This document shows positions 1 through 43,529 of a DNA stretch of 43,529 nucleotides, piece by piece. Under the pieces are notes generated by a model, which made no database searches, had not been told where the DNA came from, and worked only from the letters and a program-made list of their open reading frames with translations. Each line of letters opens with the position of its first letter. Positions within the stretch are counted from its first letter, which is position 1. Origin of the DNA: Deltaproteobacteria bacterium (GTDB lineage Bacteria; Bdellovibrionota; Bdellovibrionia; Bdellovibrionales; JAMPXM01); assembly GCA_017302795.1 (NCBI GenBank), contig JAFLCB010000018.1, forward strand, positions 1-43,529. Reading direction: 5' to 3'. A program made the position numbers and the translations under genes.

Positions 1-64
1 CGGACTCTTCTTTCATCGTTAAGAATTAAGTGTGGTAACAAAATTCTCGAACGAGAGAGTCCAT

Positions 65-91
65 GACTCAATCCTTCAACAGACTTGAGTC
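65..91. other. Inverted repeat downstream of the six-gene operon
   Basis: A 7-bp inverted repeat (GACTCAA at 65-71, TTGAGTC at 85-91, 13-nt loop) lies about 20 bases past the stop codon of the last minus-strand gene. In the minus direction a short second palindrome (45-56) and a run reading ATTTTG follow. It could be part of the transcription end of the operon, but stem and T-run are not adjacent, so it is not a textbook terminator. Confidence 0.3.
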
Positions 92-112
92 CGGGTCCTG
101 TAAACGCAATTC

Positions 113-457
113 CTACCTAATCCAGCTGAACTCGATTGTTTCCCATCTTGCTCGAACCAACCGTTCCGAGAAACCATGGGTGTTTTCATCTCGCACGCGA
201 ACTCCGTTGATCTGCAGAGAAACCTTCGCCTTTATTACGTCCCCAGTTCGATTGATATTCACCAGCTTAAAAGTTTTCACAAGGTGGGTTTCGTTCTGTG
301 CTCCTAGTTCAGATTCGTTAAGAGCAGGTCCTGCGCGCAGAACTTGCTCGACAAACTTTCTGACTTTTGCATCCGCTGCATTCGGCTTAGCAGGAACAGC
401 GTTTCCAGCTGTGGCGTACACAATTGCAACTAGCACAAACATGAGTGCTTTGATCAT
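113..457 (-). CDS. Small exported protein, last gene of the envelope operon
   Basis: Encodes 114 aa. The first 20 residues form a typical signal peptide (MIKALMFVLVAIVYATAGNA, cleavage likely before VP). The mature part is about 94 aa, has no cysteine, and alternates charged and hydrophobic residues as expected for a small alpha+beta fold. I do not recognise the family. Its ATG overlaps the stop of the preceding gene by four bases (ATGA), so it is translationally coupled to the NlpC/P60-like protein and probably works with it outside the inner membrane. Two stem structures follow the stop codon, consistent with the end of the transcript. Confidence 0.75.
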   Translation of the reverse strand: MIKALMFVLVAIVYATAGNAVPAKPNAADAKVRKFVEQVLRAGPALNESELGAQNETHLVKTFKLVNINRTGDVIKAKVSLQINGVRVRDENTHGFSERLVRARWETIEFSWIR

Positions 458-1857
458 TTGGACACCCCGCCTATTTGCGGCTTTACACGAAGAACATACG
501 CATTTTTTTCACCACCCGATGAGAATGCTGGAGATTCGCACACATCGCCCGGGTAAATCTCACGGAAAGTACTTCCAGCTGATCGGTACTCGCCTGCAAT
601 CGCCTCGTAAGTTGCAATTTGTAAAGCTCCCTTTGCATCTCGCTTATAGCCCTGAAACACGAATGCATGACCAGGAAAAACCACCGTGTCCCCTGGTTCA
701 AGATCGGCCTCGCACTCGTAGGGCCTTACTGAATAGAGTGACTTATATTCGGCGATCTCAGGAAACTGTGCTTCAGCATTCGGATCGCGCGCCATCGATA
801 CGACCCGAGACGACAGCAGTTTGAAATCCGGCGACATCGCTAGTCCTGCTTCCTTTTGGCAGCGTTGAATCATTGCTGTGCAATCAGTTCCCGTCGATTT
901 CGGAACGGCTTCGCGCGTTGGAAAATTTTCTGGTGTGGATCCAAGAAAATAGCCATTATGTAACGATGTCGACAACAAGTTCGTTTCACGTTCACTGTTC
1001 GGATTGTTGTAATCGAACTTCAACGATACCTGCCCAAGTAATGCCTGAACTCGATCTGGCTGCTGCTTCCATTTTTCACGAAGAACTTCGAAAAGAATAA
1101 GCTTTGCTACCGCTGGAGTAATTGCCGGACGCACCGTTCGCGGTGACACTGGGTAGGCAGCCGCGCTCTCACCTTGATTTTCGAACGCTCGCTTCTTTAG
1201 ATGATTGAAAATCGCACCGGGGGTTCTAAGTTCTTGGAGTTCATCCAACCCGGATCTTTCATACTTTTTCGCTTCGACGCGAGTACCGTCAGACAAACTA
1301 ACGACACGTGTTCCGCGCAGGCTTTCTTCCATCGCCTGATATGATCCATTAAGTGTGTAATCTCGGTACCAAGGCGCTTCCGGATTATCTGCAGCTATTT
1401 TTTCTTTTCGTAAAGCATAGTCACTCTCTGACGAAAAAAACACCGCTTTCAATTCATCTAACGAGACGCCCACGATTTTTGATTCTTCAAGTGCCCCTCT
1501 AAGAAGTTCGTCGTCCTTCTTTCGATGCGATAGAATCGTCTTATCGACGTCTTCGAGGCAGGCCATAAATTTCTGATTGTCAAATCCGCCGCTCAAATTA
1601 GCAGACTGAAGAATTTTTTTAGCGGCATCAATACCAGTAAGTCCGACTGAACCCATGTGAGAAAGCGAGGTTTCGCAGCGATAGTTTTTTGTTCCGATAT
1701 GTTTGTGAGATTGGCTTTCGCGTAACGCTTGAAGTGATTTGCAATTTGTCGACCAGTCCTTGCACGACTGCGCTAAAGCCTCTCCGTTAAAGAAAAGTCC
1801 AGAGTAGAAGCCGACAGAGATCGCCAGCACCGCCGCAGTACGAGACGAGTTGATCAC
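454..1857 (-). CDS. Exported protein with C-terminal NlpC/P60-like (papain-fold) domain
   Basis: Encodes 467 aa with an N-terminal signal peptide (ending near GEALAQS). Residues about 35-300 are a helical, charged region that I do not recognise. The C-terminal about 145 residues resemble an NlpC/P60 or CHAP-type cysteine peptidase or amidase: a Cys in GTDCTAMIQ (Cys326) heads a helix, and about 70 residues later LEPGDTVVFPGHAFVF carries the His (His397) in the usual GD...H setting. Such domains cut peptide cross-links in peptidoglycan. The gene overlaps both neighbours by four bases. The catalytic assignment is inferred from motif spacing; the long N-terminal region could set specificity or substrate binding. 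Confidence 0.7.
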   Translation of the reverse strand: MINSSRTAAVLAISVGFYSGLFFNGEALAQSCKDWSTNCKSLQALRESQSHKHIGTKNYRCETSLSHMGSVGLTGIDAAKKILQSANLSGGFDNQKFMACLEDVDKTILSHRKKDDELLRGALEESKIVGVSLDELKAVFFSSESDYALRKEKIAADNPEAPWYRDYTLNGSYQAMEESLRGTRVVSLSDGTRVEAKKYERSGLDELQELRTPGAIFNHLKKRAFENQGESAAAYPVSPRTVRPAITPAVAKLILFEVLREKWKQQPDRVQALLGQVSLKFDYNNPNSERETNLLSTSLHNGYFLGSTPENFPTREAVPKSTGTDCTAMIQRCQKEAGLAMSPDFKLLSSRVVSMARDPNAEAQFPEIAEYKSLYSVRPYECEADLEPGDTVVFPGHAFVFQGYKRDAKGALQIATYEAIAGEYRSAGSTFREIYPGDVCESPAFSSGGEKNAYVLRVKPQIGGVSK

Positions 1858-2792
1858 TTTTTAACTTCAACTTTTTTGGTGGTTCCGACAGACGCAGGTG
1901 TTATAGGCCGCTTCGCGTGCTCCGCAAAGAGCCACTCTAGCGATTCCTTGTAGTCAATCATCCGGATCGGAGTTCCATGTTTTCCACCTTCAAAAACCTG
2001 CATTTGCACCGGATACTTCGGATCCATTTTTTTTAAGGACGTGTAGTGGTCAATATAGTCCGTTGGCGGAACGATTGGGTCCTTAGATCCGTGCGAAAAA
2101 ATAATCGGCAGGCGCGACGCAGCGATGGTCGAATTTTCGATTCCAGGAAGCGTGTCTGTACCGCCTAAAAAAACCAGGCCCGCTAATGCTTGACTCGTTT
2201 TAGGGTTTTTTGCCGAGTCCCAGCAGGCGAAGGCTCCGGCAGATCCGCACACAAGAATCACTCTCGCATTTGGTGACTGGGTTCGTATGTGCGTAATCAG
2301 CGTGTTGACGTCGGCATTCGCACCAACCGTCGGACTGTAGTAAACTCCACCATTTGTGCTGACGATATTTTTGAGACGGTTAAAATTTCCACCAAAACTT
2401 ACATCGTTTGCGCCGATGTCTTTGTTTCCGCCTGCACCGTGAACAAACACAACGGCAAAACTAGCGTTCTTAGGCTCACCAACCTCATAGGCTTCGATTT
2501 GTGCCCCGCCATCGCGCTGAATATTCACAACTCGCTGCGACTTCAGAACACCAAGGTCAACGCGATTATCTTTCGCAACCTTACCCGCAACTTTGTCACG
2601 CCCATTAACGTCTTGGTCGCCAAAGACATAGCGCTTGTACGCTCCTCCATCACGAGCCTCTAGCACCTTGCGACTCTTTAGCGAGTACAAATCGTCTTTG
2701 AATGGCTTCAAAGCTTGAGCCAACGCTACACGCGGGGCTCCACTGAATACCAGGATTGCTAAAATAAGCGCGAACTGAAGAGCATGTTTCAT
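1854..2792 (-). CDS. Exported alpha/beta hydrolase
   Basis: Encodes 312 aa with a signal peptide (about residues 1-26, ending VALAQA). The alpha/beta-hydrolase landmarks are all visible. The oxyanion loop is VFVHGAGG (about 115-122). The nucleophile elbow is VCGSAGA with Ser184, a Cys replacing the first Gly of GxSxG. The acid is Asp238 in HGSKDPIVPP and the His is His272 in GGKHGT. It is therefore likely an active esterase, lipase or peptidase in the periplasm or outside the cell. Its substrate is unknown. The operon places it with peptidoglycan-type hydrolases, so an envelope ester or peptide is a reasonable guess. It overlaps both flanking genes by four bases. Confidence 0.85.
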   Translation of the reverse strand: MKHALQFALILAILVFSGAPRVALAQALKPFKDDLYSLKSRKVLEARDGGAYKRYVFGDQDVNGRDKVAGKVAKDNRVDLGVLKSQRVVNIQRDGGAQIEAYEVGEPKNASFAVVFVHGAGGNKDIGANDVSFGGNFNRLKNIVSTNGGVYYSPTVGANADVNTLITHIRTQSPNARVILVCGSAGAFACWDSAKNPKTSQALAGLVFLGGTDTLPGIENSTIAASRLPIIFSHGSKDPIVPPTDYIDHYTSLKKMDPKYPVQMQVFEGGKHGTPIRMIDYKESLEWLFAEHAKRPITPASVGTTKKVEVKK

Positions 2793-3238
2793 TTTTTCTT
2801 ACCGTATATTCGCGCCGAGTTGGGGAGGCGCGACTCATAATTACAGAGTTCTTCAATGCTAACAATATTCGGAGTCTGTGAATTCAAGTCAGCGACGCTT
2901 TGTATTCCCTCAAGTAGCTTTGCCTTGGGTTCGTTCGTTTCCGTGTTAATGAGATAGAAAAAAAGCCCCTCAGCGAGTTTCGGCGTTCGAGAACTTTTTA
3001 CGGCGCCAAGTTCAAAGTAAAGATAGGCATACAGGTTCGACCGTTCGACCTGGCCAAGTGCCTGAGGCGTAAAGTTTTTCTCGCTGGTAGCAAATGGCCA
3101 CTTTACCGCCTGACATTGCTGGGCCGGCTTACGTGCTTTCGGATTCGCCGTTGCACTGTTAACAACACTTGCCGCCAGCGAGGAAAGAAGAAGTGCGCAA
3201 GACGCAAATAGTATTATTTTTTTACTTGAACGGCGCAT
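2789..3238 (-). CDS. Small exported protein of unknown function
   Basis: Encodes 149 aa. The N-terminus MRRSSKKIILFASCALLL... is a basic stretch followed by a hydrophobic core, typical of a signal peptide, ending around the Ala/Asn-rich segment at 27-32. The mature protein has three cysteines or fewer and a conserved-looking hydrophobic core (YAYLYFELGAV) but no motif that I can name. It starts 25 bases inside the preceding SH3-type gene and ends in a 4-base overlap with the hydrolase gene, so it belongs to the same tightly coupled operon. Confidence 0.7.
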   Translation of the reverse strand: MRRSSKKIILFASCALLLSSLAASVVNSATANPKARKPAQQCQAVKWPFATSEKNFTPQALGQVERSNLYAYLYFELGAVKSSRTPKLAEGLFFYLINTETNEPKAKLLEGIQSVADLNSQTPNIVSIEELCNYESRLPNSARIYGKKK

Positions 3239-5415
3239 CTCTCACTCCCGACTTCGATTGCAAAACGATCGTTTTTATCAAATTTTCGATAGATTACCCG
3301 TTGATCGGTTGGACTCAGCTTTCCCGAAAGAAAGCGCGTCGGGACATAGACGTGTTTAATGCACTGGTTTTCTTTGAGAAGCTCTTCGATATATTCAACC
3401 GTTTTATTTGGACAATAGTTCGGCGGCCCCTTTGGTTCGTCTCGAAACCGCGGCTGACTGATTTGCTGTGGTAGGGGCGTAGGAGTTGGTTTCGGAACAA
3501 ACTCGTCGCCTAAAATCTCTTTCACAACACCTGGCTTAATGAAAATCGGAATGCCAATCGTCAATTCACTAACGAGGCTACCGGGATCATTCTGATAAGT
3601 TTTCGCAACAACAGCGCGTGAAAACCGTCCATTTGCGATATTCACAAACTCAGGCGTCACAGAGCAATCAAGAGAATCTCCTCGCGGAGTCTTATCACTG
3701 TATAGGTTCAAGCGCGCGTGACAAAAGCGGGCGAAGCTTATGAAGTCAGCTGAGTGAGATTTTATTTGGTCGTCAGTCGCCGACTGCGCGGCCTTGAAAA
3801 ACGGTTCTGCGTCTTCATCGTAAACCCCGAAGCCACCTACATTACCACCGTTACGAGATTGGTAGATTGGCTGACTACTTCTTGTATAGGTGGAGCCAAA
3901 ACCGCTAATGCCCAGTCCACCCAACTGACGTCTTTTGCCCCACTTCGAATTGATCCATTCGTCGCACTTCGACTTATCATTTTGACAATCGAGATAGAGC
4001 TTCATCGCTTCTTCCGAATCGCGACGCATCTGCGCCTTTATTTCACTGACTTGCGCGTGGCAGCTAGCCATGGCCTTGCGGATTTCGTCCGGCGTTCGAC
4101 TTGCAAGCTCAGTCTCCTCCGGTACGTAGCTGGCGTACGGAATCTCGGCGTCAATACTTCCGCGGTACCCTTGGGCTTTATTGATTGCCATTCGAATTCG
4201 ATCACTACCGCGGTATCCGGCATCGTGTAGTGCACCTTGAGCCGTCGCTGCTTCATTAATGTCTGGTGCTGAATCGAAGTCGATTTTTTTCAGAGCTTCG
4301 CGAACCTCTTTCGCTACGGGGTACAATTCGCAATCGCGAGGTGTCTCGCTGCTAGCAATCGCGAGACAATCAGAGTTTTGGCGTCGGAACTGAGCCAGCG
4401 ATTGGGTCAACTTTTGATAGGGATTTGCCATCGTGTCGAGGTCGGCAACATCAAGTCTAAGCTTAGACGCAATTCGCTTGATTTCCTTGTCGTAAAAACG
4501 AATGTTATCCTTATAAACATCAGCACCCGTCATCATCTCGTCGGGAGTTGCAAGGGGTGGCGTGGAATCTTGCGAACCATCTTGATTGGCACTTGTGGAC
4601 GCGGCCTGCTGTAACTTCAATGCTGCAGCTCGCTCTCGACTTTCTTTGACCGCATCAGAAAGTGACAACTGCGGCGGAACTGGTCGTGGGATCTGTGGTT
4701 GATTGTAATATTGATTTCGATCGTCGATTTCTTTTGTTCGATCGCGACACTGAAAATCTTCATTGTCGAAGCTCACGGCTTTTTCGCCGTCAGCTGGCAT
4801 CTTTGGTCCAACTGGAGATACATAAATCAAATTGTTCTCAGTTCCGATGGATTTCGATCCAAGCTTTGCCTGCAACGCCGTTGCGCAGGCCTTCCCACCT
4901 TTCGAGTCTGCTTTACAGGAAAGCGGATTCAATGGGCGAACGTCTTTTGCCTGATTGCTTTCGAGGACTGCCTCTTTGATCCAGCCAGTCTGTCCCGTTT
5001 CAGTCTCGATTAATCGCCAGGTTGTCGTATCGCAGTCGAGTGCTCGGCTGAGCATTCGGAAGCTCTGATTTTTTTCGATAACCCCGACCGGAGCGCCGTA
5101 CGCGGCCGTATTTGCCCCTTGTTCGGATCCGAATCGACCACGCTCATCGTCGGTTGTCTTACAAAGTGGCGGTGCAGAAACCAGCGGCAAAGTTTTTGTG
5201 ACGACATAAGCTTGTTCCGTCGGCACATTCGGGCCAGGACTCTTCGGCTTTGCGTCTGCAGCTTGCGAGTTTTTCCCTTTAACAGGAACCGGGGCAACTC
5301 CCGACACTGATGACTGCACGCCGGCGGGAACTTGAACCACGTCCGGTTTAGCCGACACCAAAGTCGAAAGCGGCTTCACAGCAGGCGAACCGACAGCCGC
5401 CTTCACTTCGGACAT
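3214..5415 (-). CDS. Large protein with N-terminal SH3b-like domain, envelope operon
   Basis: Encodes 733 aa. After a Pro/Ala/Val-rich linker (about 1-65), residues about 70-152 look like a bacterial SH3 domain: VVTKTLPLVSAPP, a glycine-rich turn, and TTWRLIETETGQTGWIKEAVL, the usual W...GW.. ending. Such domains bind cell-wall peptides. The rest is long, charged and cysteine-containing (for example CHAQ, CQNDKSKCDEW, CSVTPEF, CPNKTVEY) with no family that I recognise. Unlike every other protein of the operon it has no signal peptide from the available ATG, and no alternative start lies immediately upstream, so its export route is unclear. It overlaps the DUF1402-like gene by 13 bases and the next gene by 25. 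Confidence 0.7.
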   Translation of the reverse strand: MSEVKAAVGSPAVKPLSTLVSAKPDVVQVPAGVQSSVSGVAPVPVKGKNSQAADAKPKSPGPNVPTEQAYVVTKTLPLVSAPPLCKTTDDERGRFGSEQGANTAAYGAPVGVIEKNQSFRMLSRALDCDTTTWRLIETETGQTGWIKEAVLESNQAKDVRPLNPLSCKADSKGGKACATALQAKLGSKSIGTENNLIYVSPVGPKMPADGEKAVSFDNEDFQCRDRTKEIDDRNQYYNQPQIPRPVPPQLSLSDAVKESRERAAALKLQQAASTSANQDGSQDSTPPLATPDEMMTGADVYKDNIRFYDKEIKRIASKLRLDVADLDTMANPYQKLTQSLAQFRRQNSDCLAIASSETPRDCELYPVAKEVREALKKIDFDSAPDINEAATAQGALHDAGYRGSDRIRMAINKAQGYRGSIDAEIPYASYVPEETELASRTPDEIRKAMASCHAQVSEIKAQMRRDSEEAMKLYLDCQNDKSKCDEWINSKWGKRRQLGGLGISGFGSTYTRSSQPIYQSRNGGNVGGFGVYDEDAEPFFKAAQSATDDQIKSHSADFISFARFCHARLNLYSDKTPRGDSLDCSVTPEFVNIANGRFSRAVVAKTYQNDPGSLVSELTIGIPIFIKPGVVKEILGDEFVPKPTPTPLPQQISQPRFRDEPKGPPNYCPNKTVEYIEELLKENQCIKHVYVPTRFLSGKLSPTDQRVIYRKFDKNDRFAIEVGSERCAVQVKK

Positions 5416-6176
5416 ATATTTTGAAACGAAAAATCCAAAGTAGTTTGATTTAGGAGTCGCGCCGTTTTTTTTGCTTGGGCGGCCTTCTCTTTTGACTTTC
5501 CCAAATTGTACAACGTTGTCGAGACACCCACATCTTTTGAGATGTCAAATCCTTGTGCTTTATAATCGTCTTGAACTTGGCGCACAATAGCCCCAACAAG
5601 TCGTATGCACTTCGCTGGATCAAGAATCTCTGCGCGAATCTCATCCATCGATTTCGCTGGACGACCTTCGATTTTGGCGACGTGAGCTTCGGCTTCTATC
5701 GCAGCCTGGTCGTTAATTTGCCCAAAGCCATAGGAAAACTTCTTACTTCCTACACCGGTAATTCCCATGTTGGCAGCAAGCCAGGTTTGTGCCGTATCTT
5801 TCATGCTCACGTTCATCGTGTTCTCTGCGATAATCGCACCAGCAATCATCACCGGGTCGATGTTATAAAGCTTCGCAACACGGTGGATTTCTGCGTTCAT
5901 CGCGGGGCTCTTGATCACGGCGAGCAGTTCGTTGCGGGGCTTAACCCACGCACCATCGCTCATTTTTAGACGCTCGCAATACTGATCGAAGCTGCAGACA
6001 TCTTTGAATGCTTTTTCCCAATCAGGAGCGGCTTGCGCAAATGGCACAAGAAGCAACGCTAGCATAATGAGAATAGAAAATAGACCGGTCATTATAAGAG
6101 TTAACGGTATATTTTCGATGAAACTATAAGCGGTTCCACGCCTTGAAGTATTATTTCGTTTGGAATCTTCGATCAC
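5403..6176 (-). CDS. DUF1402-like, lysozyme-fold exported protein (first gene of operon)
   Basis: Encodes 257 aa. A long N-terminal hydrophobic segment (about 22-49) ends in FAQA-AP and is a signal peptide or anchor. The mature part resembles DUF1402 and lytic transglycosylases. NIDPVMIAGAIIAENT supplies a candidate catalytic Glu118 (the usual Glu-Ser replaced by Glu-Asn). SYGFGQIN (148-155) matches the S.G..Q(I/M) motif, and TTLYNLG (221-227) matches the later Y-N motif. It would cleave or bind glycan strands of peptidoglycan. It is the first gene of a six-gene overlapping minus-strand operon. The upstream gap of 63 bases to the RraB-like gene may hold the promoter. Confidence 0.75.
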   Translation of the reverse strand: MIEDSKRNNTSRRGTAYSFIENIPLTLIMTGLFSILIMLALLLVPFAQAAPDWEKAFKDVCSFDQYCERLKMSDGAWVKPRNELLAVIKSPAMNAEIHRVAKLYNIDPVMIAGAIIAENTMNVSMKDTAQTWLAANMGITGVGSKKFSYGFGQINDQAAIEAEAHVAKIEGRPAKSMDEIRAEILDPAKCIRLVGAIVRQVQDDYKAQGFDISKDVGVSTTLYNLGKSKEKAAQAKKTARLLNQTTLDFSFQNICPK

Positions 6177-6239
6177 AAGACAAAGGCCTAGCCTAGTGGC
6201 TTCAGAAATGCTGCCTGGGTAAAAAATCAGAGAATTTAA

Positions 6240-6605
6240 TCACACCTCAATGCCCCAGCCGTCGAATTCACATTCACAGGCTGCTCCTTGGACGACGATC
6301 CAGGGAATCCATGCTTCAAGAATCTGTTCCGTTACTTCAGTAGGATGTGTTTTCCCATGGACTCGGAATTTACGAGAAAAGATACTTCCAGATTTCTCAA
6401 CCATTAGGTTCAGACAATCATTTGCCTCTAAATTTTTAACTAATTTTTGTGCAGACTTTTCGTTAGGAGCATTAAAATAGAAATCAAGCTGAACCGATCG
6501 GTCAGAGGCCAGGCCGGCATCTCGAATCGCCTTCAAGGTCTCATTACTCATGAGCAAATGCCTTGCGGCGATTTCCTTAGCCTTTGATTCCTGCTTCTCA
6601 GTCAT
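6240..6605 (-). CDS. RraB-like protein (regulator of ribonuclease activity B family)
   Basis: Encodes 121 aa and is soluble, with no signal peptide. The core DRSVQLDFYFNAPNEKSAQ followed by a helix ending LEANDC, and the closing CECEFDGWGIEV, match the ferredoxin-like RraB/DUF695-type fold, in which a strand with D/F...F.F is followed by helix and strand and the domain ends in a YDGWE-type motif. RraB proteins in Enterobacteria bind RNase E and adjust its activity. Whether this distant member does so is inference. An N-terminal helix of about 30 residues precedes the domain. It is separated from the operon downstream by 63 bases and appears to be transcribed alone. Confidence 0.65.
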   Translation of the reverse strand: MTEKQESKAKEIAARHLLMSNETLKAIRDAGLASDRSVQLDFYFNAPNEKSAQKLVKNLEANDCLNLMVEKSGSIFSRKFRVHGKTHPTEVTEQILEAWIPWIVVQGAACECEFDGWGIEV

Positions 6606-6850
6606 AAGTGATCCTCTTCGAGTGGTCCTCGATAACCGGGGAGGTTGTCATATCAGCGTTGATTTCAAAATCAAGGAAGTTTGGAGCTCGATAAAACCTC
6701 ATCCGAAGAGCTTCTCGAACGCCATATTTCGAAAAAGTTATACAAAAAACACAATAAACAACTTACGTAAATTCAGCTCTTAGGTCAGAGCGCAAGCCTA
6801 TTCGACTTTGGTCTGTTTAGATATGTAACTCAGGTTCCGAAAAGTCGAGT

Positions 6851-7588
6851 GTGCAAACCTGGTGTTTGAAGCTTCTAATTTTGCTACTATTGGGTGGACT
6901 TGGAATAGATCAAGTTTGCGCACAGGTGCATCCATCGGATCCCGACTGTCCAGACGCATTTCGCGACTTGTTTGCCACTCTCAAGTCGCACCTTGGTGAC
7001 GCGGTCACCGACAAACGATTTCCCGATGTTGAAGTTTCCTTTCTTGGCCAAGGGCATGGCGGCGGCAATGTATATCACGTCAAACCCAAGGATGGATCCT
7101 CACCGTTTGTAGTGTAAGATTATGTATTAGGCGGCGACGATTCAGCTATCAACGATGCACTTGGTTTGCAGATTTTAGATCACATCACAAGTGGTCGTGC
7201 GACTCCAAAAGCAATGCGCCCCGTGAAGTTGCTCGAACGACTTGATATCGAAACTTTGAAGCTTGAATACGTTTCTGGAAGAGACATTCAAAAGATCGCA
7301 GCGGAAACCGTCGATGCTGAGGCTCGCACAAAGCTAGCGCGACTTTTTATGCGTCAGTTGGAAACGCTGAAAAACGATCTGCCTCACGGCAAAGAATTGA
7401 CCGTTGGTAAATATAGCTACAAGGTCCTTGATTCGACCTACTATCCTTCCAAGGTGTCTGGCTTTCAAGATCTCGTGGTTGTACTTCGCAGAAAAGAATA
7501 TCCAAAGGATCTTGTTCAGCTCTGGATCAAGCCCGATAATGTCGTAATTACGCCAGACGGCGACTTCGTTATTATCGATCCTCGATAG
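6851..7588 (+). pseudogene. Kinase-like exported protein, interrupted by one in-frame TAA
   Basis: Two open segments (88 and 140 aa) lie in the same frame and are separated only by TAA at 7115-7117; the joined reading would be about 245 aa. It starts (GTG) with a signal peptide (cleavage near VCAQV). LGQGHGGGNVYHVKPKDGSSPFVV resembles a glycine-rich loop and beta-3 strand. The stop falls where a kinase would have its invariant Lys, followed by DYVLGGDDSA. Near the end IKPDNVVITPDGDFVIIDPR matches the catalytic loop and DFG strand of protein kinase or APH folds, but the catalytic-loop Asp position is Trp (QLWIKPDN) and the C-lobe stops at once. It is a pseudokinase remnant, or a kinase-fold protein with a nonsense mutation. 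Confidence 0.7.
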
Positions 7589-7792
7589 GAACTTCAGCAT
7601 AACAAGATTAAATGTTCGATTAAGATCGAGAATTCCAACTATTTTAACTGATCTCGGAATGAGGCGACTTTAGAATCGTATGCCTGTTTTGAGAGTGAAT
7701 CAATTTTTGCCGTGTACTTCCGAGACTTGTTTAGAATTGCGTTTGATGTTTTACGACTTAAGTCGTGGCTAAGGATCGCCGATAGAAGCAGT

Positions 7793-9127
7793 ATGCAAAA
7801 CAGTTCGACAGAAATTGATGGTTTGAAAATTCTGCTGGGCCATCATTCGTGTCTCATTTTGGACTCGTCCTTGTTGTTTACAACAAACCTTCGGGGAGCT
7901 TTACGTCTCCTTGGGCTTCCGGCAGGTCAAATTTTTACCGCCACGAATTTGGCGCAAGCCTCTGGTTTATTGAATGAGAAAAGACCCTCTCTTCTCATAT
8001 GCAATTACTCATTGGAAAACACCGAAGCCTATAGTTTGGTTGAAAGTTTCGAGAAATCGCAACCCGAAAAAAACCGCGTTACGCTACTCACGATTTTCAA
8101 AGGCGAAACTCCGCTTATTTGCAGAGGCCAAGTCGATGGTCACATTGAAAAACCATTCAATATCGACGCGATCAGAAAAACTCTACTCAAAGCTCTGGTT
8201 AATAAGTTTTATCCTGATGAGTACACGCAGCATGTGCGTGCCGCAGATGACTTCGAAGAGGCTGGGAATCTAGCCCTCGCGATCGACAAATACGCGGAAG
8301 CCAAGAAATTGAGTCCAAAACCCTTTCGGGCTTGTCGTGGGTTGGCGAAGGTATTCCGACGTCAAGCCCGACTCGCTGAAGCCTTAGTTGAACTCCGCGT
8401 AGCTCGTTCCTATGAGCCGCTTGATTTTAAGACGGTCACCTGGGAATTTGAAGTTCTAATAGAACTTGGAGATTTTGAAAGTGCGGTCGGTCTTGTGCCT
8501 TTGATCCGTGACTCTTTTCCGCTCAGTCCTGAGCGCCTCGTTCAGCTTTTCGATGTCGTGAGGCTTTCGAATCGGATGGATGCGCTGGTTCCGCTTTTAA
8601 GAGTGTTTCGAACTATGACAAGAAGGACGAAACCTTTACTCAAAGCTATTGAAGTTTCGTTCTTTCACGCCGGAAGTTCGATGATTCCCGGCGATCTAAA
8701 AAAGAGTCATGAATATTTTGAAGTCGGGTTTAATTGCACCGGACGAAAATTCGAATTTATCGATAGCGTGGTCCGAGAATATCTCCGGCATAATTTAACA
8801 GCTGCGGCTGAATCGTTCTTATCAAAGACTGAAGCCTCAGACGTTGGATCAGGCAGCTACCAGAGGCTTTGTTTTGAGATGGATTGTCGGACTATGTCTC
8901 AGGAGCAGATTTTGAACCGCGGGCGAAAACTAATTGCCGATGGGCATGGGACGCCAGAAATTTTCTTGATGATGGTGGCTATGTTTGCGAAAGCTGGGAA
9001 AAAGACACTCGCAGAATCGATTATTTCAACAGCGACTGAGAAATTTCCTTTCTTGCGAAGTCAGCTTTACGAGGTACTGAGTCTTAGTTCGTCGTCAACT
9101 ATCATTGATTTAAAAAAAGCGGCTTAA
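7793..9127 (+). CDS. Degenerate receiver domain with TPR-like repeats
   Basis: Encodes 444 aa from the ATG at 7793; a GTG at 7712 would add 27 residues. The N-terminal about 130 residues have a CheY-like pattern (CLILDSSLLFTTNLRGAL, then PSLLICNYSLEN, then DGHIEKPFNIDAI). The Lys-Pro of the receiver is kept, but the phospho-acceptor Asp is Asn (ICNYS). The C-terminal about 300 residues are TPR-like helical repeats, beginning with AGNLALAIDKYAEAKKLSPKPFRACRGLAKVFRRQARLAEAL. It is cytoplasmic with no output domain of its own, so it probably acts by protein-protein contact without phosphorylation. It has its own leader region and no close operon partner. Confidence 0.8.
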   Translation: MQNSSTEIDGLKILLGHHSCLILDSSLLFTTNLRGALRLLGLPAGQIFTATNLAQASGLLNEKRPSLLICNYSLENTEAYSLVESFEKSQPEKNRVTLLTIFKGETPLICRGQVDGHIEKPFNIDAIRKTLLKALVNKFYPDEYTQHVRAADDFEEAGNLALAIDKYAEAKKLSPKPFRACRGLAKVFRRQARLAEALVELRVARSYEPLDFKTVTWEFEVLIELGDFESAVGLVPLIRDSFPLSPERLVQLFDVVRLSNRMDALVPLLRVFRTMTRRTKPLLKAIEVSFFHAGSSMIPGDLKKSHEYFEVGFNCTGRKFEFIDSVVREYLRHNLTAAAESFLSKTEASDVGSGSYQRLCFEMDCRTMSQEQILNRGRKLIADGHGTPEIFLMMVAMFAKAGKKTLAESIISTATEKFPFLRSQLYEVLSLSSSSTIIDLKKAA

Positions 9128-9345
9128 AACATTTTGAACGGCGTTCTGATAGTTCACTTCGACCTTTTTAGCGCCGAAGGACCAAAGACTGTACCTAAAT
9201 CCGCCAGCCAGAGAACAGCCGAAAAAACCAAGCCGTACAATCGCCAAGGCCGGCGATGATCTAGCCCTAAGTAGCAGCCGCGATAGCGCCGGAAGCCTCC
9301 GGCCAATTTCATAAAGAAAAAGCGAAAATCTGCCGAAATAGACTA

Positions 9346-12300
9346 GTGAAATGTACTATAAAAACGCGTAACAAAATGATTCGCCCCCTTGCAATCATCG
9401 TTAGAATCTTGTCCGGACTAATATATTTCGGCCAAGTGACGGCCACCTACGCCGCTAGCCAGGCGACGATGCAGGAAGTTGATGCGATAGTGCAAGAAGC
9501 CGGCAGTATTGATGGACTTCTTGCGAGTTCCGAAATTCAAGACAAGTATTTTCTCGCGCTGAAAGCGTATTACGGCAACGATGAGAGATTTACTCGCGGA
9601 TCATTCGATGCCATCCTCGGTCAACTTAGAAGAGTCGCACAATCCCTTCCGTCCATTAAAGATCGCCTTTGGGAGGAAATCCCAAGACATAGTTTTGCAG
9701 TTCAATCGGATGTTAAAACTCATGGGCGACTCCTCAACGCCAAAAAATGGGCTCAACATATTGCTACCACAAAAGATGAATTAAACTTAGCCGCGGAGGA
9801 CTTCAATAAGGCTCATGCGATGGTCGCGGGCGAGCCTTCGCCAAAGCCGGTGCAGTCTGCGATCGCAACAATTGAAACTCATATTGCGAATTTTGAAAAA
9901 GACATCGCGACTCTTCCCAAAAAAACCCGCGAACTAAAACGTGTTGATTTCTATAAGGGACTTGAAAATGATGAGAGTATCAAATCGCTCGCGGCGAAGA
10001 TTGTCGCTGACCACCTCGCGAAGACGGAAGTTGCCGAAAAGCTTTCGACGACCAATCCTGACATTCTCATCGACCGGCTAATGGATCTTACACAGAACCC
10101 TCATAAACTAATACAGGGATCCGACGGCGATACGCTTAAGAAAATTCCCCCCGGCTTGATCAGGGCGATTAAGAAACAGCTTCCAGATGTAACCGTGCTA
10201 CTTCAATCCACAGACATCTTTCCGGTGGCAACGCGGTTAACGAATGAGGGGCAGTCGCCCGTACTAGCTGGAAATCCGGGCGAATACCGGTTCACAACAA
10301 TTCCGCGCCGAATCCACGGTATATTTAAGGGCGTTGTGCTCAACGAGTGCGTCGGCGGATCTTGCTCGGATTTATCAAGCCTATCGCCCGAACGGTGGGC
10401 AACAAGCGCCCTCAAGGGTAGCCGTGTCATTCATGTTACACAAAACGGATCCTATCTGGGGTTCATACAAGAGATTCCAATCGTGAACCAAAAGACGAAT
10501 AAGATCTATTCATCGTTAGACATCGGTGTTCCCCAATTTTCCACCAACCTGATTACCGTTGACAAAAATACCGGCAATTATCAGCAAGCATCGCTATTTG
10601 AACGTTGGATCGCAAACGCTGGTCGAACCACTCCGAACACACTGTCGGAATCCGATCAACGGCGATGGAGCGGATATGTCATGGGAAAAAGTGCGGCCAT
10701 TAACAATGCCAATGCGCTACCAGCCGCGCGAGGCACCGCGGCCTACTCCCTCTTCGGAAAACCAGTCGGAATGAGATCTGATTTCGAGCATTATGACCCA
10801 CTCGGTGATAAAATTCCCGGGATTGTTTCCCCGCGTGGTCACGCGGTGACTTACGGTGGATCTATGATTTTTGATGCCTTCGTTCCCGACTCGGCCCCGC
10901 TTACCAAACTCGGCGCTGTAGATCCGGAGGTAGTTCGAAATCCCGCAAGGTTCAAGGCACTCTTAGATCGGGCCAAGCCCGAGGTTATAAAAAAATCTCT
11001 CGACTACCTTGCCACCGACAACCCACTAGATCCAGCAGACACAGCGATGCGCCAGCAGGTGCTTGCTAGTCTCCAAAATCATAAAGACATTGAGGTAAGA
11101 GTTACTGTCTGCCGAAACGCCTTCCGTCGATCTATGCCGCTACCCGGCTGTTACCAAATCATCAAAGAGGCACTGCTGAGTCCTACATCAAGTCCGTTCA
11201 TCGTTAGATGGAGTCTCGATATGACGGAAGGCCTCAGGCCGGACCAACGGGTCGGCGTGATTCGCGACTTTCTAGCAACTAATCACCCAGCAGAATTGAA
11301 AGTGTTAGCGAGCGAACTTGGACTCAAATTCGGCCTTCCTCCTTCCCAACTAGTTGAGCCAGCGAAAAACGGCGGATACTTGAGAAGGATAATACAAATT
11401 GCCGACCGGTTTTTCCCTGAAAATTCCAATCAGCGCGATTTCCTTTGGGATTTGGTGAACGACGAAACTCCTGAAGTACGACACGCTGCCCAAGCGGCAA
11501 TCACCCTGGACTCTGCTTCGGCAATGCGACTGCTTCGGCTCGACTCTTTAGACCCCAAGCTAATTTCACCAGCGATAAATGAATTGAATCCTGCAGAGTT
11601 CGACAAAGAGGGCAGCCTCGAGCTCTTTGGAAAAATGCTAGACGAATCAGCTCAACGCGGTGATAGCCTCGAAGGCCAGAAAATCGTCGCCCTCGCCTAC
11701 TCGAAATCTGGCGGGCACTTCAGCAAAATCCCCAAAAAGATTGTTCAATCTATGCTCTCCATATCCAACCCGCTAAGTATCAGCGGCTCGCCGTTTTTCC
11801 AGCAAGTGGAGGAGGCACTCGTCGCCAAGGCACCCGGATACCTTGAACTGATCGACTCGATCGCGGATGAAAGCCAAAATCGATCTGTCTATTTTGAGAC
11901 GTTGGCAGCGCGCGCATTGCTGGCTGAACCCGAACTCGCGAGCGATCCGAAACGGCACCAACAAATTAGACGATTGTTCAACCGACAAAGCACCAATAGC
12001 ATTGCAGAAATTATAGCAAATGTCCTCGCACGCGACAAGAATACGCCATGGCGAGGTGCGCTGTTCGATGCCCTCGAATCGGTCCTCGTTGACCGACTCG
12101 GCAATCGCGGGGCTCTAACGCCGCTTGCAGCAGCTAGATTGCTCAACAGCCTTGTGCCCATTTTACAAAGCGACAACACCAAGGAACAGATCAAAGCAGG
12201 CGAAATTGTTTCCAACGCGATAAACAAGTTTGGCCGAGATGGAGGCGTATTTTACGACGATGCAGGTCTTAAAATGGACGAGCTTCTACGCGCTGGCGAT

Positions 12301-13623
12301 GGCCTCCTCAATGTAACTGCATTTAGACCGCTGATAAAAGTCAGCCGCGGGGAAAACCAAAAACTAGCAGCAAATTTTGTAGCAAAAGAGTTGGCAAAAG
12401 ATTTGTTGCCGAAGACTGAAATTATTCGTTGGGCTCAGGACAACTTCAGGAGAGAAGAAACAGGATTTGGAATAGTGATGTCTGAAATTGAACGTCTACC
12501 TGCAAACGAAAACACTGCAAATCTGCAATCTGCATTGACGGACAAGCCCACCGCCATTCCCTCACCTCCGTTGATGTCACCAAATGACATAAAGCCCGCA
12601 GATACTTCTTTGCGCCAAAAAAAAATAGCCGCGGGATTCAAGGAACTTATCGAAGAAAACGGCAACTTTGGGCAAGCGTTGCGGCGAATTTCAAACGAAG
12701 TCTTCCTTCCAGAATTCCATTTGGAAAAGGATTTGTCTCCTAATCGGGAAGCATTTGTCGGGCTCGTAAAAATGCTCATGCGAGGCGAATATGACAACAT
12801 CTTCCAAAAATTCCCAATTAAAGGTTTCGACTCTAGCTATCATTTTGGCTCGCGCATTGCTGCTTTTCGTGAGTCACTGTCGTTAGCGGAGCGCGAAAAT
12901 TTTGATCGAAGAATTCGAGCTTCGCTCATCAAGGCCCTGAAAAGGCCTTGGATCTTTACCTCTACTGATCGCATTGGCGCAACTTATTGGTCCCTTGAAA
13001 ACCTCGGGTTTCTCAACGTAACAGCGCCGCAAAAAAAAGAAATACAAGACTTACTTTTGTCGAAAATAAATGCACGAACGAGCTTTGGAGGCCTCGCAGG
13101 CCTGGGTTCATATCAACGAAATCTGGCGCTGGAAGCATTGTACAAGTTTGACAAAATTGCAGATCGAATTCCGTTTGATGGGGCGACAGCTTTGAAAGTG
13201 TTAACGCCCCCAAATGGCGCACTACAAGACTCAGCTACCATGATTAAACGGATTAACTATGCAAGTAAAGTCGCCCACGACCCTGAGGTTGCCGAAAAAA
13301 TTATTGATTTGATCAACCATAAAAATCCGAGAATCCGTATCATGGCCATAGAGTCATTGGCAGCTCAAGCGAGAAGTCTTGCTCCAGAGACACGCTCAAA
13401 GTTGAAGAAGGCACTGATTCAGTTTATGAAGTCTGGATACGCTCTCGAGATAGATGCCGCAAAAGAAAAGCCCGAAAGAAAATTTTCTTCGATAGTTGCT
13501 GATTTTCTTCTTCAAGATGATCCTGAGTTCGCGAATTATGCATCCGTTGGCAAACTGCGACACAAACTCCGCGTTCTAAACCCATTGCGAGCATGTGCAA
13601 AAGCCTGGGAAGACCTATTCTAG
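9346..13623 (+). CDS. Giant exported HEAT-repeat protein (1425 aa)
   Basis: Begins with GTG; an ATG at 9376 gives the same signal peptide (IRPLAIIVRILSGLIYFG...TYAAS). The region at about 325-525 forms a compact domain rich in Gly and aromatic residues with NECVGGSCSDLSSLSPERWA, GSYLGFIQEIP and SPRGHAVTYGG. The conserved-looking Cys and His are notable, but I cannot name the family. From about 560 to the end helical repeats follow, with HEAT-type signatures such as NDETPEVRHAAQAAI and NHKNPRIRIMAIESLAAQA. It is probably a periplasmic or cell-surface scaffold. It is followed by a short gene and a HEAT + PQQ-propeller protein on the same strand, which suggests a shared theme. Confidence 0.75.
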   Translation: MKCTIKTRNKMIRPLAIIVRILSGLIYFGQVTATYAASQATMQEVDAIVQEAGSIDGLLASSEIQDKYFLALKAYYGNDERFTRGSFDAILGQLRRVAQSLPSIKDRLWEEIPRHSFAVQSDVKTHGRLLNAKKWAQHIATTKDELNLAAEDFNKAHAMVAGEPSPKPVQSAIATIETHIANFEKDIATLPKKTRELKRVDFYKGLENDESIKSLAAKIVADHLAKTEVAEKLSTTNPDILIDRLMDLTQNPHKLIQGSDGDTLKKIPPGLIRAIKKQLPDVTVLLQSTDIFPVATRLTNEGQSPVLAGNPGEYRFTTIPRRIHGIFKGVVLNECVGGSCSDLSSLSPERWATSALKGSRVIHVTQNGSYLGFIQEIPIVNQKTNKIYSSLDIGVPQFSTNLITVDKNTGNYQQASLFERWIANAGRTTPNTLSESDQRRWSGYVMGKSAAINNANALPAARGTAAYSLFGKPVGMRSDFEHYDPLGDKIPGIVSPRGHAVTYGGSMIFDAFVPDSAPLTKLGAVDPEVVRNPARFKALLDRAKPEVIKKSLDYLATDNPLDPADTAMRQQVLASLQNHKDIEVRVTVCRNAFRRSMPLPGCYQIIKEALLSPTSSPFIVRWSLDMTEGLRPDQRVGVIRDFLATNHPAELKVLASELGLKFGLPPSQLVEPAKNGGYLRRIIQIADRFFPENSNQRDFLWDLVNDETPEVRHAAQAAITLDSASAMRLLRLDSLDPKLISPAINELNPAEFDKEGSLELFGKMLDESAQRGDSLEGQKIVALAYSKSGGHFSKIPKKIVQSMLSISNPLSISGSPFFQQVEEALVAKAPGYLELIDSIADESQNRSVYFETLAARALLAEPELASDPKRHQQIRRLFNRQSTNSIAEIIANVLARDKNTPWRGALFDALESVLVDRLGNRGALTPLAAARLLNSLVPILQSDNTKEQIKAGEIVSNAINKFGRDGGVFYDDAGLKMDELLRAGDGLLNVTAFRPLIKVSRGENQKLAANFVAKELAKDLLPKTEIIRWAQDNFRREETGFGIVMSEIERLPANENTANLQSALTDKPTAIPSPPLMSPNDIKPADTSLRQKKIAAGFKELIEENGNFGQALRRISNEVFLPEFHLEKDLSPNREAFVGLVKMLMRGEYDNIFQKFPIKGFDSSYHFGSRIAAFRESLSLAERENFDRRIRASLIKALKRPWIFTSTDRIGATYWSLENLGFLNVTAPQKKEIQDLLLSKINARTSFGGLAGLGSYQRNLALEALYKFDKIADRIPFDGATALKVLTPPNGALQDSATMIKRINYASKVAHDPEVAEKIIDLINHKNPRIRIMAIESLAAQARSLAPETRSKLKKALIQFMKSGYALEIDAAKEKPERKFSSIVADFLLQDDPEFANYASVGKLRHKLRVLNPLRACAKAWEDLF

Positions 13624-13683
13624 CAGCGAACTTGACTTTCAATCGGTTCAACCTCGGCCGCAGATTGCAATCACAAAGTTGCG

Positions 13684-14196
13684 ATGGCGGCCGGGCAGTA
13701 TTTGGCGGCACTTGAGGAAGCAAACTTATCAAAGTATCAGAACAATAGCGTTTGTGAAGTTTTAAGCTATGAGTTTTTGAACTGCGCTGAGAAGCAAAAA
13801 AAGAAACTTAAGTCAGTCATCAATATCAAGGAAGTTTTAGGAAACTACTGTCAGCCTCATTTACCACCGCCCAGAAATGCCTCAAGCAAAGACCAATTCA
13901 TGAAAGGTGCAGACCTCTACAGCTGGCGGGAACAAAGTGGGTATGTGTGGTATGCGATACTTCCTGAAACCAATCGCTCTAAAAACGCAAAAGAGCTAAC
14001 CGAAAATAAAATTAGTCCGGGTTACCTCAAACAAGAACTCCAGGACATTCCCGCGAAGACGGAGATAGCCTGGAACAATCTGGCAGGACTTGAGAAAGGT
14101 TCTAATCTCGAGTTCATGCTGCCCGACGGCACCACTCTGCAAGAAATATTAAAAAGCGCCGAGATGGCCAATCTGAACGTTACCGTCATCAAGTAG
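13684..14196 (+). CDS. Small exported-looking protein, N-terminus uncertain
   Basis: Encodes 170 aa from the ATG at 13684, with no recognisable family. The frame is open back to a TGA at 13633 and reads LSIGSTSAADCNHKVAMAAG, which looks like the end of a signal peptide and a mature start, yet no start codon lies in that stretch. An ATG in another frame at about 13591 (MCKSLGRPILAANLT) overlaps the end of the previous gene and would join by one frameshift. Either the first gene ending is misplaced by a frame error or the signal peptide is lost. The body has cysteines (NSVCEV, FLNCAE, GNYCQP) suited to disulfides and a C-terminal MLPDGTTLQEILKSAEMANL helix. Confidence 0.6.
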   Translation: MAAGQYLAALEEANLSKYQNNSVCEVLSYEFLNCAEKQKKKLKSVINIKEVLGNYCQPHLPPPRNASSKDQFMKGADLYSWREQSGYVWYAILPETNRSKNAKELTENKISPGYLKQELQDIPAKTEIAWNNLAGLEKGSNLEFMLPDGTTLQEILKSAEMANLNVTVIK

Positions 14197-14252
14197 GCTC
14201 TGCGAGTAGGCTCAAATCGGCGTTTGGATGCACAATAGGTTTCAGTCAGAGT

Positions 14253-14286
14253 TTCACTATCTCGATTGCTGAACTTGGATAGTGAA
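14253..14286. promoter_or_regulatory. Inverted repeat in the leader of the HEAT/PQQ gene
   Basis: A 9-bp perfect inverted repeat (TTCACTATC at 14253-14261, GATAGTGAA at 14278-14286, 16-nt loop) sits 38 bases before the ATG of the next gene and 57 bases after the previous stop. No T-run follows, so it is more likely a leader hairpin or an operator than an intrinsic terminator. Function is unproven. Confidence 0.35.
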
Positions 14287-14324
14287 TGCACAGTTAAGTT
14301 AGGCGAAAATTATACGAGGTAGTC

Positions 14325-16685
14325 ATGAATTCTCAATTGGTTTTGCTAGTTGCTTGGTTTAGTACGGGGATTTATTTCGCTGAAACCCCCAGCGCGCTCG
14401 CTAACCCCGGCTCAAAGCAGCAATCCTCTACGAAGGCAGAGGCTGAAAAAGAAATCTCTAAACTGAATAGCGCTGTCCGTTCTGAGCGAGCCGCGGCCGC
14501 GCGCGCCATAGGAAAAATCGGAGGCTCAGAAGCTATCGGCCCGCTCTTGAAAGTATTTGCCGACGTGTCTCGCGATGTGCACAATCGGCTCAATGTACAG
14601 GCCGATCCAAAACTCATCCCTTTTTTAATAGCAGCGGCTGATCACCAGGACAGCTTGATTCAAGAAGCTGCGGTTAACTCTTTAGGAGAGATCGGCGACT
14701 TCGCCGCGGTCGCCCCTCTAATGCGGATCTTGAAAGCGAATCAACATCCGCCGTGGTGGGTCGCTGCTTCCCTAGCTAAAATAAAGGACCCCCGATCGGC
14801 CGAGGCGATTGCAGTCGAAATAAGAACACGCAGCAGACCCGTCGAATTCTGGTTCGCGATTTTGCGCGATCTCGGTCCGGTTTCGTACAATACTCTCATC
14901 AAGTTTCTCAAAAATGAGAACGCTGAAGTTCGTCGTCAGGCAGCCCTCACTCTGCTTGGGTCCTCCTTTCAGCAGAAAGTGAATCCCGAACTTATTGAGC
15001 ATCTCACTCGCTATCTGCGAACAGAGAAAGTTAGCGTTCTGAAACCGGGCGAGTATCTCGGAATTCTTTTGCGAATTGGTGATCCTGCCTATGCGGAGTT
15101 CCTGCCAAACTATTTCGTCCTCACAAATGGTGCGGTTGAAGAATCGTGGCTGCATACTCTATGGGCATCGCCATTTCATGCAAGTTTTGTAAAAAACCTT
15201 ATCGATTTACATTCACACCAAAACGAGTTCGTTCGGACCGGCGCACTGAGTTCGCTCAAGGGCAGGTGGATTCTGCAATCGACCGATCGAATGATTCGTG
15301 ACTCAGACGTGATAGCAGTCATTGAAATTACCGGTAGCGATCCCGAAGTTTGGCGTGCGAAGACGGTGCGTCAACTCAGGGCCACCGATGCCGAACCAAT
15401 TCTTATACTCAGAAACGTTCCGTCTGAAGCGATCAAAAATTCAGAGATGAAGGGTAGCTACCTCGCGTTCTTGAAAAAACACGGCACCTTCCACATCCCC
15501 TACGGTGCACCTGGCTGGCGCAACTCCCTCCTCGAAATTGAATCAAAGCGTGTGACCTGGCCAGACGCCCATTCGGTAGCTAAAAATGCACGCGATCTAG
15601 ACTCGATTTCGAGCGAGATTGCGATGGTCCTAGGTAAACCGGAAAAACCGAAAGCAGTCCAGTACGACTTCAAGCAAAGCTGGGACATCTCGCTGGGCGA
15701 CGCGGTTTCCGGAACACCGATCCGCACCGATTTAAGTGTGATTGTGCCGGTCTCCGGCGGTCGCGTGCAAGCGAGAAGCGTCGCGAATGGCAAGCTGATT
15801 TGGAAGAGCGATCGTGGCGGGATCGCAGGAACTTCAAATCACCTTAACGTTTTCGTAACGGGATCAAAATCCGTTTCAGCGCTCGACTTAAAAACAGGAA
15901 AAGAAAATTGGCGATTCGAACCGAAAATTCCCGGCGTCTTTCCTTCAGCAGCGATTTTAGACGGTTCGAACTTATATGTAGCTCTTATCGATTCGTCCCG
16001 AGACTTCAAAGATATGCAGCGACCCGCAAATCTAAGAATGTTGCCCGCGATCGGACAAGAGCCGCGCCATTTCTTTTTTTCTCTCGACCCCGCCACCGGG
16101 AAAGAGAAGTGGCGGCTAGAAATGCGAGTCGATTCGATTTCGTTTAATGAAACACACATTTTTACCACCGGCGATTACAAAGCGTCGGCGATTTCAAAAG
16201 CCGACCGAAAGGTCGACTGGTCCGTGCCACTTTCGACGAGCGGAGCGGAGCCGATACATAGCTATAAAAACGCGGTGTCGTTTGCTTCGAAAGGTCTTTC
16301 GAGCGAAAGCGGCGCAGTCTTATGGGAGTCGCAGTCGCACTCGTACGGATATCGCCCCGTCCTCGCAGACGGTACGCTGTATACATCGCTTTCTCGATCG
16401 GAAACTGAGCACGCAATGGCAGCGCTAGATCCACTGACTGGCGATCTCCGCTGGCGGTTCCAATTGCCGTCGGCCATCCGCGGTGGCGCCGCCGTGACTG
16501 ATGACAGCGTGTATTTCACGGCGTGGGACAACAGTTTGTACGTCCTTGATCGCAAAAGCGGCGACCTGAAAGCACAATTCCCGATTCATCTAGATCAATC
16601 GGACCCAATTCCGATCATCACGAAAGAGTGTATCCTCTTAGCTTTCAAAAACAGTCTGACCTGTATAGGCCGCGGTTCATTTTAA
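14325..16685 (+). CDS. Exported HEAT-repeat + PQQ-like beta-propeller protein
   Basis: Encodes 786 aa with a signal peptide (about 1-27, ending ALANPG). Residues about 40-230 are PBS-lyase/HEAT-type repeats: LNSAVRSERAAAARAIGKIGGSEAIGPL, ADHQDSLIQEAAVNSLGEIGDFAAVAPL and ENAEVRRQAALTLLG. After a linker, the C-terminal about 350 residues carry the repeated A.D..TG...W pattern of PQQ/quinoprotein-like propellers (VSALDLKTGKENWRF, FSLDPATGKEKWRL, MAALDPLTGDLRWRF, YVLDRKSGDL). Nothing shows PQQ binding or catalysis, and such folds also serve as assembly platforms, as in BamB. Likely a periplasmic or surface scaffold together with the 1425-aa protein upstream. Confidence 0.85.
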   Translation: MNSQLVLLVAWFSTGIYFAETPSALANPGSKQQSSTKAEAEKEISKLNSAVRSERAAAARAIGKIGGSEAIGPLLKVFADVSRDVHNRLNVQADPKLIPFLIAAADHQDSLIQEAAVNSLGEIGDFAAVAPLMRILKANQHPPWWVAASLAKIKDPRSAEAIAVEIRTRSRPVEFWFAILRDLGPVSYNTLIKFLKNENAEVRRQAALTLLGSSFQQKVNPELIEHLTRYLRTEKVSVLKPGEYLGILLRIGDPAYAEFLPNYFVLTNGAVEESWLHTLWASPFHASFVKNLIDLHSHQNEFVRTGALSSLKGRWILQSTDRMIRDSDVIAVIEITGSDPEVWRAKTVRQLRATDAEPILILRNVPSEAIKNSEMKGSYLAFLKKHGTFHIPYGAPGWRNSLLEIESKRVTWPDAHSVAKNARDLDSISSEIAMVLGKPEKPKAVQYDFKQSWDISLGDAVSGTPIRTDLSVIVPVSGGRVQARSVANGKLIWKSDRGGIAGTSNHLNVFVTGSKSVSALDLKTGKENWRFEPKIPGVFPSAAILDGSNLYVALIDSSRDFKDMQRPANLRMLPAIGQEPRHFFFSLDPATGKEKWRLEMRVDSISFNETHIFTTGDYKASAISKADRKVDWSVPLSTSGAEPIHSYKNAVSFASKGLSSESGAVLWESQSHSYGYRPVLADGTLYTSLSRSETEHAMAALDPLTGDLRWRFQLPSAIRGGAAVTDDSVYFTAWDNSLYVLDRKSGDLKAQFPIHLDQSDPIPIITKECILLAFKNSLTCIGRGSF

Positions 16686-16736
16686 AAAGACCGCCGAAGC
16701 GTGACCTAGCCAGGTAAAATCGGTCCAGATGTTGAT

Positions 16737-16937
16737 CTAGCGAAGACGGCCTCGGAATGTTGCCGTGCCTTGGGCTTCAAGCTCATGAGCAAATTCGATG
16801 TCAGCGTGCGAGATAAGTTTTGTCTTTGACCAGTCGAGAGTGACTTAAGGCCGACGTGTTGCATCAATTTTTCCATTCGCAAACATTGCCACAGTCGTAG
16901 CTTTTGAAACCTTCTTGAGGTCGGCCTTTAAGGCGAC
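16737..16937 (-). pseudogene. Broken minus-strand gene remnant
   Basis: The 426-base stretch 16686-17111 has no intact gene. On the minus strand one frame reads VALKADLKKVSKATTV, then MFANGKIDATRRP, a TAA (16845-16847), then VTLDWSKTKLISHADIEFAH and LEAQGTATFRGRLR before TAG (16737-16739). Both parts look like real protein and share the frame, so this is probably a small cytoplasmic gene killed by a nonsense change, with its 5' end lost beyond another TAA at 16938. The family is not recognised; the LDWS pattern faintly recalls STAS-type folds. The rest of the stretch, from 16941, is AT-rich and could hold the promoter of the truncated ATPase gene. Confidence 0.45.
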
Positions 16938-17111
16938 TTATCGTAAATTACTTAATTGTTAATTGATTGATTAGACAATGAAAAGTCGGCCTCAACGGCC
17001 GTACACGCTTGGGCAGTACTGAAGACCTGGCGGACAAATCAAAAATACGGAGTAAGTCCACAATCAATCATCTTGCTTGGCGGAAATGAAACGAGCCGAT
17101 TCTCTTAATGC

Positions 17112-17876
17112 TTGATGGAAAAGTCATATACGTTGCGTCCAGTCGCAGTTCGCCCAACCACAGCATCTGATGTGGTAGATTATATTATCTCTACGGCGCT
17201 GAAGTTGAAGGCGAGCGATATCCACCTCGCACCAAACTTTCCTACACCCGAATTGCCGGACCGTTATCTTTTGCGCTACCGAGTGAACGGAAAACTTCGA
17301 ATTGTACGAGCGATTTTTCTCACAAACATTTACAATGAGGTTATCGCTCGAATCAAAGTTCTTGCAGAGATGTCTCCCGATACCGGCGTGCCGGCCGACG
17401 GCCAGCTAGTCGTGACGACAGCACCACCGATGTCTAACAGTTCGAATAGCGGCATTGACGTTTCTGAAACTTTTGTTCTTCGAATCTCGACAATACCAAG
17501 CCAGGGTGTTGATGAACTCGTCATGCGAGTGCAGCGCAATGTTTTTAGCAAGCTCTCGATAGAACAACTACAGATGACCTCGGTTATGCGTGAACGATTA
17601 AGGAAAGTAATCCTACAAAAATCTGGATTGATCGTCTTAAATGGACCAGCTGGATCAGGAAAAACCACTACGATATACTCGATCATTAATTCTCTCGCGT
17701 CGCCGAAGAAAAAAATTATTACCGCCGAAGATCCCGTGGAAACACGACTTCCATACGTAAATCACACACAGGTAAACAGTAAGACAAGTTTCGCGCTCCT
17801 CAGCCGGGCTTTTATGCGCCAAGATGCGGATATAATTTTTTTAGGAGAAGTTCGCGACGAAGAGTCAGTGATCTAG
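17112..17876 (+). pseudogene. C-terminally truncated GspE/PilB-family secretion ATPase
   Basis: Encodes 254 aa (TTG at 17112 or ATG at 17115). It has the N2 domain with ASDIHLAPN, RYRVNGKL and VLAEMSPDTGVPADGQ, and Walker A GPAGSGKTTT (178-187). An Asp box AEDPVE follows at 205-210, with Walker B ADIIFLGEVRDEES (239-252) reading straight into TAG. Full family members continue with the His box (GHLVLSTLHT) and another 100-200 residues including, in GspE/PilB, a zinc site. None of this follows in any frame. The product would lack part of the ATPase core, so a nonfunctional remnant is most likely. Its downstream part seems deleted against the minus-strand remnant that begins about 45 bases later. 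Confidence 0.8.
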
Positions 17877-17921
17877 ACGCTTAACTACTTCACAATCCGT
17901 TATTGTCATGACCGGCCTGCC

Positions 17922-18190
17922 TCATTTTTTGCACCCATTAATGATATTGTTAAGCACGCCGTTCGGCTCAAGGATCCACAGATCGACTTTGCCATTCGGA
18001 AATTTTGCGACAATCACCCCTTTGAACGTATCTTTGCTCGCAACAGAGTCCGAGCAAACAGTCTTTAGGTCATCTTCAATGTACTCTACTGTCCGATACC
18101 TCGAATCTGTTCAACGTTCCGATTTTACTGAAATGAGTTTTCGACTCTACCACGATCTATGTACAAGCGGAAACTACTAAGGTAGTTTCA
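17922..18190 (-). pseudogene. Remnant of a small secreted-protein gene on the minus strand
   Basis: The space between the truncated ATPase and SelO has no intact gene, but the minus strand at 17922-18110 is open for 62 codons with a convincing protein pattern: TVEYIEDDLKTVCSDSVASK, then FKGVIVAKFPNGKVDLWILE and NNIINGCKK before TGA. Upstream, after a frame change near 18095, another frame reads IVVESKTHFSKIGTLNRFEV, preceded by TLVVSACT and a TAG. Together these suggest a small exported or lipid-linked protein with two cysteines that has suffered at least a frameshift and a nonsense change. No start codon survives. The family is not recognised. Confidence 0.5.
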
Positions 18191-18232
18191 AGACGTTAAC
18201 GAGTGGGCTGCCTTTTGATTTTGACTATTTGA

Positions 18233-19933
18233 ATGGCAAAGGAAAACTTCTTTATGGTCACGACGCTCGACGATCTTGCAAAGTTAGCACGCTACTCTTT
18301 TGTTGAGACTCTCAACTGTGATCCCGAAGCGAAGCCCAACGGAGCCGATCATTCACCAAGAGAAGTTTATTCCGGGCACTATGTAACTGTGAATCCGACG
18401 CCAATAAAAGACCCTGAATACGTCTGTCACAGCCGAAATCTGTTTCGTGAACTTGGCTTCGCTGAAGAACTGGCACAGTCAGCGGACTTTGTCAGGATAT
18501 TCTCTGGAGACCTCTCGCACGTTCCACAGCCGATGCGAAAACGCGGTTGGGCCTGCGGCTATGCTCTTTCCATTTACGGCAGGGAATATTACCAGCAGTG
18601 CCCTTTCCAAACCGGCAACGGCTACGGCGATGGTCGCGCGGTTTCCGTGTTCGAGGCCATCATCAACGGCCGCCCTTGGGAAATGCAGCTCAAAGGCGGC
18701 GGTGCTACACCGTACTGTCGAGGTGCTGACGGGCGGGCGGTTCTGCGCTCGAGCGTGAGAGAATTTCTGGCACAAGAACACATGCACGCACTTAGAGTAC
18801 CAACCTCACGATCTTTAAGTTTATATGTTTCCAAAACTGAGAAAGTAAAACGACCTTGGTATTCTCAGAATTCGGCCTCAGAGAATCCCGACATCCTGAC
18901 AGCGGAAGCCGTTGCGATTACGACAAGGGTCGCTTCGTCGTTTATCCGGATTGGTCAGCTTGAGCTTTTTGGTCGCCGTGCCCGGAAGAATGAACACCCA
19001 AAAGCAATGGATGAGCTCGAGAAAATAGTTTTGTTCTTAATCGATCGAGAGTACGGCGAAGTTATTGATAAGAAACTCGCTACTCCCGAAAAAGTTTTAT
19101 GTCTGGCGCGCAAGTTCATGGATCGGCTCACGTCGCTAGTGACGAACTGGATTCGAGTCGGCTACTGCCAGGGTAACTTTAATAGCGACAACTGCGCCGC
19201 CGGTGGCTTTACTCTCGATTATGGTCCGTTTGGCTTTTGTGATGTGTTTGATCCGGAATTTCAGCCATGGATCGGCGGCGGACATCACTATTCGTTTTTG
19301 AACCAACCGCTGGCAGCCGAGCGAAATTTTCACATGTTTTGCACTGCACTTCTGCCACTCTTAGTTTCTCATCAAGACTGCCAGCGACAGCTAGTGGAAA
19401 TTCAAGAAACCTTCGCCACAGTGATGCAAGATAAATTGAAAAAGATGTGGGCCGCAAAGCTTGGACTCACCAATTTTGAACCGGAATTGTTCGGCGAACT
19501 CGAAATGCTGATGGCGCAAACGCCAGTTGATTACATCATCTTCTTCCGCGAGCTTTCGATGTTACCTGAGGAAATTGGACCGCTTAAGAAAAGCTTTTAT
19601 AACAAAAACGACACTGAAAGAATGAACTCACGCTGGTCAAATTGGTTCACGAAGTGGAGAGTGTTGATTGATTCATCTCCCATCAGCTCGCATGATTTAT
19701 TGTCCGCCCAGATGAAACTCGTAAACCCAAAATATATTTTACGAGAGTGGTTTCTTGTGCCTGCGTATCAACAAGCAGCTGAGGGTAACTACTCTTTAAT
19801 TCGAGAGCTGAATGAAGTGATGACTGATCCGTATGCCGAGCAATCAGTGGATGTTGAGAAGAAATATTATAAGCTCAAGCCGACCGAGCTGTTTAATGTG
19901 GGCGGAGTCTCGCATTTTAGCTGCTCGTCTTGA
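18233..19933 (+). CDS. selO: SelO family protein adenylyltransferase (divergent)
   Basis: Encodes 566 aa. SelO is a pseudokinase that transfers AMP from ATP to protein hydroxyls and links to redox stress. The landmarks are present: [33 protein letters not shown] with the nucleotide-binding Lys154, [20 protein letters not shown], and the active-site Asp pair ten residues apart (Asp319 in NSDN and Asp329 in LDYGPFGF). The protein ends FSCSS, with Cys where eukaryotic SelO has selenocysteine. Oddities: the usual CHGVMNTDN is CQGNFNSDN, and the Cys that pairs with the C-terminal one in E. coli (FICNHSD) is replaced by FQPWIGG, with Cys336 nearby. An alternative start is Met8. It is transcribed alone, with decayed genes upstream. 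Confidence 0.93.
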
Positions 19934-20166
19934 AGCCCTCTGCTGAGTAGAATGTAAGGACGGAGTTTCCTGCTTTGGGCGGAATGTCGCGATCGACGGC
20001 ATCGGCTTCCGTACTTGAGCTTCGCGAATGGGGAGTTGGATTCACCTCTAATCCGAAAGAAAATAATTAAAGTGGCACAAGTGAGAACTAGATGACGGTT
20101 TAATTGGCCTACTCTTCGCTTTGAGGCCAGGTCCAATATAATTGGATTTTGGAAATAAGATATTTT

Positions 20167-20869
20167 ATGTATTTAAGGAACTGCTTATCTTCGCTTTCGC
20201 TCGCTTTTCTTTCGTTCGCAGCGCTTACCGCGTGTCAGGTTTCGGACACATCACCGAGTGAGCCCAAGAGCAAGGCAAGGCAAGGCAAGGCAAGGCAAGG
20301 CAAGGGCTGAACCACAGATCAATGATGGCTGGGGAACTGTTTCTCTTCAAACACCAATGTTTTTACCAATGGAGAGAAAAAAAGACGGCAGTCGGTTGAT
20401 TCAGCCAAAGGGAAGGCCTATCAGCGCTAGTCGAATCTATGGCATCAGCCAACCGAATGAGCTGCCTTCGACACTCACATGCAAGAAGTTTGGATCTTTG
20501 CTAGCAAACCGCATCACGTTCATGGAACGAGACACGCTTGGGCACCGAACCAAAGAGGCCGCCTTTACTTTCGAGTCAGAAAACTTTCCGAGCGGTGCAG
20601 TTGATCTTGAAACCCACAAGGGCAACAGCCGCTTCAACGTGGTATATCAAGAAGGTACCATTCGATACTCTAGCCGTTGGGATCATACTGTCTGCAAATC
20701 GAATATAAGTATAACTACAAACGAGCGCGGAATCGAACAGCTTGTAGGCGAGATCGAATGTAAGAATTTGGTCGGAAATAGTACGGCGCTAGACGCTTCT
20801 CAAGGTGCGCTTGATGATCTCGACATCCGGGTGAATTTTAGATGCGATGTCGATGATCGCAGAATGTAG
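20167..20869 (+). CDS. Candidate phase-variable lipoprotein gene (currently out of frame)
   Basis: The ATG at 20167 opens a clear lipoprotein signal peptide (MYLRNCLSSLSLAFLSFAALTAC), but this frame runs through seven CAAGG units and stops at TGA 20308-20310 after 47 codons. The body (about 190 aa, with four cysteines in LTCKKF, TVCKSN, IECKNL and NFRCDV) is open in the next frame, which on its own has only a GTG at 20258 and no signal peptide. One extra unit or two fewer would fuse signal and body into one protein reading K-A-R-Q-G repeats between them. The gene is therefore either phase variable and OFF here, or a recent pseudogene. The mature fold is unknown. Nothing else is close on this strand. 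Confidence 0.7.
20271..20305 (+). repeat. Pentanucleotide tandem repeat (CAAGG)7
   Basis: Seven perfect contiguous copies of CAAGG (35 bp) occupy the junction of signal peptide and mature region of a lipoprotein gene. A five-base unit shifts the reading frame whenever its number changes, the classic contingency-locus arrangement. With seven copies the signal-peptide frame ends at 20308; eight or five copies would join it to the downstream body. Confidence 0.95.
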
Positions 20870-20974
20870 TGTGGCGACTTTCGATCGTGGAAATGAAGGA
20901 ATCAAACTTCACGCTGCGCGTTTTTCCTTGTGAAATGCGTATGCGACGGAGCCAACAAGCGGCTTGAGAGCCCT

Positions 20975-21298
20975 CTACTGCTGTTGGTTCCAGGTTCCAT
21001 TTATTTGTTTGAAGGTCATTCGCGTTTTAGTTGTTTGTCCTTCGCCAGAGGACTCTTGAGTCAGAATGACTTCGTTTTCCGAAACGGACTCGTATTTGTT
21101 TTTTACTGAATTTTCCACTCCACCAGCCGGTACGACTGGACTTCGAATCAATGAACCATCCATTTTTCTGAAGGTCAAAACATCATAGCCAAGCTCAAAC
21201 TCCACTCCATCAAATGCTGGCACCTGAAGATTGAAAACCGAAACGAATTTAGCGCTTTGACAATTTTGTGTGAAACGTTCGAGCGGGATGGTCAACAA
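20975..21298 (-). CDS. Small probably exported protein, start unclear
   Basis: Encodes 107 aa from a TTG start. The reading frame continues upstream as LSGFFVLSLLTIPLERF, a hydrophobic stretch that looks like a signal peptide, but back to the TAG near 21348 only TTG codons are available as starts. The mature part is beta-rich (KFVSVFNLQVPAFDGVEFEL, RMTFKQINGTWNQQQ) with one Cys and no family that I recognise. It may use a TTG start, or have lost its 5' end. It is transcribed toward the lipoprotein gene on the other strand. Confidence 0.5.
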   Translation of the reverse strand: MLTIPLERFTQNCQSAKFVSVFNLQVPAFDGVEFELGYDVLTFRKMDGSLIRSPVVPAGGVENSVKNKYESVSENEVILTQESSGEGQTTKTRMTFKQINGTWNQQQ

Positions 21299-21484
21299 AG
21301 ATAAAACGAAAAAGCCTGATAGCGACGGCGGCGCAGGCGGCGATTTCTAACGATCACACGCGGCGCTTGCTGCGCGACAATGAAGACCAACGACTCACAT
21401 ACATAGGAAGGATGGCTGGTCACACTGGGAAACCAGGCCTTCGTTTGCAACTGAAAAATAGCTGAAACGACTATTGAGTAACGA

Positions 21485-23674
21485 CTATTGAATTGTCGTG
21501 ACCGAAAGTACTTTTTGAAAGGCTCTTTCGTCGCCCAAGATGTCCTTCAAAATAGCCTCTTGCTCTTTCGAGCTCGCGATTCCAAGCGAACGACCCAACA
21601 AGATGGTCTCGACGATTTCCGCTTTGTTTCTGCTCTTTGCCGCGCCATCCAGACGATGAATATTTTCGGCGATAACACGATTCTCATAGTGGCTGTGTAC
21701 CCACTTGGCGAAAACTTCCTTCATCACGATCTGATTGATCTCTGGCCCCCCGCGCCCACTCGTACCACCGAAGCAGTCCGAGTTCGAGGCCTTGCCGCCT
21801 TTGCTGTCGGTTGTAATCTCTGTTTTGCAGCTAAAGTTCCAGCTCTGGGTTTGGGAAAACGGGGGCATTTTGTCGATCGCGTTTCCACGGTCGGTCATTG
21901 CTGCGCTGTAGGCTACATTGATAATGTTGTTGTAAAGATAGCGTTTGGTGGTCGCTGTGACCTCTATCATACTAGCAGGTATAGGCTCAGACTTTAGTGC
22001 TGGATTGGATAAATTTAACGCAGCTTGATTCTTCTTCCCCTCGTACCAGACCATCTGCTTGCCTGAACCGGCATCTTCAATACGAACCCGCTGCTCATAG
22101 TTCGTGCGTGCTGTTGTCTCGATGGCCGACGCCGTTTTATCAAAATTGGCGATAACACCCTGAAACTTGGCCCAAGCGGCCTCACCTGCGGCCTTTTGAC
22201 GGGCCGCTTCGATAGCAGGATCCTCGATCAGCATGGTGCGCTCTTCAATCTTTGTATTCGAAAGCCTGTTTGTGAATTCGTTCTTGGTCTGTTGAATCGA
22301 AACCTTGAAGCGAGCCGAAGCTTCATCGGCGATGCGAGCAATCGGAAAACGCTCGGAAATAGAATCAATCAACGTTGCGCGATTACGTCCTTCGACTTGT
22401 TCTTTGGTCGACTTATGCATTAGCCCATCGGGCTCGGAATGCGATAACAACTTGTAGTCGATGGCCGTTCCGTATTGCTTCGCAAGAGTAGTACGCGCCT
22501 TGCCGATTTGCGCTTGAACCGTCTTTCGATCCGCCGGAGAAATATTCTGACTGTACAACTGCTGAAGATGATAAAGCGCTGTCATCGGACGGCCATCATT
22601 CATCGCCTTGTCCGCAAGTTTCATGGACTGTTGAATCGCATCAGATGGAACGACTGGTCCGATGGCCCCGAACTCGCGCTCGAGAATACCGGTCATTCGA
22701 ACATAGCTCGCCGTCCGCAGATCATTGATGGCCCTCGCTTCAGCCGCCGAAACATAGTAGTGGACGGTCTTATTTAGTGCGCCGCTATCGACAACTCCGC
22801 GCAAAAATTTATGCGCGCGAACGGCATTTGCTGTTTTTGGGAGAGGTCCGCCATTGAGGTAAGCGGCGTATTCCTTGAGGAAGGGCCTCAACTCTGGCGA
22901 GTCCAGAAGCGAATTCAGTGTCATGGAATTCAGCGAAATAGTGCCAATACTATTGCTGAGGTAGTTACCGAATCCGGCATTCCGCTTCAGACAGAGATTC
23001 CACTTGTAATCGCCCATGTTGCCCGAACAATGAAAGGGCTCCATTATAAATCCACCCATCACCGGTATCACAGAGCTGCCTTTGGGCGAGATGGCATCCC
23101 AGGCGGTTCGATTGTCAAAGCTGCGCACAACACGTACGTTCTCAAGCCAAAGACGATGTGGGGCAATGACGGTGAAATCGCCGCTCAGCAAAGACAGGTT
23201 GGCCAACCGGGCTGCCTTAAAACTAACCCATTTGGCCGTTAGAAATGTTCCAAAGAGCTCTCCCTCAATAGAAATATCGGACCCTAGAATCGTTTCTTTC
23301 GCGTGTTCGCCGATAATCTCGTATTGCCCCTTACCCAAACGAATCACATCACCTGCTTTTGCAGTCCTTAAGACCTGAAGCAGCGTCGCAGGATTAAATG
23401 CAACCGATTTGCCCGCCCTAATGAGAGTTGCCTCGGTGCCCTTATCTTTCATTTTTTCCACTTGCCCCGCTACAGCTTTGTAGGGCGGCATCATGCTCTG
23501 CTCTTCTTGCCAAGAGGAGGCATGAAAATAGTTTTCTTGGTATGGATTCTTGCCTGAACTCACGCCGCCGGAGGAGACCCCGTCAGTCACACAGCTAGCT
23601 TGCACAAGAGCCAAGACGGAAGTTGAGACGAGAACGGCTGCCTGACGAAAGGATGTCTTTACATTGGTTTTCAT
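21485..23674 (-). CDS. Large lipoprotein with beta-helix-like segment (729 aa)
   Basis: The start is set at the ATG at 23674, which opens a lipoprotein signal peptide (KTSFRQAAVLVSTSVLALVQASC, lipobox QASC). An upstream start at 23791 would bury this signal. After a Gly/Ser linker, the first about 150 mature residues have pectin-lyase-like beta-helix features: LLQVLRTAKAGDVIRLGKGQ, DISIEGELFGTFLTAKWVSF and LANLSLLSGDFTVIAPHRLW. The central part is helical and TPR-like (AMNDGRPMTALYHLQQLY, TKEQVEGRNRATLIDSISER). The C-terminal part has a Cys pair in FSCKTEITT and NSDCFGGTSGRGG. No known enzyme family or catalytic set is visible. It is likely anchored in the outer membrane, and transcribed alone. 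Confidence 0.75.
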   Translation of the reverse strand: MKTNVKTSFRQAAVLVSTSVLALVQASCVTDGVSSGGVSSGKNPYQENYFHASSWQEEQSMMPPYKAVAGQVEKMKDKGTEATLIRAGKSVAFNPATLLQVLRTAKAGDVIRLGKGQYEIIGEHAKETILGSDISIEGELFGTFLTAKWVSFKAARLANLSLLSGDFTVIAPHRLWLENVRVVRSFDNRTAWDAISPKGSSVIPVMGGFIMEPFHCSGNMGDYKWNLCLKRNAGFGNYLSNSIGTISLNSMTLNSLLDSPELRPFLKEYAAYLNGGPLPKTANAVRAHKFLRGVVDSGALNKTVHYYVSAAEARAINDLRTASYVRMTGILEREFGAIGPVVPSDAIQQSMKLADKAMNDGRPMTALYHLQQLYSQNISPADRKTVQAQIGKARTTLAKQYGTAIDYKLLSHSEPDGLMHKSTKEQVEGRNRATLIDSISERFPIARIADEASARFKVSIQQTKNEFTNRLSNTKIEERTMLIEDPAIEAARQKAAGEAAWAKFQGVIANFDKTASAIETTARTNYEQRVRIEDAGSGKQMVWYEGKKNQAALNLSNPALKSEPIPASMIEVTATTKRYLYNNIINVAYSAAMTDRGNAIDKMPPFSQTQSWNFSCKTEITTDSKGGKASNSDCFGGTSGRGGPEINQIVMKEVFAKWVHSHYENRVIAENIHRLDGAAKSRNKAEIVETILLGRSLGIASSKEQEAILKDILGDERAFQKVLSVTTIQ

Positions 23675-23910
23675 ATGAACCAAGTATGCAAAAAATCGAA
23701 TTTGGACGTCAAACTTGTTGCTGTAGCCCCAAGAATCCCAATCTTTGATCTGGTTTTTGTCTGATAAGACAAGAGAACCCACAGCGGACACTTATGATGG
23801 AAAGCGATATCTTAATTTTGTTTTCGTCAATACCAGGGATAGCCAAAATTTTCCAGGAATCGTCGATGAGTAGCACATGACCGCGGCACGAAAGGTGATT
23901 GCCGAACAAC

Positions 23911-24033
23911 ATGCAGTTCAAGGCGATGGACTTAAACCTAGGATATGAACTTGTTGCGCTGCCACTTGTAGCTGCTGAAGAGCGAGCGCAGTTCGTCGCC
24001 ATGAATGCTAAAAAATTCTTAGCCCCGCCTTGA
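23911..24033 (+). pseudogene. Possible 3' remnant of a hydrolase-like gene
   Basis: The region 23675-24066 has no clear intact gene. One short plus-strand frame (40 codons) reads MQFKAMDLNLGYELVALPLV, then AAEERAQFVAMNAKKFLAPP and TGA. The ending LPLV..EER..F...NAKKFL is reminiscent of the C-terminal helix of amidohydrolase-type proteins, but only this end is visible, with no matching upstream segment in any frame. It could be a small independent ORF or the tail of a decayed gene. It lies 33 bases before the small membrane protein gene. Confidence 0.3.
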
Positions 24034-24066
24034 CAAGGAGCCAAGCGATCTCAGCTTTCAAAAAGA

Positions 24067-24342
24067 ATGCAATCAAGCTTCGCCCTTCGCTTAGGCACAA
24101 CCTTCTTCTTCGCAGTCATCGCGTTCGCGTTTCTGATTGCCGGAGAAAACCCGTCGAACATTAGCCTAACCTTTTTCTCGCTCACTTTATCAGCTTCTCT
24201 TCTGGTATCGCTCTTACCGCAGTTTGCGAATGGCCTTGACTATGCGGCCCTTGAATTGAGCCGCGCTAAAGCAGCGCTCTCATACCGCCTTGACGTCCCC
24301 CGCAAGGAATGGATTAAGCGCCACGATCCATATCTCATCTGA
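24067..24342 (+). CDS. Small membrane protein upstream of the YidC paralogue
   Basis: Encodes 91 aa. Two hydrophobic segments (about 8-26 and 32-52) form a helical hairpin with a short polar turn (GENPSN), followed by a basic, soluble tail of about 40 residues (ALELSRAKAALSYRLD, KEWIKRHDPYLI). No family is recognised. It lies 63 bases upstream of the YidC-like gene in the same direction, so the two are probably co-transcribed and may act together in membrane-protein insertion or assembly. The ATG follows a weak ribosome-binding region. Confidence 0.6.
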   Translation: MQSSFALRLGTTFFFAVIAFAFLIAGENPSNISLTFFSLTLSASLLVSLLPQFANGLDYAALELSRAKAALSYRLDVPRKEWIKRHDPYLI

Positions 24343-24405
24343 AATTCGTCGCCTTACGCGACCGTTTCTTACCTCAATTTTAATTCACGTCTCGGAGTTT
24401 CAACG

Positions 24406-24999
24406 ATGGATATTCTCGTGCAATTTGCGCAAAACGCATTCTATTTCAGTTACGCTCTTGTCCCAAACTGGGGCTTCGCGATCCTCTTATTCACGTTCGC
24501 AATTCGCCTCATCCTTTTTCCTCTGCAAATTTTCACCATGCGCGAACAAGCAAAAATCGCGCGTTTAAAACCAACACTCGACGCTCTCCAAGAACGGCAT
24601 CGAACCGAACCACGAAGGCTTCTTGAGGAACGAAGTTTAGTACTGAAGAATGCTGGCATTAGACCTTCGGTTTCGATGGTCGCGATGATGATTCAGCTTC
24701 CGATATTTTTCGCGGTCTACGAGGCGATCTCGACAAATTCTGCACTCGGTAGCTTTGGCTTCGCATGGCTTCCTAACCTCGCGCAGCACGACCCCCTCTT
24801 TATATTGCCCTTTATACTGGCGCTAACTGTTTGGTTTCAATCGCGATCGTCAAACGCTTCGCCTCAAGTTCCGAAGAGCTTTGCCTACGGATTGTCAGCG
24901 CTTAGCTTCTTCTTCATGGCCACCATGCCGGCCGGTGTCGCCCTTTACTCGGTCGCAAGTTCCGTTTTGCAGTTCGCCTCTCAGAAGATGATATCCTAA
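24406..24999 (+). CDS. Short YidC/Oxa1-family membrane insertase paralogue
   Basis: Encodes 197 aa, only the conserved insertase core. It has the first core helix with the groove arginine (WGFAILLFTFAIRLILFPLQ, Arg34) and a cytoplasmic charged helical hairpin (REQAKIARLKPTLDALQERH to SLVLKNAGIRP). Three more transmembrane segments follow, with IQLPIFFAVYEAI and MPAGVALYSVASSVLQFASQ. The large periplasmic domain of Gram-negative YidC and its first helix are absent. The family-typical LPAGLxLYW has Ser instead of Trp. A full-length YidC is expected elsewhere, so this is likely a specialised second copy, paired with the small membrane protein encoded just upstream. Confidence 0.88.
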   Translation: MDILVQFAQNAFYFSYALVPNWGFAILLFTFAIRLILFPLQIFTMREQAKIARLKPTLDALQERHRTEPRRLLEERSLVLKNAGIRPSVSMVAMMIQLPIFFAVYEAISTNSALGSFGFAWLPNLAQHDPLFILPFILALTVWFQSRSSNASPQVPKSFAYGLSALSFFFMATMPAGVALYSVASSVLQFASQKMIS

Positions 25000-25010
25000 G
25001 CGAATGTCGG

Positions 25011-25052
25011 AAAAAATCATCGTCGTGCATGGGGTCAGCAAGCACGACGATG
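25011..25052 (-). terminator. Rho-independent terminator on the minus strand
   Basis: A perfect 11-bp stem (CATCGTCGTGC at 25018-25028, GCACGACGATG at 25042-25052, 13-nt loop) is followed in the minus direction by ATTTTTT (25011-25017). This is a strong intrinsic terminator for transcripts arriving from the right, presumably from the exported-protein gene at 25345-26022. It sits 19 bases past the YidC stop on the other strand, where the A-run precedes the stem, so it should not work efficiently for that transcript. The region between it and 25345 holds an unassigned minus-strand frame of 61 codons (25038-25220) and a 15-bp tandem repeat. Confidence 0.75.
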
Positions 25053-25278
25053 AACGGAGAGAACGTAGTTAAGGGTTCCAGCCGTAGTAGCGGGCGTAGA
25101 CATCGTTTTGGACAGCGCGACTTCAGCGGGACGAGATTTATGAAGCTCATTTAGCTTCGCAATCTCAGAACATGCGGGTGCATGAAGTGATCTATTCGTG
25201 AAGAGCAAATGAAGTTCAAATTAAGTCGAGCAAGAAAACCGCCAAGTGTATCAATATCAAGCGCACTTAGCGGTCTGG

Positions 25279-25323
25279 TTCTAGCCTATGAAATTCTATC
25301 TACTGGAATTCTAGCTACTGAAA
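25279..25323. repeat. Imperfect 15-bp tandem repeat, three copies
   Basis: Three contiguous 15-base units (TTCTAGCCTATGAAA, TTCTATCTACTGGAA, TTCTAGCTACTGAAA) lie 21 bases past the stop codon of the minus-strand exported-protein gene. Units differ at two to four positions. No coding function is apparent. Confidence 0.7.
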
Positions 25324-25344
25324 TCGGACAAACTATTAATGTAC

Positions 25345-26022
25345 TTAGTTAGCCAACGAACAGCTGTAAGTTGGCAGGCTGCCCGGTACAACCAACGTCG
25401 ATTTTTCGCAGACTAAACCGCCGACAGATTTGCGAGTTTTCGAAGCGCCAGCGATACCCGGATTCAAAACTTCTTCTTCCACATTCAACGCTTCATAAAT
25501 AGCACCGTCGTCGCGTGATGGCTGTGCCTTGTCGTAGGCAAGAAATCTAACTGGATTTCCACTAAGACTATCAACATTGACAGTTAGAACATGTAATCCA
25601 AGAAGCATATCTTCACACGTTCGCAACGTGCTATCTGTCAGCGAAATTTCAGTCAGCATGCCGCCAGCTGGGCGAAGATCCTGACGAGCTTCATAGATTT
25701 TGCTGTTACAAACATCCGTCGACACTTTATACGGAAGTTCAAAACTGCTAACTAAGGCTGAAGCAGCCATGCAACGGGGACCACCGCTGCCCGAGTACTG
25801 ACCGCAAATATCATTGACGACAGTAACTTTGATTTTTTTTGTCCGACTGTTGGTTTCAACAATCGCGACATAAGTTGACTCTAAGGAACCGTTCATTTCC
25901 ACATGATTTAGAACATGACTCGTCGTTGCGCCCTGCGACACAGCGCCCGTAAATAAAACGATCGAAACCATCATTGACGATAGAACAAGTGACCCAACAG
26001 TTGACCTAGAAAACAGCTTCAT
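25345..26022 (-). CDS. Exported protein of unknown function (225 aa)
   Basis: The start is set at the ATG at 26022 because it follows a good ribosome-binding site (AAAGGGG, seven bases upstream) and opens a signal peptide (LFSRSTVGSLVLSSMMVSIV...VSQGA). The longer frame back to 26151 adds an unlikely leader. The mature protein is beta-rich with six to seven cysteines (NDICGQYSG, GPRCMAAS, STDVCNSK, RTCEDMLL, GLVCEKST, TYSCSLAN), consistent with disulfide bonding outside the cytoplasm. No family is recognised. It is transcribed alone and ends about 290 bases before a strong terminator on its own strand. Confidence 0.75.
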   Translation of the reverse strand: MKLFSRSTVGSLVLSSMMVSIVLFTGAVSQGATTSHVLNHVEMNGSLESTYVAIVETNSRTKKIKVTVVNDICGQYSGSGGPRCMAASALVSSFELPYKVSTDVCNSKIYEARQDLRPAGGMLTEISLTDSTLRTCEDMLLGLHVLTVNVDSLSGNPVRFLAYDKAQPSRDDGAIYEALNVEEEVLNPGIAGASKTRKSVGGLVCEKSTLVVPGSLPTYSCSLAN

Positions 26023-26300
26023 TTGAATACCCCTTTTATATTTTTTGAATCTCGGTATTAAAAAAACGCCTGCCGCACGTTCGCATATCAACAGCCGTGC
26101 CAGGTCTGTTATTTCCATATAAACAGATGGAGTCGAAACAGCGCCATCCAACGTTCAAAACAACTCAAAAGAGTGGTTCCAGAACCGACGCCAGGACTCT
26201 TCTTGGACCATTAGTTTGGAACCACAGTTGGCTTTGAAACAGTGTCTATAAATTGGTATCCCAAGCGACGTTACAGATCGTGTCAGATTACTTCGGCTAG

Positions 26301-26477
26301 CCGGTTGTTCAAAACTTCGACGAGGTGACGTCTTGTGGGCGAAATCCCGATAATGACTTTCGTATTTTCAACTCTGTTGGCGACACCATGCTAGAAAACT
26401 ACGAGGGAACCCTCTGCAATCAAGACGACGCACCAATACTACCAGCGAAACGCCAGCGGCGGCCGCAATCAGATTAA
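26301..26477 (+). pseudogene. Possible coding remnant in the 26.15-26.56 kb gap
   Basis: The gap 26152-26562 holds no intact gene. One plus-strand frame (58 codons, no start, preceded in frame by TAG at 26298) reads like protein: VVQNFDEVTSCGRNPDNDFR, then IFNSVGDTMLENYEGTLCNQ and DDAPILPAKRQ. A second frame takes over with GGRNQIKLEIDSSVTGASHR up to 26543. The pattern suggests a decayed secreted-protein gene with frame damage, but no family match is possible by eye and the call is weak. Confidence 0.3.
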
Positions 26478-26562
26478 ACTCGAAATCGATTCGAGCGTGA
26501 CGGGCGCATCACACCGCAAAGAAAAGTTCAGGCACCTTAATCATTGAACGACACCAATCCCG

Positions 26563-27597
26563 CTATTCTACAGCAGCTGATTGATCGAGCACGGTGAAAA
26601 TGAAATTCAGGGCCCTCTCCAATTCCGACCGAACGCTTGGAACATCCTCTTTGAGTCGAATCGGAAGTTGATCCGACTGCAGTTTTTGAAAGTAGCTTTC
26701 TAGCTTTGGGCGAAGGCCTACTAACTCAAGTAAATGAGGATTATTGGACTTTTTTAAATCTCGCACACTTGACGTTTCGAGCAACTTCTTAAGTTCTGCT
26801 GCGCGACCTAATATAAACAATCGGCGGTCGTTTTCTTTCGCCTGCTTAACGTCACGGCGCAGGTCTCGGCTATCATTCCCCGTCTTTTCGCGAACCTCCT
26901 GCACAGTAGGATCCCCTTGCGGATTTTCATTGGTAAATTCCCAAATTGCAGTACCGACAATGGCAGAGGCCGAAACAGCTGAAAGAGCCGCGCCGGCTTT
27001 GACAATTCCTAAGGCTTTGAACGCCCAGCCGAAGACGCCGCCAGTCGCAACGATGAATACGCCGTCACTCGTAAACTGCAATTCTCGAATCTTTTGTCTG
27101 ACAACAGGCCGGAAGTCGAATTTTTCTTGTTCGGAGATCACCCGTAACCGCTCGAAGAACTGGTGCGAATTCAACAGAGCCAACGAATACGCATCACGAG
27201 AAAGTATCAACGCTTCATTTTCACCGAGAGGGTCACTTATCGACATCAGGTTTGAACCAAAAAGTTTGAACCACGCGGCTACTGACGTACGTACCTTTTC
27301 ATCTAAAAGCAAGCCACGACTAAACAAGCTCTTTTGGCGTTCAAGCTCAAAAGGGCTTAACCATTTACCTGGCGTTAAGTCAGCGCCACCGCGGTGAAGG
27401 TAGACGTAGACCGCAGCGAGTTTGTCGGCGATTTCTGCACCTTGTGAATCGACTTGAATCGCAAAAAGTTGCTTTCGCGAATCGATCGAAAGCTGACTTT
27501 CTAGATGTTTCTCGCTCAGATCAGCAAAGGCTATTGGAGCGACCAAAAGAGTCACTCCCAACACCGCCATCGATAAAACGTCCCGACACGACCGCAT
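26563..27597 (-). CDS. Exported protein with internal hydrophobic segment (344 aa)
   Basis: The signal peptide occupies residues 1-26 (VLSMAVLGVTLLVAPIAFA-DL). The mature protein is mostly helical, with one strongly hydrophobic Gly/Ala stretch (about 178-216, IVATGGVFGWAFKALGIVKAG and SAVSASAIVGTAIWEF). This is long enough for one or two membrane helices. A highly charged segment follows (EVREKTGNDSRDLRRDVKQA). No family is recognised. It follows the next gene upstream by nine bases and therefore shares its transcript. With that neighbour, which has a similar hydrophobic hairpin, it may form a small envelope complex. Confidence 0.7.
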   Translation of the reverse strand: MRSCRDVLSMAVLGVTLLVAPIAFADLSEKHLESQLSIDSRKQLFAIQVDSQGAEIADKLAAVYVYLHRGGADLTPGKWLSPFELERQKSLFSRGLLLDEKVRTSVAAWFKLFGSNLMSISDPLGENEALILSRDAYSLALLNSHQFFERLRVISEQEKFDFRPVVRQKIRELQFTSDGVFIVATGGVFGWAFKALGIVKAGAALSAVSASAIVGTAIWEFTNENPQGDPTVQEVREKTGNDSRDLRRDVKQAKENDRRLFILGRAAELKKLLETSSVRDLKKSNNPHLLELVGLRPKLESYFQKLQSDQLPIRLKEDVPSVRSELERALNFIFTVLDQSAAVE

Positions 27598-27606
27598 TCT
27601 AATCTA

Positions 27607-28296
27607 TCAATCGATTTTAAAGAGTTCTTCAGCCGCACGAGGAGCTGCCGCCCGCGGCGCCAATCCTAGCATCTGTCTCGCTTGTTCCGAAAGCTGGGCG
27701 TCGACAATGGCAAGATCGGCTTCCGTTGCCTTGAAGATGTCCTGATAGTCCTCTTGATTGAGGAATAATACCGGAGCAGCCTCTCGCCAGAAATAGTACA
27801 CTGCGCCACCAATGGCTACGGTCTTAGCCGCTGGAAGACCAGCAGCGCGAATACGTGCCATTATTTTACCGACGCGACCTTTTGCATTGTATTGCTCAGG
27901 ATTCACAACAGATCTAATGTTCCTCTGGCCAGCATAAAGGCTTCGGCCGTTGAGATAAGTTTTGTAAAGTCCGTAGCCTGTCGCACCTAACTCAATACCT
28001 ATGACGCCTGACTGAGCTAGCATCTGAGCCGTCGGATCCGAAATTCCGTTCAATGACGCTCCTGTGCTAGTCGCAAATTTCAATTGGATCATCATCATTG
28101 AAAGACGAAGGTAGTCAGCCATGAGGGTAGCCATGCGGATGTCTTGTTGAGCCTTTACTACGTCGACCGTTTGACCCGCTAAGGCTGAGGCATCAGAAGC
28201 CAAATCGGCAACCTGTTGTTCCGAGGTAGGATTGGCATAACTCATACTTGTAACAAGAGTAGCTGCTAGGAAAATACTAGATGTGCGACGGAACAT
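27607..28296 (-). CDS. Exported protein with Ala/Gly-rich hydrophobic hairpin (229 aa)
   Basis: The signal peptide is about residues 1-21 (SSIFLAATLVTSMSYA-NP). The mature protein has a helical N-terminal part (VVKAQQDIRMATLMADYLRL), two hydrophobic segments (GVIGIELGATGYGLYKTYL and LPAAKTVAIGGAVYYFWREA) and an acidic tail. No cysteine or catalytic motif is seen and the family is not recognised. It lies nine bases upstream of the 344-aa gene and about 190 bases downstream of the metallopeptidase gene on the same strand, so all may belong to one cluster. Confidence 0.7.
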   Translation of the reverse strand: MFRRTSSIFLAATLVTSMSYANPTSEQQVADLASDASALAGQTVDVVKAQQDIRMATLMADYLRLSMMMIQLKFATSTGASLNGISDPTAQMLAQSGVIGIELGATGYGLYKTYLNGRSLYAGQRNIRSVVNPEQYNAKGRVGKIMARIRAAGLPAAKTVAIGGAVYYFWREAAPVLFLNQEDYQDIFKATEADLAIVDAQLSEQARQMLGLAPRAAAPRAAEELFKID

Positions 28297-28482
28297 AGAA
28301 ACCTGCCATTATTAAAAGTTGTGCGTAGTTGGGGGCAAACGAAGCACTAGCCATGCCGTCGCTCCGCCTTGAGATTCTTTGGATTAGTGATTTCAGGAGG
28401 GAACTACGTACAATTTTTTAAAAGTACATGGCCTCAAATAGGCACTGACAAATGTTTTTACAGGCAGGAAATTTTTCTCCGC

Positions 28483-31203
28483 CTACTGATCTTGCCGCCT
28501 TTTTAACAATTCGACTTCCGTTTGCCAGACTACAAACTTCTTTTGTGCCTCGACGTAATATCCAACTTCAAGTTGATCTGCCATGATTGCAGCCCGTTCT
28601 TTGGCGTCGTAGTACTCAGCCGTTCCCATCACTTTCGTGAATCCAAACACGATGGACTTTTCTGATGCGGTCCAAATAAACCGGCCAGCATATCTTCCAT
28701 TGAGACAGATTTCAAAAAATGAATGACTTACCTGATCCGTACTCCAAGTTGAAAAGTCTTTTGCTCTGTCGCCCAACATCTGTCGAATTTTTCCGAGGCA
28801 TAAGGGAAAGTCTAGCTGGGTCGTCTGAAATTTATCAAATCGCGAAGTAAAGGAAAACGCATTCGGATCCAGTTTGTTCAGATCTGCAAAAAGTCGTCGC
28901 ACACGAGATCGCTGCTGGGCTCCGATTTCGTTCCTATAGGCGGCTGTTTCCTCGAGGTTGGAACGACAGATCGACTGATGACGCTTCATAATCTTTTCTG
29001 TGCTCGATAAAAAACTCGCTGCCAATTTTGATTCAACCGCTTTGGAAACCGCAGTTTGCATCGTGGCAAGACATGTCGTTAATTGCTGAGCAATGGGAAG
29101 CGCCGGGAAATTTCCCTTCTTGAAAGCGTCTTGTAAATCGATACGTTGGGACTCATCGATTTGATTTAACACCTTCTCCTGAGATTCAATGCCGGAAACA
29201 GCAAGAGCGTTCATCCGTGTAATCAAAACGTCTCGTGCAAAAGTGGCCGAAAGTTTCGTCACGGTTTCATCAGCATTGCCTGTAGTTACACCAAACGTTT
29301 TGGCAATTTCTGGAACAATTCGCCGCCCGATTTCGTCGGAAATTTTCGAAATCCAATTTGCCAGACAAGGTTTCACAGACGGACGAAGAAAGGCGTGCTG
29401 AAAAGTTAACTGAGGATCTACGATCCCGTCGGCATTGAACGACTGAGGATTCACGCAAGTGTCCCAACCGCTTCCCGTCAAGCGTTCAACTAATTCTGGC
29501 GAAAGAAGCGCCACTAACCGATCCCGAAACGCCTTTTGGTGAATCTCGAAGGCATTCGCACGTTGGTGCCACTGAAGTTCGAAGGCAGAGTTGTAGGATT
29601 TAATTCCTTCGTAGAGTCCAAGATTTTCGTTAAAGACCTTTACCAAAAGTAAATCGTACGCTGCTTTCTGATTTTCCTCGATCGCTGCATACAGGAATAG
29701 GCGCTTTGCATTGAGCTGTTCAGTCATTTTGATCCGAGCAATTTTCAATTTTTCAATCTCAAGCGTCGTCGATACTGCCAGAGAAACCCGTTCCGAATGA
29801 ACAAGCAGCAGCGTTCCTGCAAGCTGACTATTTGCGGCGGCAGATCCACATCCTCGCCCTTCGAAATTGCCAAATTCAACTTCAGCTTCGATGTCTTTCA
29901 CAAGCTCTCGCCTTACACAGCTATCTGCATTGGCGAGCATTGCCTCAGCACCATTTGCGTTTCCCCCAGTTGCACAGCGTTCAACTAAATCATCTAGCTT
30001 GAGATCAACAATGGACTTCGCTCTTCTTACCAAGAGCTCATCTTCTGACTTTAATGGAATTTCGAATCCACGGGAAAGAACGATTTCCGAAATAAACTGC
30101 CGCTTAGATTCAATTGGCATTTTGTTAACAGCACCAAAGGAGCCAAAATAATAGGCGAGCGAATCAGCGAAGTCTTCCTCGGGCGCAGTAGCAGCATAGC
30201 TTCGTACGAAAGCGTCAGGGCCCGCTTTTGATTGCCATTGTCGAACGACCGCACCAGTAGCCTTATCAACAGTTTCACCTACGCTCCAGCCCGAAAGGCT
30301 CCGCCACTTCTCTTGTTGAGAAATATACTGATTGGCCGGTGCAATGTCCTTTATTGCCGTTTTTGTTTCTTCATCGGTGTGTTCCCGCATGAAACCGATA
30401 AAGTCGAAGTGATGCCCCACTTCGTGGGTAAATCCTGTGTGCCAAAAATGATCCGATAGACAATTATCCATGAGGAGAACATGCGACCCCGCATAGGCGA
30501 TTCCGCAGGCGCTATCACCCTTAATCTGCATTCCATGTTCAAATCTCATCATACCTTGTAGATCACGATTTGCGAACATTCGATTATGGCGAGCGCTTAA
30601 ATAAAGGGCCTGCAACGTCAGCCGCTTGATTTCGATTGGCTTAAAAAGAAAGGCGCTAATGTTTCCATCGAGAAGCGCTGGTGGATTAGAAGGTGAAATC
30701 GGACCGAGAGACGGAACTGCACTTAAAACTGAATCGGTCACAAGAAAAAAGATATACGCCATTTCAGCCAAATCTTTGTCCTTGTAAAGCCGAGAATAGA
30801 TACACGAAACATCGCCACACTCCGCTTTTAGATATTCCGGGTGGATGAACCGAGCAGCACGACTTCGAAATCGCGCCAAGATCTTTTCTTTTGAACCCCG
30901 TACTTCCTTTGGCATGACGTAGGAATTGAATTCTTGCCAGGCAATCTCTTTCGCGCGGTAATCATTTTCAACTCGATTTTGAAGACAAGCATCGCGAAAA
31001 TGTGGCGGAAATTGTTCTTGATCAGATTGCGCAGACGGAGACCGACCAACCGCAGACGAATCAATTAAGAGTTCCGTCAGTGTCGCTGCGTTTTTTATAG
31101 GTTTAGAAACCAAGCCAAGAAAGATGAATAGAATTGCGAGTGCACCAACCGCGAGCGGATGCTTGCGAATGAGAAGTCGACTAATGCGCATGTCTTTGCT
31201 CAC
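28483..31203 (-). CDS. Membrane-anchored zinc metallopeptidase-like protein (906 aa)
   Basis: A short basic N-terminus and a hydrophobic segment (about 15-33) suggest an inner-membrane signal anchor with the rest outside. A zinc-peptidase motif HEVGHHFDFIGF (His260, Glu261, His264) is followed about 80 residues later by APEEDFADSLAYYFGSF, whose Glu342 or Glu343 suits the third zinc ligand of gluzincin-type peptidases. Residues 65-250 form a cysteine-containing prodomain or substrate domain (AECGDVSCIYS, GDSACGIAY). The C-terminal about 500 residues are long charged helices with scattered cysteines. The substrate is unknown. The gene overlaps a small lipoprotein gene upstream, and two exported proteins are encoded downstream. 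Confidence 0.75.
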   Translation of the reverse strand: MSKDMRISRLLIRKHPLAVGALAILFIFLGLVSKPIKNAATLTELLIDSSAVGRSPSAQSDQEQFPPHFRDACLQNRVENDYRAKEIAWQEFNSYVMPKEVRGSKEKILARFRSRAARFIHPEYLKAECGDVSCIYSRLYKDKDLAEMAYIFFLVTDSVLSAVPSLGPISPSNPPALLDGNISAFLFKPIEIKRLTLQALYLSARHNRMFANRDLQGMMRFEHGMQIKGDSACGIAYAGSHVLLMDNCLSDHFWHTGFTHEVGHHFDFIGFMREHTDEETKTAIKDIAPANQYISQQEKWRSLSGWSVGETVDKATGAVVRQWQSKAGPDAFVRSYAATAPEEDFADSLAYYFGSFGAVNKMPIESKRQFISEIVLSRGFEIPLKSEDELLVRRAKSIVDLKLDDLVERCATGGNANGAEAMLANADSCVRRELVKDIEAEVEFGNFEGRGCGSAAANSQLAGTLLLVHSERVSLAVSTTLEIEKLKIARIKMTEQLNAKRLFLYAAIEENQKAAYDLLLVKVFNENLGLYEGIKSYNSAFELQWHQRANAFEIHQKAFRDRLVALLSPELVERLTGSGWDTCVNPQSFNADGIVDPQLTFQHAFLRPSVKPCLANWISKISDEIGRRIVPEIAKTFGVTTGNADETVTKLSATFARDVLITRMNALAVSGIESQEKVLNQIDESQRIDLQDAFKKGNFPALPIAQQLTTCLATMQTAVSKAVESKLAASFLSSTEKIMKRHQSICRSNLEETAAYRNEIGAQQRSRVRRLFADLNKLDPNAFSFTSRFDKFQTTQLDFPLCLGKIRQMLGDRAKDFSTWSTDQVSHSFFEICLNGRYAGRFIWTASEKSIVFGFTKVMGTAEYYDAKERAAIMADQLEVGYYVEAQKKFVVWQTEVELLKRRQDQ

Positions 31204-31657
31204 TTTGCGCTATTCTTTCGACAAGTCCAGTTTCCGAGTTGAATCTCACGCTAAGCCCTTGTTTGGGAATGCGCATGATTTCGTCAGCCATGTGTCCGCA
31301 CTTAGATTGTTCAGCACTAACGACAGAATAACTCCACTTATTTTTCGCAGCTACTTCAAGCCAATAAGCAATTGTCTTTTCCGGCCCCAAGGGTTCGCGA
31401 TGCAAGCCTATAACGATTCCATTTTGCGCCGAATAAGTTTTCGAAGTTGCACCCGGCCCCGTAAATCTTAAAGTTTCATTTGGTTGGTCAGGACTTGGCC
31501 ACTTTTCAACCTTTGAAGCCGATAGTGGGCTTTGCGATAGTTCCTGCGCAATGACCGAATCAAGCTTCGTTTTTCCAAACTCTAATTGGTTCGATTTTTG
31601 ACAACCCACCAATAGGAAAACGGACACAAATAGACGAAAACGGACGTCGAAATACAT
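31181..31657 (-). CDS. Small lipoprotein upstream of the metallopeptidase
   Basis: The start is placed at the ATG at 31657, which gives a compact lipoprotein signal peptide (MYFDVRFRLFVSVFLLVGC, lipobox LVGC); a start at 31702 would add 15 residues. The mature protein is about 140 aa and soluble, with one further Cys (SKCGHMADE), and no family is recognised. It overlaps the start of the metallopeptidase gene by 23 bases, so the two are translationally coupled, which suggests that the lipoprotein assists or regulates the peptidase (inference). Confidence 0.7.
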   Translation of the reverse strand: MYFDVRFRLFVSVFLLVGCQKSNQLEFGKTKLDSVIAQELSQSPLSASKVEKWPSPDQPNETLRFTGPGATSKTYSAQNGIVIGLHREPLGPEKTIAYWLEVAAKNKWSYSVVSAEQSKCGHMADEIMRIPKQGLSVRFNSETGLVERIAQSEQRHAH

Positions 31658-31897
31658 ACGACTATTTCGGAAATGGTCGGCCAATACTTGATTCAATCTC
31701 AACCCGACATACTATTTCTGCAGGTCGATGGTCTAGCTCGAGGGGGTCTAGCCTCAGATTGTATATCTGTCGGCTATTTCGCGACGAAAAGTGACAATTC
31801 ACAGATAGCTTTTTGAGCAATCTCCCAATGTTCGCTTTCCGCCTTGGCCAGAATAATGAATCACATTATCGCGCGATCTAATTTGGAGGATACCCCG

Positions 31898-32314
31898 ATG
31901 AACAAGCAATAAAAAGATAACCTGTCTTTGGTAAATACACTTGTCGGAGTATGCTTAACTTTTTTGAGCGGTCAGTTAAATGCATTAAATGCGTCAGCTA
32001 TGGTTCTTAAGCCCAACAGCAATTCAAGTCCACGGCAAGATCTCTGTGAAAACCTGAAGGACTCCAAGATTACCGGGCACTATGAAGCAAATTCTCAACG
32101 GATGTATCCAAAATTTTTCCGAACGATTTCCGAAAAGTTGCCGCCGGCTACGACTTTGCGATTACGGCCAACTCCAAGAAATCAATACGCCGTTATATTC
32201 CGCACAATCGCGGAAACTACAGGTAATACAAATTCGCAAATTAATACCCAGTGCCGTTTAGCCAGCTATCCAATCGTCAAATGTCAAGCTGGCCGTCTTA
32301 AGCAAAGCAGTTAG
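31898..32314 (+). pseudogene. Small secreted-protein gene with a TAA at codon 5
   Basis: A perfect GGAGGA (31885-31890) seven bases before ATG 31898 marks the true start. The frame reads M-N-K-Q and then TAA (31910-31912), after which the same frame continues without a break as KDNLSLVNTLVGVCLTFLSG and LNALNASA, a normal signal peptide, and about 100 mature residues with three cysteines (DLCENLK, TQCRLAS, VKCQAGR). Apart from re-initiation at the TTG at 31928, the gene should not be translated. A single-base change (for example from AAA, CAA or GAA) explains it. The mature protein is not recognised. Confidence 0.7.
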
Positions 32315-32330
32315 AATTCCAACTGACGAA

Positions 32331-32840
32331 TTAATATTGTTGCATGACGAAATTGAAATCGTTTGTGCCATTGAAATCATCGGTTTGCCAAACACCATCG
32401 ACCACGAATGAGATCTGCTGCCAGTAGACAGTTGTTCCAGCTTGGCCGCTTTCAAAAATAGGAATGCCTGGCAGCAATACGCCACCGGGAGTAGTATAGG
32501 CTGCAAGTTTAACCAAGAGCTTCCCGTTTGCTTTAGTTAGCCGCAATTCTAAAATGTCGAGCTTTACACCGGACGAGTTAACTGATTTTTGCCAATTTTT
32601 AAACAGCACGGTGATATCAGAATTTTCTTTTACATTGCCGCTGGCGACAATAGAAAGGTCTCGAGCAAGCGTGTAAACTGAGCAGCTATAGCATCCATCG
32701 AAAGGCTGTGGCGATGAGAAGTAGTTAAGAGTTAACTCAACTCCCTCTCTGCTTTTCAAATAGATGGAACGATCTTGTGCCTGAGCACCGACTGTCGCGA
32801 TCAGGACTAAAACTAGTGACAGAAGTCGGAAGATAATCAT
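32331..32840 (-). CDS. Exported protein of unknown function (169 aa)
   Basis: The start is the ATG at 32840, preceded by AGGAG with suitable spacing. The signal peptide is about residues 1-21 (FRLLSLVLVLIATVGAQAQ). The mature part is a beta-rich fold of about 150 residues (GVELTLNYFSSPQPFDGCYS, KLDILELRLTKANGKLLVKL, TVYWQQISFVVDGVW) with one Cys pair in FDGCYSCSVY that could form a disulfide or bind a ligand. No family is recognised. It is transcribed alone, convergent with the broken secreted-protein gene. Confidence 0.7.
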   Translation of the reverse strand: MIIFRLLSLVLVLIATVGAQAQDRSIYLKSREGVELTLNYFSSPQPFDGCYSCSVYTLARDLSIVASGNVKENSDITVLFKNWQKSVNSSGVKLDILELRLTKANGKLLVKLAAYTTPGGVLLPGIPIFESGQAGTTVYWQQISFVVDGVWQTDDFNGTNDFNFVMQQY

Positions 32841-33062
32841 CAATTGCTCCTAAATAAATAATTGGTTTTTTATACTCAACAACGACAAGATATTCGCTTT
32901 TTTTTGGAGCTAAAGTCAGTGTTCGCAGGGAGGAGTGAATTTATTTCTGCGTGAGACCGGATTTTTATCTACTTAAAGAGGTCGGACAACACACTGGCAT
33001 CGACAACTGTTCACCCGCACGACGGCGAACGAGCAAATCCCGTGCAGGAAAAACGACGAAAA

Positions 33063-35465
33063 TTAACTCGACCAGAAATCTGCAACGTCTTTTAGAATCT
33101 GAGTTGAGACCAGTTCACGTGGACTTTCGTCAAACCAGTCTTGTGGCATCGATTTGGCGTAGCTGGATTGGGTAAAGCGATCATCAATTAAAACAATAAG
33201 ACCACGATCGGTCTCGCTGCGAATCACTCGGCCCGCCGCCTGTACGGCTTTTGCCATTGCAGGATAGGTGTAAGTATAATCAAAACCTGCTTTATAACTC
33301 TTCTCGTAATACTCACGTTTCTTTTCCCGCTCGAGATCAAAGTTCGGAAGTGGAGGTCCAACGATAAACGCTCCGATTGCCATTTCGCCCGGATAATCGA
33401 CGCCTTCCGAGAACACTCCACCTTGAACCGCAAACACGAGGTGGTCGCAATTTTTTTCGCGAAGGAGATTTAAGACGTCATCGACGGCATCTGTACGCAT
33501 CGACCGCTCTTGCCGGATGACACTGAAGCCATCAGACGCTTCAAATTCCCTTTTGTATTCCATTAAAACACGCTCCAAAAAATCAAAACTCGGAAAAAAT
33601 ACAAAGTAGTTTCCCTTTTTTATTCTGGTGATTTTCGAAATAGTTTCCGCGATCCGCGGATAACTTCGCTCCCGCTCTGAATACTTCGAAGAGATTTGCG
33701 GTATGATCAGAAGCTTCCGGTTAGATTTTGCAAACGGCGACGCAAACTCGGCTTTGATGAGAGAATCACGCTTTAGCCCCATAAGCTGGCTATAATATTC
33801 AAAAGGTTTCAGTGTCGCCGAAAACGCGACCGTATTTTGATATTCATCGTAACTCGACTTCAACATTTCTGAAGCGTCACAGCACGTGATTTTCACCGTG
33901 GCGGGGTTCGGGCTGAATGTCGTAAAGAACTCTTCCCGATCGCTGTTAACAAACTCAAGCGCAGCCGCAAACTCGGACCAATAAAAGGAAAGCCTCATCA
34001 GCACATCTCGAGGTTGAATGTCCACGTCGGAAGCAAGATAGGCCGAAAGGAGGCCTCGGAGCTCTTCATCCTGCGCGTGAAAAGCCCGAACCGGAGGTTT
34101 AATTTTTTCGGCTGCAGTCTGATCTTTTCGTCCGCAAGACTTCACAACTTGAATACAAGCACTCAGCTGCTTTTGCGCTTCGGAACGAAACTTTTTTGGC
34201 AGCTTTTCGATTTCCTCACGCATGTTTTCAAGAACCAATACCGACAAAGTCGGAGAAAAATAATCCATGGCTCTCGCCGGTAAATTGTGAGCCTCATCTA
34301 TTACCAAGTTGGGCTTTCCATCCTGATCAAGACCACTTCGCGCCAATCGACCAAATGCAGACCGCGGGGCAAAAACATAGTTGTAATCACAAATGACTGT
34401 TTCAACATCGAGCGCGGCATCGAGTTGCAATTCGAAGGGGCATACTTCGAATTCACTTCCCATTTTTTTGAATGTTCGCGCCGTGAGCTTCTTTTTTTTC
34501 GCAAGTTTATCAAGAAGCATGTTCGCCGCGAGTTTCGTGTAGTGATCCTTCGCGTACTCACAGTATTCAGGGTTACAAAGCGGTTCGTTCTTAAAGCAAA
34601 GCTTGCTTTTGGCAGTGATCGAAAGAGACTTTAGCTTTGCTCCAGCTTCCTGAAGTCGTTCGATGGCATCTTCTGCCACCGAGTGCTGGCTATTTTTAGG
34701 AGTGACGTAAACTACTCGCTGCCCACGCGCCAGTGCTTCTTTGAGACTTGGATAAAGAACTCCGACTGTTTTTCCTAAACCAGTCGGGGCTTGAATCAAC
34801 ATGGGAGACGAAGTTCCCATACCATTTTTGATCGTTTCAATGAGTTCAATCTGGCCTGAACGCGGCTTTGAAAAAGGAAATGGTAAGCTTGAAGAAATCT
34901 CGCGCCTCCGTTTAGCCCGTTTTTCAGCTTGCTTCGCTAATTCAACGAGCTCAAGTAGTCGACGAGCTAACCAACTTTCATAAGATGCAACATCAAGCCT
35001 CACCGAAAGATCGATCGCTTCTCGGTTTCTTGTCGAGACAAGATGGAAACCGAGTTCCGGCAGTTTCGAATTTTGGAGCCAGTAAAAATATCCGTAGGTT
35101 AACAATTGAAGTTCGTAGGGATGTGCAAGCGCCGATTCGCGAAGGCGCTTTTGCATTTCGTAAACATTAAAAGCGGATTTTATTTCTTCTATACGAGGGC
35201 CGGATTCCGCGACGGATTCTAAGGTCTCGAATAGTCCGTCAACTCGACCGCCAACTTCAAATGAAAAGCCGCCGGCTTCAAACGTGTGAGTTAGCTGCAC
35301 TTCTGGTCGATAGTTCGCGTGCGACCGAGCGCGCGCTGCTTGAACTTCTTGATGGATCTCTAGGCCCAACTCAGACGCCCGGCCAAAACCAGATAGAACG
35401 TCAATACTTCCTTTCAGCGGCGACGGCATAGCAAATTCAGTCACAGCCAGGCGAACGGTCTTCAT
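33063..35465 (-). CDS. RecB-type nuclease fused to XPD/DinG-family Fe-S helicase
   Basis: Encodes 800 aa. The N-terminal about 185 residues carry all PD-(D/E)XK RecB/Cas4-family landmarks: His39 (LGLEIHQEV), Asp76 (GGRVDGLF), Glu94-x-Lys96 (RIEEIKSAF) and Gln120-xxx-Tyr124 (ELQLLTYGYF). The rest is a superfamily-2 XPD-like helicase with Walker A QAPTGLGKT (225-233) and four Fe-S cysteines (Cys290, 297, 302 and 342). It also has DEAH (390-393) and the C-terminal motifs QGGVFSEGVDYPGE and AAGRVIRSETDRG. It should load on single-stranded DNA, unwind it 5'-3' and possibly cut it. The stop-start overlap with the exonuclease gene upstream (35462-35465) implies a joint repair role. Confidence 0.9.
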   Translation of the reverse strand: MKTVRLAVTEFAMPSPLKGSIDVLSGFGRASELGLEIHQEVQAARARSHANYRPEVQLTHTFEAGGFSFEVGGRVDGLFETLESVAESGPRIEEIKSAFNVYEMQKRLRESALAHPYELQLLTYGYFYWLQNSKLPELGFHLVSTRNREAIDLSVRLDVASYESWLARRLLELVELAKQAEKRAKRRREISSSLPFPFSKPRSGQIELIETIKNGMGTSSPMLIQAPTGLGKTVGVLYPSLKEALARGQRVVYVTPKNSQHSVAEDAIERLQEAGAKLKSLSITAKSKLCFKNEPLCNPEYCEYAKDHYTKLAANMLLDKLAKKKKLTARTFKKMGSEFEVCPFELQLDAALDVETVICDYNYVFAPRSAFGRLARSGLDQDGKPNLVIDEAHNLPARAMDYFSPTLSVLVLENMREEIEKLPKKFRSEAQKQLSACIQVVKSCGRKDQTAAEKIKPPVRAFHAQDEELRGLLSAYLASDVDIQPRDVLMRLSFYWSEFAAALEFVNSDREEFFTTFSPNPATVKITCCDASEMLKSSYDEYQNTVAFSATLKPFEYYSQLMGLKRDSLIKAEFASPFAKSNRKLLIIPQISSKYSERERSYPRIAETISKITRIKKGNYFVFFPSFDFLERVLMEYKREFEASDGFSVIRQERSMRTDAVDDVLNLLREKNCDHLVFAVQGGVFSEGVDYPGEMAIGAFIVGPPLPNFDLEREKKREYYEKSYKAGFDYTYTYPAMAKAVQAAGRVIRSETDRGLIVLIDDRFTQSSYAKSMPQDWFDESPRELVSTQILKDVADFWSS

Positions 35466-36490
35466 AAAAAAGACATCTGTTCTACGGACTTTGTTTCAAG
35501 AGCAGTATCTGGAAAAGCTTGAATTCCTAAATTTCGCAAATGGCGAACAAGAGCACCGTTCCCCCGGTGTTGAACATAGACACGCTTGGCGCCTGTCGCT
35601 AATACGGTGGCGACCAAATCGTTCCAGTCGGCGTGATCCGACATGACAAAGCCAGTGTCGCAACCGCCATATGTTCTTCGACTAGCACTTGCCATCCAAC
35701 CTGACGCAAAGGCAGTCTCGAATTTCTCACCTAGCAGCTTAGATTGACTCGACTTCAAGAATGACTGGGGTACAAGAAAAAGTTCGCCGCTCAACTCCGA
35801 GGTGTCAGCGATCCGACTTAAACAGATCGTTGGAGCTAAAGATATCCCGCGGGCTCGGTAGCAATCAGTCAGCGCCGTTGCGGCGGGATGACAATAGACA
35901 GGCCTCTTCATGTACGGCTGAAGAACGCCTAGGACCCGCTGAGCTTTCCCTAGTGAATAAGCGAAAAGAACACTACTGACGCCGTTTACCCGATTTTCTT
36001 CAGACCATTCCGAAATTTGCCGGCCAAGGTCAATTCCTTTAGGCCACTGGTAGGCCGGCGTACCAAAAGTGGCTTCCGTGATAAAGACGTCACATTTCAC
36101 TTCTTGAAATGGTTCGCAGGTTGGATCTGGATCACGCTTGTAATCACCGGAAACAAGCCAAACTTCACCAAAGGGTTTACGGGTTCCTGGGTTCAGTTTC
36201 TGCATGCGAACTTGGGCCGAACCAAGAATGTGCCCTGCCGGATGAAACGAAAGTTCGACGTTCCGTAGGACAAACTTTTCACCAAAATCAAAGCCATGAA
36301 CTTTCGCAGTTTTCCCAATTCGAACTTTGAGAAGATCAACACCCGAATGCGGTGTATAATAGTTTAGGCTTCCGCGCCGAGCATGGTCAGCGTGGGCGTG
36401 CGTGATCACAGCGTGTTCAACCGACACCATCGGATCGATGCTGAATCCACCTGTGACATTGGTGAGCGTCTTACGAACAAGATTCAGCAT
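35462..36490 (-). CDS. Ligase-associated DNA exonuclease (metallo-beta-lactamase/beta-CASP fold)
   Basis: Encodes 342 aa. It has FSIDPMVSVEHAVITHAHAD with the metal motif HAHADH (His31, His33, Asp35, His36). It also has FHPAGHILGSAQV, WLVSGDYKRDPDPTCEPF, ITEATFGTPAYQWP, FAYSLGKAQRVLG, SGWMASASRRTYGGCDTGFV and MSDHADWNDLV. This order is the hallmark of the ligase-associated DNA exonuclease family, related to SNM1/Artemis nucleases, which usually sits with an ATP-dependent DNA ligase and an Lhr-type helicase. Here no ligase is seen in the window and the partner is an XPD-type helicase-nuclease read from an overlapping start. It probably trims DNA ends in repair. It is cytoplasmic and is the first gene of a two-gene operon. 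Confidence 0.92.
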   Translation of the reverse strand: MLNLVRKTLTNVTGGFSIDPMVSVEHAVITHAHADHARRGSLNYYTPHSGVDLLKVRIGKTAKVHGFDFGEKFVLRNVELSFHPAGHILGSAQVRMQKLNPGTRKPFGEVWLVSGDYKRDPDPTCEPFQEVKCDVFITEATFGTPAYQWPKGIDLGRQISEWSEENRVNGVSSVLFAYSLGKAQRVLGVLQPYMKRPVYCHPAATALTDCYRARGISLAPTICLSRIADTSELSGELFLVPQSFLKSSQSKLLGEKFETAFASGWMASASRRTYGGCDTGFVMSDHADWNDLVATVLATGAKRVYVQHRGNGALVRHLRNLGIQAFPDTALETKSVEQMSFL

Positions 36491-36623
36491 AGGTTATCGA
36501 AACTATTCGAACTTGCGTGGAAAATCCAGACTGATAATGGTGAAAAGTCACTAGACGAACTCAAGAACTAAGGCTACGTGAAGCTGTACTAGGTTCACTG
36601 CTCGCTCGATGACTAAAATTCTC

Positions 36624-36637
36624 GGAGGTTTTTTTTG
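36624..36637 (+). promoter_or_regulatory. Strong ribosome-binding site and TTG start of the electron-transfer operon
   Basis: GGAGG (36624-36628) is followed by a run of eight T (36629-36636), the last two being part of the TTG start codon (36635-36637). The spacing of six bases is ideal and no ATG fits the signal peptide that follows, so TTG is very likely the start. Slippage in the T8 run would change both the spacing and the start context. Confidence 0.75.
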
Positions 36638-37720
36638 AAATATTTCGGCTTGGTCGCGGCCTTTTTGTTTTTTGCTTCAGCTTCGAACTCGCAAGCAACC
36701 GAAGAAACCGTAGATCTCGAGAAGGAAAACGCGCCCGCCTCGACGACTGCTCACCCTAACGGCGGCAGACAAGGCAGCGGAGGCCTATCCATTATGGGAC
36801 GGGTCGACCTGACGAGCGACTATGGGGCTGGCAACCCGGTCGGCACGACGAATGGTGACTCGACGAAGTACGAGAAACTCACGAATAATCACTTCTTCTT
36901 GTTTTTGAAAGCTAAGCCCTCCGAACGAGTCAGCTTCATGGGCGAATTTGTTGGTCAAAACTTCTTCACAGTTGATTTTGAAGCGACAAAATCGCTGTCC
37001 ATATCCTTCGGTAAGATTTTAATCCCATTTGGCGACACGCGATATTTTCATCACTTTTACGGTGGCATCGCCGGCTATGGAGCTACATCCGGGATCATGC
37101 TGCCAAACATTTGGTCAGCTCCTGGATTTAGCTTGGGATGGAAGTGGTCTAACATGAAGTTCGACACCTATGTCGTCCAGACGCTTGGGCAGGACGCGGG
37201 AGCAACAGATCCCGTTTCAATCAACTCTTCTTCTGCGACCTCCAATCGGCGGCAAGCGGCGGGTCTTCGATCGTCTTTTTCTCCGCTAGACCGAGTAGGA
37301 ATTATTCTGTCTGCTTATCATGGCGACTATACACCCAGCGTCCCGCTCACCATTGGCGGCTTCGACATTAACGCAGAATATGGTGCCATTCCTTGGGGCG
37401 TACTAAAGCACCTTCGTTTTTCCTACGGCGTTGCAAATGCGTGGCTAAAGACGGTCGTTCAAGGAATCGACTATGAAAAACGGGGGGATTATGCCGTTAT
37501 TGGGACAAACTACCTCAATCCCGTTGAAATTCGAGTAAGGTATGGAACTTACCTTAACGATACCCGCGCCAAATCGCAGTTTGACGTCCACAATTTTAAT
37601 CTTGGTGTCAATTTTCCAGTGGATGTGCTACGGGTTCTGCTCGAATACCAACTGAATTACGAGGCAGCGAACGAAGTCGAAAACGACGTCGCCCGAGTAA
37701 TGGTAAGTCTCGACTTCTAG
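36635..37720 (+). CDS. Porin-like outer-membrane beta-barrel protein
   Basis: Encodes 361 aa from a TTG start with signal peptide (MKYFGLVAAFLFFASASNSQA-TE). After a short acidic and Ser/Gly-rich linker, alternating strands run to the end: LSIMGRVDLTSDYGAG, HFFLFLKAKPSERVSFMGEF, FSLGWKWSNMKFDTYVVQTL, VEIRVRYGTYL and LRVLLEYQLNYEA. The last residue is Phe (VMVSLDF), the usual outer-membrane assembly signal. It is probably a 16-strand-like porin letting a small substrate or ion through. It heads an operon with a four-helix membrane protein, an FMN-binding protein, cytochrome c and ApbE, so its cargo may be the electron donor or acceptor of that chain (inference). Confidence 0.8.
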   Translation: MKYFGLVAAFLFFASASNSQATEETVDLEKENAPASTTAHPNGGRQGSGGLSIMGRVDLTSDYGAGNPVGTTNGDSTKYEKLTNNHFFLFLKAKPSERVSFMGEFVGQNFFTVDFEATKSLSISFGKILIPFGDTRYFHHFYGGIAGYGATSGIMLPNIWSAPGFSLGWKWSNMKFDTYVVQTLGQDAGATDPVSINSSSATSNRRQAAGLRSSFSPLDRVGIILSAYHGDYTPSVPLTIGGFDINAEYGAIPWGVLKHLRFSYGVANAWLKTVVQGIDYEKRGDYAVIGTNYLNPVEIRVRYGTYLNDTRAKSQFDVHNFNLGVNFPVDVLRVLLEYQLNYEAANEVENDVARVMVSLDF

Positions 37721-37735
37721 CCAGGATCTATTTGA

Positions 37736-38335
37736 ATGCCGAATGCGCTCACTTTTGAAAATGTACTTCAGCTGCGATTACGTAACGCTCCTACGCCTTT
37801 GAAGTCTCTCGCACTCGGGTTCGTTTTTGCGCTTTCCATGGCTTATGTCTATGCCATGGGCAACATCGTCCTTGTCGTCGGACTAACTCCGGATGCAATT
37901 GCAACCCATTACTATGGTGCTGCGGCGACAGTCGAAGAGTCGGTAGCAAAGCCAGCTCAGGAAGAAGAGGTCAATCTCGATGAAATCGACGCAGCCGCGA
38001 AACCAGCAATTGGCCCACGACCGAGCTTCAAAAACCTAGTTGCCGAAGGGCACTTTCATCTCTTTGGGATGACGAGTTTCTTTTTCGGAATGACACTTCT
38101 TGGTCTTTTCACCTCAGTGCCTGATCGCTACAAGGCTATTTTACTCGGACTACCCTACCTATCGATCGTCGCGGACAACCTAAGCTTCATGGCGACCCGT
38201 TTCCTAGGTCCGCGTTTTGCTTACCTGACAGCTGTGTCGGGCACCTTCATGGTGATTTGCTTCTCGCTCCTTTGGATCGCTATTGTTTTTGAGATTTTTA
38301 GCAAACCTCATTCTACCAAGCAGGTGTCAGCGTGA
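37736..38335 (+). CDS. Four-helix inner-membrane protein of the electron-transfer operon
   Basis: Encodes 199 aa. Hydrophobic segments lie at about 23-49, 107-125, 133-150 and 162-187, with an acidic periplasmic-looking insertion of about 50 residues between the first two (EEVNLDEIDAAAK). The second helix starts with AEGHFHLFGMTSFFFG, whose two His could hold a haem or metal. I do not recognise the family. It begins 15 bases after the porin-like gene and overlaps the FMN-binding gene by four bases, so it is probably the membrane link of the chain, feeding electrons from quinol or the cytoplasm (inference). Confidence 0.75.
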   Translation: MPNALTFENVLQLRLRNAPTPLKSLALGFVFALSMAYVYAMGNIVLVVGLTPDAIATHYYGAAATVEESVAKPAQEEEVNLDEIDAAAKPAIGPRPSFKNLVAEGHFHLFGMTSFFFGMTLLGLFTSVPDRYKAILLGLPYLSIVADNLSFMATRFLGPRFAYLTAVSGTFMVICFSLLWIAIVFEIFSKPHSTKQVSA

Positions 38336-38892
38336 TTCGAACTTTAGGTCTCGTTTTCGTAATTTGGATTATCCTGATGGCTTTGACCTTTGGCGACCAA
38401 CAAGTGTTTGCGAAGGAATTAATGACCACAAAAGATTTTTTAAAAAAAGAACTCTCGAGCTCCGCGAAAATGACGAAAGAAACCTTCCCGCTTGCCGCGG
38501 CCGAACTGAACTCATTGAAATCCATCGCGCCTGACTCGGATGATCAGTCGATTACCTTCTACTACGGCAAACAAGCGGACGGGAAACTCGACAAGGCCTG
38601 CACAATTCTTCCCCAGAAGGGTAAAGAGGGGCCGATTATCGCAGGTGTTTGTTTTTCTCCAAGTGGACTTATCGCGAGTGTGACGATCTTGCAGCACCAA
38701 GAAGAGCGCGGAATGGGCATCGAGGAGCAAAGTTTTCTAAAGCAATTCAACGGGAAAAAAGTCAGCGATGGATTTGTTTTAGGCCAGGACGTTAACGGGA
38801 TCAGCGGCGCAACATGGTCTTCGAAGGCGATGGCCGAAGTAACTAGAAAAGCAAGTTTTGCATTTAAAACCTTTGTCGGAGAAAAAAAATGA
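38332..38892 (+). CDS. Membrane-tethered FMN-binding domain protein
   Basis: Encodes 186 aa. An N-terminal hydrophobic segment (about 3-20) acts as signal or anchor. The C-terminal domain (about 75-182) is an FMN_bind domain like those of RnfG and NqrC: IIAGVCFSPSGLIASVTILQ, then QHQEERGMGIEEQSFLKQF, then DVNGISGATWSSKAM. SGAT ends in Thr161, the residue to which ApbE joins FMN by a phosphodiester bond. ApbE is encoded two genes downstream in the same overlapping operon. The protein would carry one or two electrons in the periplasm between the membrane protein and the cytochrome encoded next. Confidence 0.9.
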   Translation: MIRTLGLVFVIWIILMALTFGDQQVFAKELMTTKDFLKKELSSSAKMTKETFPLAAAELNSLKSIAPDSDDQSITFYYGKQADGKLDKACTILPQKGKEGPIIAGVCFSPSGLIASVTILQHQEERGMGIEEQSFLKQFNGKKVSDGFVLGQDVNGISGATWSSKAMAEVTRKASFAFKTFVGEKK

Positions 38893-39281
38893 ATCACACG
38901 CATACTTTTTCAAACGTTTCAAAAATAGTTTCTGCGATCGTGCTTTTGCTGTTTGCCACCGCATGTGGAGCCGCTAACCCGTTCGAGCGCGGCGAATCGC
39001 TCGAGAGTGGTGAAAGCGAAATTGCAGAGAGCGCCGCGCCCGGCACGCTTCCATCTTTGAATGAAGCTTCCTTCGACGCGAATGTAAAACCACTTTTCGC
39101 AACTTCGTGCGATCGATGCCACTCGGCTCCAACCTATGCCGAATCAGTAACACTCTCGGTCTTAGGTGATCCCGCGAATAGCCCACTTTACCAAAAAGCT
39201 GTCGGCATGGGTCATCGCACGATTTTCAAAGACACATCAGCAGAAGCAAAGATTTTAGCTGATTGGATTATGGGTAAGTGA
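38889..39281 (+). CDS. Lipid-anchored small cytochrome c
   Basis: Encodes 130 aa. A lipoprotein signal peptide ends in LLFATAC (lipid site Cys26). A Ser/Glu-rich linker of about 30 residues leads to a haem-c site, ATSCDRCHSAPTYAE (Cys74, Cys77, His78). A later Met in KAVGMGHRT (Met107) is the best candidate for the sixth iron ligand. The domain is short (about 70 residues), like the mini-cytochromes of the planctomycete type or the P-loop of SoxX-type proteins. It overlaps the genes on both sides by four bases. It likely takes electrons from the FMN-binding protein and passes them to a soluble or outer-membrane partner. Confidence 0.88.
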   Translation: MNHTHTFSNVSKIVSAIVLLLFATACGAANPFERGESLESGESEIAESAAPGTLPSLNEASFDANVKPLFATSCDRCHSAPTYAESVTLSVLGDPANSPLYQKAVGMGHRTIFKDTSAEAKILADWIMGK

Positions 39282-40171
39282 TTTTCTGGTTTGGTTTTTT
39301 GCTTGCGGGGCTGGTCGGTTGTTCGACCGCCCCTGTTTTTTGCGAGTCGCAACAGTCTTTTTTAAGCATGGGCTCGGTTTTCGAACTTCAATTGAAAAGC
39401 ACACGCGAAAATCAATGCAATCAAGATCAGAACGAGACTCTGTATCTCTGGATACAAGACACCCTCACACGGCTAGACCAAGAGTTGAGTTTGTATCAAC
39501 CGCAAAGTGCCCTCTCGAGGCTCAACAAGCACGGCAAGGTCGAGGCGGTCAGTGATGATTTTCTAAAAGTGTTAAACCTCTCGATCGATAGCCAGCGCAA
39601 AACTCATGGCGTGTTCGACGTCACTTTGCTCTCCGCAATCAACTCTATGAAAAACGGCCGTCTCCCTTCGCGCAAGCTCGTTGGTCCTGGATTGGTGAAG
39701 ATCTCTGACCGCAGTATTTCCTTTAAGCAGAAGGGAGTCGAAATCACATTTGACGGAATCGCAAAAGGCTATGCCGTAGATAAGGTTTCCGAGCACCTAG
39801 AAGCCCTCGGTTACCGCAACTACCTGGTGAATTTTTCCGGAAACATGCGGTGGCGTGGACGCCGGGCCGACAATGGATTTTGGGCTATCTCGATGTGGAA
39901 TCCGGTAACCAAAAATACGATACCACTTGAGGGTACCGAAAGCGGCGCGATCGCGACCTCTGGTCCTGAACATCGTGGAAAACATATCATGGATCCGCGA
40001 GATTTCAGCTTCCCCGAGCTCTATTCTTCGGTCTCCGCCATCGGTCCATCGGCTGCGATCTGCGACGTACTTTCGACCACGCTATATGCCCTCGATGAAA
40101 AAACGGCCGACACGATGCTCAAAATTGAGTATTCCGATTACAAAGTATGGCGAGTCTTAAACAAAAACTGA
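39278..40171 (+). CDS. apbE: FAD:protein FMN transferase (ApbE), lipoprotein form
   Basis: Encodes 297 aa. ApbE splits FAD and joins FMN to Thr of FMN_bind proteins. The signal peptide ends in LLAGLVGC (lipid site Cys15). The landmarks are MGSVFEL at the start of the domain, LDQELSLYQPQSALSRLN, FDGIAKGYAVD (158-168), VNFSGNMRWRG, GAIATSG, HIMDPR (236-241) and GPSAAICDVLSTTLYAL (256-272), with Asp263 and Thr267 as the usual metal ligands. The length is normal for the family. It is the last gene of the operon and almost certainly modifies the FMN-binding protein encoded by the third gene. An AT-rich stretch follows before the convergent regulator gene. Confidence 0.95.
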   Translation: MIFWFGFLLAGLVGCSTAPVFCESQQSFLSMGSVFELQLKSTRENQCNQDQNETLYLWIQDTLTRLDQELSLYQPQSALSRLNKHGKVEAVSDDFLKVLNLSIDSQRKTHGVFDVTLLSAINSMKNGRLPSRKLVGPGLVKISDRSISFKQKGVEITFDGIAKGYAVDKVSEHLEALGYRNYLVNFSGNMRWRGRRADNGFWAISMWNPVTKNTIPLEGTESGAIATSGPEHRGKHIMDPRDFSFPELYSSVSAIGPSAAICDVLSTTLYALDEKTADTMLKIEYSDYKVWRVLNKN

Positions 40172-40239
40172 AGAACCCAGCAATAAAACAAACTTAATTG
40201 ATAATTTGGAAAATTTAATTTCAATTTATTCGTGATATC

Positions 40240-41040
40240 CTATTGCTCCAGGCGATACCAATCCAGACAGAAAACCACCAGTGTTTCACTTGGTGATTCA
40301 TTAATCTTTTGCCGAGTTTTCAAGATGCAATCCGTAAGCGTCTCTTGAATCTTGTCGACGTCGGACTTGGAAAGACAGTGAATCGCGGAGTAATGAAGTC
40401 CATCGTCGTGACTCTCTTGTAAAAACTGGTTCGTGCGATTGCGCCAAAGAGTATGTGTGAGTCGAGCAATCGGATGAGTTGCTGGAAGGTGAACATTTTT
40501 TGAATTCGCACTCCAAGTATCGCCACTAGCTGTCAAAAGGCCCAATTGGCCAAGCTCACGCAATGTCTTTGTAATCTGTTTGACCGGCAAATTTAATATC
40601 TCAGAAAGGTCCTTCGGTGACTGAGCTTTGATCATGCAGGCCACATGAACCGCAGCATTGACCCAGCTGGAGTAGTACTTTATCGCGCCCTCTTCGCTTA
40701 CTTTTGAATCCACCTTAACAGAAGGGGCGAGCTTTTTTCCATCACGTCGCAATCTATCAATTCGCACCTGAAGTCTTTTTTTCATGGCGGGAGTTGCTGC
40801 GCGCTCTTGATCGACCAACAATAAAAAATAGTCGGTTTCGGCTTCAGACAAGTGTAAGTGGACAGCAATTCCCAACGCCTGATCCGGGGTCAGGTGAACA
40901 GTACCGGCTAGGACCCGCGTTAGCCAGGAAGGACTGCATGCGGCGGCCCTCGCGAGCCTGGTGCGGGTGCCGCGATCACCCTGGCCCTTGGCACAGGTCT
41001 CCACGAGGGATCTGTAGTCGACAATCGAAAATAGATTCAT
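40240..41040 (-). CDS. TIGR02147/DUF4423-family regulator-like protein
   Basis: Encodes 266 aa and is cytoplasmic. The N-terminal part reads as a helix-turn-helix (TRLARAAACSPSWLTRVLAG, then TPDQALGIAVHLHLSEAETD YFL). The second half shows the features of this family: IKYYSSWVNAAVHVACMIKA, then a winged-helix-like LSEILNLPVKQITKTLRELG, LGLLTASGDTWSAN, and a C-terminal HYSAIHCLSKSDVDKIQETL. Paralogues are numerous in Fibrobacter and Bdellovibrio genomes and are thought to be transcription regulators. It is convergent with the electron-transfer operon and divergent from the DUF333 gene, whose promoter region (41041-41180) it may share and control. Confidence 0.82.
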   Translation of the reverse strand: MNLFSIVDYRSLVETCAKGQGDRGTRTRLARAAACSPSWLTRVLAGTVHLTPDQALGIAVHLHLSEAETDYFLLLVDQERAATPAMKKRLQVRIDRLRRDGKKLAPSVKVDSKVSEEGAIKYYSSWVNAAVHVACMIKAQSPKDLSEILNLPVKQITKTLRELGQLGLLTASGDTWSANSKNVHLPATHPIARLTHTLWRNRTNQFLQESHDDGLHYSAIHCLSKSDVDKIQETLTDCILKTRQKINESPSETLVVFCLDWYRLEQ

Positions 41041-41180
41041 AACTACTCACCTTAATAAAATAGCAAAAAAAGTGTGTAGCTTTTGATAAAACTATCCTAG
41101 CACTCAGTCAAGAACAGGGACATAAAGAGTTCAACGGCAGCAATGCCGATGAACAAACTTAAATGGAAGTGGAAAAATAA

Positions 41181-41591
41181 ATGAGATTCAAAATCGGTTT
41201 TCTAAGTGTTTTGGCACTTAGCGCTCTTACTAGTATTTCTACCCCAGTCTTCGCCCGCGGCGGTGGCTCTAGCGTGGGTCCCGCAAACCCTGCTGCGATG
41301 AACTGTCTCGTTCTTGGCGGCGAGCTTGAGAACTACACGACTGAAGCCGGAGAAAATGCAAACTGCGTGATTGAAGAATGGACCTTGTTCAAAGAAATGA
41401 ATGACCGGGGACTCGTCAAACCACATCAATATGGACCAGGAGTCGGTATGCCGAATCCGGCAGCCGTGAATTGCATCGACATAGGGGGCGACCTTCGAGC
41501 GGAGGCGATGCCGACTGGCGAAACCAGCACTTTCTGTGTCGTCGAACAATGGACACTGTTCAATACGATAGATGCTGTGACAGGTCGTTAA
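41181..41591 (+). CDS. Exported protein with two tandem DUF333-like repeats
   Basis: Encodes 136 aa with signal peptide (about 1-25, TSISTPVFARGG). Two repeats of about 40-45 residues follow: ANPAAMNCLVLGGELEN...NANCVIEEWTLFKEM and PNPAAVNCIDIGGDLRA...TFCVVEQWTLFNTI. Each has the NPAA..C...GG......C...EW pattern of DUF333 (PF03891), a small disulfide-bonded domain of secreted proteins of unknown role. Single-domain proteins are usual; the tandem arrangement looks like an internal duplication. An inverted repeat (CGGCA...TGCCG, 41134-41147) lies in the leader. It is divergent from the TIGR02147-type gene. Confidence 0.8.
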   Translation: MRFKIGFLSVLALSALTSISTPVFARGGGSSVGPANPAAMNCLVLGGELENYTTEAGENANCVIEEWTLFKEMNDRGLVKPHQYGPGVGMPNPAAVNCIDIGGDLRAEAMPTGETSTFCVVEQWTLFNTIDAVTGR

Positions 41592-41632
41592 TCCATACGT
41601 CGAATCAAGACGAATTGGACTGAGATGAACCA

Positions 41633-41654
41633 GAAGCCCGCCGTCGCGGGCTTC
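41633..41654. other. Hairpin between convergent genes
   Basis: A 9-bp perfect stem (GAAGCCCGC at 41633-41641, GCGGGCTTC at 41646-41654, four-base loop) lies between the DUF333 gene and the convergent small-protein gene. It is followed on the plus strand by AAAAAA rather than T, so it is not a classical intrinsic terminator on either strand, although its position fits a bidirectional transcript end. Confidence 0.55.
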
Positions 41655-41667
41655 AAAAAATCTAGAT

Positions 41668-41949
41668 CTAGAGCTCGCGGCAAGTCTTTAGGTCAGCAAG
41701 TCCACCTGGAGTAACAACGAGAAGCGATTTGCCGCCTATTTTGACAACGTAGGCTCTTGCAGATCGACTAGCGAGAGTTGCTTCGCAGTCTGAGTTCTGT
41801 TCGACCAGCTTTTCAAGAACCGTGTATTTGCTGATTTCGATCACCTTTTCTGCTCCTAAAGTATTTTGCACATCTTCTTCCGTAATGAATGTAAGTGCGG
41901 ATGCACTTGAAGCTATCAATGTCGAAGCAATCATCGTAATAATTTTCAT
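41668..41949 (-). CDS. Small exported protein (93 aa)
   Basis: The start is taken at the ATG at 41949, which follows GGAGAG and opens a signal peptide (MKIITMIASTLIASSASA-LT); the longer frame to 42033 adds an unlikely leader. The mature part is about 74 aa with two cysteines (NSDCEATL, KTCREL) that could pair, and a central KIGGKSLLVVTPGGLADLK. No family is recognised. It is transcribed alone. Confidence 0.7.
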   Translation of the reverse strand: MKIITMIASTLIASSASALTFITEEDVQNTLGAEKVIEISKYTVLEKLVEQNSDCEATLASRSARAYVVKIGGKSLLVVTPGGLADLKTCREL

Positions 41950-42085
41950 AGACTCTCCATGTAAACTTGGGTTGATTGGTTGATTTATCAAACTACGCTT
42001 TAGGTTAACTTGTGCGTCCAAGTAAACTGGCAAAAACGAAAATCGACTATAATCAATGTTCGCCGAAAATTTTTCGCCTCAAGAT

Positions 42086-42115
42086 GTACTGTTTAGTACT
42101 GTTTAGTACTGTTTA
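42086..42115. repeat. Decamer tandem repeat (GTACTGTTTA)3
   Basis: Three perfect contiguous copies of a 10-base unit, followed by a degraded partial fourth (GTTCTGTT), lie upstream of the small exported-protein gene and downstream of the diguanylate cyclase gene. The spacing of about one helix turn would place repeated sites on one DNA face. Confidence 0.9.
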
Positions 42116-42284
42116 GTTCTGTTCCCCACTTCCCTTTTACAACTTGAGAAGTCTTCAGCGCCGACTAACGGGCGACGGCGGAGTACTCGTGATGACTCAC
42201 TTGGGGCTGATGATTGTTACACTTGTTTCGCGAGATTGGCTTGATAAGTAGAGAGAAATATTTTTGCGGTGCGGGCTTTGTACC

Positions 42285-43376
42285 TTAAGCCGCGCTGGCT
42301 GACGGCAAAAAATGGTCGATAATAGTGAAACGACCTCGACCGGATTTTTTGGATAGGTACATGCATTCGTCGGCCTGTCGTATGACTGCGTCTTCTGTCG
42401 CATTCGTATCTAAAGTTTCAGGGGTTACAATTACGCAGCCAACGCTGACCGACACCGACACCGGGTGTCCCAGAATCGAATTAATGTTTTCAACAGCTTC
42501 AATCACGCGACGGCAAATTACCTCGGCATCAGCTTTGGACTGAACCGAATCTAGTACGATCGTGAACTCATCGCCCCCCAATCGAGCGAGCAGGTCAGAA
42601 TCGCGTAATAGTATTTTGGTCCGTCGCCCGACTTCTTTTAATAGAAAATCGCCAGCACCGTGACCAAGTGTATCGTTGACTTGCTTGAAACCGTCGAGAT
42701 CAAAATACACACAGGCGACCGAGTGGCGGTTTTTTCTGCTGATTTCAAGCGAATGTTTCAGGTGATCCAATGCCAGGCTGCGATTCGGAAGCCCGGTGAG
42801 CGAGTCGTGCGTCGCAATCAGTTCAAGTTTCTCCGAAGCCGATCGCAGAGCCCGAAGTAGAAACATCGTGTAGATTGAGACCATCAGATAGTTCGCCATA
42901 AGTCCGAAAGACACAAAAGGAAGATTTCGCCAATACGGGACCGCGAGAAAAATAAACGATAAACCCAATGTACTAAAAATAATAGAGTTGATCAGCGCAC
43001 GCTCACCAAAACGAAACCCATTGCCAATCGTGATAAACGGGTAGATGAAAAGAAAAAGCGCAGCTTTTTCGTGGCCGAAATAAAGATAGACCGTGCACAC
43101 GCCAACATCATGAATAACTCCCAAAAGGCGACGGGTCTTGTTAATCTCAGGCCTAGCGTAAATGTGGAGTAAAATTGAGCTACTGGCAAATACTGAGAAT
43201 ATAGTGAGAAGCTGGCAGACGAGACTGTCGAAATCGAGCCCCTGCATTGAGAATCGATTGTGGTAGGTGATGTAAGTAACGGCGACAGAAAGAATCGCAA
43301 GTCGCAACAGAGCTTGTCGGTGTTCAGAATCTTTCCGTTTGCTAAAACGAGCCCGCATATCTTGAATTAAGCTCAT
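42285..43376 (-). CDS. Membrane-bound diguanylate cyclase (GGDEF)
   Basis: Encodes 363 aa. It makes cyclic di-GMP from two GTP. Residues about 20-175 hold five to six hydrophobic helices (RLAILSVAVTYITYH, LVCQLLTIFSVFASSSILL, AALFLFIYPFITIG, FSTLGLSFIFLAVPYW, ANYLMVSIYTMFLL), a membrane sensor of unknown signal. The GGDEF domain starts at THDSLTGLPNR (189-199). It contains YFDLDGFKQVNDTLGHGAGD, the active site RLGGDEF (GGDEF 267-271) and, five residues before it, RDSD (258-261), the product-inhibition I-site, so an active, feedback-controlled enzyme is likely. Start at 43376. It seems to be transcribed alone. Confidence 0.95.
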   Translation of the reverse strand: MSLIQDMRARFSKRKDSEHRQALLRLAILSVAVTYITYHNRFSMQGLDFDSLVCQLLTIFSVFASSSILLHIYARPEINKTRRLLGVIHDVGVCTVYLYFGHEKAALFLFIYPFITIGNGFRFGERALINSIIFSTLGLSFIFLAVPYWRNLPFVSFGLMANYLMVSIYTMFLLRALRSASEKLELIATHDSLTGLPNRSLALDHLKHSLEISRKNRHSVACVYFDLDGFKQVNDTLGHGAGDFLLKEVGRRTKILLRDSDLLARLGGDEFTIVLDSVQSKADAEVICRRVIEAVENINSILGHPVSVSVSVGCVIVTPETLDTNATEDAVIRQADECMYLSKKSGRGRFTIIDHFLPSASAA

Positions 43377-43458
43377 AGCTATTCTTGTCGGAGGCGAAGT
43401 TAGCTGCGGTAGTTGAGAATTGCGTTTACAACGCGCCCTCGTTCGAGAGGTTTTCGAC

Positions 43459-43529
43459 TTAGATCATTTCTAGTTCTGCCGTCACCTCCGTTTTTTCGAT
43501 CACGTATTTTTTGTAGAGTTCGTACCCAT
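43459..43529 (-). CDS. C-terminal end of a gene cut by the right edge
   Basis: On the minus strand, the frame entering from the right edge reads GYELYKKYVIEKTEVTAELE and then MI and TAA (43459-43461). The composition looks like real coding sequence, and its end lies 82 bases before the diguanylate cyclase start on the same strand. Too little is present to name the product. Confidence 0.45.
   Translation of the reverse strand, partial: GYELYKKYVIEKTEVTAELEMI

Follow-up and report, generated by a model that had tools for sequence, protein, structure and literature searches.

In a 4.23 Mb draft genome of 39 contigs, a perfect tandem array of the pentamer CAAGG lies between a lipoprotein signal and a coding-like, stop-free body, the signal being placed correctly upstream, and we give a probability of about one half to the reading that this is a slipped-strand contingency locus, known from one assembly sequence and caught there in its OFF state. 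The locus sits on contig C18, the whole of which is the stretch of DNA analysed here (43,529 nucleotides, hereafter the window); its features are collected in Table 1. In the mechanism that we propose, a single orphan lipoprotein gene would carry the tract just behind its lipobox, and slipped-strand mispairing during replication would alter the copy number, presumably in a reversible manner. Every third copy number (5, 8, 11) would join signal and body into a lipoprotein of 230-240 aa, the ON state, and the remaining ones would lead to an early stop, the OFF state, which the seven copies of the assembly would represent. The repeat would act as a basic linker (QGKAR) behind the lipid anchor, where varied ON lengths should be tolerated, and the lipoprotein would reside in the envelope, where its switching may bring a selective benefit. 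A lipoprotein need not be surface-exposed and may also face the periplasm.

Table 1. Coordinates of the features at and around the CAAGG locus, and of the repeat-linked pseudogene elsewhere in the genome.
Feature	Position	Strand	Description
CAAGG x7	window 20271..20305	+	perfect tandem tract; unit not a multiple of 3, encodes QGKAR
Lipoprotein signal ORF	window 20167..20310	+	n-region with Arg, hydrophobic stretch, LTAC lipobox (Cys 23), short linker into the repeat
Body	window 20309..20869	+	orphan with four cysteines; 186 codons plus stop, in the next frame relative to the signal
Alternative signal-less ORF	window 20258..20869	+	203 aa; GTG 20258 upstream of the tract, in the body frame at 7 copies
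SelO neighbour	window 18233-19933		
Orphan ORF	window 20975-21346	minus	about 107 aa; good codon use
Exported-protein gene	L229:4421-5190 (G000:C4:264421-265190)		frame change at an 8-mer tandem repeat
CGCCGTGT x3.5	L229:4910-4937		tandem repeat at the frame change

The tract is an extreme outlier against the genome background, beyond chance. Its periodicity covers 36 bp (counted from 20270), against 16 bp for the runner-up among the pentamer tracts in the 2.80 Mb surveyed, which is two thirds of the genome; tetramer tracts longer than 16 bp were absent from the same 2.80 Mb, and a first-order Markov model produced no pentamer tract longer than 14 bp in 1.2 Mb. In a search of the whole genome, (CAAGG)3 was found at the window locus only, and when 358 other genomes from the phylum were searched, none contained (CAAGG)4. 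CAAGG was thus the one long pentamer or tetramer tract in the 2.80 Mb surveyed, so that a repertoire of them (a phasome) is not seen in this genome. All copies are identical, as expected for an array turned over by slippage, and because the unit is free of stops in every forward frame, the frame downstream is set by copy number alone. When products were computed for 3 to 12 copies, a long one was obtained at 5, 8 and 11 copies only (230, 235 and 240 aa, respectively), all others measuring 42-85 aa, with 75 aa for 6 copies and 47 aa for 7. The seven exact copies described in the first-pass annotation are thus found at 20271-20305, and its arithmetic, by which 5 or 8 copies fuse the frames and 7 give 47 aa, is right, 11 copies being a further number that fuses them.

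Signal and body are favoured as a single gene, OFF in the assembly, by the codon score of the body, its stop-free length and the rarity of such a signal by chance. Translation from the ATG at 20167 begins MYLRNCLSSLSLAFLSFAALTACQVSD and ends after 47 aa at 7 copies, with the stop codon at 20308-20310, and the lipoprotein signal sequence MYLRNCLSSLSLAFLSFAALTAC reads on into the repeat. Signal-like ATGs made up 14 of the 30775 in a reversed-sequence null, that is, approximately 4.5e-4 per ATG. The body frame is open from stop to stop between 20177 and 20866, and its codon score of 0.053 is the best of the six frames, even if low for true genes (reference values of 0.168±0.071 for true frames and -0.25±0.12 for wrong ones). 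A stop-free run of 186 codons had a P of about 0.003 in a conservative simulation that kept the body's own trinucleotide bias. Copy numbers of 5, 8 or 11 are needed to bring the basic n-region, the hydrophobic stretch and the LTAC lipobox into the frame of the body. The first-pass annotation had seen a clear lipoprotein signal in the frame of ATG 20167 and a body open in the next frame; a signal with an LTAC lipobox is indeed present and rare by chance, the body can be confirmed and counted as 186 codons from 20309, and anatomy, codon use and tract statistics lend good support to the proposal that the tract splits one lipoprotein gene. The switch that the annotation proposed would be a plausible and specific reading of this layout. 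On the plus strand, no sigma-70-type promoter or terminator was predicted near the gene, and a single-sequence structure prediction (pLDDT 38) gave no more than a hint of beta strands and was set aside.

Judged by similarity searches, the body is an orphan. No homologue was found in 148 relatives, in 369 genomes of the phylum, or in plasmids or viral contigs, no paralogue occurs in its own genome, and neither signal nor body has a Pfam match. Weak matches of the body in the genomes G072 and G118 (E about 0.008) were discarded: one lies antisense within another gene and has two stops, and the second has a longer ORF on the opposite strand. The SelO neighbour is 66-78% identical to SelO of distant lineages as against about 30% to SelO of the same genus, and was probably acquired horizontally; a second SelO copy, on contig C2, looks more native. 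Synteny followed through this neighbour revealed no syntenic locus, since its close relatives sit in distant lineages and the copies of the same genus are only about 30% identical; the SelO-bearing loci of relatives are without the body. A 768-aa neighbour has one distant relative only within the genus. The ORF of about 107 aa that adjoins the locus has no convincing start or signal in its frame and no homologue in 59 relatives, and is possibly a gene remnant. Rfam families and tRNA genes were not found in the window.

Among known systems, the nearest analogue is opa of Neisseria, whose leader-coding region holds CTCTT repeats that switch at ~1e-3 per cell per generation (PMC3960869); tracts of 7-21 copies have been reported (PMC5953494). 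The two share a run of pentamers near the start of the coding sequence, together with a signal sequence, and a unit that is not a multiple of three, and on the proposed mechanism they would also share the turning ON and OFF of translation by slippage. They differ in that variation has been observed in opa, whereas the CAAGG locus is known from one sequence; that in opa the repeats belong to the leader of a beta-barrel protein of the outer membrane, whereas CAAGG stands behind the lipobox of a putative lipoprotein; and that opa is a multigene family, whereas the CAAGG gene is a single-copy orphan. Homology to the Opa family was not found, neither signal nor body having a Pfam match, and the likeness would be an analogy of mechanism only. 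The simple-sequence contingency loci catalogued with PhasomeIt in Campylobacter and Neisseria offer a further comparison. Pentamer tracts are there called phase-variable from 5 or more copies, and the longest of the three frames is taken as the putative ON product (PMC5953494, PMC6321876); the CAAGG locus fits both rules, although PhasomeIt loci belong to phasomes and this one stands without a phasome in the 2.80 Mb surveyed. A unit that is not a multiple of 3, seven copies against a cut-off of five, a copy number that sets the reading frame of a coding-like gene, and a tract that exceeds the background length of the genome are all found at this locus. In known phase-variable loci, the mutation rate of the repeat tracts exceeds that of the genome as a whole by a factor of 100-10,000 (PMC11868660).

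A doubtful but serious alternative is that the gene is recently dead or dying, a one-off expansion or contraction of the tract having broken its frame with no use as a switch. It draws on an observation made elsewhere in the same genome. When tandem tracts of 16 bp or more (unit lengths 4, 5, 7, 8, 10 or 11 bases) were surveyed, one tract besides CAAGG, CGCCGTGT x3.5, stood at a clear frame change, and the gene for an exported protein that contains it is demonstrably a pseudogene. Both halves match a single frame of a homologue from the same genus (G002), so they formerly were one gene; beyond this, the gene departs from G002 by a deletion and two more frame changes. G002's own copy has an in-frame stop, and a relative from another genus, G012, keeps an open frame across the matching stretch. 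The CAAGG gene resembles it in that both would encode an exported protein, both have a repeat unit that is not a multiple of three at the frame change, and in both one additional unit would mend the continuity at the repeat junction; in this lineage, then, a tandem repeat found where a frame breaks does not prove a switch. When frame switches at short tracts were sought from codon use, they occurred at the background rate only, which was not informative. The lack of relatives in the genus, or of any orthologue of the (CAAGG)7 gene in the 369 phylum genomes, with a single allele known and no repertoire of tracts, also weighs against a switch, as does the adjoining 107-aa ORF, which lacks a convincing start and appears truncated. 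Against a dying gene, the pseudogene has further lesions whereas the CAAGG gene has seven perfect copies, a stop-free, coding-like body and no other lesion that is visible, although deletions would escape notice in a gene without a homologue. The intact body speaks against an old death only, since under simulated neutral decay 35% of bodies were still stop-free at 5% divergence.

That the copy number was misassembled or miscalled in the consensus, the gene being constitutively in frame, is unlikely: the number comes from a single draft assembly, but a tract of 35 bp is shorter than ordinary short reads, which would make a miscounted consensus improbable, and the absence of other pentamer tracts of such kind from the 2.80 Mb surveyed would also argue against it. 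Nor is it at all likely that translation starting at GTG 20258 yields the body as a protein without a signal, the signal-like ORF being incidental or a separate short peptide. This start, which the first-pass annotation does not mention, is in frame with the body when there are seven copies, but a lipobox signal directly upstream by chance is improbable. It is preceded by a weak Shine-Dalgarno sequence and no good one, which is poor evidence against it because many genes here seem to be without one (a clear one was seen at 397 of the 1094 first ATGs of long ORFs). That both starts are used and the tract switches localisation, 7 copies giving a cytosolic form from GTG 20258 and 5 or 8 a lipid-anchored form from ATG 20167, is very improbable. 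Least credible of all is a programmed +1 ribosomal frameshift inside the repeat that joins signal and body at seven copies. The repeat is open in every forward frame, so a slip at any point would work, but no known +1 slippery stop motif was recognised in it by eye, and frameshifting would be superfluous given DNA that is prone to slippage.

Repeat-driven phase variation is known chiefly from host-associated bacteria. In the part of the literature covered by our search, we found no report of it in Bdellovibrio. If the slippage switch is real, an envelope lipoprotein turned on and off in this lineage, which is probably related to Bdellovibrio, would point to surface bet-hedging in a setting other than host immunity; defence against phages and encounters with other bacteria are examples.

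Other repeats were noted in the same genome. Contig C7 opens with about 300 bp of a GGTGTT/GGTGTA hexamer repeat (L189:1-300; G000:C7:1-300), which exceeds in length every other microsatellite-like array in the surveyed part of the genome, and a cluster of imperfect heptamer and octamer repeats of the GGGATCG type, seemingly non-coding, lies at L245:17890-17977 (G000:C6). Within the window, a direct repeat of GTACTGTTTA (x3.8, at 42086-42123) has a unit of 10 bp, about one helical turn. It precedes, by some 135-170 bp, a minus-strand gene for a likely small exported protein (ATG near 41951), and possibly represents regulator sites or a source of promoter-length variation.

Follow-up and report, generated by a model that had tools for sequence, protein, structure and literature searches.

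The closest described relatives of the gene set considered here belong to systems in which an inner-membrane protein is linked to flavinylation. Five such membrane classes (NapH-, MsrQ-, PepSY-, DsbD- and NQR/RNF-like) were distinguished by Meheust 2021 (PMC8238504), and between them they cover 3635 of the 6230 flavinylation genomes without a characterised system, leaving some 2600 over. Several of the membrane classes associated with flavinylation, in that survey and in the description of DUF4405/FezC (PMC11334425), show links to iron in the form of VIT1, Fur and P19; FeoB is not mentioned in the former (PMC8238504). Neither of these two flavinylation surveys, nor a review of ApbE (PMC12052999), names a porin partner or a membrane class like the one described below, and keyword searches of the literature, with subscription journals and supplementary tables outside their scope, returned no other description. 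The window analysed here, the whole of a contig (C18) of 43,529 nucleotides from a 4.23 Mb Bdellovibrionota assembly, holds a genuine and conserved variant of flavinylation-based envelope electron transfer that appears to be undescribed. Five adjacent genes probably form an envelope module that passes electrons from the inner membrane to covalent FMN, on to haem c and thence to the outer membrane. Gene identities, conservation, motifs and genome associations are the observations beneath this reading, from which we infer the membrane protein's cofactor, the direction of the electrons, the location and the acceptor.

A preliminary description of this DNA had proposed a set for flavin/haem electron transfer outside the cytoplasm, comprising an enzyme of its own to attach the flavin, a barrel and a membrane partner that it did not recognise, and the present analysis supports that proposal while refining it on the barrel, the branches of the family and iron. 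All five open reading frames are present on the forward strand with spacings, from porin to ApbE, of +15, -4, -4 and -4, the 4-base overlaps said to join the last four genes being exact. They encode an outer-membrane porin-like barrel of 361 residues (36635..37720; TTG start after GGAGG, signal peptide, C-terminal Phe), a 199-residue membrane protein without a named family, assigned four transmembrane helices by its model and charge topology (37736..38335; hereafter the 4TM protein), an exported FMN_bind protein of 186 residues (38332..38892), a single-haem cytochrome c lipoprotein of 130 residues (38889..39281) and a lipoprotein ApbE, or FAD:protein FMN transferase, of 297 residues (39278..40171). 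Because the gene set is conserved across phyla, the cluster is not a chance assembly. Scans of the sequence for promoters and terminators gave signals no better than shuffles, and Rfam gave no match.

The FMN_bind protein matches PF04205 at 38 bits against a cut-off of 22 and carries, as first reported, an SGAT flavinylation motif (38803..38814) whose acceptor, Thr161, is shared by 37 of 39 aligned relatives, while ApbE scores 145 bits against PF02424, above the curated cut-off, with its motifs invariant. An FMN_bind domain bearing [S/T]GA[S/T] and an ApbE gene occur in the same genome, the combination by which ApbE-dependent flavinylated systems are recognised, and FMN is probably attached to the predicted acceptor Thr161 by the ApbE of the cluster. 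Only one FMN_bind domain was found in each of four cluster-bearing genomes, that of the window included; therefore no RnfG/NqrC-type carrier was found there, and the flavoprotein would serve this system alone in those genomes. The claim that the set is unlike Rnf or Nqr also stands, with NCBIfam scores for the window FMN_bind protein of 37.5 bits for rnfG (cut-off 102) and 13.2 for nqrC (cut-off 144), and no Rnf/Nqr companion subunit among all open reading frames from 34000 to 43529. Outside the clusters, a second ApbE gene of the window genome (L070 5497-11999, G000:C2) and the only ApbE gene of another (L071 346-6201, G029:C8) have no FMN_bind gene nearby, and both adjoin small CXXCH lipoproteins and a long Tat-like protein; a cluster-bearing Bdellovibrionota genome (L068 3730-5994, G186:C319) holds a second FMN_bind-ApbE pair with a DUF6662 protein before it.

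The cytochrome has the two features claimed for it, a lipobox (Cys26, CGAANPFERG) and one CXXCH haem site, CDRCH (39108..39122), and matches no family over cut-off. In 13 of 13 relatives a distal His (His109 in the window) is kept and there is no conserved Met, which suggests a low-potential bis-His haem, and the window genome encodes a cytochrome c assembly protein (PF01578). The segment after the lipid-bearing Cys (38964-38993), ending P-[FL]-x-R-G, is likewise found in 13 of 13 relatives, which is more than a mere linker needs.

Gene order is conserved in relatives both within Bdellovibrionota and beyond the phylum, a point on which the preliminary description had hung. Among 241 genomes sampled from the phylum the 4TM protein occurs in five; four of these (the window, L006, L007 and L009) share the complete five-gene order. 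The fifth (L008) keeps the first four genes; its cytochrome has two CXXCH sites, and an ApbE lies outside the cluster, at another place in the genome. Four other members of the window's genus are without the 4TM protein. A single-protein search of genome contigs gave no match; a profile search then found relatives outside the phylum in two Rhodothermales/Rhodothermia MAGs and one Eisenbacteria MAG, and an order-wide search of 114 Rhodothermales genomes gave nine strong and seven weak matches. Viral contigs yielded no match, and plasmids no distant 4TM relative. Thus other Bdellovibrionota, Rhodothermales and Eisenbacteria also show the order barrel-4TM-FMN_bind-cytochrome c-ApbE, and the set spans at least three phyla.

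Tracing the seven weak matches led to a second branch with a distant form of the 4TM protein, in which the order is barrel-FMN_bind-4TM, often followed by ApbE, with no cytochrome. A 4TM profile that includes this form finds matches in 40 of 395 sampled Bacteroidota genomes, and a tally of Pfam families among 91 second-branch neighbours showed no recurrent partner except EamA, rhodanese and SufE, which are borne by synteny. In a tree of 52 4TM proteins, a fully supported split sets the window's branch (branch A) apart from the rest, and within it the Bdellovibrionota proteins, five in number, make up a single supported group. Each of the 13 branch-A loci of sufficient length has the cytochrome gene, which was found in no second-branch locus, and since this presence and absence matches the split, gene content and 4TM phylogeny agree. 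The window set is one branch of a larger family, the other branch of which is without the cytochrome.

The barrel has no Pfam match in its window copy. Its model has 16 strands at a pLDDT of only 58, matches general porins by Foldseek (E 2.7e-7) and aligns with general porins, OprO/OprP and DcaP included, at a VIA Z of ~16 over ~250 residues; the porin-like barrel of the preliminary description is, on this model, an ordinary 16-strand porin fold. Porins 27-38% identical to it occupy the same place in seven other loci, the barrels of L123 and L125 exceed the cut-off of Porin_O_P (PF07396), and a profile of branch-A porins weakly matches several second-branch barrels. A flavinylated barrel of the DUF3570 kind was considered and rejected, the GAT of the window porin not being conserved.

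Iron genes recur beside the second branch. FeoB directly adjoins the cluster at L125 (with FeoA, and in the window's own gene order), L145, L146 and L147 (with FeoA), four cases against ~0.08 expected in 56 loci, an expectation that is a rough count from one or two FeoB genes among 3500, with L145 and L146 possibly not independent. Furthermore, Fur lies two genes from the L106 barrel and a ferritin adjoins L133, and the second branch is best read as a periplasmic ferric reductase. The L145 and L146 genomes each have two strong FeoB matches, one separate and one of ~635 residues adjoining the flavin cluster. An iron-specific solute-binding protein beside L108, L112 and L120 was not upheld, the scores pointing to no iron family. 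No FeoB lies beside the cluster in the window or among the other cytochrome-branch loci, and two cytochrome-branch genomes (G057 and G241) have no strong FeoB_N match, the scores there being no better than other GTPases reach; this branch may therefore serve something other than iron uptake. The window genome has its FeoB elsewhere (C9:136849).

The neighbours of the window's branch in Rhodothermales point rather to outer-membrane or extracellular acceptors. At five of the nine strong matches an octahaem lipoprotein adjoins the cluster (the one scanned has MtrC/MtrF-like domains), at three others (L055, L059 and L060) the protein between porin and 4TM protein is EB_dh (ethylbenzene dehydrogenase-like), an assignment tested at one of these loci, and the contig of the ninth is too short to show neighbours. 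The EB_dh haem protein at these three loci and the octahaem cytochrome elsewhere are both redox proteins and would represent a possible exchange of terminal modules. Adjoining a second-branch cluster, at L143 (2-4765), are a 19-CXXCH cytochrome, a 4-CXXCH cytochrome and a ferredoxin-type flavoprotein oxidoreductase. The module might then feed a terminal reductase at the outer surface or outer membrane, with minerals, humics or soluble compounds as acceptors, in a respiratory or extracellular role and not in iron assimilation. We regard this as a serious though somewhat doubtful alternative, favoured by the octahaem lipoproteins, by the 19-CXXCH cytochrome near the L143 cluster and by the cytochrome branch's want of a FeoB link; however, the window genome has no MtrC-like match (PF22113), the Bdellovibrionota clusters hold cytochromes of one or two haems only, and the window barrel, a 16-strand porin in its model, would not be wide enough to hold an MtrB-type haem wire.

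How electrons would enter the module depends on the 4TM protein. Its model (pLDDT 72) bears out the four-helix protein with an HxH pair that had been described, with transmembrane helices at residues 20-48, 98-123, 130-157 and 159-188 and the pair, H106-F-H108 (38051..38059), near the periplasmic end of helix 2. Of 41 aligned relatives, 39 have both histidines and the other two are fragmentary or atypical sequences; HxH is the most conserved feature of the family, in which G61, F116, P140 and R155 are also near-invariant. The distribution of charges places both termini inside, and the long acidic loop and HxH outside, so that charges and model together support the periplasmic side for the histidines. 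We infer a cofactor, probably haem b, at HxH; H58, which would be the obvious second haem ligand, is not conserved (it is Lys in L014), and haem b would therefore have to be bound by the two HxH residues together, in a dimer or with some other ligand. A single site on the periplasmic side suggests quinol at that face as the source of electrons, and not NADH across the whole membrane, topology being what points to oxidation of quinol by this protein.

The partner that the preliminary description could not recognise belongs to no described complex found in Pfam, NCBIfam, the PDB or the three publications cited above. In neither branch does the 4TM protein match a Pfam or NCBIfam model over cut-off, and a PDB sequence search gave no relative. 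The Pfams of the NapH-, MsrQ-, PepSY-, DsbD-, NQR/RNF-like and DUF4405 proteins gave no match to the five Bdellovibrionota proteins at E<=1, nor did the same membrane-class Pfams to second-branch proteins at E<=0.5 or 0.05. A fold search with the model returned helix bundles only, none significant, and no haem protein or solved membrane cytochrome, an absent match that excludes nothing. DUF4199 was rejected as the family, one member of five having matched, below cut-off. At L125 (5007-6000) two tandem 4TM genes adjoin FeoAB, and the second is marginally like the YaaH acetate-transporter family.

Alternatively, the 4TM protein may be an anchor, a transporter of metal or haem, or a factor that helps to assemble the flavoprotein or the cytochrome, with HxH binding a metal such as Cu, Zn or Fe. 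That there are only two invariant His residues, that no haem-protein fold was matched, that downstream of the Rhodothermus-type version there is a PCu(A)C copper chaperone and that the second L125 copy has a marginal YaaH likeness all lend this something, but we think it rather unlikely, given that in second-branch clusters this is the only inner-membrane protein able to link the FMN carrier to a source of electrons, and that it is kept in every second-branch locus examined, though these loci were found through it. Inward flow, in which the set would oxidise an extracytoplasmic donor and pass electrons to the quinone pool, is improbable: sequence fixes no direction, but covalent FMN and bis-His haem are usually of low potential, which favours the reduction of acceptors, and the link with FeoB requires Fe(II) to be produced on the periplasmic side.

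Two proteins of the window's branch carry a common acidic and hydrophobic motif of the pattern E-E-phi-x-phi-D-D-phi (for example EEFSFDDLD). In the window it appears as ETVDLEKEN, a weak copy placed by eye, at porin residues 24-32, directly behind the signal peptide (36704..36730), and as EEVNLDEID at residues 77-85 of the 4TM periplasmic loop (37964..37990). Read by eye, it lies on the mature porin N-terminus and on the periplasmic loop in all 14 branch-A loci with both genes, and it is essentially absent from the remaining cluster proteins and from the second branch. When porin N-termini were scored, against their own shuffles, with a matrix made from the 4TM loops of other genomes only, 11 of 14 beat the shuffles at p<0.1, eight of them at ~0.01 or below; the window porin stands at p 0.12, and in the window, L007 and L009 the best site of the matrix differs from that chosen by eye. 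Two hydrophobic residues match between porin and 4TM motif in 8 of 14 genomes, above permutation (p ~1e-4), for a motif found by eye post hoc, in loci that share ancestry and with the porin copies placed by hand for this test. The motif on both proteins suggests a common docking partner.

The preferred reading, an envelope module running from inner to outer membrane, can accordingly be sketched as follows, each step being a proposal. The lipoprotein ApbE would flavinylate the periplasmic FMN_bind protein at Thr161; the 4TM protein would be the inner-membrane entry, most likely passing electrons from quinol to a cofactor, probably haem b, at the periplasmic HxH and from there to FMN; and the FMN protein would reduce the cytochrome c lipoprotein, with its low-potential bis-His haem, which probably has its anchor in the outer membrane close to the porin. 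The porin itself may let in the terminal acceptor, for which a ferric chelate is the most plausible candidate, or hold the lipoproteins, and with a motif common to porin and 4TM loop a single soluble carrier could dock at either membrane. A bolder version would make the 4TM HxH proteins a new class of membrane donors of electrons to flavinylated proteins, with the soluble carrier of branch A docking at the same motif on both membranes and no multihaem wire; it is offered as a speculation that we think rather unlikely. The duplicated docking motif is a simple and testable idea of how electrons might cross the envelope without multihaem wires; the FeoB-linked operons are a testable case for periplasmic ferric reduction feeding Feo in Gram-negative bacteria; and the 4TM class, found in roughly one in ten of the Bacteroidota genomes sampled, may fill part of the gap of ~2600 genomes (PMC8238504).

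Set beside known systems, the cluster shares parts with each. RNF and NQR have, in RnfG and NqrC, an FMN_bind protein with a covalent-FMN motif and an ApbE; here, in contrast, the rnfG score is below cut-off, the cluster holds no other Rnf/Nqr subunit and the genome no second FMN_bind protein. Mtr/Pcc porin-cytochrome conduits likewise combine a barrel with a c-type cytochrome, and the Rhodothermales relatives add an MtrC/MtrF-like octahaem lipoprotein, but where those conduits have a barrel of at least 20 strands and multihaem cytochromes, the window has 16 strands (in a low-confidence model) and one CXXCH. The Porin_O_P family (PF07396), OprO/OprP and DcaP share the barrel fold, whereas the window barrel has no Pfam match and bears an extra N-terminal acidic motif. 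The Meheust classes (PMC8238504) and DUF4405/FezC (PMC11334425) also have an inner-membrane protein encoded beside FMN_bind and ApbE; unlike these, the 4TM protein lies outside their Pfams, has four helices and one HxH, and is paired with an outer-membrane porin.
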